Assembly (NCBI GenBank): GCA_963921825.1
Contig: OY997592.1
Span: forward strand, 62,888,336-62,952,335
Source: Erodium maritimum
Lineage: Eukaryota; Streptophyta; Magnoliopsida; Geraniales; Geraniaceae
Reading direction: 5' to 3'
Length of the DNA: 64,000 bases
The number at the start of each line of letters is the position of its first letter. Within the stretch, counting starts at the first letter, position 1. This document shows, piece by piece, positions 1 through 64,000 of the stretch. The translations under genes and the position numbers were made by a program. The notes under the pieces were generated by a model. That model was given only the letters and a program-made list of their open reading frames with translations. It was not told the DNA's origin and made no database searches.

Positions 1-1654
1 ACGGCTCCGTGACGGTAACCGTGAGGGTTAACGTCACGGATCCGTGACCGACCAGGGTAAGAGTTTCTTGGGGGTTTTTCGAAGGTTTTGCATCTTGGTT
101 TTGAGCTGAACTTTGGAAGGGTTTTGGGAGTCCTTCTTGATGTTTAAGTGGAGCCTAATTAGTGTTTCTTTGTGTCCAAGACTTTGGGGATCGAGATAGA
201 GGAGCAAGGATCACGCCGGGACCCGAAGGAGGAGCGAAGTGGTGATCACCGGACTTCACCAAAGCGTTGAAGAGGAGGACCTTGAGGTAGGGGAAGCCTT
301 AACCTCTCGTTTATGAAGCTTAGTATGCATGCTTGGTTTATAAAATTGGAAAAGGTCCTAGACATGCATATAGGATGCGAATAACTAGCATAATCGTCTT
401 TCATTTTCTAATAACCGGAAGTGTCTAGTGGTGACCGATTAGGATGCCAATCACTAGTGTAATTCGCTTTCAATACTTGGGATATGATTGTCTGGTAGAG
501 GAGCCTTGGCAAAGCCCTCGGATTAGTTGCGTGCTAGGATCGCATGCTTGGTTGTTGGTTGCTTAGTGGATAGGCTAAAGAGTCTAATGAAACTAGTGGA
601 ATTGCATGCTTGAATGCTCTTTTGAAGACTTTATGATTAGTTGATTACACTCGTACTTGATCGTTGATTGGTATTCGAATGATTACTTGATTTACTTGAT
701 TGTTTGTTTGGAGCATCGAGTATGACTGGTTGTGCCGAGCGGTGCAATCAGGTGATCGATGCCCCAGTGGTTCGAAACTGGTAAGTGAACGGTAAGTTGG
801 GATTGTGTATTTGGTGTGCTATGGTTGTGTGATTCGTGTACTTTGTGTTGTGGTGAATTGGTGATGGTTGAGCTGTGTGTGGACTTGGATTGGTGGTTGT
901 TGAGCTTGTATTACTTCCTATTTCGGTTGAGTGCGTTATTCAATTATTAACTACTTATCATTAAATTGCCCACGTGTGCGCTCCTATGGGAGTATGGCCC
1001 TGGGTTCCCGATGATCTAAAATCCCTTGGAGACGTTTCTGAGACTTCCGACGATATGTGCCCTGAAGGATGTTTCCGATAGTCTCAATGATATGCGTCTC
1101 CTCTGGATTGGAGGGAAAATCCGAGAGGACACATAAGATGTGGATCGGAGGGTGGTGACTTCATGTGCCACGGCATTGATTGGTCTATCTATTGTCTATG
1201 ATTGTTAAGAGCTATATGTTAACTTTACCAACGAGTTTTCTGTAATGTTATGAACTACCTTGTGAACTGTGTTGGTGAATTATGGATCTTGTGGGCATTG
1301 TCGTTGATTCTTTGAGTTTAAGGTTCATTATGTTATGCGTTTTCCCTACTGAGCGTGAGCTCACCCCTATGTTTTACTGTTGTGTCTACAGGCTTGGTTG
1401 AGGAGTAGAAGCTTGGGCGCTTCTCGGTGGGGGTACATGATAGAGACTTCGTACTTTACATTTTTATGTTTTGAACCAAATTGTGAAGGATTATTATTAC
1501 ACCCCTAGAGGGTTATTATGTTTTGAACTACATTTTGTGGATTCGAGTTGTTTATTGGAGTTTTCTAGAACTTGATTTAAATTGTTATCTCCTTTATTTA
1601 TATTTTACTAGTCATGCCTCGAGTCCGGGCAAGAACCGGATTTGGGGCGTGACA
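1..1654 (+). mobile_element. 3' part of a long LTR (Ty3/gypsy-like), cut by the window edge
   Basis: The segment ends with GGATTTGGGGCGTGACA, the inverse of the TGTCACGCCCC end at 14961. It also shares the motif around 'cctactgagcgtgagctcac' (about 1346-1366) and the GTCACGG/CCGTGAC palindromes (1-50) with the LTR at 14961-17625. It is therefore the right end of an LTR read on plus. The comparable copy is about 2.7 kb, so roughly 1 kb should lie left of the window. No primer-binding site follows it, so this is a 3' LTR or solo LTR. It abuts a LINE relic. Family assignment to long-LTR chromovirus-type Ty3/gypsy is inference from LTR length and ends; no coding domain is visible. Confidence 0.75.
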
Positions 1655-3060
1655 CTAACCCCTAATCATAACCTATGAAACTCTCTATCACTGTTGTCGA
1701 CAAGATTGTTGCTTCCGCAGGTCTTGTCCCTGCGCCACCTGTTTTTGTGCAGTTCTTGACACTTGTGCATTCCCCTCGCCCGTCTTTCGAGGTGGTTCCC
1801 TTAAAGCAACGGTGTCGAAGGAGACTGAAGCAAAACCCATCGGGTCCGATCTCCCTCTCTTCACCGTCTGCCACTCTATCGCCACCAACATCCATGGCTC
1901 TCATGGCCTTCTCTCTGGGGTCTTCTGCTCCGCCGAGTAAGCCACGTCGGGGACGTCCGCTGAAGGTTTTGGCCATTACTTCTCCTACAAGCAACACTAG
2001 GGTTTTGTACCATCCGTCAGAAATCCCTCATGTTGACGGCGCCCTTCGAGTATCGTCGTCCACGACTATTCCTAGCCTAAATCCTCCGCCTCTGCTTGTT
2101 CCAACAGCCGCCTCGCTGTAACTGGAGGTTCTCACCAACGTTCCGTCACCCCCACAGTATCGAGACCCCACTCATGGGAAAGCACTTATGGTTGAGTTAG
2201 GAAGGACGACTCTGGAGAATCTATGCGAGGGGGTTTCGATCCATAATGTGGAGCGTGTCCTCGTGATTTTTCCCCTCCTTACTCCGCCACTGGGTATGAT
2301 CCATCGTCGTTGGGTCTTCAAAGCTAAGGAGGTCGGTGCTCCATCAGGGATGAAGACCGCACCGGAGTCCCTTAACTCTCACTTGGATAGCCTTCAAGAC
2401 GGGTTCTCAGCATGCTCGTTGGAGGAAGAGGAGGAGGTCGAGGTTCTGGTTCCATATTCCCCGGTGAGCCCCACGGTCATGGCTTGCCAGCAATTTGGCA
2501 TGATGGGAAAAATGTGGGCTTCTAAGCCTCCCCAGAAGGAGGTTTTGCTCCAAGTAATCACCAAAGCCTGGGGGAAGTCGGTTGAGGGCTTGGTGATCAA
2601 GGACATCGGTCCCGGGGTTTTCAGTTACTACTTCGAGACGTAGGATGCTTTTGCATGTGTTTGCGGAAACGAACCTTGGTGTTTCAATAGGCGCCCGCTC
2701 CTACTAGAAGATTTAGACCACATGGCAAGGGAGCCCCCCGCTCTGGATCGGCTTCAGTTATGGGTTCATGCCCATGGTCTTCCTCATTTGGTAAGGACCC
2801 GAACCATGCGGGAGATGATTGACGCTGCTTTGGGGCTGAGTGTTGATGTCATGTGTGACAAGTGGGGCTTCTGCTGGGGAGGAACGATGATGGTAAGATT
2901 TCTCTCACTTACATAAAATTACCTAGGCTTTGCTTTAATTGTGGATTGATAGGCATGGGATCCATGAGTGTAACCGGGAGGTGATTGGCCCTCCACAATA
3001 CGACTCGTTTATGCTGGAGTACTAGAGGGATCGACCCTTACCTCAGGGAAGGGGTCTAGT
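1655..3060 (+). pseudogene. LINE ORF1 relic: DUF4283 plus CCHC zinc knuckle
   Basis: One reading frame carries a proline-rich N-terminus (1675-2118), a DUF4283-like region (about 2490-2900; motifs FSYYFET, RLQLWVHAHGLPH, ALGLSVDV) and then a zinc knuckle (LPRLCFNCGLIG, from 2917). This is the standard order of plant L1-type LINE ORF1, a nucleic-acid-binding protein that works with ORF2 reverse transcriptase. The frame is broken by stops at 2119, 2641 and 2914. A one-base loss inside the zinc knuckle, near 2955, shifts the second half (H-x4-C) out of frame. No ORF2 follows. It is an old, dead copy. The abutting LTR on the left may have inserted into it. Confidence 0.8.
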
Positions 3061-3067
3061 TGTATCC

Positions 3068-4440
3068 CTAAGTACTGCACCTAATGGTGCAAGTCCTCAG
3101 GGTGATATCCAGGCCTGACAGGTGGACCCGGACTGAAAGAATTTGGTGTCTTCCACTCGCCTTCTCCTTTTCCCTCCTCGTCTTTGTCGTCTTCTGGCCC
3201 TCAGACCGGTGACCGCTACGGTCTGGGTCACCCCCTTCAGCTTCTTCTATGGCGGTTGCTATAATGTCCATCTTAGACATTGGGGTGTCGGGCCTGCGAC
3301 GTTTTGTTGGTCCCGATGAACTCCCCGGTGGTATGGGAGAACTCATTCTCGAAACGATGCTTCCAACAAGGCTTCTCTCGCACTTGGTTCCACCAGTGCT
3401 TCTATGAAAAGACGTGGTTGTACTTCTCAATGTACTCATTCTCCATATTTTTCATGAACTGGTCGTCGGAACGACCGCACTAGTATATGCGCTTAAACTT
3501 CGACCAACACCCCTGAAACATCTTCACCGTCTTGTTGGTGATGCTCCAGTGTTGTTTGAAGTTCTTCGTTGTGCGCTTAATCGCCAAGATTTTCTGCGTC
3601 ACAATGGCGAGGACCCTCCGAATGTGATCCCAGAATGCATGGCCCGTCTGGTTGGCCCCGTGCTCTGAGTCTTCGAATTGATTTATCCATGCACATACCA
3701 AGACTTCCTCCTCCGACCGAGTTCACTTCCGATACATTCGGGTTCTCCGATGTGCTCGACTTGCGACTCTTTAGGTGGGGTGGGGCACGGATGCGTGTGA
3801 CATGAGGTGTTCATTCTTATGCGCTCAATCATGGGGATTTTCTGTCACAATGGCGAGGTCCTTCTAAATGTGATCCCTTAATGTATGGCTCGTCTGGTTG
3901 GCATCATGCTCCGATTCGTTGGAGTGATTTAGCTATGCACATACCAAAGGTTCCTCCTCCGATCGAGTCTACTTTCGGTACATCCGAGTTTGTCCGCTTT
4001 TCTCGTCTTGCGACTCTCTAGGCGCGGGTGGGACACAAACGTGTATGACTGGAGGTGGGTGAGGAATTCCCAAGACGAGTATCCCATTGTGGCCCGTTCC
4101 CGAGATGGACCCCGAGAATGTTGTTGACCCCTGAAAGGTCGTGCAACTCGGGAAGGGTGATGACACCAGATATAGGTCCGAGTCGTAGAATATGGGGAGT
4201 CGGGGAGTGACGTATGAACCATAGAGCGGATGTACTCTTGTTGTCAAAACGTTTCTTCCTTATCGCACAAATAATCTTGTGAATCTGGGACGTATTTTCA
4301 CTCACAAATGAACCTGGGTGGCATATTCGTATTGTTCGGATAGGCCATATGTTATGCCATAGAAACGGAGATGGATGAACGGAAGAGTTGACGGTGGCGA
4401 CTGTGCAGTAGTTGACATCAGCTTGAATCTGCAGCACGAT
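3068..4440 (-). pseudogene. PIF/Harbinger accessory ORF1 relic (SANT/trihelix-like, NAM-associated C-terminal type)
   Basis: Read on minus, 3701-3480 gives VCAWINQFEDSEHGANQTG, followed by FWDHIRRVL and later QHWSITNKTVKMFQGC. This resembles the Myb/SANT-like ORF1 protein that accompanies PIF/Harbinger transposases in plants (pattern AW..IS.D...G.NQ....FW..I, then K..W..I...V..F.G). A second diverged copy of the same segment lies just to the right (see the tandem repeat). Downstream codons (3439-3068) give a charged, low-complexity tail with KRRRPDTPMSKMDIIATAI. The frame is interrupted many times. No terminal inverted repeats were found. Family call is moderate; function is lost. Confidence 0.55.
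3573..4048. repeat. Diverged direct tandem duplication, about 245-bp period
   Basis: Copy 1 spans about 3573-3799 and copy 2 about 3818-4048. Shared blocks include CACAATGGCGAGG, GATCCC...ATG...GGC, TGCACATACCAA and TTCCTCCTCCGA. The duplication covers the FWDHIRR-type region of the PIF accessory relic. The copies differ at many positions, so the duplication is old. Confidence 0.75.
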
Positions 4441-6478
4441 GAAGGCGGAGATTCAGTGGCGGGTCACCAGAATCGACTAACAAACACGACGGCTTTTCAT
4501 CGTGCTTCACGTTTCTGCCACAAGAACCGCAGGCGGAGAATTTGCCGCAACGGTAATGACCACCGAAGAGGAAAAATGAGAGAGTTGCAGAATCAAGAAC
4601 TTGGTGAAGACAAAGGAGAAACAGTTGATCGTTATTTAAAGTCGAAAATCACTTTCGGCTTTAGTGACGCAATTGTATTGTCGCCACTTGTCACAATGCT
4701 ATACGGCGGCCAACCGTTCTGCGAGCCCATGTACGCCGAATCTGTAGACTTACAGTCTAGCAAATTCACTAACGCCGGTTTCAAGACTAACATATTCGAC
4801 TGACATCAGATTCTTTTCGGAAATTCGACCCACATTTTCAAGAATTCTGACAGATATGATGACATATATCTTCAATAGCCACCATTGTGATGTATTCATA
4901 ATCTCATCGTCTTCGTGTCGGTAAGTAAGATGCAGTGAACGTCTACTTATAAAGTAGTGGAGGTGGAGGAAAGGCGTCTGTCCCGCCGCCGACGGAGGGT
5001 CTAGGAAACCTCCTGCACTCCGTCGTAATCATCGTATACCACAAAAGACTCTCCTTTCATGTATCTACGTTAAAGTGGTAATTGAACATTAGTGGATTAA
5101 AGCTTTCCTTTTGCCCAATAAGATTCTAAGCAAGTGTTAACTTTCTTTTATCTATTCGAAAATCATGATTAGTCCAATTACTTTCGTCAAGGAGATTCAC
5201 AGAGGTATCTCCAAGATTCAAGGGACTAAACTAAAGTAAGTCCACTTTCAAATTTCACCCTTTTACTTTGCTGACCTTACTGTTCAATATGTGGTAGGAA
5301 GCAACTCAGCAGGATGATAGTGCATCAAACTATAACCTTGCCATAGCCGTTGACGATGATTTATATCACATCGGACTAATTGACCATTCTTCCTCTACAT
5401 TTTGGACAAATCATTTCGATAAGAAAAATGCATTTAAGTATTGCATACCAGCTCAATCAAATTAGTAGCCAAATCAAAAACAAACATCACTTGTATTGGC
5501 TATGTGACATTTGCTAAATTTTCATTGAACAAAAAAAATATTGCATTTATTTATGATAGAGCTTCAACTATTGCATTTAAACTAGAGTTGAAAAGTATTG
5601 CATTTAAACTAGAGTTGAAAAGAATGAACTCACTTGTGTTAGTGTAGAACTATATTGATGATAAAGGTAAATCAACAGGGAAAGATGAGCTTGAAATACT
5701 ATTTTATTGGATTTATAATAAATGCAATGTTTGAAAAATGACTAGTAGAATAAATCTTTTAATTTCCTACTATGTTCTCACAAAAAAAATGTAGATAACT
5801 CATGTGTAACTGAACGTATATTCACCTTTCAATCACTGTATCTCTTCTAGTTTAAGAATTAATTCCATCTTTAAAACTTAGACTGCCATGTTCAAAAAAT
5901 AGATTTTGCCGAAGCATGTACTATCATAGTTCACATGAAGTACTCTATTTCCTAGTCTCTTTTTTTTATCAAGGCAATCAAAATCTAACTGAGCTTCCTG
6001 ACAGCATTTTGCTTACCTAATTTGATACAAAAGCAAATGTGTTTCATGTCAATCTAGCCAGACAAACCGTGAAACAAATTACCAAAACAAAACAAAATTA
6101 GAAAATACATGCATAATAATATAAAATTAAATTGAAAGAAACAAAGGGAGATGATTCGAGAACAAAATGGGCACTGAAAGTTCTAAGAAAACAAGGACTG
6201 AAGTGGGATCTTGATACCCCCAGTTTCCACAAATTGAATTCACTTCTCTACAAATTAACTGCATACAGTAAAGTGCAAAGAGGCAATCATAATAATATTA
6301 ATACATTCAAATCCATTCCAACGATTCAGAAATAAAAGAGTTACTTGTTCGATAACAATTGGTGTCAAAAATATCTTGTTTCCTCTTTAAAGATTTCACA
6401 AATGTCGGGATTGTTGAATGTATCTTATAATCTTATAAAGACTACTCTTAAGGAATGGAATCGAGCATGGTATTCCAC
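4441..6478. other. No recognisable gene
   Basis: The left part (to about 5040) has moderate GC and one open frame of 142 codons on plus (4375-4803) that I cannot assign to a family. The rest is AT-rich. A 26-bp direct duplication (GCATTTAAACTAGAGTTGAAAAG units, about 5570-5622) is the only clear repeat. The right end should hold the 3' UTR of the KRTCAP2-like gene. Confidence 0.6.
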
Positions 6479-9400
6479 CTAGTACCTTTTTGATTTAGAT
6501 TCACTTTTGGTAAGTGTCATCCCTGAAAGCTTGTTGACTTCATACAGTATACCAACAGAGAACAAGAAACTGCATTCGAAAACAACATAAATAGCATCAG
6601 TAACACTTCTGCACAGTTAATCAAAATAATACAAATGAGATAGAGAAGTTGGTTAACAGATATATGTGAAGAAGAAGCAAATATTGGGGGAGGTGGCAAC
6701 AGATGTTAAATCTTGCTTTCTAGATCAGTAACGTAGTGAGTGTAGACAGATAGATACACTTTAAGCTCACGTATTTTCTATACACAAATTGATTGTTGGT
6801 TAATTTTATAGATCAGAGGAACAAAACATATAACATTATCCTCATCCCAGAATTATGTTATGGGCCGTACGGGCCGGTACAAAGTGGCGTACCAAAGAAA
6901 GGAAAGCCACTTACAGTGGCCGAGTAAGGGGAGTCGGTTAAGGGAAGATTTGGATCTAGTTAGTTTATTTCCTTTTTAATAAAAGTCCTTTAGTTGGCTA
7001 ATTGTATTAGGAATAGGGAAGTTGAGTAGAGAATTACCAATTATGGTTGTATTAGGGTTGTGTTTTGGGTAACCTCCTGGGCTATATATACCAAGTGAGA
7101 AGAATAAAATAGACACGAATTGAGAAAAAGAAATCTGGTTTGGTTAGGTTTAATCGAGATGTTAGCTCTCTCTAACGATCTTTGGTGGTATTGAGGTGCA
7201 AGCTCTCTCTAACGAGCTTGTTACAGTCACAATTGCGAGAGGGAAGAACAAAGGCTCGCCGTCGCAAAGCCGAAGCTTCAACTCAGCCGCGTATTACGGC
7301 CCTGTAATGCGATCCTGAAGTCAGGGTCCTAACAAATTATTTAAGATATGTTATTAGTTCCATAAATGGTAGCTGACTGTATTTTCCTTGCAACACATTT
7401 GTTCATAAATGATAATTGTAGTTTTTACTAAATTACATGTGAAGACATAAGCTTATCATGTATCTAGGAATACTTATACTGATACACTAAACATATTTTC
7501 CAAAAATGCTGTTCAAACATCTATTCTGATGTAGGAAAAAAGGAACAAACAATAGGGAGTACAATATATATATCACTACAAGCATTACCATGTTGTGATA
7601 CAAACTCTATGGACGGTGCTAGCAGCGATGAGGGCAACAGCTTCTGCTAGTATAACTGCACAAAGTAAATAGAAAATATGTAAGTTCTTTGACCACGATT
7701 TATACTGTAATTTACAAAAAATTCAATGCACTGCTACAAACTATGGTTTTACACAAAAAGGCCTGATTCAAAGAGATCTCAAATGTATATTATGTACACC
7801 ATATAGCTTCATATTCATTTTCACATCCTCTTGGCTCCAACCCCACCCCTACTTCATTAATATTGCAGTTACATAGGAGGTAAAAATTATATTTGTCATG
7901 TATATATTGAAAAAGTGTCAACATTTAAACAGACTAAAACTTTTCTAAAAACAGATTATGATCTAAATGTAACATTATATGATTTACAGCCCTTAACTAT
8001 TAAGTAGATTGAAGACTGCATCCATCCCACGGTGAAATGAAATCATTTTTCAGTCCTATGAAGTGTTTGCAGAACACAAACACAAGGAAGGTAGCTAGCT
8101 TAATGATGATGTTAAGCAAACAAGCATTTACATAAATATATTAAAAATTAATAAAAAAAACAATGAGAATTTTATGGGAACTAGTTAATAACTACACAGT
8201 GAGCATTGGTGTTTATGGACAAACAAATGGAGACACACAAAATGTGTACGGCAAAAAAAATATGCTTGGTTCCATTCCATGAAACATAACTAGATGTGCA
8301 AAATGTTCACAAAGAATGCCCTTTTCCATTCATTACAATACAACATACTATCATCAGTATAAATGTTACATACTCTGCTTTCCAAAGAAAGATGTATTAG
8401 ATATACATATCTTTCTGCAAAATCTTTTTTGGCCATTAAACTGAATGCACAGAACAGTTGCTAATACTGTTTGGGGAGAAAACAATGAATACAATAGAAA
8501 AAGCAATATGTTGAACTGTCTTTATGCAAACTAAAGACAGTAGGATGCGGTGGAAGCAAAATTGATGGTCGCATATCCCTGCCATTCTGTAAGTAGAATG
8601 GAATACACAGGATGAGCCTGAGGGTTGAAGCCAGATCATTCATATTCATTATGTTGTCAGTTAAATGAAATGATTTATTGTTGGTGAGCAAATGGGTGCA
8701 CGCACCAGCAGGCACATACATGTCATGGAGGATGGAACTAGATATATATAAGCTGAACAGAACCAGTAAACATACATAAGCACACATCGAAACCACATAA
8801 TAAGAGATAATGAAATCGGGCAATGGAAGATCCTTATTTAAGCAACATGAGAAGTACTAGCTATCTTGGTCTCAAGCAACAAACCAAGACATCTATTGCA
8901 CTTCCATACAATAAGCTTTTCGAATCACAATCAGGATAAATGTCCATGCACTGCTATGCAAGGAATCAGATATAGATTAAAAATGTTTTTAAGTTCATAT
9001 ATGATGCATGAGCACAGTACAATGGGAAAAGACAAGGTTTCATATCATGTCTCATGCCAAATAAAGACAGTATGTTGGTACTGGTAACAACTTTCTGGTT
9101 ATATATCCACACCACACATTACATCATTTATTAAATGGAGGGAGTGAACTTGTTGAGGCACTTGGAACCAAGCAGGCTATGCAATGGTTGTATTCTGTTG
9201 GTGAAACAAAGATGCAAAAGAAAACAGCAGAGCTAGATGGACAGAATGCTGGGTAAATGTGGCCAATAGATCCGAGGAAACTAAATATTATTCCCCGGAA
9301 GGAAGATACTTATTTGACAAACATTATTAAACATATGCAAACTGAAAATGCAGCAAAAGCATACTTACCAGCCCCCCATCCAGTCTTCATGCCACATGTT

Positions 9401-10176
9401 TCTTGGAAATTCCCAACAAACTGCATCAAAAGCAAGCAAGGAAACACTAGTAATCATAATCATAAAAAAATGATTAAGCTCAATAGCATGAGCAAATCAC
9501 AAAAGTAGCTATATATCATTTGCCACAGTTACAGCTAGTAGGTCTTTATTACGATGCAACCAATAGAATAATTACATAATAATAATAATATAAATTTTAC
9601 ACAAAATAGTATCTGCTTATATGCATAAGCATTCATGAATAACTACGTATGAGCTGAAGTAGTCAAACTGTTGTAAATTCAGCAGTCCAATAATCAGTGT
9701 GGTGCTAAGGGCTAACATTTAGAATTGTCACTGAAACCATTTTGTGATCCACTTTTTTTCTTTGCTTTTAAGAATCCATACCAAAAAAAATCTTAGTTTT
9801 AATTCCAAGCAATCCAAATATGAATATTCAACAAATTATGAAAATCAAATATCAAGCTTTTTCGAAACAATAATGTGTATTTCTAGACCTATGTTGTTCG
9901 AACACGGGAGGGTTCGCAAAATTCTTACATATTCATAAAAAAAAATGGGCAAGTAACTTGAAATAATGTCGATAAAATAAAGTTACTTAAAATAATCATG
10001 ATGGAGATTCAGAAACTCACAGTAAGCAAAACGAGGAAGAGGAGAGAACTGATGAAGCCTCCGAGAATGGTGAAGAGCTCCGTGGATGCGAGCTTCCCTC
10101 TGTACATTTCCTGAAGCGACAGGATGACTGTGAAGAGGAGAAATGAATACAGCATGGAACTCCCCGGCCCTGCCAT
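6479..10176 (-). CDS. KRTCAP2-like protein, oligosaccharyltransferase subunit (4 exons)
   Basis: The predicted protein (121 aa) is a small multi-span membrane protein of the KRTCAP2/KCP2 family. In animals this is a subunit of the STT3A-type oligosaccharyltransferase complex that N-glycosylates proteins in the ER. Coding exons on minus are 10176-10021, 9420-9369, 7655-7589 and 6569-6479, all with GT-AG borders and compatible phases. The N-terminus is MAGPGSSMLYSFLLFTVILS, then LQEMYRGKLASTELFTILGG, the family signature around '(Q/L)A STE..TI.GG'. Exon 2 gives FVGNFQETCGMKTGWGA, exon 3 VILAEAVALIAASTVHRVC and exon 4 CFLFSVGILYEVNKLSG, ending in a Ser/Lys-rich tail and TAG. Three hydrophobic stretches fit the family. 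Introns are long (600, 1713 and 1019 bp), and the last holds a solo LTR. Function by homology only. Confidence 0.93.
6856..7334 (+). mobile_element. Solo LTR in the last KRTCAP2 intron
   Basis: The segment starts TGTTATGGGCCG, ends GGGTCCTAACA and is flanked by an exact 5-bp duplication AATTA (6851-6855 and 7335-7339). A TATA-like CTATATATACC (about 7081) followed by AATAAAA fits an LTR promoter and R region on plus. Length is 479 bp with no internal coding region, as left by LTR-LTR recombination. It resembles Ty1/copia-size LTRs; the family is inferred. It sits in the intron between coding exons 3 and 4 and leaves both splice sites untouched. Confidence 0.85.
9128..9256 (+). pseudogene. Coding-like fragment of unknown origin inside KRTCAP2 intron 2
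   Basis: Antisense to the host gene, 42 codons stay open up to TAA at 9254. They read like protein rather than intron: SELVEALGTKQAMQWLYSVG, then ETKMQKKTAELDGQNAG. The surrounding intron is AT-rich and non-coding. I do not recognise the family. It could be a fragment of a retrocopy or a chance frame. No promoter, start or flanking duplication was found. Confidence 0.4.
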
Positions 10177-10502
10177 TGTCTTCAAATTCCAGAAAACAGA
10201 AGCAAAATCAGTACTTGGAATTGCAGTAAACGCAATCTAGAAACCCCGATCAGACCATCGAAACCCTAATCGAAGAGAGGCAAGAGAAAGCCATGGGAGC
10301 TGCGGAGAAATGTACCTCAGAAACCCTAGCGAAAACTGGTATCTGCTGGAGACTGATGACGAAACTGAATCTCTCTGTGTTCAATTTTGGATCTATAGTA
10401 CTGAGCTAGGAAATTTATGGAACCACCCCTTGCTTGATCTGTTGAATATTAGGGGAAGGATAAAAACTAAAAATAAATAAATAATTGAAGTGTATTTTAA
10501 AG

Positions 10503-10908
10503 GTTTGGTAAACTACAAATACATATCCTAAACTTATAATGTTTAACTGATATTTATCCTAAAAAAAATTAACTGATATCTATTCACATGTTTAGTTATA
10601 TAACAAATAGCCCAAGTCGTCAGCTAAAATGACGAAAATACCATCAACTATAGTTTAATCATTATTTAAAAAAATTATTGAAAAAATTACTAATATACAT
10701 TTACTTATTAAATCACTTTAGTTTTATTTAAAAAAATCACTTCACTTTTATTTTTTTTAAATCACTGAGGACATTTTCGTAATTTTAGCTGATGGCATGG
10801 GCTATTTGTTATATAACTAAACATCTTAGTATCTATCAATTAAAAAAAAAATATGATAGGTATCAGTTAAACGCTACAAATTTGAGGTAGTATTTATAAT
10901 TTACCCTA
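10503..10908. mobile_element. Foldback MITE, Mutator-type (TIR family GGTAAATTA...)
   Basis: The left arm begins GGTAAACTACAAATACATA and the right arm, inverted, begins GGTAAATTATAAATACTACC. Both continue to GTTTAACTGATA and then TAGTTATATAACAAATAGCC (right arm) about 100 bp in. The arms total about 150 bp each around an A/T-rich centre. There is no coding capacity. The outer sequence is close to that of the Pack-MULE at 47306-48877, which suggests a shared transposase source. No clear target duplication is visible, so the exact ends are uncertain by a few bases. It lies just upstream of the KRTCAP2 gene. Confidence 0.75.
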
Positions 10909-11299
10909 AATATTTCATTGAAATAAAAATAGACACAGTGATTTATAAACAAAAATTGGTGATAAATCCATCTCAAATAGTTCCAAATTCACATTTTGTT
11001 TGAGAAAAAGGTACTAAGAGCATCCACACTGGTCTATTCTGGGTGAATTGAGCTAAAAACTTTTTTTGGAAAGTAATGGAAATTTGTTCTTGAAAGTTTT
11101 AGTTAATTTTTTTCTAGAATCATGGTGATAATAGATCGATTCGACCTATATCTAATGTGGCCCCGTTGAAAAAAAAACAATTAACCAATAATTTACAAAT
11201 CTAAACGAATGACAAATTATACTACTTCTAAATATGAGCAACAGAAACGAGTAAAGGAAAGTATAACAAAAGCCCGAGAAACCACAAAACCCAACACCG

Positions 11300-11700
11300 A
11301 CCAAATTCTACCGGATGACGACTAGAGAGAGAGGGGGGACCAGTTGTACGGGCGCCATTCAGGGCACTCCTCGGTCGCCCACCACTTATGCTTAGTGAAG
11401 GGCTAGTTGACATTGTGTTCATAAGACTGATTCGGCTCCAACAACGCCATAGTGTCGGTGGGGCCAAGACCGAGAGTATGGCGTGCCTCGAGGAACGCAA
11501 CCTCGAACGCCCGCACCCGGATGTTGGTCCTTTGCTAGTGGTCTTTCAACTGCTTCTCGCTCTGATGCCATGGACCCGGGTGCATGGTAGTTCAGTCATA
11601 GTGGATGCGGCGCCAAAAATTTCTAGCCATGTTTGCGTGGACCATCCATGCAACAAAAAGTCGCATCTTTTCTTCTTTGTCCATGTCGGTGTCATGGATG
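11300..11700 (-). pseudogene. PIF/Harbinger accessory ORF1 relic
   Basis: On minus the frame reads MRLFVAWMVHANMARNFWRR, then QLKDHWQRTNIRVRAFEVAF, then FTKHKWWATEECPEWRPYN, with stops between. The order (FW..I, Q..D.W....., V..F, then W....CP.W) matches the Myb-like ORF1 product of plant Pong/PIF elements. A transposase N-terminal relic lies 0.8 kb away on the same strand (12433-12889), so the two probably come from one element. A Tourist-like end GAGCATCCACACTGG occurs at about 11019, but its partner was not found. Confidence 0.5.
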
Positions 11701-12432
11701 ATTCTACCGGAGAGAAGAGGTAGTGCCGATTTTGCATAAGAGAACAAAGAAGTGAATCGTTAGCTGAAATCATTATCGTCGAAACGTTGGAAGTGAATCG
11801 GTGGTGATGTTCACTTTATATAGAAGATTCATATAGGGTAAAGAGGAGGAAGAATCGGTCAAAGCATTGAAGAACGAATTGGTGCACTTTAATGACTTGG
11901 TCGATACATGAAAATGATCTATATGTGGTTCATAACTTGAAGCATATCGAACATATGAGTTGTGGCACTTCATTGGTCGGACTTTAGTGCGCTCGAACCT
12001 ACCATGTCGTCAGGCTTCTCCCTCGTTCCTATAGAGTGATGGTGGTGGACCCATTGTGTAGGAAATTTGGTTATACACAAATACGGAAAGGATGATCCAA
12101 TATGGATTAGTGTCTTTTCCTTTTATAAATGAAACTTTGGGTTGGAAGTAGTTTGTTGGGTGGGTCATCAATTCGGGCTCCTAGATTTTGTGTGAAGGTG
12201 CACGGTCCATATAATGAAAAACGCCCATAATGTTGCACAAAAAATAAAATTCCCAACATACGAATACATGTAACGATAATGCAGGAAACACAAATCCTAC
12301 ATGAGACAACACAACAAACAGAAGTCCGATGAAACTGGCTAGCAATAGAAATAACTTAAGCTCTACCCGTTCTCAGGATCCAAAATGGCCTCTACCCTGA
12401 ACATATTCCAAATGTGTTCAGTAAGTTCTACT

Positions 12433-12889
12433 TTAAGAAACTGGTGGCATCTCGATCCTCGATACGTCTTGTTTGGGTTCGAACGACCTCGTAACCGGGT
12501 AATGGAACTTGGTGGACGGGTAGGATTGGTTCTTTGGACTCCAATCGTTCAATTTATCCACTCTACCTATAAATTTCATGAAAACTATTTGCGTCATACA
12601 GAAACGGCCTCCGAAACATTTTTTCATCGTATAACGGCTTCGCTACGAAGTATTCAGATATAAGCCAGTCATGAGCATTGCTTCGATTTCTAAAAGCATA
12701 ATTTAGTTTGTGCTTTACCCAAATGGGGTTTGTCATTCGTTCCTCAACTTCCATAATTGTTGCCCATAAAGACTGAAACATCTGGTGTTCTGCCTGATGT
12801 GTCCTCTCCCGTAACGTTGTGTAGTCGATTGCGCCTCCATCATACTCCTCCTTGCTAATCGAATAGTTCATGACGGACCGAGATTTCAA
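12433..12889 (-). pseudogene. PIF/Harbinger (Pong-like) transposase relic, N-terminal part
   Basis: Minus-strand codons at 12889-12563 give WLISEYFVAKPLYDEKMFRR followed by PFLYDANSFHEIYR. This fits the conserved N-terminal block of Pong-like transposases (DYF...P.Y....FRRRFRM....F..I). The following block (LNDWSP, DRDATSF) continues in other frames. The DDE catalytic core is not visible here. The product would have been the cut-and-paste transposase; the copy is dead. Confidence 0.6.
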
Positions 12890-13575
12890 ATATTTCTAGA
12901 GGAAAATGAAACAATCGATGGTGTAATCCATTGTTTTACAACAAGTGAGGGTTTTTATATAGAAATTGTATCAGGAAAAAAAGCAAAATTAATTACAGTC
13001 AAACGATTATGATGATTGTGGTAAATGGCAGCAAAGGTACTAACATCGAAGAAGTTTTTTTGGGAGTCGCTTGTGGCCAGAATGGAGGACCTGTGGGGTA
13101 TGAAAGTAGAAGCGAAGCCCCTAGAAGGGGGTTTAGTGGCATTCTTTTTCAGGTCAGCAAGGGAAAGGGCGAGAGTTTTGGCAGGAGAGCCATGGGCATT
13201 CTGGGAATCAAAAGTATTGTTCACATATCTCAGGGCCCACATGCAGGTGGGAGATCTTAGCTTCCATCACTTCTCGGTTTGGGCTAGAGTATCTAACCTA
13301 CCGGTGGGTGCGTGGAACAAGGAGGTGGGTTTCCCAGTGGGGAATGCTCTAGGGGTCTACCAGGCGGTCGATGTGGATAGTTCATGCTGCTGCTGGGGAG
13401 ACTTCATGAAAGTTAGGATTCGGACTGACATCCGAGTCCCCCTCCAGAGTTAGATTTGGTTCCGGTTATCAGAATCTCAGGTACGAACACTTCTCCAGGT
13501 ATCGTATGAACATCTTTTAGACCATTGTTTTGGATGCAGCTGCGCGGGACACTTGTTTCCGGCATGCCCTATAGC

Positions 13576-14107
13576 CAAGGTTGTAAATGGCGCTAGGCGC
13601 TAGTCGGGCGGTGAGGACCCCTAGGCGTTAGGCGGGGACTAGTCGGGGCCTTGGCGGATTTAACTTTTTAATATTTTCAATTATTAATAAATATATATTA
13701 CACAAATATAATCAAAAATTCAAAATATAAACTATATTTGTATGATATAAAAAAAAACATAAAGTATCAAATTACAAAATACTAAACCAAATAATGCTCT
13801 CATTTTGATTTAACTATTTATTTTAATAAAAATATAAATTATAATGATGAACCACCAAAGAGGGACACGTGCCATATTCTTTTTATCAAGAAATTTAAGA
13901 CCATTAACATATCGTCTCTCTAACCTTTTCATCTCTTTTTTGAATGTCCGATTTCACAAACCAGAGTCCCAAATTTTTGTCTAATCGGGTGGGACGACGA
14001 GTCGGGTGGTTTTCGGATTTTGGGGCCTAGGCGAGTCGGGCGTTCTTATAGATTTTGGGGCGTAGGCGGGGGCCTAGGCGGACTAGGCGAGGACTTTTAC
14101 AACCATG
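13576..14107. mobile_element. Non-autonomous hAT element (MITE), 532 bp
   Basis: The terminal inverted repeats are CAAGGTTGTAAA at the left and TTTACAACCATG at the right, flanked by an exact 8-bp duplication CCTATAGC (13568-13575 and 14108-14115). An 8-bp duplication and a CA(A/G)GGTTGTAAA-type end are hAT hallmarks. Subterminal regions are crowded with CTAGGCG/CGCCTAG motifs, as hAT elements need for transposase binding. The middle is AT-rich and non-coding. It inserted into the zinc-knuckle codons of a LINE ORF1. Confidence 0.92.
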
Positions 14108-14286
14108 CCTATAGCTGGAGGAATCAGGGGACACTCCTTACGTGCCCCAGGAGATCCGAGGTCTGCTCTCGAGAAAGCAAAACACGGGAAGGCGTCTCCA
14201 GGGACCAATTGGGCTTACCTGAAAGGGGGAGCAAGGGGGGTAATTGGGACCCACGAACGCCACCTCCTCGGCAGGAGCAGGGAAAG

Positions 14287-14386
14287 GGGAGAGCTAGGTC
14301 CTACGAGACTGGGACTGAAGACATTCCATCTGCGTGGTTTGCAATGGAGAGAGCTAGGTCCTACGAGACCGGGACTGAAGACATTC
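14287..14386 (+). repeat. 60-bp direct repeat in the LINE ORF1 tail
   Basis: GAGAGCTAGGTCCTACGAGA and the next 18 bases occur at about 14288 and again 60 bp later with one C/T difference. The repeat keeps the reading frame. Confidence 0.85.
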
Positions 14387-14480
14387 AAGTTCTTAATACT
14401 TTCTTTTTCTAACATAACATTCATGTCGATATCGTGTCGTTACAACCCGGTTCAGACGTCCCCGAATCACGTTGTAACCA

Positions 14481-14960
14481 CTTGACATCCCCCCCCCCGT
14501 CATGATCGACTACAGTGGCCCCTGTAGTCGAATCGTGAAGGTACAAACACTTCAATTTTGTAGAAATTTGGGCATGACCCGTTTGAAAATTACACTAACC
14601 ATCCGCTTACGCGGGACATTCAAACCACAACCTGTACAAGCATTCAACACAATCACATAACACTGCAATTCATAGAAGCTATACACCTCGGGTCTCGGTA
14701 ATTACACTATTACCACCTGATCACGTCAACACTCAGTAATCAAGTGACCCAAACAATGACACCAATCAAAATGGTTCACTACAAGTACACGGTACCTAGA
14801 CAGGGCATCTTACTAAACTCGAGACTTTCCTTGTCTCGTTTCTACGCGTAGGACATTTCCGATTTGCGTTACCGACACACGGAAATTTAACGACCTAATT
14901 CTACCCACCTAATTGACGTACGGTCCGAAGTTTTTGAAAAACCAAGCTCTGATACCAAAT
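14481..14960 (-). mobile_element. Internal start of a long-LTR retrotransposon, with PBS
   Basis: Directly next to the LTR end at 14961, the minus strand reads TTTGGTATCAGAGCTTGGTT (about 14959-14940), the primer-binding site for initiator tRNA-Met. The remaining few hundred bases are non-coding leader. The element is incomplete: no gag or pol and no partner LTR were found. The left limit is approximate. Confidence 0.7.
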
Positions 14961-17135
14961 TGTCACGCCCCAAATCCGGTTTTGACCGACCTCGAGACGT
15001 GAACTAAGAACAATAATAAATAAACACGATTTATAAAAGCAATAAGTTCCAAAAAGGATAATTCGACCAATAAATCTGACAATACGAGTCGAAAGCTAGG
15101 AAAAACCATAACAAAATAGTTTAGTAACAAAATAGAAAGTACGTCTCTAGACCATACTAGACTAAGACCCTCGCTAGCTCCCAAGCTCCGAGAATCCCGC
15201 TAGACCAAATCTCACTCGAAACCTGTAGAACATTAAAATAGAAGGGTGAGCTTTCGCTCAGTAGGAAAAAGTAGATAAGGTGATGAGTATCCGCTCACCA
15301 CCCCGAGTAACCGTCCAATTAGGGCATACTAGCAAGGCAACACGACTAACGACAATTGCGGACTTTCCATAATCACAAACCACACTTACATGACTAATAT
15401 CACACTCAAATCACATCACATATCCAATCATCAAGCACACAATACACGGTAAACAACCACACGTCCCGTACAACAGTCCCCGAACTCCGACGGCTGTCCA
15501 CAACCCGACTCAACCATATCGTACCGGACCACACAACATCGGCCTAGATATCTTCCCAGAAACGCGACATCGGGGTACAAATCACGATACATCATACCGG
15601 ACCACACATCATCGGCCTAGATGTCTTCCCAGACCACACAGCATCGGGGTACGGATCACACCATCCTCGGCCTAGATACCCTACACTGGCATACCCCCTC
15701 GATGTAGGTATCGTACCGAAACTAGTAACACCGGGGGACCGCGTACGTGGGACAACACCCTCGGCCTAGATACCACCCTACACCAACATACCCCCTCGAT
15801 GTAGGTATCGTACCGGAATACCTCGTCTCCGAACATATAGTATCGGATCACATCCACGAATATCTCAAACGTGTCACACAGTCATGTTCAGATTAACAGC
15901 TTACCAAACCAACCAATATTACCGAACACACCACATCGGTCTATCATTCACCCGATCATATCACAAGCATTGGTTCAAGTCATACCAAACATATCAAACT
16001 TGTCATAACAACCAACATACCACACCGAGCATATCATATCATGATCCTCAATCTAACAACGGATAAACCACATATAAAGCATCACAATCGTCAATCATAG
16101 CATCACAACCAACACACAAACCTAAGGGCTCGACATGGCCCACATGCATTTCTACAGCACGACAATTCCCGAACTTACGGGCACGACATGGCCCGTAAGC
16201 TATCACTCATTTCACTCGTTCCTCACATCCTACATGCAATTCTAACAATTATAGCAAGTATTCACAACCTATATGCATACTAGTAACTTTCCGCAATTAA
16301 ACCGGTATTCGCTACTTTCCCCTACCTCGATCGCTATCCAAACGCTTAGTCACTTCGAGACGCCCTAAAAGCTTCCTCCGTCGTGCTCGCGTCCAACGTC
16401 TAAGATCACAAATTAATACGAGAATTAAGCGTAATTCAAGAGAGGTTTAGAGAGAAAACATTCCCAATTAACCCCAAAAGGGCTCGGTTATAGGTAACCT
16501 TCCTAATTACTCGAAATTCACCAAAATGGGCCCAAAAGCCCCAAATCTGATCTACCACGGTTCGGGTCACAGAGCCTTGACGGACTCCGTGACGGTTCGG
16601 GTCACGGAACCGTGAGGTTCCCCGTCACGGGTGACGTCACGGAACCGTGACGTGTGCTGTCACGGAGCCGTGACGTCTTCCGTCACGGTGCCTGTCACGG
16701 ATCTGTGACGGGTCTGACTATTCCGACCTTCTTCTTCCTCCAGCTTCTTTTTCCCGAAATTAAACCCTTAAAACTCCATTTTTGTCAACCAAAAACCTCC
16801 AAAACAGTCACATAATCGTCAATACTTCAATACCCATGATGGGTCTTCATCAAAACACTAAAAATCTAACTGATTTCTATCAAAAACACCCTCTTAACTC
16901 CAAAAATCAATCATCTAGGAATCCAACTCAAAACCCATTGAAACCCAACCATGTTCATGTCTTTTCTCCCAAACCCATAATCTAAATTTCAAAAAAAACG
17001 AAAATGGTTTGAAGATTCACCTTATAAATGGAGAATAGAAGAGGAAGATGATGATTTTTAGGGGATTTGAGAAGAAAACTAGGCCAAAACCACTCTTTTT
17101 CCTCCTTTCTTCTTCTTCAAGCTTCCATGGCTTTT

Positions 17136-17170
<35 letters not shown>

Positions 17171-17625
17171 AAATTTCGGCCAAGGTGTGTAAATGGGCTG
17201 AAATGTGCTCTTTGGTGGCTCTTAAACCTAATTTGATAGTGACTCATTTGCCATTTTGCCCAAAAGCCTTTCATGTCCAAAATTAAGGGTCAAAGGGTCA
17301 TTTCTCCCCTATTCCTTCTCACCCAAACCATCATGGACATGTGTCCATGTGGGGATCACCTCTACCCAAAAAATCTCAGTCTATTTAAATTAATTCCTTA
17401 AGACCCTCGATTTGACCGAATTTGACCCCGGGTTGACTTTTTCACAAAAACAGTCGTTTGAAAGAAAACGACCCAACTAAGCTAACCGTAACGATGGCTA
17501 AGCTTTTTGGGTCCCGAAAAGGTCCCGAATGACTCCCGGAGTCATCGGTTGACTTTTCCGATAGGAAGTCAACTTTCACCGAAAACCACCGGTTCGACCG
17601 GGATCGACGGGGGGCGGTTCTTACA
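14961..17625 (-). mobile_element. 5' LTR (about 2.67 kb) of a Ty3/gypsy-like element
   Basis: The plus strand reads TGTCACGCCCC at 14961 and ends GGCGGTTCTTACA at 17625, so the LTR has TG...CA ends. A tRNA-Met PBS lies just outside its left end, which makes this a 5' LTR on minus. The flanking 5-mers (CAAAT, CCCAG) differ, as expected for one LTR of an element rather than a solo LTR. Inside lie tandem sub-repeats (15530-15830, units with CGGCCTAGAT and CATACCCCCTCGATGTAGG), a palindrome cluster (16560-16720) and a CT microsatellite (about 17136-17170). The same LTR family ends at 1654, and a more distant relative occupies 33585-36302. Confidence 0.8.
16560..16720. repeat. Cluster of GTCACGG..CCGTGAC palindromes inside the LTR
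   Basis: At least six near-copies of (G)TCACGG followed at short distance by CCGTGAC occur in about 160 bp, several forming perfect inverted pairs. The same cluster is at 1-50, in the other LTR copy. This is seen directly; a role (protein binding or secondary structure) is unknown. Confidence 0.8.
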
Positions 17626-18300
17626 CCCAGGAAGGGGTTGGTCGGATGTATCTCCTTCCTGGCTGATAGATGGTGTTGGTTCCATCACCAGCCGACAAGA
17701 TTCTCCCCTACCAGTCCGGGGTCAACAATCCCGCGTTCAGGAGCCCTAAAAGTATCATTCCAGGGAGGACGACGCACGCTGACTTACCGGGGGAGATGTC
17801 AGTCCACCATTATTCCCCTCTCACTTGGTTGGCTCGACCAGTGCCATTTGGTAGAAATATGTTGTATCGGTATCTCCGGATGCTACCGCAGATTTCCCCT
17901 TCGGCCGCCCCTATGTCCGGAGCAAAGTTTATTTTCATGTTATTGCATTATGTTAGTTTCTTGGTTTATGGCATGTATGATGAGTACAAATATGTGCTCA
18001 TCGATCTACTTTACATTTCAGTAATAATAATATCATTTCTTCTAAAAAAAATTGATGATTGTGGTACATGTGGCAGAATCGGCACACTTCGTCATATTCC
18101 CCTCACCGATTCCACCGACATGTCGCTCGTTGATTCGGATGGCCAAAGTCGATTCTGTCGAAACAACTCTATCGACAGTCTACTGATTCGTAGATCGTCT
18201 AAAACTGTTGTGTAAATTCGACGAATCAATGGACTCGGATTTGACGAAACGATCGTAAAAAACATATTGGTCTTCCTATTATGTAGTATATCACAGTTCG
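17626..18300. other. No recognisable gene
   Basis: There is moderate-GC sequence to about 17930 with an open frame I cannot assign, then an AT-rich stretch. From about 18050 it may be the 5' leader of the RRM-type retroposon that follows. Confidence 0.5.
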
Positions 18301-19944
18301 AAGAAGAGAGAGACCCAACCTTCTAACGAGACCGCAACCAAAGTGAATCTCGATGGTCCCGATGGTCCCGTCCCGGCTTCGAAGTCGGCGACAGCTAAGA
18401 AGAAGGCTCAACAACCTCTTCGGACAGAGATGGAAGTATATCAAGGATCAAAGGTATATGTTTGCAACCTCCCGACTGGAACAACTGCGGAGTGGTTAAG
18501 GAATACGATGGGAACATACGGCGAGGTTGTTTCTACCATTGTCTGCAAGAGGCGAAACAAGAGAGGCTACCTCTTTGGTTTCGTTAATTTCAGATCAAAG
18601 GAAGTTGCCCTGATGGTGATCGACTCTTTTGATGGCTTTACTATCAACGGTCATAAATTATCGGTCGCCTTTGCCCGTTCTCGGTCCGGTGAATACGTGA
18701 ATCAGAGCACTCAAGCCCCGGAGAAGAACCATCTGATCCCGTTGGAGAAGGTTTTTGAAAACCTTAACAGGCAGCTCCGGCGAGACCCAATCCAGTCGGA
18801 TTCTCAGACCTGTGACGTTGATTTGGAACAGATAGACGTCGGTTTGGTTCTGCGGAATCCGGCGTCGAGACCAGCGCATCATTCTCCGGTGAGCACTCCG
18901 GCGTCGAAACCTGCACCATCGACGGGGAAGTTCAGCGGCCGTCGCGAGCTTCCTTCGGGAAAGATCGAAATTTCGAATCAATTTGAATTGATTCGCGATC
19001 ATGAGGCAGATCCCTCGATTTCTCCTCGCGCTATTACAGCAACAATCGAGCCTCCAAGCGTGATTTCAGCAGATCCCTCCTTGCGCGATTTCTGAGATTG
19101 CAGCAGACCAAATTTCGAAACAAATTGAATTGATTCGCGATCATGAGTCTCCTCGCGCGATTTCAGCAATCGAGCCTCCAAGCGCGGTTTCAGCAGATTC
19201 TGTCGATCCTCGCGCGATTTCAGTTATTGCAGCAGACGCAAATCCAGTCGTTGTACTGAAGGAGAGATCCATTTCGGGTGTTGGGCTGCTTATGGGTCCA
19301 GAAACCCAAGCCCATAATCCTATAGCAGGCTCAATGGAGTCCTCTATTAGTGGACCAGCTGTTACTAGGCCTGTGACAGGTCATGTGCGAACTGGGCTCA
19401 CTAACGCTACTTTTCGTCCGCCCTCGTGCATCGTGTTCTGATTTGGTGAAGAATTTTCCCCCCAAATCGGATTCCCGGGTTGTCTTCCTCCCTTAACCCT
19501 CCGTCAAGTTTTGATCAAGACTTTCCAGTTTGGTCGCCAGAAACAATTCAGAAGGTTAACGGGAAAGAAAAAAAGAAACCTCACCAGCCTTTTCGGGTTT
19601 CGACTCGCTCACTCTGTATGAGCGAAACTGAGAAGCTCGAGGCCCAGCGTAAAAATGAAGCTTGGAGACATTTTTTCGATACTGGGACTATGCTACAGAT
19701 AGAGTTCAAGGATGCTCCCCTTCTATCGATTAGTTCTTTGTACTTGGCAATATTTCCTTTTTTTTCATTTTTGCTTTGTTCTCGTTTTTTTTAGGAAGAT
19801 TCTCTTACCGTTTGTGGTAGAGTCTCTTTTGCAGGTTATTTGGGATAGCTTTTAGCGATCCTCTCTTTTTTCCCTATCTTGGGGCGAAAAGACCATGGGT
19901 TTTGTATTTTCAAAGCCTTAATAAAACCATCATTTATCAAAAAA
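18301..19944 (+). mobile_element. Non-LTR retroposon with an RRM ORF1 and no ORF2
   Basis: A 250-codon frame (18343-19095) holds a clear RNA-recognition motif: SKVYVCNLPTGTTAEWLRNT (RNP2 side) and RGYLFGFVNFRSKEVA (RNP1), then NGHKLSVAFARSRSG. The C-terminal part is low-complexity and contains a tandem duplication. After it, further open pieces run in other frames to about 19790. The element ends in a LINE-type tail (AATAAAACC, then poly-A at 19939-19944). No endonuclease or reverse transcriptase is present. RRM-type ORF1 proteins are known from some plant LINEs (for example the BNR group in beet). The 5' end is approximate and no convincing target duplication was found. A host RRM gene is a weaker alternative. 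Confidence 0.6.
18966..19250 (+). repeat. Tandem duplication of about 143 bp in the RRM ORF
   Basis: The block with TTGAATTGATTCGCGATCAT occurs at about 18981 and again at about 19125, each time followed by ATCGAGCCTCCAAGCG. The second copy is shorter and in another frame. Confidence 0.75.
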
Positions 19945-19996
19945 TATATATATATCATGATTGTTTTTCTAATTATACAAATCAGTTGTTCTCCTC

Positions 19997-21303
19997 GGGT
20001 TTCTCTCTTCCTTTCCCTTGTCTTGCCCTCGCTTAATCTCGGAGCCCCCTCGTTCTCCCTTTCCCTTCCCTTCCTCGCCTCTCCCCCGCCTCCTCACCAC
20101 GCCACCGGCCGTCCTTGTAGTAGATCTGGTTGTGGGAAGCTTTTCTTCTTCATTTTTGAGTCGATGGCTCCATATCTACACTGATTTTGGTCGCTGACGT
20201 CTCTTTTCTCCCCATTTTTTGGGCCCGCCGCGCGATGCTCTCCAACCCAAACCTCTCTCTGATCAGATCTGGAGTGGGAGGCTCTTCATCGTTGTTTATG
20301 GCCCTAGATCTGGCCTGGTGGTGGTTGCTTTGGGGACCCATCGCACGTGTACTCCTTCTTGGCCTTAGATCTGGCACTCCTTTCTACGGTGGTACTCCCT
20401 CACATGTGTCTTGGTGCTTGATACCGGATCTCGGTGCTCGTGGATCTTCGCTCCCTTCTCCATGGCCCTTGCCGGTGTAGGGGCTTGGTTCGGGTCCGTT
20501 GTTGTTTGTTGTCTGGACGGATTGTTTGAGTCGAAAGACTCGTGTTGGAGCGTCTCCTCGAGCGAATCGCGGCGTTTTTTGATTAAGTACTTCCCATCCG
20601 GTTTCCATATATTCCTTTAATCTCTGTTTTTCTTGTCTACTGATCACTGTCCTGGACTCATTTGGGGTCTAGGACATCACCGTTTAAAGGTGTTGGTATG
20701 CGGTGATGGTGGATCATTGGATCCCCGGTGAAAGCTAGATCAAGATTCTAGGGATTGGGCTATTCCGGTGGTGGTTCAGTCATCACTAGAATAAGGTTGC
20801 TACTCTGGTGTTGGCCAGCAACCGATTGCTTTCCCCTTTTAGGGGAGACAATAGCTGGGATTAGGTGGATCTGGTAGGGATAGGGGTGTGAGACTGTCGC
20901 TCAGTTCTCTTTGGCTGAGATTGGAGTTTGGTCGGGCAAGGTTTCTTCTTTAAGTTTGCTTATGCGCGCTTCATGGTTGGGAAAGCTGAGTTACAAGACT
21001 TGTTTTGTTTTACTTTCAGTTTAGGCCTTGTTGCCTTTAGGTTGGCCCCTGGTTGGGTCGTGTTTGTTTTGTTGGTTGGGCTAAGCTCGTGTTTGTTATA
21101 TTTATGTTGATGATTGTAATATTTAGGTCCTAAGACCTGTTGTTGTATCGATTCCCCTTGTTGGGAATCATCTGGTTTGAGGTTGCGCCTTCGTGGCTAA
21201 TGATCCTGTTTGTAAGTTGTTCTGAAGTCTATGCCCTTGTCCTTCGACTTCATTTTGAAGCCGTTGGATTATTTATAAAAAAAATCTCCTGATAAAAAAA
21301 AAA
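19997..21303 (+). mobile_element. Non-autonomous LINE-type retroposon, 1.3 kb, with poly-A and TSD
   Basis: An exact 11-bp duplication TTGTTCTCCTC flanks it (19986-19996 and 21304-21314), and the right end is a poly-A run. The 5' part is pyrimidine-rich (TTTCTCTCTTCCTTTCCC), typical of plant LINE 5' leaders. The 3' part is the T/G-rich non-coding tail of a LINE. I see no intact protein domain. It was moved in trans by LINE machinery (inference). Confidence 0.82.
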
Positions 21304-21314
21304 TTGTTCTCCTC

Positions 21315-22435
21315 TTTTCATTATCTTCGCTTTAGTATTAATCACCATGTAAATCCCTTTAATTGCCTTCGATGTGAACTCATGTCTTTTAGGGTGAAGA
21401 GAAAGACAATCTCAAACGACAATGATAGAGAGGACAAAAGATGATCAGATTGCGAGAGTGAAATTAGTAAGGAATGGTTCCTAAAGAGGATGGGCTAGGT
21501 TATGGATCACACGATAAGCCATCATCTTGTGTCCTACAGTTTCACCGTCGGTGGTGGTTTTGCAAGGTCGTGTAGTTCGGGCTCCTAACGGGCATGCCGC
21601 TACCAATAGCCCAACTCGCTTTCTCTTTATTTTTTTAATAATGGTTACGGTTGGTAGCTGTTATGAAGACGGCGTTGGCTTGGGCAGTAACAATGAGACC
21701 TGGTCTTCAGGTCAAGGCGTGGAGAACGTCAATGTCGCAATTAAGGGAGTTACTCTGTGGGGTTTTGTTACCATGATGGTATGACTCGCCGTTGTCACAA
21801 TAATAAGTTTTCTGGTGGTTGGGGTGATGCGAATCCATGTGGTCATGGATGACCAATTTCCTCGGTCATGGTGGAGGTGGAGAAGTTCCAACGAACCTTC
21901 GTCTTCCCGATAAAGGTATGGTCGGTAGTTGTTAAGACAAAGAGACTTTTATTCTGCCAGTAGTACCAATGAACAATCTAGCATACACCAACAATGACAT
22001 ATCGAGTTTTGATTGTCCCTCTTGACTTTCGCGATAGTAGTATAGATCGAGGATACAAGTCCCCGACATATTTGGTGGTTGCGGAAGTTCACTAACGGAG
22101 TGGGAACGAGATTATGGGATCGCATCTGGCGACATACTACTGGAAAACAGATTCCATATTTGTACCTAACAATGACATCATATCGGGAATTCTGGTAAAG
22201 GAACCCGTTCTCCTAGACCCGAGTCCAAATATCCGTCAAGGCATTTAGGAGATTCGATAATGGTAATGGTGCAATAGGCCGAGGGGCGGGAAGAACCCTC
22301 TCCTATAGAATTAGGACCTTATGGGCGAGTGACTGGGTTGATTCCCTTTAAGCATCATGCCCAGGGTGGGGTCGACCCCACCAAGTATCGAGTTATGTAT
22401 TTTCATACTTTCCATGTAGTTTCAAACAACTTTAT
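21315..22435. other. No recognisable gene
   Basis: Moderate-GC sequence with short open frames, none matching a family I know. An 85-codon frame on plus (21527-21784) has no recognisable motif. Probably a decayed transposon. Confidence 0.5.
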
Positions 22436-22439
22436 TTTT

Positions 22440-24620
22440 AGGAAAATTTTTAGTATAATATGTTGTCAAACATTTATTTGCAAGATAATACTCTAGCATA
22501 GTTTTTTGGTAATATAATACCCTACTAAACATTTAACCATAGTTTGGTAACTAACCGTTAACTTTCTGTTCTTTTTCCATCCAAAAAGTGTAAAATGTCC
22601 AAAATACCCCTCACCATAAAACGTCAAAATTTCCTTTCGCTCATTTTCAAAATTTCAAAATTTACCATAAAAAATCAGATTTTTATATATTTCGAAAAGA
22701 TAGATTTTATTTCAAAAAACATATTATTTCAAAAAATATTTTAAAAAAATCAGTTTTTTTAATATATAATAATCATATTTTAATTAATAAAAAATATGAT
22801 TTTACTTAAAAAATATGTTTATATATATATATATATTTTATTAATAATAATATTTATTAATTCATTAATATTGAATAATTTTATTTAAAATATACCTATT
22901 ATTTATTAATCAAATTTTATTTAAAATATTTAAGACTGATGAATTAATAAATATTATTAATAATAAAAACATTATATATAAAAATGATTTTTTATAATAA
23001 AATCTTATTTTTATTCATTAAAATATGATTATTATATATATAAACTGATTTTTTAATATATATTTTTGAAATAAATATGATTTTTTTTAAATAAAACCTA
23101 AAATTTGAAATAAAATCTAATTTTTTGAAATATATAAAAATTTGATTGTTTATGGTGGATTTTGAAAATTCTAAGATGAATGAAGGACAATTTTGACATT
23201 TCATGTTGAGGGGCATTTTGGACTTTTTACACTATTTAGATGGAAACGTAAATTAAAGTTAACTAATAGGTACCAACATGTGGTTAAATATTTGGCAGGG
23301 TATTCAAATACAAAAAAAAAATGTATACCAGAGTATTGAGGAGAAATCAAATACAAACCATGTCTTAACCTAAAAACTAGAGAACCAATCTAAGTCATCT
23401 ATTTTAAGAATGGATGGATGAGATGCAATTGAGTAGTTGACTTGTTGACTGCAAAAAAAACAGCACTTTTTAATAAGTGGTAAGGGCTTTTTAGTAAAAC
23501 TATCATGTTATTTTTTTTAATCAATTCACTAATTTAATTTTTCCCGCTTCGTTTGAACTCCGATTGGCTTCAAACTTGCGCCATTAGTTTTGTTTTTTTA
23601 AGGGCTTTAAATCAAGATCAGTCATGAATATATTTTGAAGCACGAAAAAAAATTATTTCAGTGTTGATTTTTTTTTATAAAAAAATCTGGGTAATTTTTA
23701 TCAACACTTTGCTCTGGATTTATCAACACTTTTACACTGGTTTTATCAACACTTTACACTGGTTTTATCACCTCATTTTCCAAAACTGATCATGTTTTTA
23801 TCACCTCATCGCGTGCTTTTTATGAACACTAGTTTTATCAACACTAAACACTAGATTTATCATTCAATTACGTGTGTTTTATCATCCCCATCACATGTTT
23901 TTTTTGAAGCACGAATTTTTTTTTATTTCGGGGCTGGTTTTTAAAGAAATTATATCTGTCTAATTTTTATCAACATTTTGCTCTGGTTTTATCAACATTT
24001 TACACTGGTTTTATCAACACTCTACACTGGTTTTATCACCTCATTCCCCAAAACTGATCATGATTAGTTTATCACACTTATTATCAAAATTGAACATGGT
24101 TTTTATCACCTCAGTATATGTTTTTATCAACATTTAGCACTAGTTTGATACCTCCGATATAAAACATTTATTAGTGAAGATTTATCAACACTCAACATTT
24201 TTTTATCACTCCAATATACCTTTTTATTTTCGTGCTTCAAAATATATTCATGATTGATCTTGATTTAAAGCCCTTGAAAAAATAAAAATATTGGCGCAAG
24301 TTTGAAGCTAATCGGAGTTCAAACGAATCAGGAAATATTAAATTAGTGAATTGGTGGAAAAAAAATGGACAATTGTCCACATGGCACCATGCTTTTACAA
24401 TTATGCCCTTGCTTGTGTGAGAAAGGATGACATTGGCTTGAATTTGGGTGAAATTGGGGTGGTGATGTGGCATCATGTGGAATGTTGGATGTTAGGTGTG
24501 TGTGGCTAGGATTGGTTCTCTAGTTTTTAGGTTAAGAGGAGTTTGTAGCCGATTTCACCTCCCAGAGTATTATCTTGCAAATAAATATTTGGAAGATATT
24601 ATATTGAAATTTTCTCTACC
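22440..24620. mobile_element. Large foldback element, split by a younger insertion
   Basis: The left arm (about 22440-22900) is the inverse of the right arm (about 22905-23337 plus 24572-24620). Matching blocks include AATTTCCTTTCGCTCATT / inverse of AATGAAGGACAATTTTG, CCAAAATACCCCTCA / inverse of GAGGGGCATTTTGG, and ATTTGCAAGATAATACTCT / inverse of AGAGTATTATCTTGCAAAT. The arms are about 430-480 bp with an AT-rich palindromic core, so a single strand could fold end to end. The right arm is interrupted at 23337 by another element. There is no coding capacity. Mutator-type is inferred from arm length; the outer duplication is not clear. Confidence 0.78.
23338..24562. mobile_element. Mutator-like non-autonomous element with exact 9-bp TSD, nested in the foldback
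   Basis: Target duplication CAGAGTATT occurs at 23329-23337 and 24563-24571. The inverted ends are GAGGAGAAATC and GGAGGTGAAATC (inverse of the right end). They continue to the shared CTTAACCTAAAAACTAGAG and, further in, to GTTTGAACTCCGATTGGCTT-type blocks, so the arms reach about 300 bp. The centre (about 23637-24210) is a repeat region built from TTTATCAACACT and TTTATCACCTCA units, in two tandem copies of about 270 bp, each starting GAAGCACGAA. No transposase is present. The 9-bp duplication with long TIRs is the Mutator signature. Confidence 0.88.
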
Positions 24621-24624
24621 TTTT

Positions 24625-26860
24625 ATTTATACTATGTTTACTTTAAAAGAAGCACAAATTATTTGTACTCGAACAGAAACAAATATTAATGAAATTGAAC
24701 TAAATTTACAAGTGAGATAGGATAACAAAAAAGCAAAAAATAATGAATTGTAGTCATGCACCCCCAAAACAAAGGAAAGACACAAATCATGGCTATAATA
24801 TCACAATCCACAAACGATCAGTAACCCTCGAATCAATAGCCTTTAGGAGCGTAATCTAAAAAAACTTTTCGGGGAGCAAGTCCTCTTTGACCTAACCGTC
24901 GCAGGTCTCTCTCCATGGGATCCACCGCCACCTGCAAGGGTTTCTAACCTTTACGCCGCACGAGTTCTCCACCTAGCGCTACCATTCCATTTGTTTCCAC
25001 CCATTGTCCTTACCTCAGCAACTCCATGGTTTCATCCACATTCACATCCATGAAATCTAACAAGGCTACCATTATGTTAAGGGACCGAAACGACAAGATC
25101 TTGAGGCAGATGCGCGGTTCTTGAAAATCAATATCAAGCTTTATCGTACCAGAACCACCTCCACCACCAGTGTCGTCGCCTCCAACAATGACTCAACCAC
25201 CCCCTTTGACAGTATGCCCTTATCGCCACAACCCTCCGAATCATTAACATAAAGATCATCATCTCACCCAACCAACTTGAGATAGACTGATTCTCGGCCG
25301 CTGAACCACCATTATCCTCGGGTAGAAGAGACGGACTTCAACACCGAGCTCGACCTGATCCAAATTCATTGGGACCTCCTCACTAGATTCCCCTGACCCG
25401 TACTTTGAGAGATGGAAAAGTGGTCGGTCATGCGGGTTCGGCCGACCATGAAAGAAGACGAGTTCTCCGTTAGCGTGTGACACCGACAAAAGGACAAGGA
25501 AGGCGATCTGCGATCCCACCACTACGTGTGGTGACCTCATTGTGGCTCCAAGGACCTCCAGTTTCATTGGGAGGACGGGATAGGCTCTAACATCGACGTA
25601 GGTCTAATTCCGCTCAGTATGGATCTCTATGCGAGGTTCCCTCGTCCCCTTGACCTGATTCATGAAGAGTGGGAACAATGGTCGGCTCTACAAGTGTGGT
25701 CGACGTTGGAAGATGTTGGTGCCCCCTTGGTGTATCAGCAACAAAGGTGGACAATTGACAACGAATCCTGAGCTGTCGTGGACCACGAACAAGAGCCCTG
25801 GTCGACCCCAATACCCACGCGAGGTTTAGTACGCAGCCTCGTCAGGCCCAATAAGTCAAAGCACAAGCAACGAAGTGTGTGTAGGAACACATACCTTGCC
25901 CTGGCGAAGTCTATACAAAGCCGACAACATGGTTCCCCCATTTTCTAATGTTTTCTCTAGATGTTCGCTATCCCTTCAACTACCCCCGGTCTCTTACCTC
26001 GGAGATTTTCAAGTCAAGATTGGAAATATTCTGAAATCCCTTGATATCGCCCAACAATAGGAGACCGCCTCCTTTTAACCCCTAGTATAGTCAACTATTT
26101 TGTTATAAGGTCGAGCGTTCCACATCTAGGTGAAAATAAAGTCTCACCCTTTTGATTTTCTGTCCTTTAATTTATTTCATGTTACAGGTTTCACTTATTG
26201 TAGTTTGATCTTTTTGCATCAATAAAAATCCACGCGGGCTAAAAACAAATAACCCTTAATCTAAAAATTCGTTCTAGTGGAAAAAAACATAACCTAACGA
26301 AATTAACAATATTCAAATCAATCATACCATCAAGTTTTCTCTCACTCATTTTCACAAATAGATCAGCAGTGATTCAAATGATCTCACACAAATATTGTGA
26401 ACCATTGATTAAGTTGGAACAATTTAAATGGTGAAAGAACTAAAGTAGAATAAACTATGAAATATTTGAATAACTAAACTGAAATCAAACAAAATTCAAT
26501 ACGGATAGGGAAAAAAGTAAATAGTACAAAGACTATTCATTTTGAAGGAACAGAAATGGGATATCATATAGTTTTAGAAACTCTGACTCAGACATGCAGA
26601 AAAAATGCCTCAAAGATAAGTGCAATATTTTGATCAATGAAATGAACAAATGATCCAAGTTGCACAAGCATTGGTAAGACTTTTGTAGTTCAACAAATGT
26701 GTTAATGGAAGCTGAATCATATGAAACATCCTTGTTGGAAGCTAAGTGAGCTTTTGGTTTTCTGGTCCTTCCAAGTGAGCCTCTTGCTGTATTGCTAAAA
26801 TGCCTTTGTTTCCTGTACAGAGAATTACATTTCACTTAAGAAGAAGGAAAGCAAAGAGAG
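24625..26860. other. No recognisable gene
   Basis: 24720-26100 has higher GC and scattered short frames on both strands (for example a 102-codon frame at 25567-25259 minus), none with a motif I recognise. 26100-26860 is AT-rich. The right part may include the 3' region of the STAY-GREEN-like gene. Confidence 0.5.
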
Positions 26861-27129
26861 CTTGAAAGATGCTCTTCGCTCCTGCCCACTTTTCACCAGG
26901 TACAGCACCGTTCTTGTTCACCGTCAACAGGCTTTGTGTTTGATTTCCACGCCCTTCCTAATGATTTTACAGAATTAATTGTGCCACTTGTGTTAATAAC
27001 AATTCAAGCGAAACAAGAAATGAACTGTCGCATGCTAAAATCATCACGCAACACTTAGAAAGCCCTGCATGTGATTCGACCATCTATAATTATAGTCTTA
27101 CGTCTACAAGGTATTTGTTCTTTTCCTTA

Positions 27130-27543
27130 GGATTAATTGCATATAGCTATGCTGAACTATATACGCCTTTTGGACCTAACAATTCCCAACTGTACAGTTT
27201 TACATCCAGCTATCTGCACTTTCAAAAATTTAGATTCAGCTCTGTTTGGCCAAAAAATGCCCTTGACCCTAGTCTAAAAAAATACCATTTTTGTGCCTTT
27301 TTATAGTTTAATCTTTTAAGGAATCTTTTTACATCTACTCAACTTTTTCTACATCTAATCAAAATGTTTTGGGTAGTTATGAAGGATTTTTTAGACTAAG
27401 GTCAAGGGCATTTTTGTCATTTTATGGCAAAAAAGAGCAATGTGTAACTTTTGAAAGTGTAGGTAGTTGGATGTAAAAGTTTAAAGTTGGGGATAGTGAA
27501 GTACAAAAGGTGCATACATTACCCTAACTATCTGCAATTAGCC
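27130..27543. mobile_element. Foldback MITE, 414 bp
   Basis: The left end GGATTAATTGCATATAG mirrors the right end (inverse GGCTAATTGCAGATAG). Inner blocks TTTTACATCCAGCTA and ATGCCCTTGACC are also inverted in the right arm. The arms are about 160 bp. The flanks (TTTTCCTTA, TTGTTTCTTA) are only partly alike, so the target duplication is eroded. It lies 3' of the last assigned STAY-GREEN-like exon, probably in its final intron or 3' region. Confidence 0.78.
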
Positions 27544-27640
27544 TTGTTTCTTATGCTAATCCAGTTCATTCTACATTGCTCAATATCTAGGAAAACAGAA
27601 GTAGATGTTATGTGCAAGAATGTTTAGTTGTTAAATTTAC

Positions 27641-30637
27641 CTCTGCAGCAAACTTAAGTGGGCCCCAGTATTCCAAGCGATTGAACTTTGATGAACTAGA
27701 GTGGAAATATACACGGACTAAGGCATCCATTAACTCTGGATGATCTCTGAAAAGAATTGAATCCCCATAGATCACAGCTTGGAGAACCTGGCTTGCATAA
27801 AAAGATGGAATATGCATGTAAGAGTAAACGTAGAGGTAGAGAACATTCCAGGGGACCAATATAATGAAGTGCCGGAAATAAAAGATATATTCCAACAAAT
27901 CAAGTGAGGGCAAGTTAAGCTAATAAGAAAACGTGGCAATACTTCGTAGGAAATATTTTCCATTTGAACTACAATAGAGATCATGTTATTTAAATAAACA
28001 AGATAACTAGAGTTGATTTGTAACATCAGGTATACCTTCACATCAACCAAAAAGAAGTGGAACATACCAGAGGCAACTCTTTGGAGAATATATGATATCT
28101 AAATTCAGCAGCAACTTCTGCCAAGGAATTGGGACCGCTTACATAGCAGTGAACATGCAAACACATATCCCCATTTACTTTTTTCCACTCAGCAACAACA
28201 TCATCTTTCTTGTACCATCCCTTCAGCTGCCACATGTGCAATGCACAAATTAATATGTTTTTAGTTTGAACTTCAGCAGAGCTCTAAAAGTAAACTATGT
28301 TGCTGATTTCAAATATCTAAACGTATCCAACTGTCTCAAGACTCTCAACATAATAAAATATAGAGATAACTTTGTTTCCTAACCTTTACAAATGTTTCAT
28401 TATCAGATCCTAACTCAGGCCAACGTTTGGTCTCAATTCCTAACATAATAGGTTTGGAATTTCTCAGAAACTATAAAAAGCCGTCTAAACTCACGATTCC
28501 GTCAACTCAACCAAGCGTTGTCGTTGTTGGCGTACATTACCCATGGTGCCTTCCTCGACGTTGAACTTATCCTCGTTCTCAAGCAACCGAACCCAATGCT
28601 CGATGAGTTGACGGAATCGTGAGTTTGGACGGCTTTTTATAGTTTCTGAGAAATTCCAAACCTATTATGTTAGGAATTGAGACCAAACGTTGGCCTGGGT
28701 TAGGATCTGATGATGAAACGTTTGTAAAGGTTAGGAAACAGAGTTATCCCTAAAATATATTTACATTTCAAAGATGATTACACAGTAATCATGATCTTAT
28801 ATTGGTTTTACAGAAAGATAAGAAAGCCTTCTATCCTCTAAATACCAAGATAAGGTTGATAAGGTAAAAGCAAGCATACCTGGTCAAGGCTGATAGTACT
28901 GGAAATGGTTAGGGTTAGGTTAGCTGTAAAGTCACAATGAGAAAGAGTATAAGTTCTTGGGAGGATTGCAGAGTACTTATCCAACTCTTCTCCTGTATAA
29001 ATGACTTTCAGCTTTGAAGCTTCAAATCTAGCTGGAGGCCCTAAAAGTCTTACAGCCTGACAGTACAAAGAGGTAAAAATAATTAAGTAGGAAGTAAGCA
29101 TATTGTGATATGAATAATATAGCCATCCGTCATAATCAATCATAAATTGCAACTGCATAGGCATTCTGATCTATATAGCAATGGCTTTAGCCTCAATGTT
29201 TCCAGTATCAATTTCACATTACACAGTTTTATAGGGGGAAAGAGTTACTAATTCAAGAAGTTATGCTTTGTACAACAGTGTTTCAACTGAAAGTTGTGCA
29301 TATCTGGCTGACATAACACTCTCTCAATCTTTATGTATCTAGAATATTGACTGAGCCAAACTTTAGTGGTTCCAAGGCTTTTAATAAATTTATTGTTGGT
29401 AGTTATATACTTGTTCTATTGTGCAGCATCATTCTTGATTTGCTTGCCATCATTGATTCAATCACGTGAAGAAACATTGGCACCCTTGCTTGCAGTTTAG
29501 GGTTTGGGAGTATAAATACTCTTATTATGTAACCTAGTCTATCAGTATATCTCTGGCTCTCTGATCTCGGTAATTCTGAAAACCCTAGTAAAGTTTCCTC
29601 TCCTCTGACATAGCTAACACATTCTTAGTGAACCACTTAAATTCAGTGTTATAATACACACGAATATACACATTTCATTTTCTAAACTGAAATGAACATA
29701 TATTTTGACTTCCTAATGTCTATATTTTAAGAGTTATTGTGTCTTATTCCCTTCCTTAATTCTTGTAATATACAAATTCATATATTTGTGTCCTCATGTC
29801 TTATAGAATGTATATAAACGACCAAACCTTCATATGGAAGACTTAAAACATTTATTCATCTTAACCACATTATAGAAGATTCAATTTCGTTAATATTCCA
29901 AGCCCTTAACTGCTCACAATTTAACCATAAAAGCCATCACACTATATCATCCTAGCATAATGCAGTGGCAGATGCAGTACCCTAATTTTGTTTCAATTTA
30001 GGCCTAAAGGATGAGTAGTTTGATCTAATTAAGTCTTTGCCTTTACCGTTTTTAAATGCTTGCATTACTAATTTAAAGGGATGCTTACTTGGAGTTGGAA
30101 CAAATTGCACATATTCTATAACTAAATTTCAACTAGAAACCAAACATTATGATCAACCATTAACAAGAATTTGATAAGTTATCCTGCACTTCATAATCAA
30201 TAATAGTAAAGAAAATCCTAATTTTCTCATCTTTCCTTGGTATAATTGTTACAAACCATAAAGGATGCAGATGAGTGCAAATGACCTCCCTACACAAAAA
30301 TGGGATGATTTGAAGACCACACAATCCTCAAATCACACAATTATTTGGTTCATGGATTTCAAATTCTTACAAAATCAAACCAACCCATATTCGGAAAAGG
30401 AAAATCAGAGGACACCCATTTCTCAAAATCCAACAAAATTTGGGTCCATGCAATTAGAGAAAAAAGAGGATCTACCTCGGAGACAAGGGAAGTGCAGGAT
30501 GATGTAGTGGTACAGCAACTGGAAATGGAAGGAAGAAGCAGAGGTTTAGTTGGTTTGGAGTTGAAGCCGGAAGCTAAATTGTCTCTGTGTGGAGAAGGCG
30601 AAGGGGAGAAGGCGTAGTAAGCACAATGACGAGCCAT
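27641..30637 (-). CDS. SGRL: STAY-GREEN-LIKE protein, chloroplast magnesium dechelatase family (terminal exon unresolved)
   Basis: SGR-family enzymes remove Mg from chlorophyll derivatives in plastids; SGRL members prefer chlorophyllide a (family knowledge). Coding exons on minus are 30637-30476, 29056-28880, 28226-28068 and 27787-27641, all phase 0 with GT-AG borders. Exon 1 is a Ser/Thr-rich transit-peptide-like start (MARHCAYYAFSPSPSP). Exon 2 begins AVRLLGPPARFEASKLKV and contains LPRTYTLSHCDFTANLTLTI. Exon 3 has GWYKKDDVVAEWKKVNGDM and HVHCYVSG. Exon 4 has LVRVYFHSSSSKFNRLEYWG and ends PLKFAAE. FTANLTL and the lack of the Cys-rich tail region favour SGRL over SGR1/2. After exon 4 a GTAAAT donor is clear, but I could not choose the last exon; reading on gives nine more codons and a stop. 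Intron 2 holds a MITE. Confidence 0.93.
28363..28750. mobile_element. Mutator-type foldback MITE in SGRL intron 2, exact 9-bp TSD
   Basis: Duplication TAAAATATA occurs at 28354-28362 and 28751-28759. The ends are GAGATAAC and GGGATAAC (inverse of the right end). The arms run to about 150 bp (TTTCCTAACCTTTACAAA; GGCCAACGTTTGGTCTC; ACGATTCCGTCAACTCA). The loop of about 100 bp is GC-richer than the arms. Length 388 bp, no coding capacity. Confidence 0.93.
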
Positions 30638-30875
30638 GAGAGGAGCATAACCCACTACTCGACTTCATCGTTCACAGACCACCACCATTGCACCTTTCTT
30701 CTTGACCTAGCAATTCATTCTGTGGAGATTCGAGGTTCACATACCACGAACCAACCACCAAATCTCTTTTCAATCCATCACCTCCACATATTTCTTTTTT
30801 CAATTTTTCTTCTGAAAAGAAAAAATAAACTGAAAATTATTGTTTGGTGATTGGTTGATGGGCCCTACACGTATT

Positions 30876-30935
30876 GCCACGTCATCAATTTTGCTTGGAT
30901 TTCTAATCCATAAGTGGATAATGTGATGACGTGGC
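30876..30935. promoter_or_regulatory. Inverted pair of bZIP-type ACGT boxes upstream of SGRL
   Basis: GCCACGTCATCA (30876-30887) and its exact inverse TGATGACGTGGC (30924-30935) lie about 240-300 bp upstream of the SGRL start codon. TGACGTGGC is a hybrid C/G-box that plant bZIP factors bind. SGR genes are known ABA/bZIP targets; that this pair serves SGRL is inference. Confidence 0.5.
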
Positions 30936-31102
30936 CTAAGCTGTGCAGTCGACATATCTAGAGAGGTGCAGCACATTTCTGATAGCGAGAATCGTAACTG
31001 TGTTTTATTACTTTACTTTTTTTGAGGTAAGATTGGGAAAGTTCGTTAATCAGTTAAATCATCATCTAAAGCTCTCAGAAGTTTTTTCAGAATTGGGGTA
31101 AC

Positions 31103-32334
31103 TGTTAGATCACGAACAAGAACGGAGTTGCAGTAAGGCGTTTTTATTGGCTTTTCGTAAGGAATTTATGTCCCCACTATATTGGGCATATCCTTCGGGA
31201 TACAATACTGCTATATTATAGTATAAACCTTTCTATGTACAAAGATGAGAGATTGAAGTTCTGAACAAAAGATTGATATATATAGCAGATGATGTGGCTG
31301 TTCATAAGAGTCACAATTCTTCAATTGGTATCAGTTAAGCAGTTACATAATTGTTAACGGATAATAAAATATTAATCCCAGTTACATAATTGTTAATGGA
31401 TAATAAAATATTAATCCAAAATGAAGAATCAGACACACATGCCCCAAGTGCCCAAGTGTCATAGTCTTGATTAATATAATATAATATAATAATAACCATG
31501 ACAAATCTATCAATAGTTTGATCACTTGGTCACATACTCAATTTAATTAGAGTATGGATACATTGCTATATAAACACTTCAGTTTGATCCATCTTTTATC
31601 AATGTGGCACCCACCACATTTACACAAACTTATAAATGTTCCAACAATCCCCCACTAGTTTGTGTAGATTGTGGTTTTAGAACTTCATCCCACAAGTGAC
31701 ATGCATTATGAAAGTATCTCTCGATTTGAACTTTCACTTAGTAAATATATATCAAAAAATTCCAACTAATTTCAGGTATCCGAAGATTGAACCCAAAATT
31801 TCAAAGTTACAATGAAGACATAATGCACATGAAACTTGATCATAAAAAAGGTTTATGAAATAATCAGCGCTATAAAGGCCATGCGCTACAATATCCATTT
31901 AATGAACATTTACAACATAAATTCCCGCCAATTTTGTTGTTGAAGCGGCACCACTTCTTTGTTCATATAGGTGGAGTTATATTTGATCATGTTACTTTGA
32001 TCATAACTTCCATTAAGAGATTAACTCAACCTACCCACGTAACATTTTCTGTTTATTAACAATATAGTTAATAAATGAGGCTAATTCACGGAATATGACA
32101 ACAACTTGTTATTACCCTTTGAACTTGAACTAACATTTAATTCAAAGTTGGGTTCCCATTGTTGATTTCCTTTACGGGTTTAAGCATGGCAAATCTATCA
32201 ATAGTTTGATCACTTGGCCACATACTCAATTTAATTAGAGTATGGATACATTGCTATATAAACACTTAAGTTTGATCCATCTTTTATCAATGTGGCACCC
32301 ACCACATTTACACAAACTTATAAATGTTCCAACA
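31103..32334 (+). mobile_element. Small, incomplete LTR element (Ty1/copia-like) inside the LINE tail
   Basis: The 5' LTR runs TGTTAGATCACG...GTTCCAACA (31103-31646). Its last 150 bp (with TATA-like GCTATATAAACAC and TTTATCAATGTGGCACC) recur as a direct repeat at 32186-32334, again ending CCAACA. The flanks are GTAAC and GTTAC, one base apart. The inner sequence is non-coding. It is a broken, non-autonomous relic. Within the LTR, a 39-bp unit is repeated in tandem at 31340-31417. Confidence 0.65.
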
Positions 32335-33584
32335 GTTACATCCCAATCAATCAAATCTCAACTACAAACATTTCTAGGTAATATAGGTGGTACTGAGTTC
32401 GTCTTTTAGGAATATATTGTAGGAAAAAGCTTGGCAATACTTTCAGTTTTGCCTTATAATCCGATACTAATAGTAATAACCATAATCCAAAAGGCGATAT
32501 CGTGTTATCATTCCCGTTAATTGCCTGAACCACCCCTAGGCTATCCGACTCTACCATGTCTTGTGACCATCCTGTCTCACATATCCGAGTTAGCGCTTCC
32601 GAGATTGTCATTATCTCGACAACCTCAAGGTCCTGTTGATCGAGAATTGCGTAACACTTTGTTGTGGAAGCCATACCAGAGTGACCCTTGCACTCCATAC
32701 CACCTCCACTCATACCATTCGCTAAACACCGCTCCATCTATATTAACTTTGACCTCCCAAAGTATTGGTTTATGCCACCTCTGTACTCTTCAAGGTCCAT
32801 GTCCCTCACCTCAGCCTTGCACTTCAATTTCCTTGGCCCGAGCCTCCTTCCACTCCCGTAAATATGTTCGAGCCGTCCCCTAGATAGACTCGGGACTCCT
32901 CACTATTTGATTCCACGCACATTGGTTTCCAGCCCTCCACATCTCCCACCATATCATATCCATTTTTTTCCACGAAACCATCAATCCCCATGTCCCAACC
33001 CATATGCATTCATTCCCACGGAACCATTCTGATGTTCGCCCATACTCCCTTCATGTCTGGACACTCAAAGAACACATGGGATTTAGTTTCCACACTCTCA
33101 CACCTCGCACAACCACCTTCTACCGGCACAAACCTCCTTCACAAATGATCATTTACTAACAATGAACCTATAATCACCCTTCATGCTAAGTGCTACAGGT
33201 TCCTCTAGAATCTATCTTCATCGTTTGCCACCCATCTCCCTTTAAGTCTTCGAATCAACTTATAAGCCTCTTTCACTCGATAATGTCCATCCCTAGACTC
33301 CCATCAAAACCACCCGTCCTTTCCACCACGCTACTCAAGGGGGATTGCAATAATCTCTGATGCCGACAAAGGATCAAAAAGGTTGTGGGTATAATCTCCA
33401 TCCAATTTCCTTGAATGCGGAATCATTAATTTATCAACCGACAACCAGTCCATATTCTACCGTACTTCTCGGACATGGCCAGACACCGTGGGGATCCAAT
33501 TATGTCCCCCGGTCATCAAAATAGAATTGCCACCACTCACTCTTCTTTGAGCTCCCTCTTGCACTAAGGATTGAGCTCTAGTTC

Positions 33585-36302
33585 TGTCAAGCCCCAAATC
33601 CGATATTGACCAGACCCGAGATATGACTTAGCAAAATTAAATAAAAGTAATTTAAAAGCGATTAAAATCTGAAAGTAAGTGAATAATATAAACCAACATA
33701 TCCAAAACCCTGAGTCCTACGCTCAGTCTTATACAAGAGTCGAAATTAAAACAGTATGTCTCTAAGAAACAGGAAATAAACTCGGGCCTCCGCTAGCTCC
33801 CAAGCTCTATGTAACCCTCTAAGCCAGATCATAGCTAATACCTGTAGAAAACATAGTAAGGGGAGAGCTTGACGCTAAGTAGGAAAACACCAAAACGCTT
33901 GCCCAATTAAGTAGTATTAGTACGCTCTGAACCAAAATCCTAACAATTCCAAGGAGAAAGGCAACAATGAGAAAATTGACCCCAAGATAACCAAACCTCT
34001 AGTTACTCCACTACAATCCATCCCGGAAGGTTCCGCCCAAAACACTTTCACGACTGACTCACAGATAAACCGGAAACAACACCGTCAATTTCAAGGAAAA
34101 CAACACGCAGGAAAACCATCAATAGGCAAACACAATCCAGTCATTCACAATAACACACAACTCGTAACCATCGCACGGTCTCGGGAGCAACCCGCTCGGC
34201 CCGCCGTAGCCGCACGCAACTTTCCCCTAACACACAATCAGGAGATACAGTCGACCTCATCGCGGCACACAGCGTTTTACCGATCGACGGAAGACAGGGA
34301 AATCGCCTCTTCGCGGCATGGTCCCTCGCGGAACACAACATATCGTTTTACCGAGTACTAATCGGAAGGTAGGGAAACCACCTCTTTGCGGGACACATCG
34401 TTTTACCGACTCTAGGTCGAAAGGTAGGGAAACCACATTTCTCATGTAACCACGGTGCCACAATCACAATCACAGTCACAATCACAATCTCAATTCACTC
34501 CCGTAATCATCACGTACTTACCATAACTTACCGACACCACACTCAACGTGGTAACCCCACCGGCTCAACCGGTATCCATTCCCTAATGCCCACAATTCAA
34601 CATATCTTATACACAGAATCAAACTAATCAAGTCACCAACATGCATCACAAAGTTCACCTCTACTCATTTTCATGTTCGTTATTTATTAACCGTTCAAAC
34701 AACACAAAGTACACAATTAAACCCAATCATCAAACAATCCTACAGGCGCGACATGACCTGATTCTACCAGCACGGCATACCAACACCTACGGTACGACAT
34801 GGCTCGTAGGTGGTTCGCAGTTTATAAGACTACTCTAGTTAATCACATCCTATATGCATACTAGTTATTTATCCGATTTATCAAGGTTTCCCTATATGTG
34901 TTCTAGTACGTCCGTAATAAAGTAAGGTTCCGAGGTATTTCCCTACCTCTCAGTCTCTATTTGGATCGCATAGCTGCTGACGTCCGGGCCTACCTCCGGT
35001 CTTCTCCACGATCGAGGTCAAAGCCTGGGTTTAACAAAAAGGACGGTAATCAGTCCCGGTCCAGTCCATAACAGTCCTATAATTTTATCAAATAAGTCCG
35101 ATGAATCTTTCCTCTTTAAATCCTTTAATTTTAAATTGTTTTAATTAATTAATTAATTAGTTAAATTTGTCTGACCCGGATCCGACCCGAGTTCGAAACC
35201 CGGACCCGAATCCGACCCGGTCCAGAACTCAGACCCGCACCTGACCCGAGCCCGACCCAAACCCGGATCCAGACCCGACCTAGACCCGGATCCAGACCCG
35301 AGTCCAGAACCAAGTACAGGCCCGAGTCCAGACCCAAGTCCAGGCCCGAGGCCCAAACTAAGCTGGATCCCAAGGCCTAGTTGGGTCGAGTCTTGGTCTG
35401 GACCAAAACTCGGTCCTGGCCCAAGCCCGTCGCTTGGCTCTGGCCAGAGCTGGGAACGAGGCACGACGAGTTAGGGTTCCGACGAAGCTGAGGACGGCGG
35501 CAGAGGCAAAGCCGGGGTTTTTCTCGACGGTGGCGACGACGTCAGGGATCGGAGTGACGAGGGATTGGTTGATGGTGCGAGTTCAGAGCCCCTCCGTCCA
35601 GATCTGACGGCGTGGAGGCTTCACAGACGTTGGAGCTCAGATCTGGAACTCTAGAGTTCCGACGAGCCTCTCCAACCGAGCTCGGCCAGCTCGAGCTCGC
35701 GTGCGTGCGATTTTCAGGGAAAGGTTGGACGGGGAAGGTGAATCGAGCCTGGAGTAAAGCTCACCTTCGCTGGATCTCTCGTGGCCGGGGAGGCGTGGCT
35801 CGAGCGAGGACGGCAGCGGGATTCACGTCGACTCGAGGAGGAAGAAGGGAGAGAATGAGGGGGGTTTTGGTGGTTTCTGGCACGGGGCGTGGAGATGGTG
35901 TTCCAGCGTCGTTCTGGTGTCGCGGTGGTTCGGTTTGAGGCCGGAAAGACGTCGCCGTCGTGTATGGTTCGAGAGGGAGAGAGATAAGGCGAGAGAGAAG
36001 AGGGAGGAAGCGAAGCGATGTCTCGGGAAGCGTGCGAGCAAATGAGGACGAAGCTGTAGCGTTGCTAGGGTTGGGCAAAGGGTTGGGCTTGGCTTCGCTT
36101 GTTGGGCCTGGTTCTCTGAACGGGCCTGGCAGCATGGGTCTGGCTCAGCTGACTGGTCTGGCAGGCTCGGCCCAATGTCCCCTTCTTTCCTTTTTTGTTC
36201 TTTTTTTTAATTCGATCCAAAATTCAACCCGTTCTCCAACCGACGACGTTCCAAAATTAATAATTTAACTTATTAATTCTTTTAACCGAGGCGGTCTTTA
36301 CA
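33585..36302 (-). mobile_element. Solo long LTR (2.7 kb), exact 5-bp TSD, inserted in the LINE ORF2
   Basis: TGTCAAGCCCCAAATCC at 33585 and CGGTCTTTACA at 36302 are the ends, flanked by AGTTC on both sides (33580-33584 and 36303-36307). The LINE ORF2 frame resumes directly across the site. Length and ends match the LTR at 14961-17625, but the sequence is far more diverged, so it is a separate subfamily. It contains tandem repeats of about 70 bp (about 34255-34440, unit with CGTTTTACCGA and GGTAGGGAAACCAC) and a GACCCG-rich array (35165-35400). Confidence 0.85.
35165..35400. repeat. GACCCG-type hexamer array in the solo LTR
   Basis: Irregular repeats of GACCCG(A/G) with GATCC and GTCCAG variants run for about 230 bp. 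On minus this gives long Gly/Leu/Ser open frames with no similarity to a protein; they are repeat artefacts. Confidence 0.8.
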
Positions 36303-36580
36303 AGTTCTCCATCCTTTGCTGAACTCTACATCATCCCTACTCCCTTCTACCTTTCTCTCACTTTCATTGGATTCTCTTAAACTCATGTCAAATCCAAGTT
36401 GTCGACCCAAATCCAGGTCGTCGAACCGTCGCCTTATACTCGCCCTGACCCTGACTCGACCGATTAATCGGGTACAACTTAACAGCGCCCGACTCTTAAA
36501 ATCTTGGCGGCACAGACAAAGGGGTGAATTTACCAACCAAATTGTCATCATCTCATCCCCAATCTAAATGATCTAACTGG

Positions 36581-37214
36581 TTGATAAATAAAAAGTCATT
36601 ATTGTTACAATATAACTATAATTGGATATTTAACTAGCATGTTAAACTTTTAGTTGAGTTGGTCCTTTAATATAATATCATGTTTTAATACCTCATGGAC
36701 TTAGGTTCAAACTCTACTTTTTACAAAAAAAATAGTTTTTTTCTTAATTTGTTCAAAATAGGTCAGCCCTTATATTTCTTCTCAAATGAGCTATCTCTTC
36801 TCCTAAATATTTTACCTCTAAATTTATAAACGGATTTATCCATAATTTTTTTTTAAATATAATTATAATTAAACTTTTGGTTATCAATTTAAGTTTTTAT
36901 CATACCCAAAAAAAGTCATTAGATTCATTTAAGCATTGCCACAATTAACCTATAAGAACCAACGGCCCAAAATCACTGTCAGAGTACAAGAATCAATATT
37001 GCCACAGCATTGCATAATTAAGATATGTGTACACAAAATAAAGACAATCAAAACAAACGGACAATCCAGAAGAAGAAAAAAGATGCGACTCACAATGGTT
37101 TACACCACTGTGACACCGTCATCTCTTACACCTTAACAACTTAAAACTTGACCCCAAATCCATCTTCTTTCCTCTTATCAAACTCTTCTCACCCACCAAC
37201 CCCTTCTCTCTTCA
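36581..37214. other. AT-rich intergenic DNA and 5' region of the propeller gene
   Basis: No gene or repeat recognised to about 36900. The last 200 bp, CT/CA-rich just before 37215, should be promoter and leader of the downstream gene. No TATA box that I would commit to. Confidence 0.5.
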
Positions 37215-39338
37215 ATGATGAAACTTCCTCTTTACTATCTCGTACTGCTAATCCTATCACCCGCAGCGGCGGTCCATCAAGCCTCAAGCAGTAGCAGCAT
37301 CATCTTCGCTACACTCGGTAGACCTGACTACGCTTTCGACATCTACACCCTCCCTACCACCTCCCCTTCCTCAACCAACGAGCTCCAACTCACCGACGGC
37401 GTTTCCGTCAATTTCAACGGCCACTTTCTCGCCTCCCCTCTGACCTCTCCTTCACCCGACCAATCCCCACCTTCTATCCACCTCGTCTACGTCACCGAAC
37501 GCAACGGCACATCCGATATTTTCTACGACGCAGTCTATTACGATGAACCCCGCCACACCAGATCTCGATCAGCTCTCGATGCCCCAACTCAGTTCCGGGT
37601 TCGGGCTCGGATCCAGGTCCCTCTGCTATCCAGTGTCCACTCCGGAAAATCTGTGCCTTCCATGAAAGATAGACCGTCCCTGGTTGGTCAACACTTGGTC
37701 TACATCTCCACCCATGAAAACTCCGGCGTCCCCAGGACGAGTTGGACCGCGGTTTACTCCACTCACCTCGAATCGGGCCTCACCCGGAGGCTAACTCCAC
37801 ACGGCGTCGCCGACTACAGCCCCGCCGTCTCTCCCTCGGGTAATTGGACGGCTGTGGCGTCGTACGGGAAGGCAGGCTGGGGCGGAGAGGTTGAGGAACT
37901 CGGTACGGATATTTACATGTTCCTGACTCGGGACGGGACTCAGCGAGTCAAGGTGGTTGAACACGGCGGGTGGCCGAGTTGGGTCGACGATTCCACGATT
38001 TACTTTCACAGGAGAGGCGCCGATGGCTGGTGGAGTATATACAGAGCAATCTTACCGAGTCAGATGTCGACGATTTCTACCGACTCAGTCGTCGTCGAAC
38101 GAGTCACACCACCGGGTCTCCACGCGTTCACTCCGGCGACCTCGCCGGGTAACCACGACTTCATAGCCGTGGCTACAAGGAGGCGCGATTCTAGCTACCG
38201 CCACATAGAGCTTTTCGGCCTGGTGAGAAACGAGTTCAAGGAGCTGACTCGTCACGTGTCGCCGCGAACTCACCATCTCAACCCGTTCATCTCGCCTGAC
38301 TCGTCCCGAGTCGGTTACCACAAGTGCAAAGGCGACAGTAACGGTAGAAAAGGCCCGCTACTCTTCATGGAAAATCTCCAAATCCCAGAACCCGACCTCT
38401 CCATTTTCAGGATCGAGGGTTCCTTTCCGTCATTCTCACCCGCGGGTGACCGCATCGCTTACGTGGAATTCCCCGGAGTCTACGTAGTGAACCGGGACGG
38501 TTCGAACCGACGACAAGTATATCCGGAAACCGCCTTCTCAACCGCCTGGGACCCAGTTCGCGATGGAATTGTGTACACCAGCACCGGGCCCACTTTTGCC
38601 ACAGAGAGCACCGAGGTCGATATCATCTCCATCAACGTTGACCAAATCAGTTTCAGAAGGTTGACTACCAACGGGAAGAACAACGCATTCCCTTCTCCTT
38701 CACCGGACGGAAAATCGATCGTGTTCCGGTCGAGCCGGAGCGGTTACAAGAATCTGTACATAATGGATGCTGAGAACGGCGAAAGCGGCGGGCTCCGGAG
38801 GTTAACCGAAGGTCCATGGACAGATACGATGTGCAATTGGTCCCCTGACGGCGATTGGATCGCGTTCGCATCGGACCGGGAGCACCCAGGAACCGGAAGC
38901 TTCGAACTGTTCGTGATTCGCCCCGACGGGTCCGGGTTGAGGAAGCTGGTTCAGAGCGGGTCAGCCGGCCGAGCCAATCACCCATGGTTCAGTCCCGATG
39001 GGAAGAGTATAGTGTTTACTTCAGATTACTCCGCCGTATCGGCCGAGCCAATCTCGAACATGCATCATTTCCAGCCTTACGGTGAGATCTACATCGTTAA
39101 ATTGGACGGCTCCGATTTGAAGAGATTGACACATAATTCGTACGAGGATGGCACTCCTGCGTGGGGTCCCACCTACATTAAGCCTGTGGATATAGAGTCG
39201 CCAAACTATGGGCCCTACTGTTCCTTTGAGGACTTGCATTGGCTGAACGACATGCCAAACGGCAACGTTTCTGCCATGATTTCACCTTTGGTCTCTGCTA
39301 CACCAAGCTCAACTCAGGCTCATTGTGGCATGTATTAA
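37215..39338 (+). CDS. Secreted TolB/DPP6-N-like WD40-type beta-propeller protein
   Basis: Single-exon gene, 707 aa. It starts MMKLPLYYLVLLILSPAAAV, a typical signal peptide of about 20 residues, with a second Met directly after the first. The body is built of PD40/TolB-type propeller blades. The clearest are FPSPSPDGKSIVFRSSRSGY, then LYIMDAENG, CNWSPDGDWIAFASDRE, then LFVIRPDGSGLRKL, and HPWFSPDGKSIVFTSDYS, then IYIVKLDGSDLKRLTHNS. The protein matches the plant family annotated as DPP6 N-terminal domain-like / TolB-related, including in length; no C-terminal peptidase domain follows. Members are found in cell-wall fractions, but their biochemical role is not established. Several N-x-S/T sites fit secretion. 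It converges with CYCA1; the two stop codons lie about 255 bp apart. Codon use is GC-rich compared with the flanks. Confidence 0.93.
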   Translation: MMKLPLYYLVLLILSPAAAVHQASSSSSIIFATLGRPDYAFDIYTLPTTSPSSTNELQLTDGVSVNFNGHFLASPLTSPSPDQSPPSIHLVYVTERNGTSDIFYDAVYYDEPRHTRSRSALDAPTQFRVRARIQVPLLSSVHSGKSVPSMKDRPSLVGQHLVYISTHENSGVPRTSWTAVYSTHLESGLTRRLTPHGVADYSPAVSPSGNWTAVASYGKAGWGGEVEELGTDIYMFLTRDGTQRVKVVEHGGWPSWVDDSTIYFHRRGADGWWSIYRAILPSQMSTISTDSVVVERVTPPGLHAFTPATSPGNHDFIAVATRRRDSSYRHIELFGLVRNEFKELTRHVSPRTHHLNPFISPDSSRVGYHKCKGDSNGRKGPLLFMENLQIPEPDLSIFRIEGSFPSFSPAGDRIAYVEFPGVYVVNRDGSNRRQVYPETAFSTAWDPVRDGIVYTSTGPTFATESTEVDIISINVDQISFRRLTTNGKNNAFPSPSPDGKSIVFRSSRSGYKNLYIMDAENGESGGLRRLTEGPWTDTMCNWSPDGDWIAFASDREHPGTGSFELFVIRPDGSGLRKLVQSGSAGRANHPWFSPDGKSIVFTSDYSAVSAEPISNMHHFQPYGEIYIVKLDGSDLKRLTHNSYEDGTPAWGPTYIKPVDIESPNYGPYCSFEDLHWLNDMPNGNVSAMISPLVSATPSSTQAHCGMY

Positions 39339-39592
39339 TGTGTGCTAATTATAGCTTTTTATGGGTAATTCCTGTATCTGTATCTATAGCCTTTTTCAAT
39401 AACACATTAAGTAATTCTTAGCTTCTAAAATTCTGGGAAAATAGAACTTAATGATGAAACAAATTTTCCAAGGATGAGCTCTTACAATATTCACAAATCT
39501 CGTAACTAGCATCCAGATGAAAAATACTACAATGGAACTAAGTTGGTAGCTAAAGCTAATGAGTCATGATCGATCGATCACTAATGCAGTGT

Positions 39593-42322
39593 CTAATTGA
39601 AGCTGAGGAAGAACTCTGCAGGTATCAATGGAGGGCAGTACTTCTTGGCCACATACTTGTACTGAAAGCAACCAAAATTCGACAAATCTCAGTTTCTGAT
39701 GCATAGAAATTATATTCTGAGTATAAGGGGAGTTAGTGAAGGATTGTGATTACCTTGTGCTGACTGTATTTCTCCCTGATTGCGGGCAGTGTAGAGGTAA
39801 GACTGTCACAGCAAAGGCGGTGAAGATCCTTGACACAGTTTTTCAAATCGGAGGGCTGATAGAGTGTGTAATGTTGCAAAGTAGAATTCCATGGTCTCGT
39901 GGAAGGAGCAAGGATGAATTTGGCCAAGAAAATTGCAGAAGCAGCTACGAGAGATGGAGAGTAGCAAAGCATGTCGTACTCTAATAGAGACAACTCAGCA
40001 ATGTAATTGGCCATGCACTCCAAGTGCATTGAAGGAACCTCATTGACTCCTTGAGCAGCTCGAACAAATCGCCTCAAGAAACACTTGGCGGTCGGGGCTG
40101 TCATTTCAAATTTCAAGTAATTCAAAACAGCAGACTCCATGTCAAGAACCTGAAACATTATGTTTCACATTAAGTTTTCAGGAATCCAAAATTCAGATCA
40201 TGTTAAGTATGAATGGAACCATTATGTTTCACATTAAGTTTTCGGGAATCTAAAATTCAGATCATGTTAAGTATGAATTGAACCATTATGTTTCACATTA
40301 AGTTTTCAGGAATCCGAAATTCAGATCATGTTAAGAATGAATAAGAATAGCTACCTCCTCCTTGAAGTAGGTATTATCGGTTATGTAACAGAACTCCTCC
40401 ACCTGAGGCGCACAAATCTCCTCATATTTTCTGCCAATTACACCGTTTCTCTTCGTTAGAATTGTCATTTTCATAATTAAGTCGGAAAAATCACCAGGTG
40501 AAATGTGTTCTTACGTGGCAACCATCATGCAGGCAACACCAAGCAGCTGCAGCCTCTGCCTATTCATCGCATTGCCTGAAAGATACCGGTCTATGTAGTT
40601 CACCGTCAAGTATAGAGTATCAGGAACAAGCCTGTACTCTTCAGCAACCTCAACAAGCCAATCAACCAGTATTGCGCGCATGCTGGCATTTATGTCCTTC
40701 TGAACCTTATCCATGAAGTCTGGAGAAGGCCTCTTCTTCACCTGTAATCCAAATAAGATAACATCATTTCAGTAATAAAAAATGTTGTTTTGTCTGATTA
40801 TGACCATTGTTCTCTTAGGATGCAATAAAACCTTGTAATTAAAGTTTCAGGATGGTACCTCAGATGCACGCAAGTGCTTGTAAATGTCACAAGCAATGGT
40901 TGCACAAAACTGTGGATCATTGTAATTGGTATCAAGATTAGCCACTTTGCCATCCATCTCCATGTCTGTGATCACATCTCGGTTACAAATATCACCTGCC
41001 AGGAACATGAACACGAACATGAGATAAGCCATCTTAACACAAACTGTAAAGAATTAGGAGCTGAGCAAAGAAACCCAATTCACAGAAACAAGTTTAAGCA
41101 ACCTGCTGGTTCTGCATGATCTGAAATGCAGAGATTGGTGAAGGTCTTCCTCTGAATAGAATCAACAGCAGGGGCATCGTTTCTGTCAATGTATTCAACT
41201 TCAGGACTCCCGAACGAATCACAAGTAGACATGGACTCATCCAGAGACACAGAGTTTCCATCTGATATACTTGGAGAGACATCCATATTGCAAGGAGCAG
41301 GAAGAGCTGGAAATCTAGTGGCAGCTTCATCCCTTCTAGGGAGAGATGGTGCAGCCTTACAAGCACCAGCTCCACTTGATTTCACATTTGAAAGACCTAC
41401 AACTGAAGGAGAGGGTCCCTTTTTGGCTTTGGCAACTTTGTTTGCAGATGGTACCTGTGCAAATATCTAACTCAGTTAAACACAAATTCAAATGTTTGAA
41501 GAATTTATCTGCCAGAAAAGTACACACTACAGATATAAAGTGACACATTGCAGTAAAGGGTGGAGAAACAATGTCCCTCTAACTGTTTTCAAAAATTACA
41601 ACTTGAAAAAGGTGAATTTGGTGATTAGGCAAATCAAATTTTGGATCATATCATCTGAAGACATTGATTGTGTAAGATCAAACACTAAAGGACTCTGTCC
41701 CAAAATTAAGAATGTGATTCAAAGATACAATCTTCCTACAGTCGCATCCTCTTTAGATTATTTACTGTACATGAGAGGGCTTTAATGTGAAGGAAATAAG
41801 GAAATCAATTTCAATGATTTATTTCTTAATCTTCATTAAAACGAAACCTCAAATTAAAATTTCTTCACCTAACCTCCTATAATCTCGGCAACCCAATTTT
41901 TCGAAAGAATCAGAAAACCCATTTCACAAATTCAAGTAAACTTGAAGAAAAAACTAAACCCAGAAGACGAAGTCGCCGAAAAATCAACTGAAATAAAGAA
42001 ACTCAATCTTTTTCAGCAACTATCACACAAACAATTAAAATTCGTCAGGGAAAGGGAGCATTTTCTCAGCAATCAAACAAAGGCAATGATCAAATGCGGA
42101 TGTACCCACCATGGAAGATGTCAAGACTGTGGTCTTGGAAGCAGCGTGAGAGAAATTCCTCTGGTTCGTGATGTTGCCCAGAGGCGCTCTCTTCTTGGCC
42201 AAATGCGCCGGCGGAGCAGCCATAACCTTGCCCGCATTCTCCGACGATGAGGCATGACGCTTCGCCAGAGACGAAGACGTAGACGACGAAAACGACGATC
42301 GGCGATTCTGGGTCGTCGACAT
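39593..42322 (-). CDS. CYCA1: A1-type cyclin (CYCA1), 7 exons, 489 aa
   Basis: Mitotic A-type cyclin, the CDK partner in S to M phase. Exons on minus: 42322-42110, 41454-41103, 40995-40859, 40741-40515, 40430-40355, 40149-39754 and 39661-39593; phases agree throughout and borders are GT-AG. It begins MSTTQNRRSSFSSSTSSSLA. A destruction box RAPLGNITN lies at residues 45-53, for APC/C-driven proteolysis. The cyclin box begins near residue 255 with MRAILVDWLVEVAEEY, the A-type signature, then DTLYLTVNYIDRYLSG and KYEEICAPQVEEFCYITD. The C-terminal cyclin fold contains LKFEMTAPTAKCFLRRFVRA, and the end is KKYCPPLIPAEFF. The A1 subgroup is chosen from the N-terminus and FEMTAPTAKCFLRRFVRAAQ. The intron before exon 6 carries a three-copy minisatellite. 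Confidence 0.96.
40156..40347. repeat. Three tandem copies of a 64-bp unit in a CYCA1 intron
   Basis: Units start at 40156, 40220 and 40284, each CATTATGTTTCACATTAAG..., with only a few substitutions between copies. The array nearly fills the 205-bp intron between exons 5 and 6, starting 7 bp from the acceptor. Confidence 0.95.
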
Positions 42323-42468
42323 TTTGAAACGATAGACACCGAGAAGCTCTGTTTCTGGTTCGTTTGTTTCAGGGAACAAAGTGAGTGAGCCTTTTGTAGA
42401 GGTCTTCAAAATTCGTGGTTTTATTAAAAAATAAAAATAGGCTTTTTATAAAAAGAATGCTTTGGAGG

Positions 42469-42514
42469 CGGGGAATGAGATGATTTGAATTTCCGGCAGA
42501 TCCTGACCGTTGAT
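42469..42514 (-). promoter_or_regulatory. Possible cell-cycle motifs upstream of CYCA1 (E2F-like, MSA core)
   Basis: On minus, ATTCCCCG (42476-42469) fits the E2F consensus WTTSSCSS, and ATCAACGGTCA (42514-42504) contains the MSA core AACGG used by three-repeat Myb factors at G2/M genes. Both are 150-190 bp upstream of the start codon. Short motifs, so chance matches are possible. Confidence 0.4.
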
Positions 42515-43198
42515 GGAGCTCGGTATTCGTTAGGAGCGTCGGGGAGTGTGGGACCCACAAGGCTCCTTCTGTTATTTTGAATTTTGAAGACTTGAGGGTG
42601 GTGGTGTGCGCTGTGCTGTGTGACAGTAAATGCGACGTCGTCTCTGGGGTTTTTGAATAGCTTGAGGATCTTGGTCATTGGTCCGTAAAGTCACAGTCTG
42701 TCAGATTAGTGTCTGGTGTTCATGGTTTGTGATTTGCATTTTGAATTCAAACGGTAACTAGATTTGTCCACATGCAAATTTTGGAAGAAACAACTCATAG
42801 TAAAACATTACCAATACAGGTTCATAGCGGAATTAATTCAAACTTATATAATTATAAAATTCTTAATTACTCCTGCATGAACCTTCTAGTCAGAAATCAT
42901 TATTCCATAATCAAACTAGAATGTGTTTTGGCTTGCTTGTTGAGGTTAGAGATAGTAAAAATCCCAAACCGAATGAGGACTTAATGTCATTGTTCAACTA
43001 AGGTCAATTTAGATTTAATAATATTGAATTTGATTCGATCAAAGACTAAAAGTTTCTCATTAGCATCAGGGAGATTAACCTTGTCATGCCCTTTATTGTA
43101 TGTAATACAAATAAAATCTTCTTAATGGTTTAATATATTTATTATTTTTTATCAAGATCAAGTACGATAATGAGCGATTCAAGATTCGAAACTAAAGT
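42515..43198. other. Intergenic, no gene recognised
   Basis: Upstream region of CYCA1 followed by AT-rich DNA. No repeats or coding sequence seen. Confidence 0.5.
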
Positions 43199-43212
43199 GA
43201 CAATATGACTTT

Positions 43213-45065
43213 AGACCAAATGAAACGGCCCAATATACTATCAATTTTTCTCTTTTTGTTCTACCTTGATTTCCTTGTATGGCGAGTACTATTCGGTTAT
43301 TGTTGTCGTCAAGGGCTCTAGTAATCCTGCTAAGGGGGTTCATAAGGTCAGACGTAGACGTTCGGTTAAGGCAAGGGCATCCAAGGTTGTTGCTAGTAAA
43401 GGTAAGGCTAGTGATGTTAAAGGCATTTTCGGGGACTCACGTGGCAACCAAGGTTGTTGTCGGTAAAGTTAAGGCCGGTGTTGAGGTTTCTGGTAAGGTT
43501 TCATCGGTGGGGTCTCATGGTGTTCAGATTAAGTCTAAAGATATTGATTGGGTTGAGGTAGTGATGAAGATACAGAGTATTGTGGATCGTCATTCTCTTT
43601 TAGATACCCTCGATGAAACAGCTTTGACAAGAAATACGGGGAGTGAAATCTTACTGTACAATATGCCTTGGGAAACCTCGTCCGATTGGGTTTGCAACTA
43701 CCTAGTGATCTTTGGAGAGGTGAAATTTGTCACCGTTATTAAGAGACCAAATAGCAAAGGTCGGTTATTCAGTTTTGTAGTTTTTTCGTCTCCAACGTCG
43801 GCATCACAGGAAATTGAAACGCTCAATGGTTTCAAGCTTAATAGCTATACCCTTTTTCGTAGCATTAGCTTGGCCTAATAAAGGTCATAAGGGTACAGTT
43901 GTCTGATAGTCGGCGGTGACTCGAGTTGCAGAGGACCGGAGCATGTCGGTGGCTAGAAAATGGGGTTTGAGCTTGCTTGGTCAGTCTGATGTCCTGGCGA
44001 CGGAGTCTAACCCGAAAAATGTCGACGTTCCGGTGTTTGATGCGATTACCATTGAAACACAGAATCAGTGCTCTGTGTCAAAGGAAATCGTGGAGGTCTC
44101 TCAGATGCAGGACGACGACTCCAAGCCTGTGTGTTCGTCGGAGGAATTTTCAGATGGTGTCTCTCCGAGCCAGCTGGAGAGATCTTTGGTTTTAAATTCA
44201 ATTTCGAATTCTCATATTTCTCCAACGAAATTTCAGGAAGTGGATGCGATTGAGGATGATAGGGCTGATGTGAGCTCGGTTCAGTTGGAGACAGAGTATC
44301 AAGATCGTGATTTGGTTCAGGATCAGGTCTCCTATGGGCTTCAGACTGTTGGTGTGGTGGATTCTGTATCTGGGCTTCAAGATGTTGGGCTCAAGTTGTG
44401 TCCACAGCTCATATCGTGTTGTACGCCTTCTCCTGTGGCGGTAGTAAATGTGGAGTTTGAGGTCCCTTCGGCCCATTCTCCTAATATTGAGGATGGGCTG
44501 ATGGAGGGTAGTCCACTTGTTGGCCCTATTGGACTTGTTGACGTGGGACCGTCTCGCCCGGATGAGCCCTAGAAAGTTAGTCCTTGGAAGGATGCCTTAC
44601 TCAAGATAAGGGAGAGTCTCCCTCCCAAACATTTATCGGATTACTATACTATTAAGTGTATACCAAGGTCTTGTTCTTTGGAGCGGGAAAAACTTTTTAA
44701 TATCACCGATGTTAGGACACAAGTTGTGCAAGGTCGAAACGGACCTCAGCGTGGGTCAAAGGTTGTAGTTGTAGCTTCGTCTCATGGGACCGATGTGTGG
44801 ACTAAAATTCGTGAAATGGTTTCCAAGAAGAAAGATGTGCCGATCTGTCTCTGACCTCAGAAGTTGAGGAATGACGGGGATACCTCTTCGTTTCTCTTTG
44901 TTTTACGGTTTCTTTGTTTCGTTTTAGGAAAATGTTTGGCCTTTTAGCTCCCCGTACTAGACCTCCCTTGTAATAGTTTTGTTGGTCTTTAACCCTTAAG
45001 GCTCTTTCCTTTTCGGAAAGTGTCTTTTTCTAATAAAATTTTCGAGCTTATAAAAAAAAGAGATG
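43213..45065 (+). mobile_element. Second RRM-ORF1 retroposon without ORF2, with TSD and poly-A
   Basis: Codons 43279-43875 carry an RRM: SEILLYNMPWETSSDWVCNY and GRLFSFVVFSSPTSASQEIE. A second frame (43916-44570) is a low-complexity acidic region, and the same frame continues past one TAG to 44853 with SPWKDALLKIRE and VVVVASSHGTDVWTKIRE. The tail has AATAAAA and poly-A (to about 45060). ATATGACTTT flanks it (43203-43212 and 45066-45075); extending left, GA..ATATGACTTT matches 12 of 14. No reverse transcriptase. It has the same layout as 18301-19944 but the sequence is well diverged. Confidence 0.7.
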
Positions 45066-45455
45066 ATATGACTTTGAATTACATAATAATTATATTTAAA
45101 CTCTTATAGCATGTGTAGTTGAGACTCTTCTTATCTACTAACCGATAAGAAATAGGTCAGAAAAGTTCAAGATGTCCCCAAACCACAATGGAGAGGATGT
45201 TATTAGAGATTGTTATTTTATGTTAATTGCATAAATTTGTATTTTATTTGATTAATTAAATGCAACTTGTGTTGAGTTATACAACAAATTGATCCGTTTG
45301 AAATAATTATCAATTACAATAAGTAAAAATACATTACAAAAAAGCAATCGTTCTTAAATGTGTTCAACAATATTGTCCTTCAGTTGCCTATGAAGTGCCA
45401 CATCGTGAATTTTGGTAAAGTTTTTAGTGACTACACTGAACTTAAGTATAGGGCC

Positions 45456-46130
45456 TTAGTGAATTTCTGATAGTAGTATCCATGATGACATTTTAGCATC
45501 CTTATGATCAACGAAATCTTGTGAGTCTCTGTATTTCATACATACGTCCTCAATTATCATGTTATGAAGAATGACGTAAGTATACATGATATCTATCGTG
45601 GTTCTTCTATACTGCACATGAGTTAGGCGAGTTATAATGTGCCAACAAGTTAGTAGAACTCTGATTGGTCTTTCCACATCCTTCCTCACCTTTGTAAGAT
45701 GTCGGGAAAACATTATATCCTTTATCGAAATGGACGACATCTATTTTAGCGAATTGACTATATTGAGGATAAATATCGTTAATTTAGCCTTCAATTGCTC
45801 GTATTCGTTCAGTTACATTGGTTTGGGTGAGAGAAAAAGAATTTGAATAACCATGAAGGGTTGTATGCTAGAGCCACAACTAGAGCCAGATGTATAGTTC
45901 ACCTTCTTTGTCTGGTTATGTCCGAACTTCGATCCGTAAGCCAAGGTAGAGCGTTGCAACTGTCCAAGAAAACACACGGGTAGCGTTTGTAAAACATGTC
46001 CAAGATAAAGGGAAGGAACGCAACCAACGATGATTTTGCTATGCATCCTGATTTCCCCAGCGTTGTTGTAGACCACCCATGTTCTATCAAAATAAGGTCA
46101 TGTCTACCGATCAGAGAGAGAATGTTGGCT
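45456..46130 (-). pseudogene. PIF/Harbinger transposase relic, C-terminal part
   Basis: Minus-strand codons at 45740-45456 give FSRHLTKVRKDVERPIRVLL, then TTIDIMYTYVILHNMIIEDV. This is the conserved end of Pong/PIF DDE transposases (RKDVERAFGVLQ..., IM.ACVILHNMIVED). Upstream pieces to about 46130 are in other frames. An end-like CCACAATGGAGAGGATG occurs at about 45182, similar to Tourist/Harbinger termini, but its partner was not found. Confidence 0.65.
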
Positions 46131-46811
46131 TTGACGAATAGGTTGTGATTGTCTCCTTTTGGTTTTTGACGACAAATTGTTCTAGATTTGAGATAAGGAG
46201 AATTGAGTCGTGACCAAAGATATCATGATCGTCAAAATTATGAAGTTGTAACACTATAAACTGTTTGATAGGATTTGAGTATAGGTTGGATTTTCTTTAT
46301 GATTTGTTGTTGATCGATTAGTAAATTTTGTATTGTATGTAAATTTGTAAGTTTTAAATCGTTTATAAATATATCTTTCATTCTTTGAAAAAACATCCCA
46401 ATTTAAATTAATTAGTGAGGAATTTAGGATAAGAGAAGAGAATTTAATAAAATAATAGACATAAGAAGATTCAAAGAGAGATTGATGATGTACATAAAAA
46501 TATAGGTTTAAAATTTCAAAACTAATTAAATATTTATTTTTAAGGTAAAATAATAATATTATAAATAAACGTTTGAAGACACTAACCCAAAAACGGTCAC
46601 AACAGAATCTGTAAATAATGATTAAACGGAAAGTAAATCAAACCGAAAGTCTAAATATCGTAGAACTAAAAGAACAATAAAACATACCATTAAAATCAAG
46701 ATTTTTTTTACAAGATATAATTACAATAATTGTTAGAATCACTGGTGTAATTTTTGAAAATTGAACACACGGACCTGGCTAATCCAGATGTAGAGACAGA
46801 TGGTGTGCAAT
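46131..46811. other. AT-rich, no gene recognised
   Basis: Mostly A/T with no open frame of note. May be decayed PIF element sequence continuing from the left. Confidence 0.5.
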
Positions 46812-46820
46812 TAAAATCAA

Positions 46821-47296
46821 GGGTTAAATATCGAAACTTACTCTTAAGTATTAGTCACGAACACTACACTACCCACGTTTTCAAAATGAACACTACACTA
46901 CCTTAAGTATCGGCCACGCGATTTTGTTAGTAAAAATGGACGGAAGTTTCCATTCCGTTAGTCATATGACCTCAAGTGTCATATAATGGATGGTAAAATG
47001 ACGTTTTTTGCCCTTAAGTATTTGACCTCTATACATTTTATAAAGCACAATAACGAGGGTACAATGATAATGTTTCTTATAAAATGTGTAGAGGTCATAT
47101 AATTTAGGGAAAACGTCATTTTACTATCCATTATATGACACTTGAGGTCATATGACTAACAGAATGGAAAATTTGGTCTATTTTTACTAACAAAATCGTG
47201 TGACCAATACTGAAGGTAGTGTAGTGTTTATTTTGAAAACATAGGTAGTGCAGTGTTCGTGACTAATAGATAAGAGTAAATTTCGATATTTAACCA
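46821..47296. mobile_element. Foldback Mutator-type MITE, 476 bp, 9-bp TSD
   Basis: It begins GGGTTAAATATCGAAA and ends with the inverse TTTCGATATTTAACC(A). It folds over almost its full length (AACACTACACTACC, TCATATGACCTCAAGTGTCA and AAAATGACGTTTT are all inverted in the right half). Flanks: TAAAATCAA at 46812-46820 and 47297-47305. No coding capacity. Confidence 0.92.
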
Positions 47297-47854
47297 TAAA
47301 ATCAAGGGTAAATTACAAATGCATACCCTTAAGTATGCACGTTTAACCGATGCACACTCTTAAGTTTAAAGTTAACCGATGCATACCCTGAAGTTTCATT
47401 TATTAACCCAGAACCCCTTCCGTCCATTTTTCCATCCAAAATCTGTTACTTTTTTCTGAATTACCCAAAATACCCTCAACTGTTACTCAAATTTACATTA
47501 TCTATCCTTCTAACCCTAAACCTAATTTATCTTTAAATAAATTTTATTCATTTTTTCTTAATTCTAAATACATGTTTTTAAATTTTCAAATTTTAATTTA
47601 AAAAAATATATAAATCAACAAAATGTTAACTTAACTAATTCTTATTACATTTATTTATTTCTAATTCTTTTTGTACAAATTATGTTAATTCATTATTTTT
47701 GTTCAAATTTAGTTAATGTTTACAAATAGTTTTTTTTTTTCATTTTCATTTTTATGCTTTTTTTTGTAATAGTTTTATATATTATCTTTATTTATTTATT
47801 ACAAAATCATTCTTATTCATTTATCTATTTTGACTTTTTTTATAAAAAATTATG

Positions 47855-48031
47855 TCATTCTACTATGGACTCGTCCTTGAGAAGGATCTTGTAGCAGTAA
47901 CAGCTCTTGAGGCCTTGCTGGTTCTGGTAGCAACTGTGAGCTGTGTTCTTCACCTGTTGGAAGTCCCATATCACACTGAACTTGCCCACCGTTGCAACCA
48001 GGTGCCGCTCTTGTTTGCCGTTCTCAGTAAC
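47855..48031 (-). pseudogene. Captured exon of a VID27-like (DEM/CYPRO4-type) gene
   Basis: On minus, after a good splice acceptor (CTTTTTCAG ending at 48032), 58 codons read [58 protein letters not shown], then TGA. This matches the C-terminal propeller region of plant VID27-related proteins ([22 protein letters not shown]). The frame is intact. The stop occurs earlier than in the family, where the protein goes on with (S/D)SRFM, so the capture ends there. The acceptor plus intron shows that genomic DNA, not cDNA, was taken. Confidence 0.85.
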
Positions 48032-48364
48032 CTGAAAAAGGAATCAAAACATCGAATTTCATACAAACCCAAAACTTGAATTGTTTAGAAATGACCTCGA
48101 GGCGCGATACAAATAGAAATTCCTTCACATACAAGTCGGAAACCGGTAAAAATGCAATTTTTCCTGCTGCCAGTCAAGCCACGACTATCCCAAAGTTCAG
48201 AACCATATTTTGTTCCAAAAAAATCACACCCAGATCTACAAATCTGTTCCAACCCAGATTTACAAAAAATCACACTCAGATCAAAAAATCACACCCAAAT
48301 CTCGAAATAGAAAAGCAAAAAAAAAGAGGATGAGAAGAAAAATCAAATATGCAAGAAATCAGAT

Positions 48365-48623
48365 TTAAAAGAGAGAGGGATAGGGTTCAGGGAAGACGAC
48401 GAACACGCCCCTCCTTCCTCCCTCACCACCCATCCCTCCTCCTTCGCTGCCCCTTCTCCGATGGGCCCTCCATCTCCGGTTCCGGCGAGCTCTGATGAGA
48501 GGGAGGCCGCCTGAACAATCCCAGCCCTCTCTCCCCTCGCCGGCGCTCTCTCTCCCCTCGCCGGCCCTCTCTCCCCTCGCCGACGCTCTCTCTCCCCTCA
48601 CTGCCCTCTCTTCCTTCATCCAT
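48365..48623 (-). other. GC-rich captured block of unknown origin in the Pack-MULE
   Basis: On minus an open frame begins at 48623 with ATGGATGAAGG and encodes Glu/Gly/Arg-rich repeats (GEGREGRRGERERRRGERG), then HQSSPEPEMEGPSEKGQRR. DNA repeats of about 15-20 bp (CTCTCCCCTCGCCG) cause the low complexity. Base composition stands out sharply from the AT-rich element. It is upstream of, and on the same strand as, the VID27 exon. It could be the first exon or leader of another host gene. Confidence 0.5.
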
Positions 48624-48886
48624 GTCCTCTGGTTAGGCGGCTGAGATAAGAAACAATAGGGATAGATATGATGAAATAGGGTTAGGTTATAAATTTTTTT
48701 TTAAGTAAATAAAAATAATTTGTTAAAATGATCACCGAGGGCAGTTTGGGTATTTTGGAAAAATAAACAGTAAACAGACAGAGGTCACTGACGGAAGGGG
48801 TTCTGAATTAATAAATGAAAATTCAGAATATACATCGGTTAATTTTAAATTTAAGGGTATGTATTTGTAATTTACCCTAAAATCAA

Positions 48887-49684
48887 TGGTATACATTTAT
48901 GCAATCATGTATAATGTGATCATAGAAATGTCTTGCGTCAATTCGCAGCATTGAGCATCCAAACAAAGATACAAATACAATAGTAGCTACTTGTGTGACC
49001 AATAACACTTGAATATTTTTGCTGATGGTTGGTGGGTTAATGATGGATGAATTATATCCTTAATCATTGTTTATATGCTAGATGGATTAGATATTTCTGC
49101 ATCATTGTCATCCTAATTATGGTGATGTGACCGAAACTATATAAATGCCATGATGATCAAACTGTTACGATCATATATTTGAACTAGATAAAAACTATTT
49201 TGTCTCAACCACCACAGTTCACACAAAAATCATGATACAAGATTAGCTTGTCGAGTAAAAGTAATACTAAAATATTCTTTTTGTTGATGGTAGGTGGATC
49301 AATCATGTTTCATGGGGTGTGTTAAATCTTTATTTTTCCGTGATGAAACTGACATGGGGGTTGTATCATTGGCACAAGTAGAGGTGCTGGATAGTTTACG
49401 AACAAAACTAACATTTCATTCATAAAATTTAACAATTTGAATTATATATATAGGGTAGGGGTAAAACTTGTGTGGAACATTTGTTGGTATCTCTTTTTTA
49501 GATTGATGTTGATCTCTTCAGCTGTTTTGAGTGTTTCTGGCGTGTACTCTCGTTGTTCCGTTGGACTCGGTGGTTGAGTCGAATTATCGTTAGACATTTT
49601 TGCTCGGATTTTGTAGAAAAAAAGTGGATTTGAGAGTGAGAGTTGAGAGAATGTAGAAAGAAATGGTGTGAGTTGGATGAATGG
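48887..49684. other. AT-rich, one short unassigned frame
   Basis: A minus-strand frame from ATG at 49598 to 49442 encodes MSNDNSTQPPSPTEQREYTP and 32 further residues. Its composition is that of an ordinary hydrophilic N-terminus and its upstream sequence looks like a leader, but I cannot assign it. It may be the first exon of the broken PIF element. Confidence 0.35.
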
Positions 49685-49696
49685 GAGGATGACGTA

Positions 49697-50728
49697 TTTT
49701 TTTTTAGGAAATGTGCGGATTTTCATTAATCAAATTGTTTCAATACAATAGAGTGCATAAGAGACTCTCTGGCCACAAAGAATATGACAAGTTTACTTAA
49801 GAATGTTCGCTATTCTTTTCACAATGGAACCGTCCTCGACGGTATCGATATGTTGATGCCCCTTAGGCAATGACAGAAGACGGTGAGGGGGAACGGGATA
49901 CCGGAGATCCTGAGGGACCTCAACGGTAATAGTGATGGTGGGAGGCAAAGCATCGTGTGGGGACCCCTCCCAGGACTAGTCCCCAATGCTCCATTCCCTA
50001 GGGAAATCCTCGATTCCATGTTCAATAGTCAACGAGTCTGCACTGACAAACTCGACGGCGGTGGCGGCTGCAAGGACGTAGACGAATTCAGACGGCTTGA
50101 AGGTTGGTTGACGTCGAAACCTCGGAGGCCCTGGTAAAGGGAAAACCTTAGATCTCGCACTGCCCGAAGCAGGAACCAGAGCAAGGTCGTGGTACGCCCG
50201 GGACCTCGGCGATCTAGGGTTGAGAGGAAGCGCGAAGATGCTTGAGGAGGAAGGAATCCAGGATGTGAACCTCTGAGAAAACATTTCAATTAGCCAGAGC
50301 CATAATCATGAAAGGGTCGAGGCAGTTGCGGCGGTGGAGGCCAGGGGGAAGGACGCTCCGGCTGCGGCAGAGCCGACGACTGCGAACTCAAGGACGTCTC
50401 TAGGGATGTTGGCGGCATCAGAGACGACGCCGGCAGTAGAGGCGGCGACGGCAGTAGAGACGGCGACGACAGCAGGGACGACGACGGCAGCATGGGCGGC
50501 GACAACTTCCAGGGTTGCGGCGACAGCATCAGGGACGACGGTTGTAGAGGCGAAACCCCCGACGCAGAGAGGAGATCGAACCAAGTCGGGAGATGCTAGC
50601 AAAAAAAAACTTTGCAGGATCCAAGGGAAAAGTGCAAAGGAGAGGTTGTGGAGAAGAGAGAAGCAAAACAATGACATAGGCCATGGTAAAAACCATGACC
50701 ATAGCCATGGAGGTTGTGGGCTGCGGCA
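49697..50728 (-). mobile_element. LINE-type retroposon on minus, with poly-A and 12-bp TSD
   Basis: Flanks GAGGATGACGTA (49685-49696) and GAGGATGAGGTA (50729-50740) differ at one base. On minus the element ends AATCCGCACATTTCC plus nine A. The 5' part is Ala/Val-coding and CT-rich and contains a 12- to 15-bp repeat array (50400-50545, CGCCGTC-type units). No reverse transcriptase. Open frames on both strands in the array are repeat artefacts. Confidence 0.75.
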
Positions 50729-50829
50729 GAGGATGAGGTATTTATAAGGGTATTTTTGTATTTTATTTTAAAAAATAGCCGTTAAAGGACCGTTGAGGGC
50801 CAACGGTCCGATTTTTTCCTTCAGCATGC

Positions 50830-50994
50830 CACGTGTCAGCACGCCATTGGGCGCCGAGGAGGCACGAACTCGCGGGGTGCGATTCCATTTTCGGAGTCGC
50901 GCTCCGCACCCGGACTTGCGATCCACGGGTTCGTGGTCCGCGGTTCAGGCACGTCACATCGTGCGAACCCCGAACCACGACCCACGATCACGTG
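50830..50994. promoter_or_regulatory. Two G-boxes upstream of the PPR gene
   Basis: CACGTG occurs at 50830-50835 (GCCACGTGTCAGC, ABRE-like) and 50989-50994 (ATCACGTGGG), in a GC-rich stretch 490-660 bp before the PPR start codon. Plant bZIP and bHLH factors bind this core. Whether they act on this gene is unknown. Confidence 0.4.
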
Positions 50995-51252
50995 GGTGCA
51001 TTATCCAGGTGCGTGGTCTTGCCCAGCTCAATGTGTGTGCTCTTATGGGTGGCTGGTCCTCCTCCTTTTTTTGTCGCTTATTGGGCTGACTGTTAAATGG
51101 GCATAATTTTTTCTTATTTAATTTTGGGCTTGTACAGCAGTGGCATAATACGGCCCAAATATAAAAATACACTAAAACCCTTCTGCGTCTTCTTCAATCG
51201 TGCGTTAGAGCTTCAACCTCCAGACGCTAAACCCAAGCAGCTAATACAGGAT

Positions 51253-51408
51253 CAAGCTTCAGAGGGTTAACCTGAAAAGAAAAAATTCCGTTCCGATTTT
51301 CCAGCTCTAAAATCGGTAGGATTCAAAACTTCGTCTCCGTTTTCCCCCCTTTCTTTCAACCTCCAGACCCACTTCAGCAAGCTTCAGAGGGTTAACCTGA
51401 AAAGAAAA
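51253..51408 (+). repeat. 31-bp direct repeat in the PPR gene leader
   Basis: CAAGCTTCAGAGGGTTAACC plus the following TGAAAAGAAAA occur at 51253-51283 and, 125 bp later, at 51378-51408 without change. The copies sit in the predicted 5' leader. Confidence 0.95.
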
Positions 51409-51486
51409 GATACACCAGAAGTTGCTACTGGCAAGCGAGTTTCGCGGCGAGGAATTGAGACCCGCAAGAGGAGGAGAGTCACGCTC

Positions 51487-53403
51487 ATGGCTGGACCTCC
51501 CTCCGCCTCCCTCCGCCTCTCACCCATTGCCCGTTTCATCGTCGACGCCATCGTCAAGAACCGCCACCGCTGGGGCGCTCCGGTCGTCTCCGAGCTCAAG
51601 AAGCTCCGCCGTGTCACCCCCAACCTCGTCACCGAGATCCTCAAGGTCGAGCTCGACCCTAAAGTCGCCTCCAAGCTCTTTCATTGGGCAAGTAAGCAAA
51701 AGGGTTTCTATCACAATTACGCTACCTACAATGCTCTCATGTATTGCCTGAATCGTAACAGTCGGTTCCGGGAGGCCGATCAGGTCCTTGAGCTGATGGC
51801 TTCTCAGGGAAAGCCGCCCAGTGAGAAGCAGTTCGAGATTTTGATTAGAATGCACTCTGATGCCAGTAGGGGTCTCAGAGTGTTCTATGTATACGAGAAA
51901 ATGAAGAAATTCGGGGTCAAACCTGGAGTATCTCTGTACAATAGGATCATGGATGCTCTTGTTAAAACTGATCATTTGGACTTAGCACTATCTGTTTACA
52001 GGGATTTCCAGGGCGAGAAACTGGTGGAAGGGAGTGTTACTTTCATGATCCTGATAAGGGGTTTGTGTAGAGCTGGGAGAATTGAGGAAATGTTGCAACT
52101 TTTGGGGCAAATGAGGTCGAATTTGTGTAAACCAGATGTGTTTGCCTACTCTTCGATTTTTCGAGGGATGATCAACAAAGGGGATATAGATGGGTGTTTA
52201 ATGGTGTGGGAGGAAATGAAGAGGGATAGGGTTGAGCCTGATGTCATGGCTTATGTGAATGTGATTACCGGGTTGTGCCGAGGGGAGAGAGTTCATAAGG
52301 CTTTTGAGCTTTTCAAGGAGATGAAGAAGAAAGGGTATTTGATTGATAGGTCAGTTTATTGTGTGTTGGTAGATGCATTTGTGGCGGAAGGGAAGATTGA
52401 GGTTGCTTGTGATCTGTTGAAGGATTTAGTCAATTCAGGATGCCGTGCAAATTTGAGGATTTACAATTCGCTTATCTGTGGTCTGTGTAATGGAAACCGT
52501 GTAGATGATGCTTATAAATTGCTTCAGGTAGCAGTTAAGGAAGGTCTAAAACCTGGCTCTGAGACAGTGAACCCTTTGTTGGTGGCTTATTCGGAGTTGA
52601 GAAGATCGGATGACTTTCTGAAGTTGCTCAAGCAAATGGAGGGACTGGGATTTCCTATTGTTAATGGTCTCAATAAGTTCTTCTCCTCTATGGTGAGTAA
52701 GGAGGAGAGAATCACGGTAGCTTTAGAAGTTTTCGAGCAGTTGAAGGGAAAAGGTTATTGTAGAATTTCACACTACAATATTCTGATGGAAGCTGTACAT
52801 AGAATTGGGGAGCTGAAAAAGGCATTAGAGTTCTTTGATGATCTAAACAGATCAGAAATGGAACCTGACGCCTGTACATACAATACTGCAATTCAATGTT
52901 TTATTGAGGATGGCAGAATCCAAGAGGCATGTTCTTGCTATAATAAGATACTGGAGAAGTCTTGGACACCTTCTGTGGCTGCCTACAGTGCTCTTGCTGG
53001 AGGGCTATCCAGGATCGGAGAGACTGATGCAGCTATGATGCTTGTGCGTGAATGCCTAGCCACTGTTGAAAACGGTCCCATGGAGTTCAAATACACACTT
53101 ACCGTTCTACATGATTGTAAATCCTGTAATGCTGAGAAGGTGATTGGTGTGCTCGATGAAATGGTGCAACAAGGTTGTCCTCCTAATGATGTTATATATT
53201 CTGCTGTAATATGTGGCATGTGTAAGCACGGAACACTGGATGAGGCAAATAAGGTATTTTTACATTTGTGGGATTCCAAACTGATAACAGAAGCCAAATG
53301 GATCCTGTATGATGAAATACTAAGCGATCACATGGAAAACAAGACAGAAAGCTTGGAACAGTCAGGATCAAAGGTGTTTGGTCTCAAATCTAGGCTGAAA
53401 TGA
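51487..53403 (+). CDS. P-class pentatricopeptide repeat protein
   Basis: Intronless, 638 aa, as most plant PPR genes are. PPR proteins bind organellar RNA one base per repeat and assist processing, stability or translation. The N-terminus is MAGPPSASLRLSPIARFIVD. A pre-repeat block SKLFHWASKQKGFYHNYATY leads into about a dozen 35-residue motifs, for example VTFMILIRGLCRAGRIEEML, VMAYVNVITGLCRGERVHKA, RIYNSLICGLCNGNRVDDAY, CTYNTAIQCFIEDGRIQEAC and VIYSAVICGMCKHGTLDEAN. There is no E, DYW or SMR domain. The overall pattern resembles the protein annotated as At4g20740 in Arabidopsis (recognition from memory, moderate). Organelle targeting is not obvious from the first 30 residues. The leader includes a 31-bp direct repeat. 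Confidence 0.95.
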   Translation: MAGPPSASLRLSPIARFIVDAIVKNRHRWGAPVVSELKKLRRVTPNLVTEILKVELDPKVASKLFHWASKQKGFYHNYATYNALMYCLNRNSRFREADQVLELMASQGKPPSEKQFEILIRMHSDASRGLRVFYVYEKMKKFGVKPGVSLYNRIMDALVKTDHLDLALSVYRDFQGEKLVEGSVTFMILIRGLCRAGRIEEMLQLLGQMRSNLCKPDVFAYSSIFRGMINKGDIDGCLMVWEEMKRDRVEPDVMAYVNVITGLCRGERVHKAFELFKEMKKKGYLIDRSVYCVLVDAFVAEGKIEVACDLLKDLVNSGCRANLRIYNSLICGLCNGNRVDDAYKLLQVAVKEGLKPGSETVNPLLVAYSELRRSDDFLKLLKQMEGLGFPIVNGLNKFFSSMVSKEERITVALEVFEQLKGKGYCRISHYNILMEAVHRIGELKKALEFFDDLNRSEMEPDACTYNTAIQCFIEDGRIQEACSCYNKILEKSWTPSVAAYSALAGGLSRIGETDAAMMLVRECLATVENGPMEFKYTLTVLHDCKSCNAEKVIGVLDEMVQQGCPPNDVIYSAVICGMCKHGTLDEANKVFLHLWDSKLITEAKWILYDEILSDHMENKTESLEQSGSKVFGLKSRLK

Positions 53404-54949
53404 AAATTAAAGGGTTGTATGCTACCAAGTTGCTGTTCATAAATTTATAACATCATGTCCTCAGTGCATCTCTCTTAACAAGTGACTCAGGTCGGTTACA
53501 TACAATTGGCAAGTATCAATGTCTGTATGTTGTGGAAATTCAGGTTGGGGAAATGGTGTCTCTCTAAGGAAGAGAAGAAGATGACTTTCTCAACCACATA
53601 AGTTTTGGACGAGCCACCTCTGAAACTCGCTTAGTGATCCCCCAAGATGCTACAATATTTCAAGCAAGGTCTTTAAAGTAGGCTCGCCAGAAATCATGAT
53701 CTCCAGCCGTGAGGGATACGAGGAGCACCCACACGACTGGTGCTAGGAAGTGTCTAATCTGCTTTGCTCCCTGATACCTAACTTTTGTCTACAACTGCCA
53801 CTAGTCTTATATTTTCAGGGGAGGAGCACGAAGACCCTCACCGTGGACCACAATTATCGTTTGCATGGCCCATTGGTAATGTTTATTCTTTGAGGGTTTT
53901 GTGTTTATATTGTGGAAAGCGTGTATTTTTATTTAGGCGATACGTTGATATATTATATTTTCTAGCATAATAAGTCTTTGTCCACTTGGAAAAATCCCGA
54001 GCCCAAGGGCAACCAGTCGTCTAAGACTCCTCTCAAGGAGGTTTTGCCCACATTTTAGGTGTCATGTCAGGTTCCTTAGCTTAGACATATTTCATTTGTA
54101 AAAGTTATCTTTTGCATAAAAAACTGTAACTACTTACCACGGATAACTTTGTACTTGTTACACCGTCATTTAGTTTGAAGAAAATTTAATTAATATCGAT
54201 CTCGTGATGATGAAAATATTAAGAAATTGGTCAAAATGTAGGAGTTAATTTGACGGAAACTCCTCAATGTCATCATTCTATCCAATTATTGAAGAGCGAT
54301 TTAGGATGATGGAAATCAGTAGTTAAGGGTAATTTAGAAATTTAGAATATTATTTTCATCATGTGGTCTATCTTTTTAAAATAGTCTGTCCAATTGTTAT
54401 AAATAATCGTTGTGATTTGTAAAAGAGACAACACAAAAAACTAACTATAAGGAGAATGTACGTACCACGTAAAAATTAACTAAAAACTATTTAGTCGAGC
54501 AAATAATAACTGTACAGTTACGGTAATTGTAAAAAAGTAACGTTTTCCGTTAGAAATGATTAAAATCGTTAGATAAAACTCCAAGACCTAACTGCCGTAT
54601 GACTATTTTAACTCAAAAATAATTATAGACTTGTTAGTTTTGGGGTTTTTGCTAACATTTTCCGTCATTTTTAACGGAAAATGTTAGTTTGTGTAATTAC
54701 TATAAATGTACCGTATGAATTTGCTAATCAAATTTGTCAATAGATAATTTTTTATTTCAATAGTCAAATAACTGTATGTTCTTGGAGTTTTTCCTTTGTA
54801 AAATGACAAAGATAATCATTGTAAAGTGTCACACTTGAAAGATTGATGATTTATTTAGCATACTATTCACTGGCGATTTAGAAATTGAAATAGTCGAGCA
54901 ATATATCGTTGACTGGTGATTTGGATAAATACAACAAGGATTTAAAAGA
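53404..54949. other. 3' region of the PPR gene and AT-rich intergenic DNA
   Basis: 53404-53850 is probably 3' UTR or decayed coding sequence, with nothing recognised. The rest is AT-rich. A perfect 14-bp hairpin, CTAACATTTTCCGT / ACGGAAAATGTTAG with an 8-base loop, is at 54652-54687. Confidence 0.5.
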
Positions 54950-56266
54950 TATAAAATTGAAATATTATTGATAATATTTGATAATCTTGATATTTCAATA
55001 TAATGAGAGAATCCTTTTATATTGAGATTGATTATATTCTAAATAGGAAATATTAATACTAAACAACATAGGAAACATAACTTAATTAGGAATAGGATAT
55101 ACTTGTAACTGCAAATAAACTAAACTCTAACACTCCCCCTCACGTGTAAGTCAGATAACGAGTTTTGCACTAAAATTCAAATTTGAACTTAATGTTGTTG
55201 CGTTACCACTGTGTTGTTGTTGCCGAAGACTAACATTTTTTTTCAACACCCCTCCTCACGTGTAGGACTGGACATCTACACGTGTGTCATAGCAGGAATA
55301 CACGTCTGCATATGTGTCATAGCAAGAATGCACGTCTACTTATGGGCTTAAAATTTAATATAGGGTGGAGGTGACAAATGGGACGATACCTAATAACGGC
55401 TTTTAAAAGCCTAAGACGATCTGGCACCATTGGCTCATACCCTTATTTTACGGACGCACGATTCATCTTCGAGCAATTACATCACGTGGGAGCAAAACAT
55501 TTTCACGAAAGTCGCATAATGATAATGCGAAACAACTTCAAGCAACTCTGTCACATAAGTGACGATGCAAACTTCTTCAACCAACTACGTCACATGACGG
55601 TGCAATTGTTTTCAAGCAACTACGTCTCATGAGGACGGTGTGAAACAACTTCAAGCAATTACGTCGTATAACGACTGTGCGAAACTTCGAGCAACTACGT
55701 CGTATAACGACGGTGCAAAACATCTTCAAGTAAACACGACGATGGTGCAAAACCATGCTGATTTTACGGACGCGCGAGAATGTATGATTTTTAGTTCCAA
55801 AACCCTATAATTAGAAGAACTGAGATGGAAAAAACTGCATGGACCGAACTTTCAACGTGTGAACAGTGTCGACCGGTGAATAGTAATCCCGTGAATAGTG
55901 CTGATATAAACAGTGAACAGTAATCCATGAACAGTGTCTCCGATAAACAATACTTGCAGATGAACAGTAGAAATTCCGAACAACAATACCTTACCCACCC
56001 GCTAAATCATATATTAACGAGTGGACAAAGTAATAGAATAGCCCACGAAAATCTAACCTAAGATCGAATAGACTCTGATACCATGTAAAATTGAAATATT
56101 ATTAATGATTGTTGATATTCTTGATGTTTCAATACAATAAAAATATCCCTTTATAAAAGGATTAACCCTATACAAAATAGGAAATATCAACACTAAACAA
56201 CATAAGAAACATAATTTAACTAAGAATAAGAACTACTTGTAACCGGAAATAAACTAAACTTTAACA
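54950..56266 (-). mobile_element. Small non-coding LTR retrotransposon (TRIM/LARD type), structurally complete
   Basis: Read on minus: 5' LTR 56266-56084 (TGTTAAAG...TTTTACA, 183 bp), then directly the tRNA-Met PBS TGGTATCAGAGTC (56083-56071). Next comes a non-coding internal region, a polypurine tract GTGAGGGGGAG (about 55143-55133) and the 3' LTR 55132-54950 (183 bp). The two LTRs differ at roughly one base in five by eye, so the copy is old. The internal part has tandem units of about 50 bp (55440-55750, with CAAGCAACTACGTC) and a GAACAGT-rich stretch (55855-55975). There is no gag or pol; it must have relied on another element. The flanking 5-mers no longer match. Confidence 0.88.
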
Positions 56267-56560
56267 GAGAAATTGCAGAATTTGCATACAATTTCAATGT
56301 AACCTACCTCATGCTCCAAGTAAATAAATAGACAACATTCCTAAACAAAATAGTTCTGAAACTGGTTTCTATACAACTGTTACATAGAATTATCATCAGA
56401 ACCAACACATGATATATTACAAGACCTTGTTAATGGTACAAATCGAGTCACTAATCCTACCAGAAAAAAAAAACAAGAATCAGAACTATTACAGGAGTCA
56501 GAAGAATCTTGTTAGCAACCTAGTATTACAATGACAACGGTACTTTTCACTCTTCCCTCG

Positions 56561-56666
56561 CACTCCATTCAAAGATGTGTTGAATTGCTCCAGAGAACAA
56601 GATGAAAAGACTGCACTCCATTCAAAGATGTGTTGAATTGCTCCAGAGAACAAGATGAAAAGACTG
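56561..56666. repeat. Perfect 53-bp tandem duplication in the CAP-H2 3' UTR
   Basis: Copies at 56561-56613 and 56614-56666 are identical over the full 53 bp (start CACTCCATTCAAAGATGTGT). It ends 10 bp before the CAP-H2 stop codon, in the predicted 3' UTR. Identity implies a very recent event. Confidence 0.97.
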
Positions 56667-56676
56667 CAACCTAATG

Positions 56677-59600
56677 TCAATTACCATAATCAACAGGTTG
56701 AACCAATTGAGACCTTCTTCTCCTCTTACCTTCTGGAGTGCACGTCACACCCCCAACCTTTTTTAGCTTAGCTGAAAATTTGCAATTGGGTTGTGGCGAA
56801 ATCATCGTGTGCTCTCTTCCCAATTTCTCCTTTCTCTTGGGGGATTTAGCTCTCTTTTTCGAGGAACTAAGCTGTGCTTGCTCTCTTCTCTTGTCAAGCT
56901 TGAGTAATCGAACATGGAATGGATTAACAGCAGAGTAACACACGGACTTATCCCCAATTCCACTCTTTTCTAAATGAACATCTTCATTGTTCACCTGCAT
57001 GCCGAAAAATTACTAAAATGACCCTTTTCTCTTTAACAGCACACTCATAGTTTCTAATTAATGCTAGGGAATTACCAGTTGAAGAAGTGCAGAAAAAGTT
57101 CGGGCCACATCATGCTTTTCTTGACCTTTCACAATGTCAGTGAAGGCCATGGCTTTTGTACTGCTTGCTTCAAGTGATAGCTTGTCAAGAACTCTATTGC
57201 CATATTCATGAATATCGAACGGAGCACGTGAATCCTACCAGAAAGAGATGAAAGAATAAGAAAAAACATCCAATTGTAAAAACTATATGATCCACTGTTG
57301 CTGTAAATAATCAATATTTACTTGCTCCTCCAAGTTGTGTTCAATTTTCTGTTTCCACGTTGAAACCCTAGCAGCCAACTCAGTCTGCTTCTCTGTCTCA
57401 GCTATGCTAGCAAGGAGAGCATCCTACACAATAGAAAATTGGTTTATCAGCAGATATAAAAAATAAAATAAAAAGGTCACATCAGCAAAATTGTGACGTA
57501 AATTTTACGTAAGACATGCAAAGTTCCTTAGCAAAATGGTGATATCGCACTTACGAAATTGTCAATCAATATTTTGTAGATAAAAGAGCAGTTTTGACCA
57601 AGAAGTTCTTAAGAGTAATATACTTTTGCAAAATTTATATAAGGCTGCATATAAACATTCAGGTTTTAAACCAACACAATGAGAGATAGTTTGAAAATGA
57701 ATTAACAAACTTATATGCTAAATAAACTAATAAAGTCAAAGAATTTTAAATCGAGCTACATGTATGAGGTTGAACTCTACAACTAAAAGGTAAATATTTT
57801 AATAGTTGAGTTTGACTTTTCACTTTATATGCACCTCTTTGTTTCTATTTTTATTTGACGTGGAAGTTTATATACTTCAACAGCCCAGTCATTGCAATTT
57901 GCATATGGACCGAGGCTCACAGTCACAAGAGGAAGCAAAAAACAACTTGAATACCATGTAGAATTTTAAATCAAACTACATATCTACGACTAAAAGGTCA
58001 ATTTTAATAGTTGGGTTTAACTCTTCCCTATATAAGAATTACGTGTTTCTATTTTTCCAATGAGGGGCTTCATAGCTCAACAGATATTAACAAACAGCTT
58101 CTGTTATGCAAATAAGGTTAGAGATAAATTTACCAGGTGAGAGCGGCAAAGATCTTCTAAGCTTGCATTAGAATCTGGTTCTTCATTTCCATAAGCTTCA
58201 TTGGCATCAAATTGAGCAGTATTGCCATCCTAGTTGGGCAGAGACAGACATGAGCATCCCAAGATGATACAAAAACTTGTCTATGTCACAAGAAATAAAT
58301 CATACTAGAACAAACCTCTTTGTGATGACCAGGTACATCATCCATATGTATATTCTCCGGCATGTCATCATCAGGTTCTCCAAAATCAGGGAACCCTCCA
58401 TCATCGAACCCATTGTCTTCATTGACATCTTCCGGCTTGCAAAAATCAGGAGTTTCATCTCCGTTGACAAGTGATTGCCTCAGCTGTAAGTACAGTAGAG
58501 CATCAGGTGTCATTTAACAGTCCAGGAGAAATTTAGGAAGCCATGTCCTCAGGAAATATAGTACCTTTTCATATAAGGGGGGAGACTGAGAGTCACTCCT
58601 TTTTTCACTGGAACACTGCCTTGCCTCCCAAATTGGATTGAGCTCTGGACTAATAGTGCCATGCATTCTTGCAAGAGGAAATAATGCAGTTACTGAGGTT
58701 TTCTTCAGAGAATTTACCCCAAGTCTCCTGGACGGTTTTACTGCACCAAATGACAAATCATAATGAAGTCCCATTACATATGCAGATGATAATAATATAG
58801 AGCGAGTAACTATCAGGTGAGAACCAAATGTAGTGAAAACTGAAAATCATTCGTGTCCATTGGATTACAATTTTCAACAGGTGAGATGTTTCCAAACTTA
58901 CGTTTGGAAACTTGACTTAACATTGGAAAGTTCTAGCCTTCAGTTTGGGAAGTTACAAGGTACAGAAACATCTTGGCCATTAAAATTGTATTCCAATGGC
59001 TATAATTAATTTCCAGTTTCCATATTTAACTTCCCAACCTTTGGTTTTCACCTGAGTGTTCCCCAATATAAAGCCAAACAAAATAGATAAATGCTTATTA
59101 CCTTTTCTAAAAGGCTTCACTTTCAAATTCCCAGGTTCATGAGGATTTAAAGGCTTCCATGGATCATCGTCATCGTCGTCATCATCATCATCAAAGTTCC
59201 CCGGTTCTGAATATTGATCATCCATATCATGATGACTGGGACCTTCAAAATTGCCACTGTCAAAGAAATCAGGCGCTTTACCACAACTATTCGCTTCAAA
59301 CCTGGAATCAACAGGTGGAGTTTGATTGCAGTTAAAATCAAGTCCCTTTCCAAGAGTTGACTTCCTCGCAGTTCCACCAGTATGCCTTGTAGCGGATTGA
59401 AAGCTCTTGCGAGCTAAGCTACCCTTGCAAGCACTGTTCTGCTCTTTACTGCATTGATCCTCTTGCAAAAATTCATTCACAGCTATTGAATCACATGGGT
59501 CCAATAGAATGAAGTCCCGGTAAAGCTCATTAGTAGCTAACTGCAAAACATATATGATAAAGTACATAAATCCAAATATAGAGACAGAAAATGCATGTTT

Positions 59601-61367
59601 GTATGATAAGATGGAAGAGAGTATACCAGATATGATTCTAGTTCTTTGGCATCACCCGTGCTATCTAAGCAATCACCTTCAAGAACAACAAGGTTTGCAG
59701 GGGGCTTCACAAATTGGTCCAAAAGACCATCCTTGCCCCTTGGACTATCTAAGCAATTCTTTGCTTCAACTGCAGCATAGAGAAAGTTTAGGCAATAATA
59801 GCACCATAAATACCACCCACAATGTAGAGTAATAGGGGTACCTGGGACATCATCAGGACACCAAAAATAATCAGTCTCTATATCAGCAACTTCATGAGAA
59901 CCATTTTCTTCTGGCTGGGCAGCTGTGCCTTCTGTTGGATTCTCCTGTCTAATGTTTCGAAGAAAATGAAAAAATTACGTATGAAAATAATTCAAGAATA
60001 ATCTCAAGCTTAGATTTGATAAATAAATATGCCGGGAAAAAGTGTTGAATCCATACACGATAGAGGAGCATTGGTTGTAACAAGGAGTTTGGATGACATA
60101 TAGCATATCCTCTATAAATTGTCTATTGGGTAATTTCTACTGGGTCCTATATGTTTTTTAATTGGAAAATTTCCAGAATCTACAATAACCCAAGTCCCCT
60201 AACTTATACCTAAGTGAATTGGTGTCACCTAAATGCAAGCATATATTGCTAATAATCTTTCATTAAACCCTAACCGCAAACTATACTGAGGTCTGAACCC
60301 CAAACTTCACAAGGCAGGTACCGATTCAGATAATAATATAAAGAAAGAAAAAAACTGAAAATTTTAGTGCATGGTAAGCAAGAATTCTTAGAAGTGATAC
60401 CCATAAACACTAAGACTACACCCTTAAATCCCTTTGGCTAGCTGATAGTTGCTTGTTTCCGCCAAGTCTACCCAATCAATACTAGCTCGCAATACCAAGT
60501 ACTCAAGTAGAAGCAATTTCTTATTATGACAAACAAAAAAAGGATCAAAATACAAAAGATAGTAGCTGCAAAGCTATAAAAAACTTTATATGGCTTCTCG
60601 CAGGACGTAATATGAGGATTTCAATAGGCCTAACAGATATAAAACTGAAAAGTTAACGCGTTTACTGTTTAAGGAAGACCCATTTGATCATTGTAACTCC
60701 AACAAAAAAAAAAGAAGAAAAACTTAAAAATCTGAGGCATATAAGTTAACTTCAATAAAACACGTTATAAGAAATACATTTTGAAAGTATATGCGCTTTA
60801 AATAGTCAAGTGACGTAACACAGATTAAAATGCAATAACACTTTAAACAACAGGAGTGATGAATATATAAGTCAAGTCTGGCATACGAAGACCCAATTTT
60901 GTTCAAGTAAATATGCACCCCATCATACTTGGTAGAAATTAAGCGCGATGCAATAATGAAAACCCCCATGCACCAAAATCCAAATACGCCTTACTTGAAA
61001 ATCATACCTATTCTGAGAAATGAACTCCAAAGTATGCAGAACCAGTGAATAAAGATATTCTACCTTCCGGCTATACACTTGCACTGAACCCTGAAGTAGC
61101 AAGGCAGCTACATTTCCACAGCACCAAATTAAAACATTGAAAAGGGGGAAAATTAGGGTAATGATATACGATAATATTCAAACCTTCAGCAAAATTCACT
61201 GAAATTTGCCCATCCTCTTCGTTGCCAGTGTGAATTTCACCAGAACATATCTTCAGGAGATACTCCTCAAGCTTTTTGGCAAGATTGACTTCCCAATTGG
61301 CTTCTGGGTCACGCTCCGGCTGCACAGTACAGAACCGGCCACCAGCTTCGCCTTTGGGGTCCTCCAT
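56677..61367 (-). CDS. CAPH2: Condensin-2 complex subunit H2 (CAP-H2), 11 coding exons, 663 aa
   Basis: The kleisin of condensin II, which bridges the SMC2/SMC4 heads in chromosome compaction in the nucleus. Exons on minus: 61367-61184, 61107-61008, 59948-59842, 59769-59627, 59540-59102, 58740-58565, 58483-58316, 58229-58134, 57423-57322, 57234-57076 and 56994-56677; all phases agree and borders are GT-AG. The N-terminal domain has [40 protein letters not shown] and [13 protein letters not shown]. The middle has [30 protein letters not shown], a ten-Asp tract (residues 295-304) and the conserved [20 protein letters not shown]. The C-terminal domain has [34 protein letters not shown] and a basic tail with [12 protein letters not shown]. 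Length agrees with the plant family. A leader intron (61455-62436) and a short upstream frame precede it. Confidence 0.96.
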
Positions 61368-61427
61368 ATGGTTAGTCGTTACTATACGCTAAACAAAATA
61401 AGATCACCGGAAAACTCCAGACAGCAC

Positions 61428-62448
61428 CTAAATTATTTCATCCATTAAGCCAACCTGCAAACAAAGTGGAAATCCTTAATGACCTACTCGTTTCTTATTC
61501 AGTTTGAACTTTGGATAAGTTGGAAATGTGAGGGTAAAAAAGAAAAGATGATGGTGTGACATGATGACCAAATGAGACATGCTGCACCCTTACGGAAAGG
61601 ATACATTATTGCATTCTATTTTGATTCGTCCATACAAAAAAAAACTAGTAGAACAGAAATAAATATTTATCCTTGGACATCCCAACCACTGAAAACCAAT
61701 TGAAACAAACAGTCTTCTATAAGAAAATACTGAAAGGTTTGGGTCCGTGCACACATAGAAGATTGCCAGTAAGGATGTTGACAAAACATTATACTGATGC
61801 AGCAATTCTTGAACTACTAAAAAGTAGAAAAAAAAATCAGAGTACCCAGCAAATATGCATGATCATTACTAAATGCTTCAAGACAGCAATCTAAACTTAG
61901 GTTGATAGAAAGTAATCAGTTTAGTATGAGATCATTTCACATTAGTTCAACCTAAAGAAAAACTTAAAATTTCCAATTTCCACATCCCAGCTGAGAGAAA
62001 AGTCATCAACAAAATTCCCACTATACCATTCCTGAACCAATTACTTAAGAGAACTGATACTGTAACTACAATAGAATGTACGGAATTTTGGTTTGAAGTA
62101 AAAAAGCAACCTTTTATATTCCATTTCAATCACCTAATCATGTTTTCACCATAGTAATCAGTTAACACACACAAAAAACCCATTTTAACAGAACTTGAAG
62201 AACGCCAACATATTATCCAAGGTAATAAACCCCCAAAGAAACGAAAAGAAGACCAGGAATTTCATATCTAGGTTTGGTTTTTTATTTCGTTTAGTGGGAG
62301 AAAAATTAAGAAATTTCTGCTCTCTTTTTTCTATTTGTAACTGAGCATTAGGGTTGCCGGAAGCAGAAGAGCAGAGATTGAATCTGGCCCTAGATGTTAA
62401 GTGACAGAAGAAAAAGTAGTAGGAAAGAGTACTCACTGAGACTGGCAT
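61428..62448 (-). promoter_or_regulatory. CAP-H2 leader intron and 12-codon upstream ORF
   Basis: On minus, GTCTCA followed by GTGAGTAC (donor, exon end 62437) and TTTGTTTGCAG (acceptor, next exon from 61454) define a 982-bp leader intron. When joined, an upstream ATG at 62448 opens the frame MPVSVGLMDEII and stops at 61428, about 60 bases before the main ATG at 61367. This could lower translation of the main frame. Splicing is inferred from sequence only. Confidence 0.55.
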
Positions 62449-62599
62449 AAGCTCCAGAGTCGGAGTGCCCCGCCGGCGGAGGAAGAGTGAACGGAAGGCA
62501 GCGGCGAGTTCCGACGGCCGGCGGAGTAACGGGACGTTAATCTCGGGGATCCGAATGAGAGTGAGAGCGCGAAGAGATCCGTTTAGTTTTGCTGAGGAA

Positions 62600-64000
62600 G
62601 ATTGAGAAAGTTGAAAATTGGGTGGACCCCACCGCACCCAATGGTCAGGACTCGACTCCGTAAATATTTTTATTGATTTTGTTTTATTCATTTATAAATT
62701 TTAAAAATGAAAAATAGGCTCTTAGCGGGAAATATAAATTTTTGAAAAGCCCAACTCGTTGGAATGGAAATGGAGTGAGTTGGGGCCTTTTTATTACAAA
62801 CACATGAGCGATTAGCTAGTTTAGGGTTAATTATATTCATTACCCTTAATTCTACACAATTATAGAATGCAAACTCTGAAGTTTTTTTTTAAGAATGACT
62901 ATCTAAAAATTCAATCCTAAATATCTCTCCAATCTCATAATCCACTTTTGTTTTTTATATTTTTAAATCAAAATTATATTATAATTTCAAATATCATAAT
63001 TATTAAAATAAAAATAAACTTTAAAGAAAAGAACATAAAAATATATACAGTTGTCTTTCACATACACAAATATAAAAACGCTTCATTCAAGCCCCTAAAG
63101 TTTTCAGAAACTATCACCATTAGATTTTCTATTACTTTTCTTGTTAGTTTTTGTTAAAAAGACACAAATGTCTTTCATTATTCAAACAAGCTACTATTGA
63201 ATAGATTATAATTAAAATAAAATTTAAAAACAAAAACAAAAAAATCATTTTTTTTCAAAACACAACCTCTCATCCAAAACCTTATCTACAACCCCAAAAC
63301 ACCATTTCAAACCCTTCACTCTCTCCTTCGTCAATTCCTACTCCACCTCATCCCGGTTCGTTTTCAACTCCCACCTCAACTCCTCGACTATCAGAATTCG
63401 AGGAGCAAAATTCTCTGTTGGTTATCGATCTTGTAGGTTTTGCTCTTCCTCAGATTTGTTTCTATTAGCTCTCTTCTCGTTCCCTCTAGTGCCACACTTG
63501 TCGTCATTGATCATTATCACCATCATGTCAACGTCGTTGTTCGGTATCAAGAGATCTTTGAAAAATCAGAGAGATAGAGATATGGGGATGAATGGGCTAG
63601 ATTTGGATTGGATTGTTTTTTTTTCATATCTATTGCAGGTTGGAGATTAGGATGGTAGAAATTATGAATTTGAAATGCTCCGTGTTCAGCGCTAACAACA
63701 CTCCATCAGAGAATTATAACAACACTAACATTATTCCATCAGAGAATTATAACAAAACATACGACAATCCACCAAATTTGTACCAACAGATAATGACTAA
63801 ATTAGGCAATCGGAAGAGGAATTAACAGAACTTGTTACTCGAAGAATTTTTTATATTTGTAATGTACTTAGAAGTCGAACAATTATAGTCGGCCGATCTT
63901 TTTTTACAATGTTCCCGTCATCATTTGAATAAAAAACACGCAAAACACTATACGTCATCTAATCAGGGTCTAATTGTCATTGTGACGTCCAAAAGATAAG
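62600..64000. other. AT-rich region with a possible small unassigned gene
   Basis: 62700-63240 is AT-rich. 63245-63525 looks like a CT-rich 5' leader on plus, followed by ATG at 63525 (MSTSLFGIKRSLKNQRDRDM). A possible acceptor TATTGCAG at about 63640 follows a T-rich tract. A further frame ends at 63825 (LYQQIMTKLGNRKRN) and includes a 30-bp tandem repeat (ATTCCATCAGAGAATTATAAC units, about 63697-63759). A polyadenylation-like AATAAAA is at about 63928. No family recognised; could be a host gene or a transposon remnant. Confidence 0.35.

Follow-up and report, generated by a model that had tools for sequence, protein, structure and literature searches.

How do two different transposable elements come to stand back to back with one and the same 9-bp sequence, TAAAATCAA, outside and between them? 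The question is raised by a locus in Erodium maritimum, within the window C5:62888336-62952335 (the whole stretch of 64,000 nucleotides that was analysed); genome-wide searches covered the 763-Mb genome of this species. We consider it about 80% probable that two non-autonomous Mutator-like elements inserted serially into one AT-rich 9-mer, via target preference. A sequence-only reading had described a 476-bp foldback element and a 1572-bp element with the middle 9-mer in common, and had named serial insertion at one 9-bp site as the simplest history; the coordinates proved exact, with the 9-mers on the + strand (Table 1), and the history was upheld, the boundaries being fixed by the TSDs of relatives.

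Boundaries and duplications at the locus

Table 1 Features of the two-element locus. Positions are those of the window; strand is given as +, - or none (.).
Feature	Position	Strand	Remarks
Fourth TAAAATCAA	46691..46699	+	121 bp upstream of TSD copy 1
TSD copy 1, TAAAATCAA	46812..46820	+	exact match
MITE, 476-bp foldback, Mutator-like	46821..47296	.	TIR GGGTTAAATATCGAAA
TSD copy 2, TAAAATCAA	47297..47305	+	common to both elements
Long-TIR Mutator-like element, 1572 bp	47306..48877	.	TIR GGGTAAATTACAAATGCATA
Centre of the long element	47864..48217	.	no counterpart in five aligned relatives, short pieces near its right edge excepted
55-aa open stretch in the centre	47864..48028	-	weak match to VID27 C-terminal WD40-like domain
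TSD copy 3, TAAAATCAA	48878..48886	+	exact match

The 9-mer had been reported to occur three times; the three copies bordering the elements are indeed present, but the window holds five in total, with two extra copies at 46691 and 59333. Shuffling the window gives an expectation of 2.5 copies, with five attained in 8 of 100 shuffles; at the shuffle rate, at least three copies within 2075 bp have a probability of about 8e-5 (a post hoc figure). The status of the 9-mer as a TSD is better tested by the boundaries of relatives, because these are independent of its copy count.

For the MITE, 34 other family loci were scored, the better copy being taken at two loci with two copies, with a tolerance of up to 3 bp at each boundary. 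A TSD matching in at least eight of nine positions was found at 30 loci (25 perfect 9-bp repeats and five at 8/9); four loci, L037, L038, L046 and L048, fell below this. The duplications of these relatives are 9 bp long, differ in sequence from TAAAATCAA and end at the equivalent element boundaries. All five relatives of the long element carry a perfect 9-bp TSD with no boundary shift, again of other sequence. Because relatives carry 9-bp duplications of other sequence, TAAAATCAA is read as the TSD of each element; the identical 9-mer thus stands outside and between two elements whose boundaries are fixed by their relatives.

Several MITE-family copies depart from this pattern. Two have no direct 9-bp TSD, L037 (C1:1777867-1778957) and L046 (C7:3892413-3893497); read outwards from the TIR ends, their flanks are mutual inverted copies (88 matching bases in the first 100 and about 51 in the first 53, respectively), as though one flank had been copied by turning round at the foldback. 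L038 (C7:5129149-5130227) has lost the CCC at one end, and in place of a 9-bp duplication it is bordered by imperfect direct repeats of 23 bp that agree, by eye, at 20 positions. At L020 and L033, paired copies stand 217 and 65 bp apart, with no abutting common TSD.

The arms of the window MITE (46822-47007 and 47110-47295; 186 bp) are 91% complementary, and the inverted ends of the long element form two aligned pieces, 85% complementary. MULEs are recognised by a TSD of 8-11 bp, mostly 9 bp, and by long terminal inverted repeats; non-autonomous members are mobilised by a mudrA-type transposase from a relative with the same TIR. Both families have the 9-bp TSD and the long TIRs, a structure that bears out the Mutator-type assignment made from the letters alone and suggests that the transposase of both elements was of Mutator type. 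The TIRs of the two families can be aligned across their first 31 bases, a score equalled by 2 of 300 shuffles; the earlier remark that the ends are alike in their first bases is thereby supported, and the TIRs look related. One base of the ends quoted earlier was incorrect: the final base of the window MITE is A, not C (TTTAACCA), a mutation that recurs identically in copy L034.

The long element is 90-94% identical to its relatives over its left 558 bp (over the left 505 bp in the comparison with L018) and 75-81% identical over its right part. Of 137 aligned bases in its own two ends, 27 are mismatched; the 173-bp ends of the five relatives differ by 0.6-3.5%. The element looks like a chimera of two subfamilies, with a right part and centre that differ from the family. 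The centre lacks a counterpart in the relatives except for short pieces near its right edge, and its 55-aa open stretch matches VID27 weakly (E 0.0057; 16.2 bits, the Pfam cut-off being 22.1). This stretch is probably a captured gene piece, and the element is likely to be a Pack-MULE, as judged from this weak match below the cut-off.

Two separate insertion events are the favoured history. Transposases would have cut AT-rich DNA with a 9-bp stagger and the elements would have been inserted successively: the first insertion would have turned one TAAAATCAA into two, and an ordinary staggered cut by the second element across one of these copies would have turned two into three. The TSD would have been struck as a proven good 9-mer target, the existing end not being recognised. 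Exact reuse counts as one coincidence and not several, because it is automatic once the spacing is exactly 9 bp. Joint arrival of the pair as one composite element would fit the direct adjacency and the outward-facing TIRs. The outer 9-mers would in that case represent a fresh duplication, expected to be unlike the middle one; all three are in fact identical, and the search for ends at 9 bp gave no second copy of this pair, so that this origin has a negligible probability.

The order of the insertions was sought in divergence, and none was discernible. The window MITE differs from the majority of 30 other copies at 25 of 475 positions (5.3%; those copies, 1.1-3.4%), and the left 558 bp of the long element from the majority of its five relatives at 30 of 555 (5.4%; relatives, 0.4-1.8%); these divergences are not ages, since resemblance to the window copy governed the choice of relatives, and a separate subfamily may be represented by the long copy. 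A query of the joined flanks, as an empty site, matched this locus alone in this genome.

The fourth TAAAATCAA was considered as the mark of a third element and set aside, no TIR being seen beside the 9-mer; it is probably there by chance. A 12-mer, ATTAAAATCAAG, occurs twice just upstream of the pair (46689-46700 and 46810-46821; 121 bp apart), and no TIR was seen between these two copies. Elsewhere in the window, an ORF for a PPR protein lies at 51352-53400, and a Plant_tran/DDE_Tnp_4 transposase remnant, which we take to be of PIF/Harbinger type, at 45456-45740 (- strand).

Target preference and the expected rate of reuse

GC content is 1-22% at the nine target positions and about 30% in the sequence beyond them (79 distinct flanks, among which both ends of one copy may be counted). 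Recurrence of targets was measured on the first 100 MITE ends listed, all on C1, which gave 87 insertions, taken as independent, after second ends of one copy had been dropped. A common 9-mer, in either of two orientations, was found in 11 of 3741 pairs, three of the 11 forming one trio and segmental duplicates possibly being included. Sharing amounts to 1.5e-3 per comparison, about 160 times the 9.2e-6 predicted by an assumed base composition (66% AT). The strong site preference proposed earlier therefore holds for AT-rich 9-mers of a certain shape, and neither for this 9-mer specifically nor for a junction. A MITE at an unrelated locus (C4:19202392; L031) likewise has TAAAATCAA as its TSD.

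A position matrix rates an existing TSD at about 32 times, and TAAAATCAA at about 54 times, the attraction of the average window position; the mean was measured on the same 87 insertions from which the target matrix was built. For 880 MITE ends, the 9-mer preference alone predicts 0.37 reuses with 10,000 later insertions and 1.1 with 30,000; uniform insertion predicts 0.01 and 0.03, respectively. For scale, 12,900 MULEs are given for maize and more than 30,000 for rice (PMC3903597). The bases flanking the TSD prefer A/T, and an abutting CCC/GGG, as left by an element already in place, should cut attraction about six-fold; with this penalty the expectation falls to 0.06 (10,000 insertions) or 0.19 (30,000 insertions), below what was observed, namely C1:148015032 (exact end, gap of 9 bp, degraded) and the window (end not exact). 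Some extra attraction may exist, because the penalised expectation is lower than the observed number. For the 9-mer preference to account for one or two reuses, insertions would have to number in the tens of thousands; chance together with target preference, to which we attribute the reuse of the target, is an adequate explanation and not a generous one.

Neighbouring elements elsewhere in the genome

The MITE ends on which these expectations are based were counted as exact 13-mers (880 genome-wide; 15 in a reversed control). Places with a MITE end, 9 bp and a long-element start were searched for genome-wide with up to three mismatches; three were found, against 21 in the reversed control. Each was examined singly, because a count exceeded by its control is uninformative, and all three look like real neighbours: the window, C8:50164229-50166994 and C1:148015032.

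The place on C8 is a second clear case of a shared TSD, formed by other elements in the order AAAATATTA, a 2336-bp element (GGGTTAAATATA ends), TAAATATTA, a 403-bp element (GGGTAAATTA ends) and TAAATATTA. A third element there (GGGTTATTTATG, 13 bp on) was considered and not accepted, its far end not having been found; beside a further AAAATATTA at this place no TIR was present. At C1:148015032, a MITE with TSD TAATAAAAA is followed directly by a degraded 248-bp element. At its start this element is similar to the MITE TIR (none of 300 shuffles scored as high), its two ends match each other weakly (3 of 300 scored as high), and beyond its far end lies TAAAAAAAT, like the TSD in 7 of 9 positions.

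The C8 arrangement bears on the origin of the pair in the window. Insertions at two separate TAAAATCAA sites might have been joined by deletion or unequal exchange between the 9-mers, given that TAAAATCAA is not rare, with five copies in the window, and serves as a TSD elsewhere. Such a history demands two independent insertions at the same 9-mer plus recombination over 9 bp, and the equivalent arrangement on C8 involves another 9-mer; we regard it as very unlikely, and serial insertion into one 9-mer as the better account.

With exact MITE ends followed within 0-30 bp by a long-element start, five places were found (spacings 26, 3, 29, 13 and 9), of which only that at spacing 9, on C8, is a shared-TSD pair; the window is absent from this search because its MITE end is mutated. 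Searches with exact 8-mer or 10-mer ends, which mutated ends escape, gave no MITE-MITE pair at 9 bp (three places, at spacings 6, 16 and 19) and no long-long pair genome-wide. The 30 other MITE copies with a good TSD all lack an abutting GGG/CCC, and when about 300 bp on either side of them was scanned for a third copy of the TSD, one case was found (control, 0.81). The genome check proposed earlier, for many further back-to-back pairs of this kind, thus yielded one clear pair (C8) and one degraded pair (C1:148015032), and not many.

A GGGT start up to 30 bp past an exact end was also scored (one nested double count in each set): exact MITE ends gave 33 matches and exact ends of the long-element type 60, with one in each at spacing 9. 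The latter match, L071, has no convincing inverted partner and is taken as chance. Of two other end types, one gave two matches, both at spacing 9 (the C8 place and C2:66288308), and the other 19; neither gave a new case at spacing 13. C2:66288308 has no convincing inverted partner and no second element, and is likewise taken as chance. Recognition of a TIR/TSD junction, as suggested by the sequence-only reading, is not supported: a single GGGT stands at the shared-TSD spacing among 880 exact MITE ends, special recognition is unneeded, and the genome-wide counts give it no backing. A weak effect of this kind may exist.

A GGGT start 13 bp beyond element ends is in excess (loci including L063, L066, L012, L062 and L013). 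This spacing takes 13 of the 93 GGGT matches, with a background of 4.06 per gap (gaps of at least 13; P 3e-4, or 0.006 after multiplying by 18 gaps, the excess having been noticed post hoc). An inverted partner is present at three of the 13 loci. At L063 and L066, the second element has a TSD that occupies the final nine bases of the 13-bp gap (8/9 and 7/9, respectively, by eye) and overlaps the first TSD by 5 bp; at L012, the partner is inverted and the TSD unclear. L062 and the C8 place have a similar TIR-like start at spacing 13, the far end not having been found, and the remaining eight loci show no convincing inverted partner within the about 1.1 kb searched downstream. The excess is unexplained and post hoc.

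From such observations one might propose that related ends already in place attract the transposase complex, with insertion at a spacing of 9 or 13 bp; the second insertion would then be guided either by protein bound to the TIR of the earlier element or by the GGG/CCC end as such. The three real-looking neighbours at 9 bp, the excess at spacing 13 and the overlapping TSDs of L063 and L066 speak for this. Its absolute rate would be tiny (1 of 880 exact MITE ends), MITE-MITE and long-long pairs with exact ends are lacking, GGG/CCC abuts the TSD in none of the 30 other MITE copies, and the reversed control exceeds the three-mismatch count; the excess is post hoc, and two later searches added no case to it. 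On balance we hold guidance by existing ends to be unlikely at this locus, and guidance of plant Mutator-like complexes in general by related ends at fixed phases (the adjoining 9 bp, or a site shifted outwards by 4 bp, where the new TSD would overlap the old one by 5 bp) to be quite unlikely. If it were true, ordered trains of different elements would accumulate at one site; if the spacing-13 excess held genome-wide, end-guided target choice of Mutator type would become testable.

Comparison with known systems

In the literature searched, no report on exactly this pair of families was found. Serial insertion through target preference, the reading preferred here, makes the locus a clean example of transposons aligning in series without nesting, and provides measured numbers for how far plain 9-mer preference can explain such series.

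That a TSD permits later insertion at the same target, giving tandem dimers, has been described by McGurk and Barbash (as reviewed in PMC12628747), and insertion site preference is named there as the major cause of transposon dimers (PMC12628747). As in the Drosophila dimers, the elements stand in series through double insertion into a TSD; unlike those dimers, which consist of elements of the same type (PMC12628747), the pair described here comprises two different, related-looking Mutator-like families. SaTar MULE arrays of guayule and rice likewise hold different families in series, un-nested, through target preference; they lie in microsatellites, often without clean TSDs (PMC5907723), whereas here exact 9-mers stand outside microsatellites. 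TSDs in guayule are 10 bp long, and SaTar members in ordinary sequence reportedly form no arrays (PMC5907723).

Maize Mu shares the 9-bp TSD and has a weak, dyad-symmetric target consensus (PMC545602, PMC2774946), and identical insertion sites have been recovered from independent lines (PMC545602). Its TSD is G/C-biased with CCT-(TSD)-AGG flanks (PMC545602) and its weak consensus has 50% GC (PMC2774946), in contrast to the AT-rich target and nearest flanks found here. MuTAnT of Medicago is also Mutator-like, with 9-bp TSDs in AT sequence (PMC4486113); all but 14 of its 218 copies lie in perfect TA microsatellites (PMC4486113), sites unlike that of the present pair. Double insertion via a TSD is, beside these systems, a known, rare and fairly ordinary event and no new targeting system.
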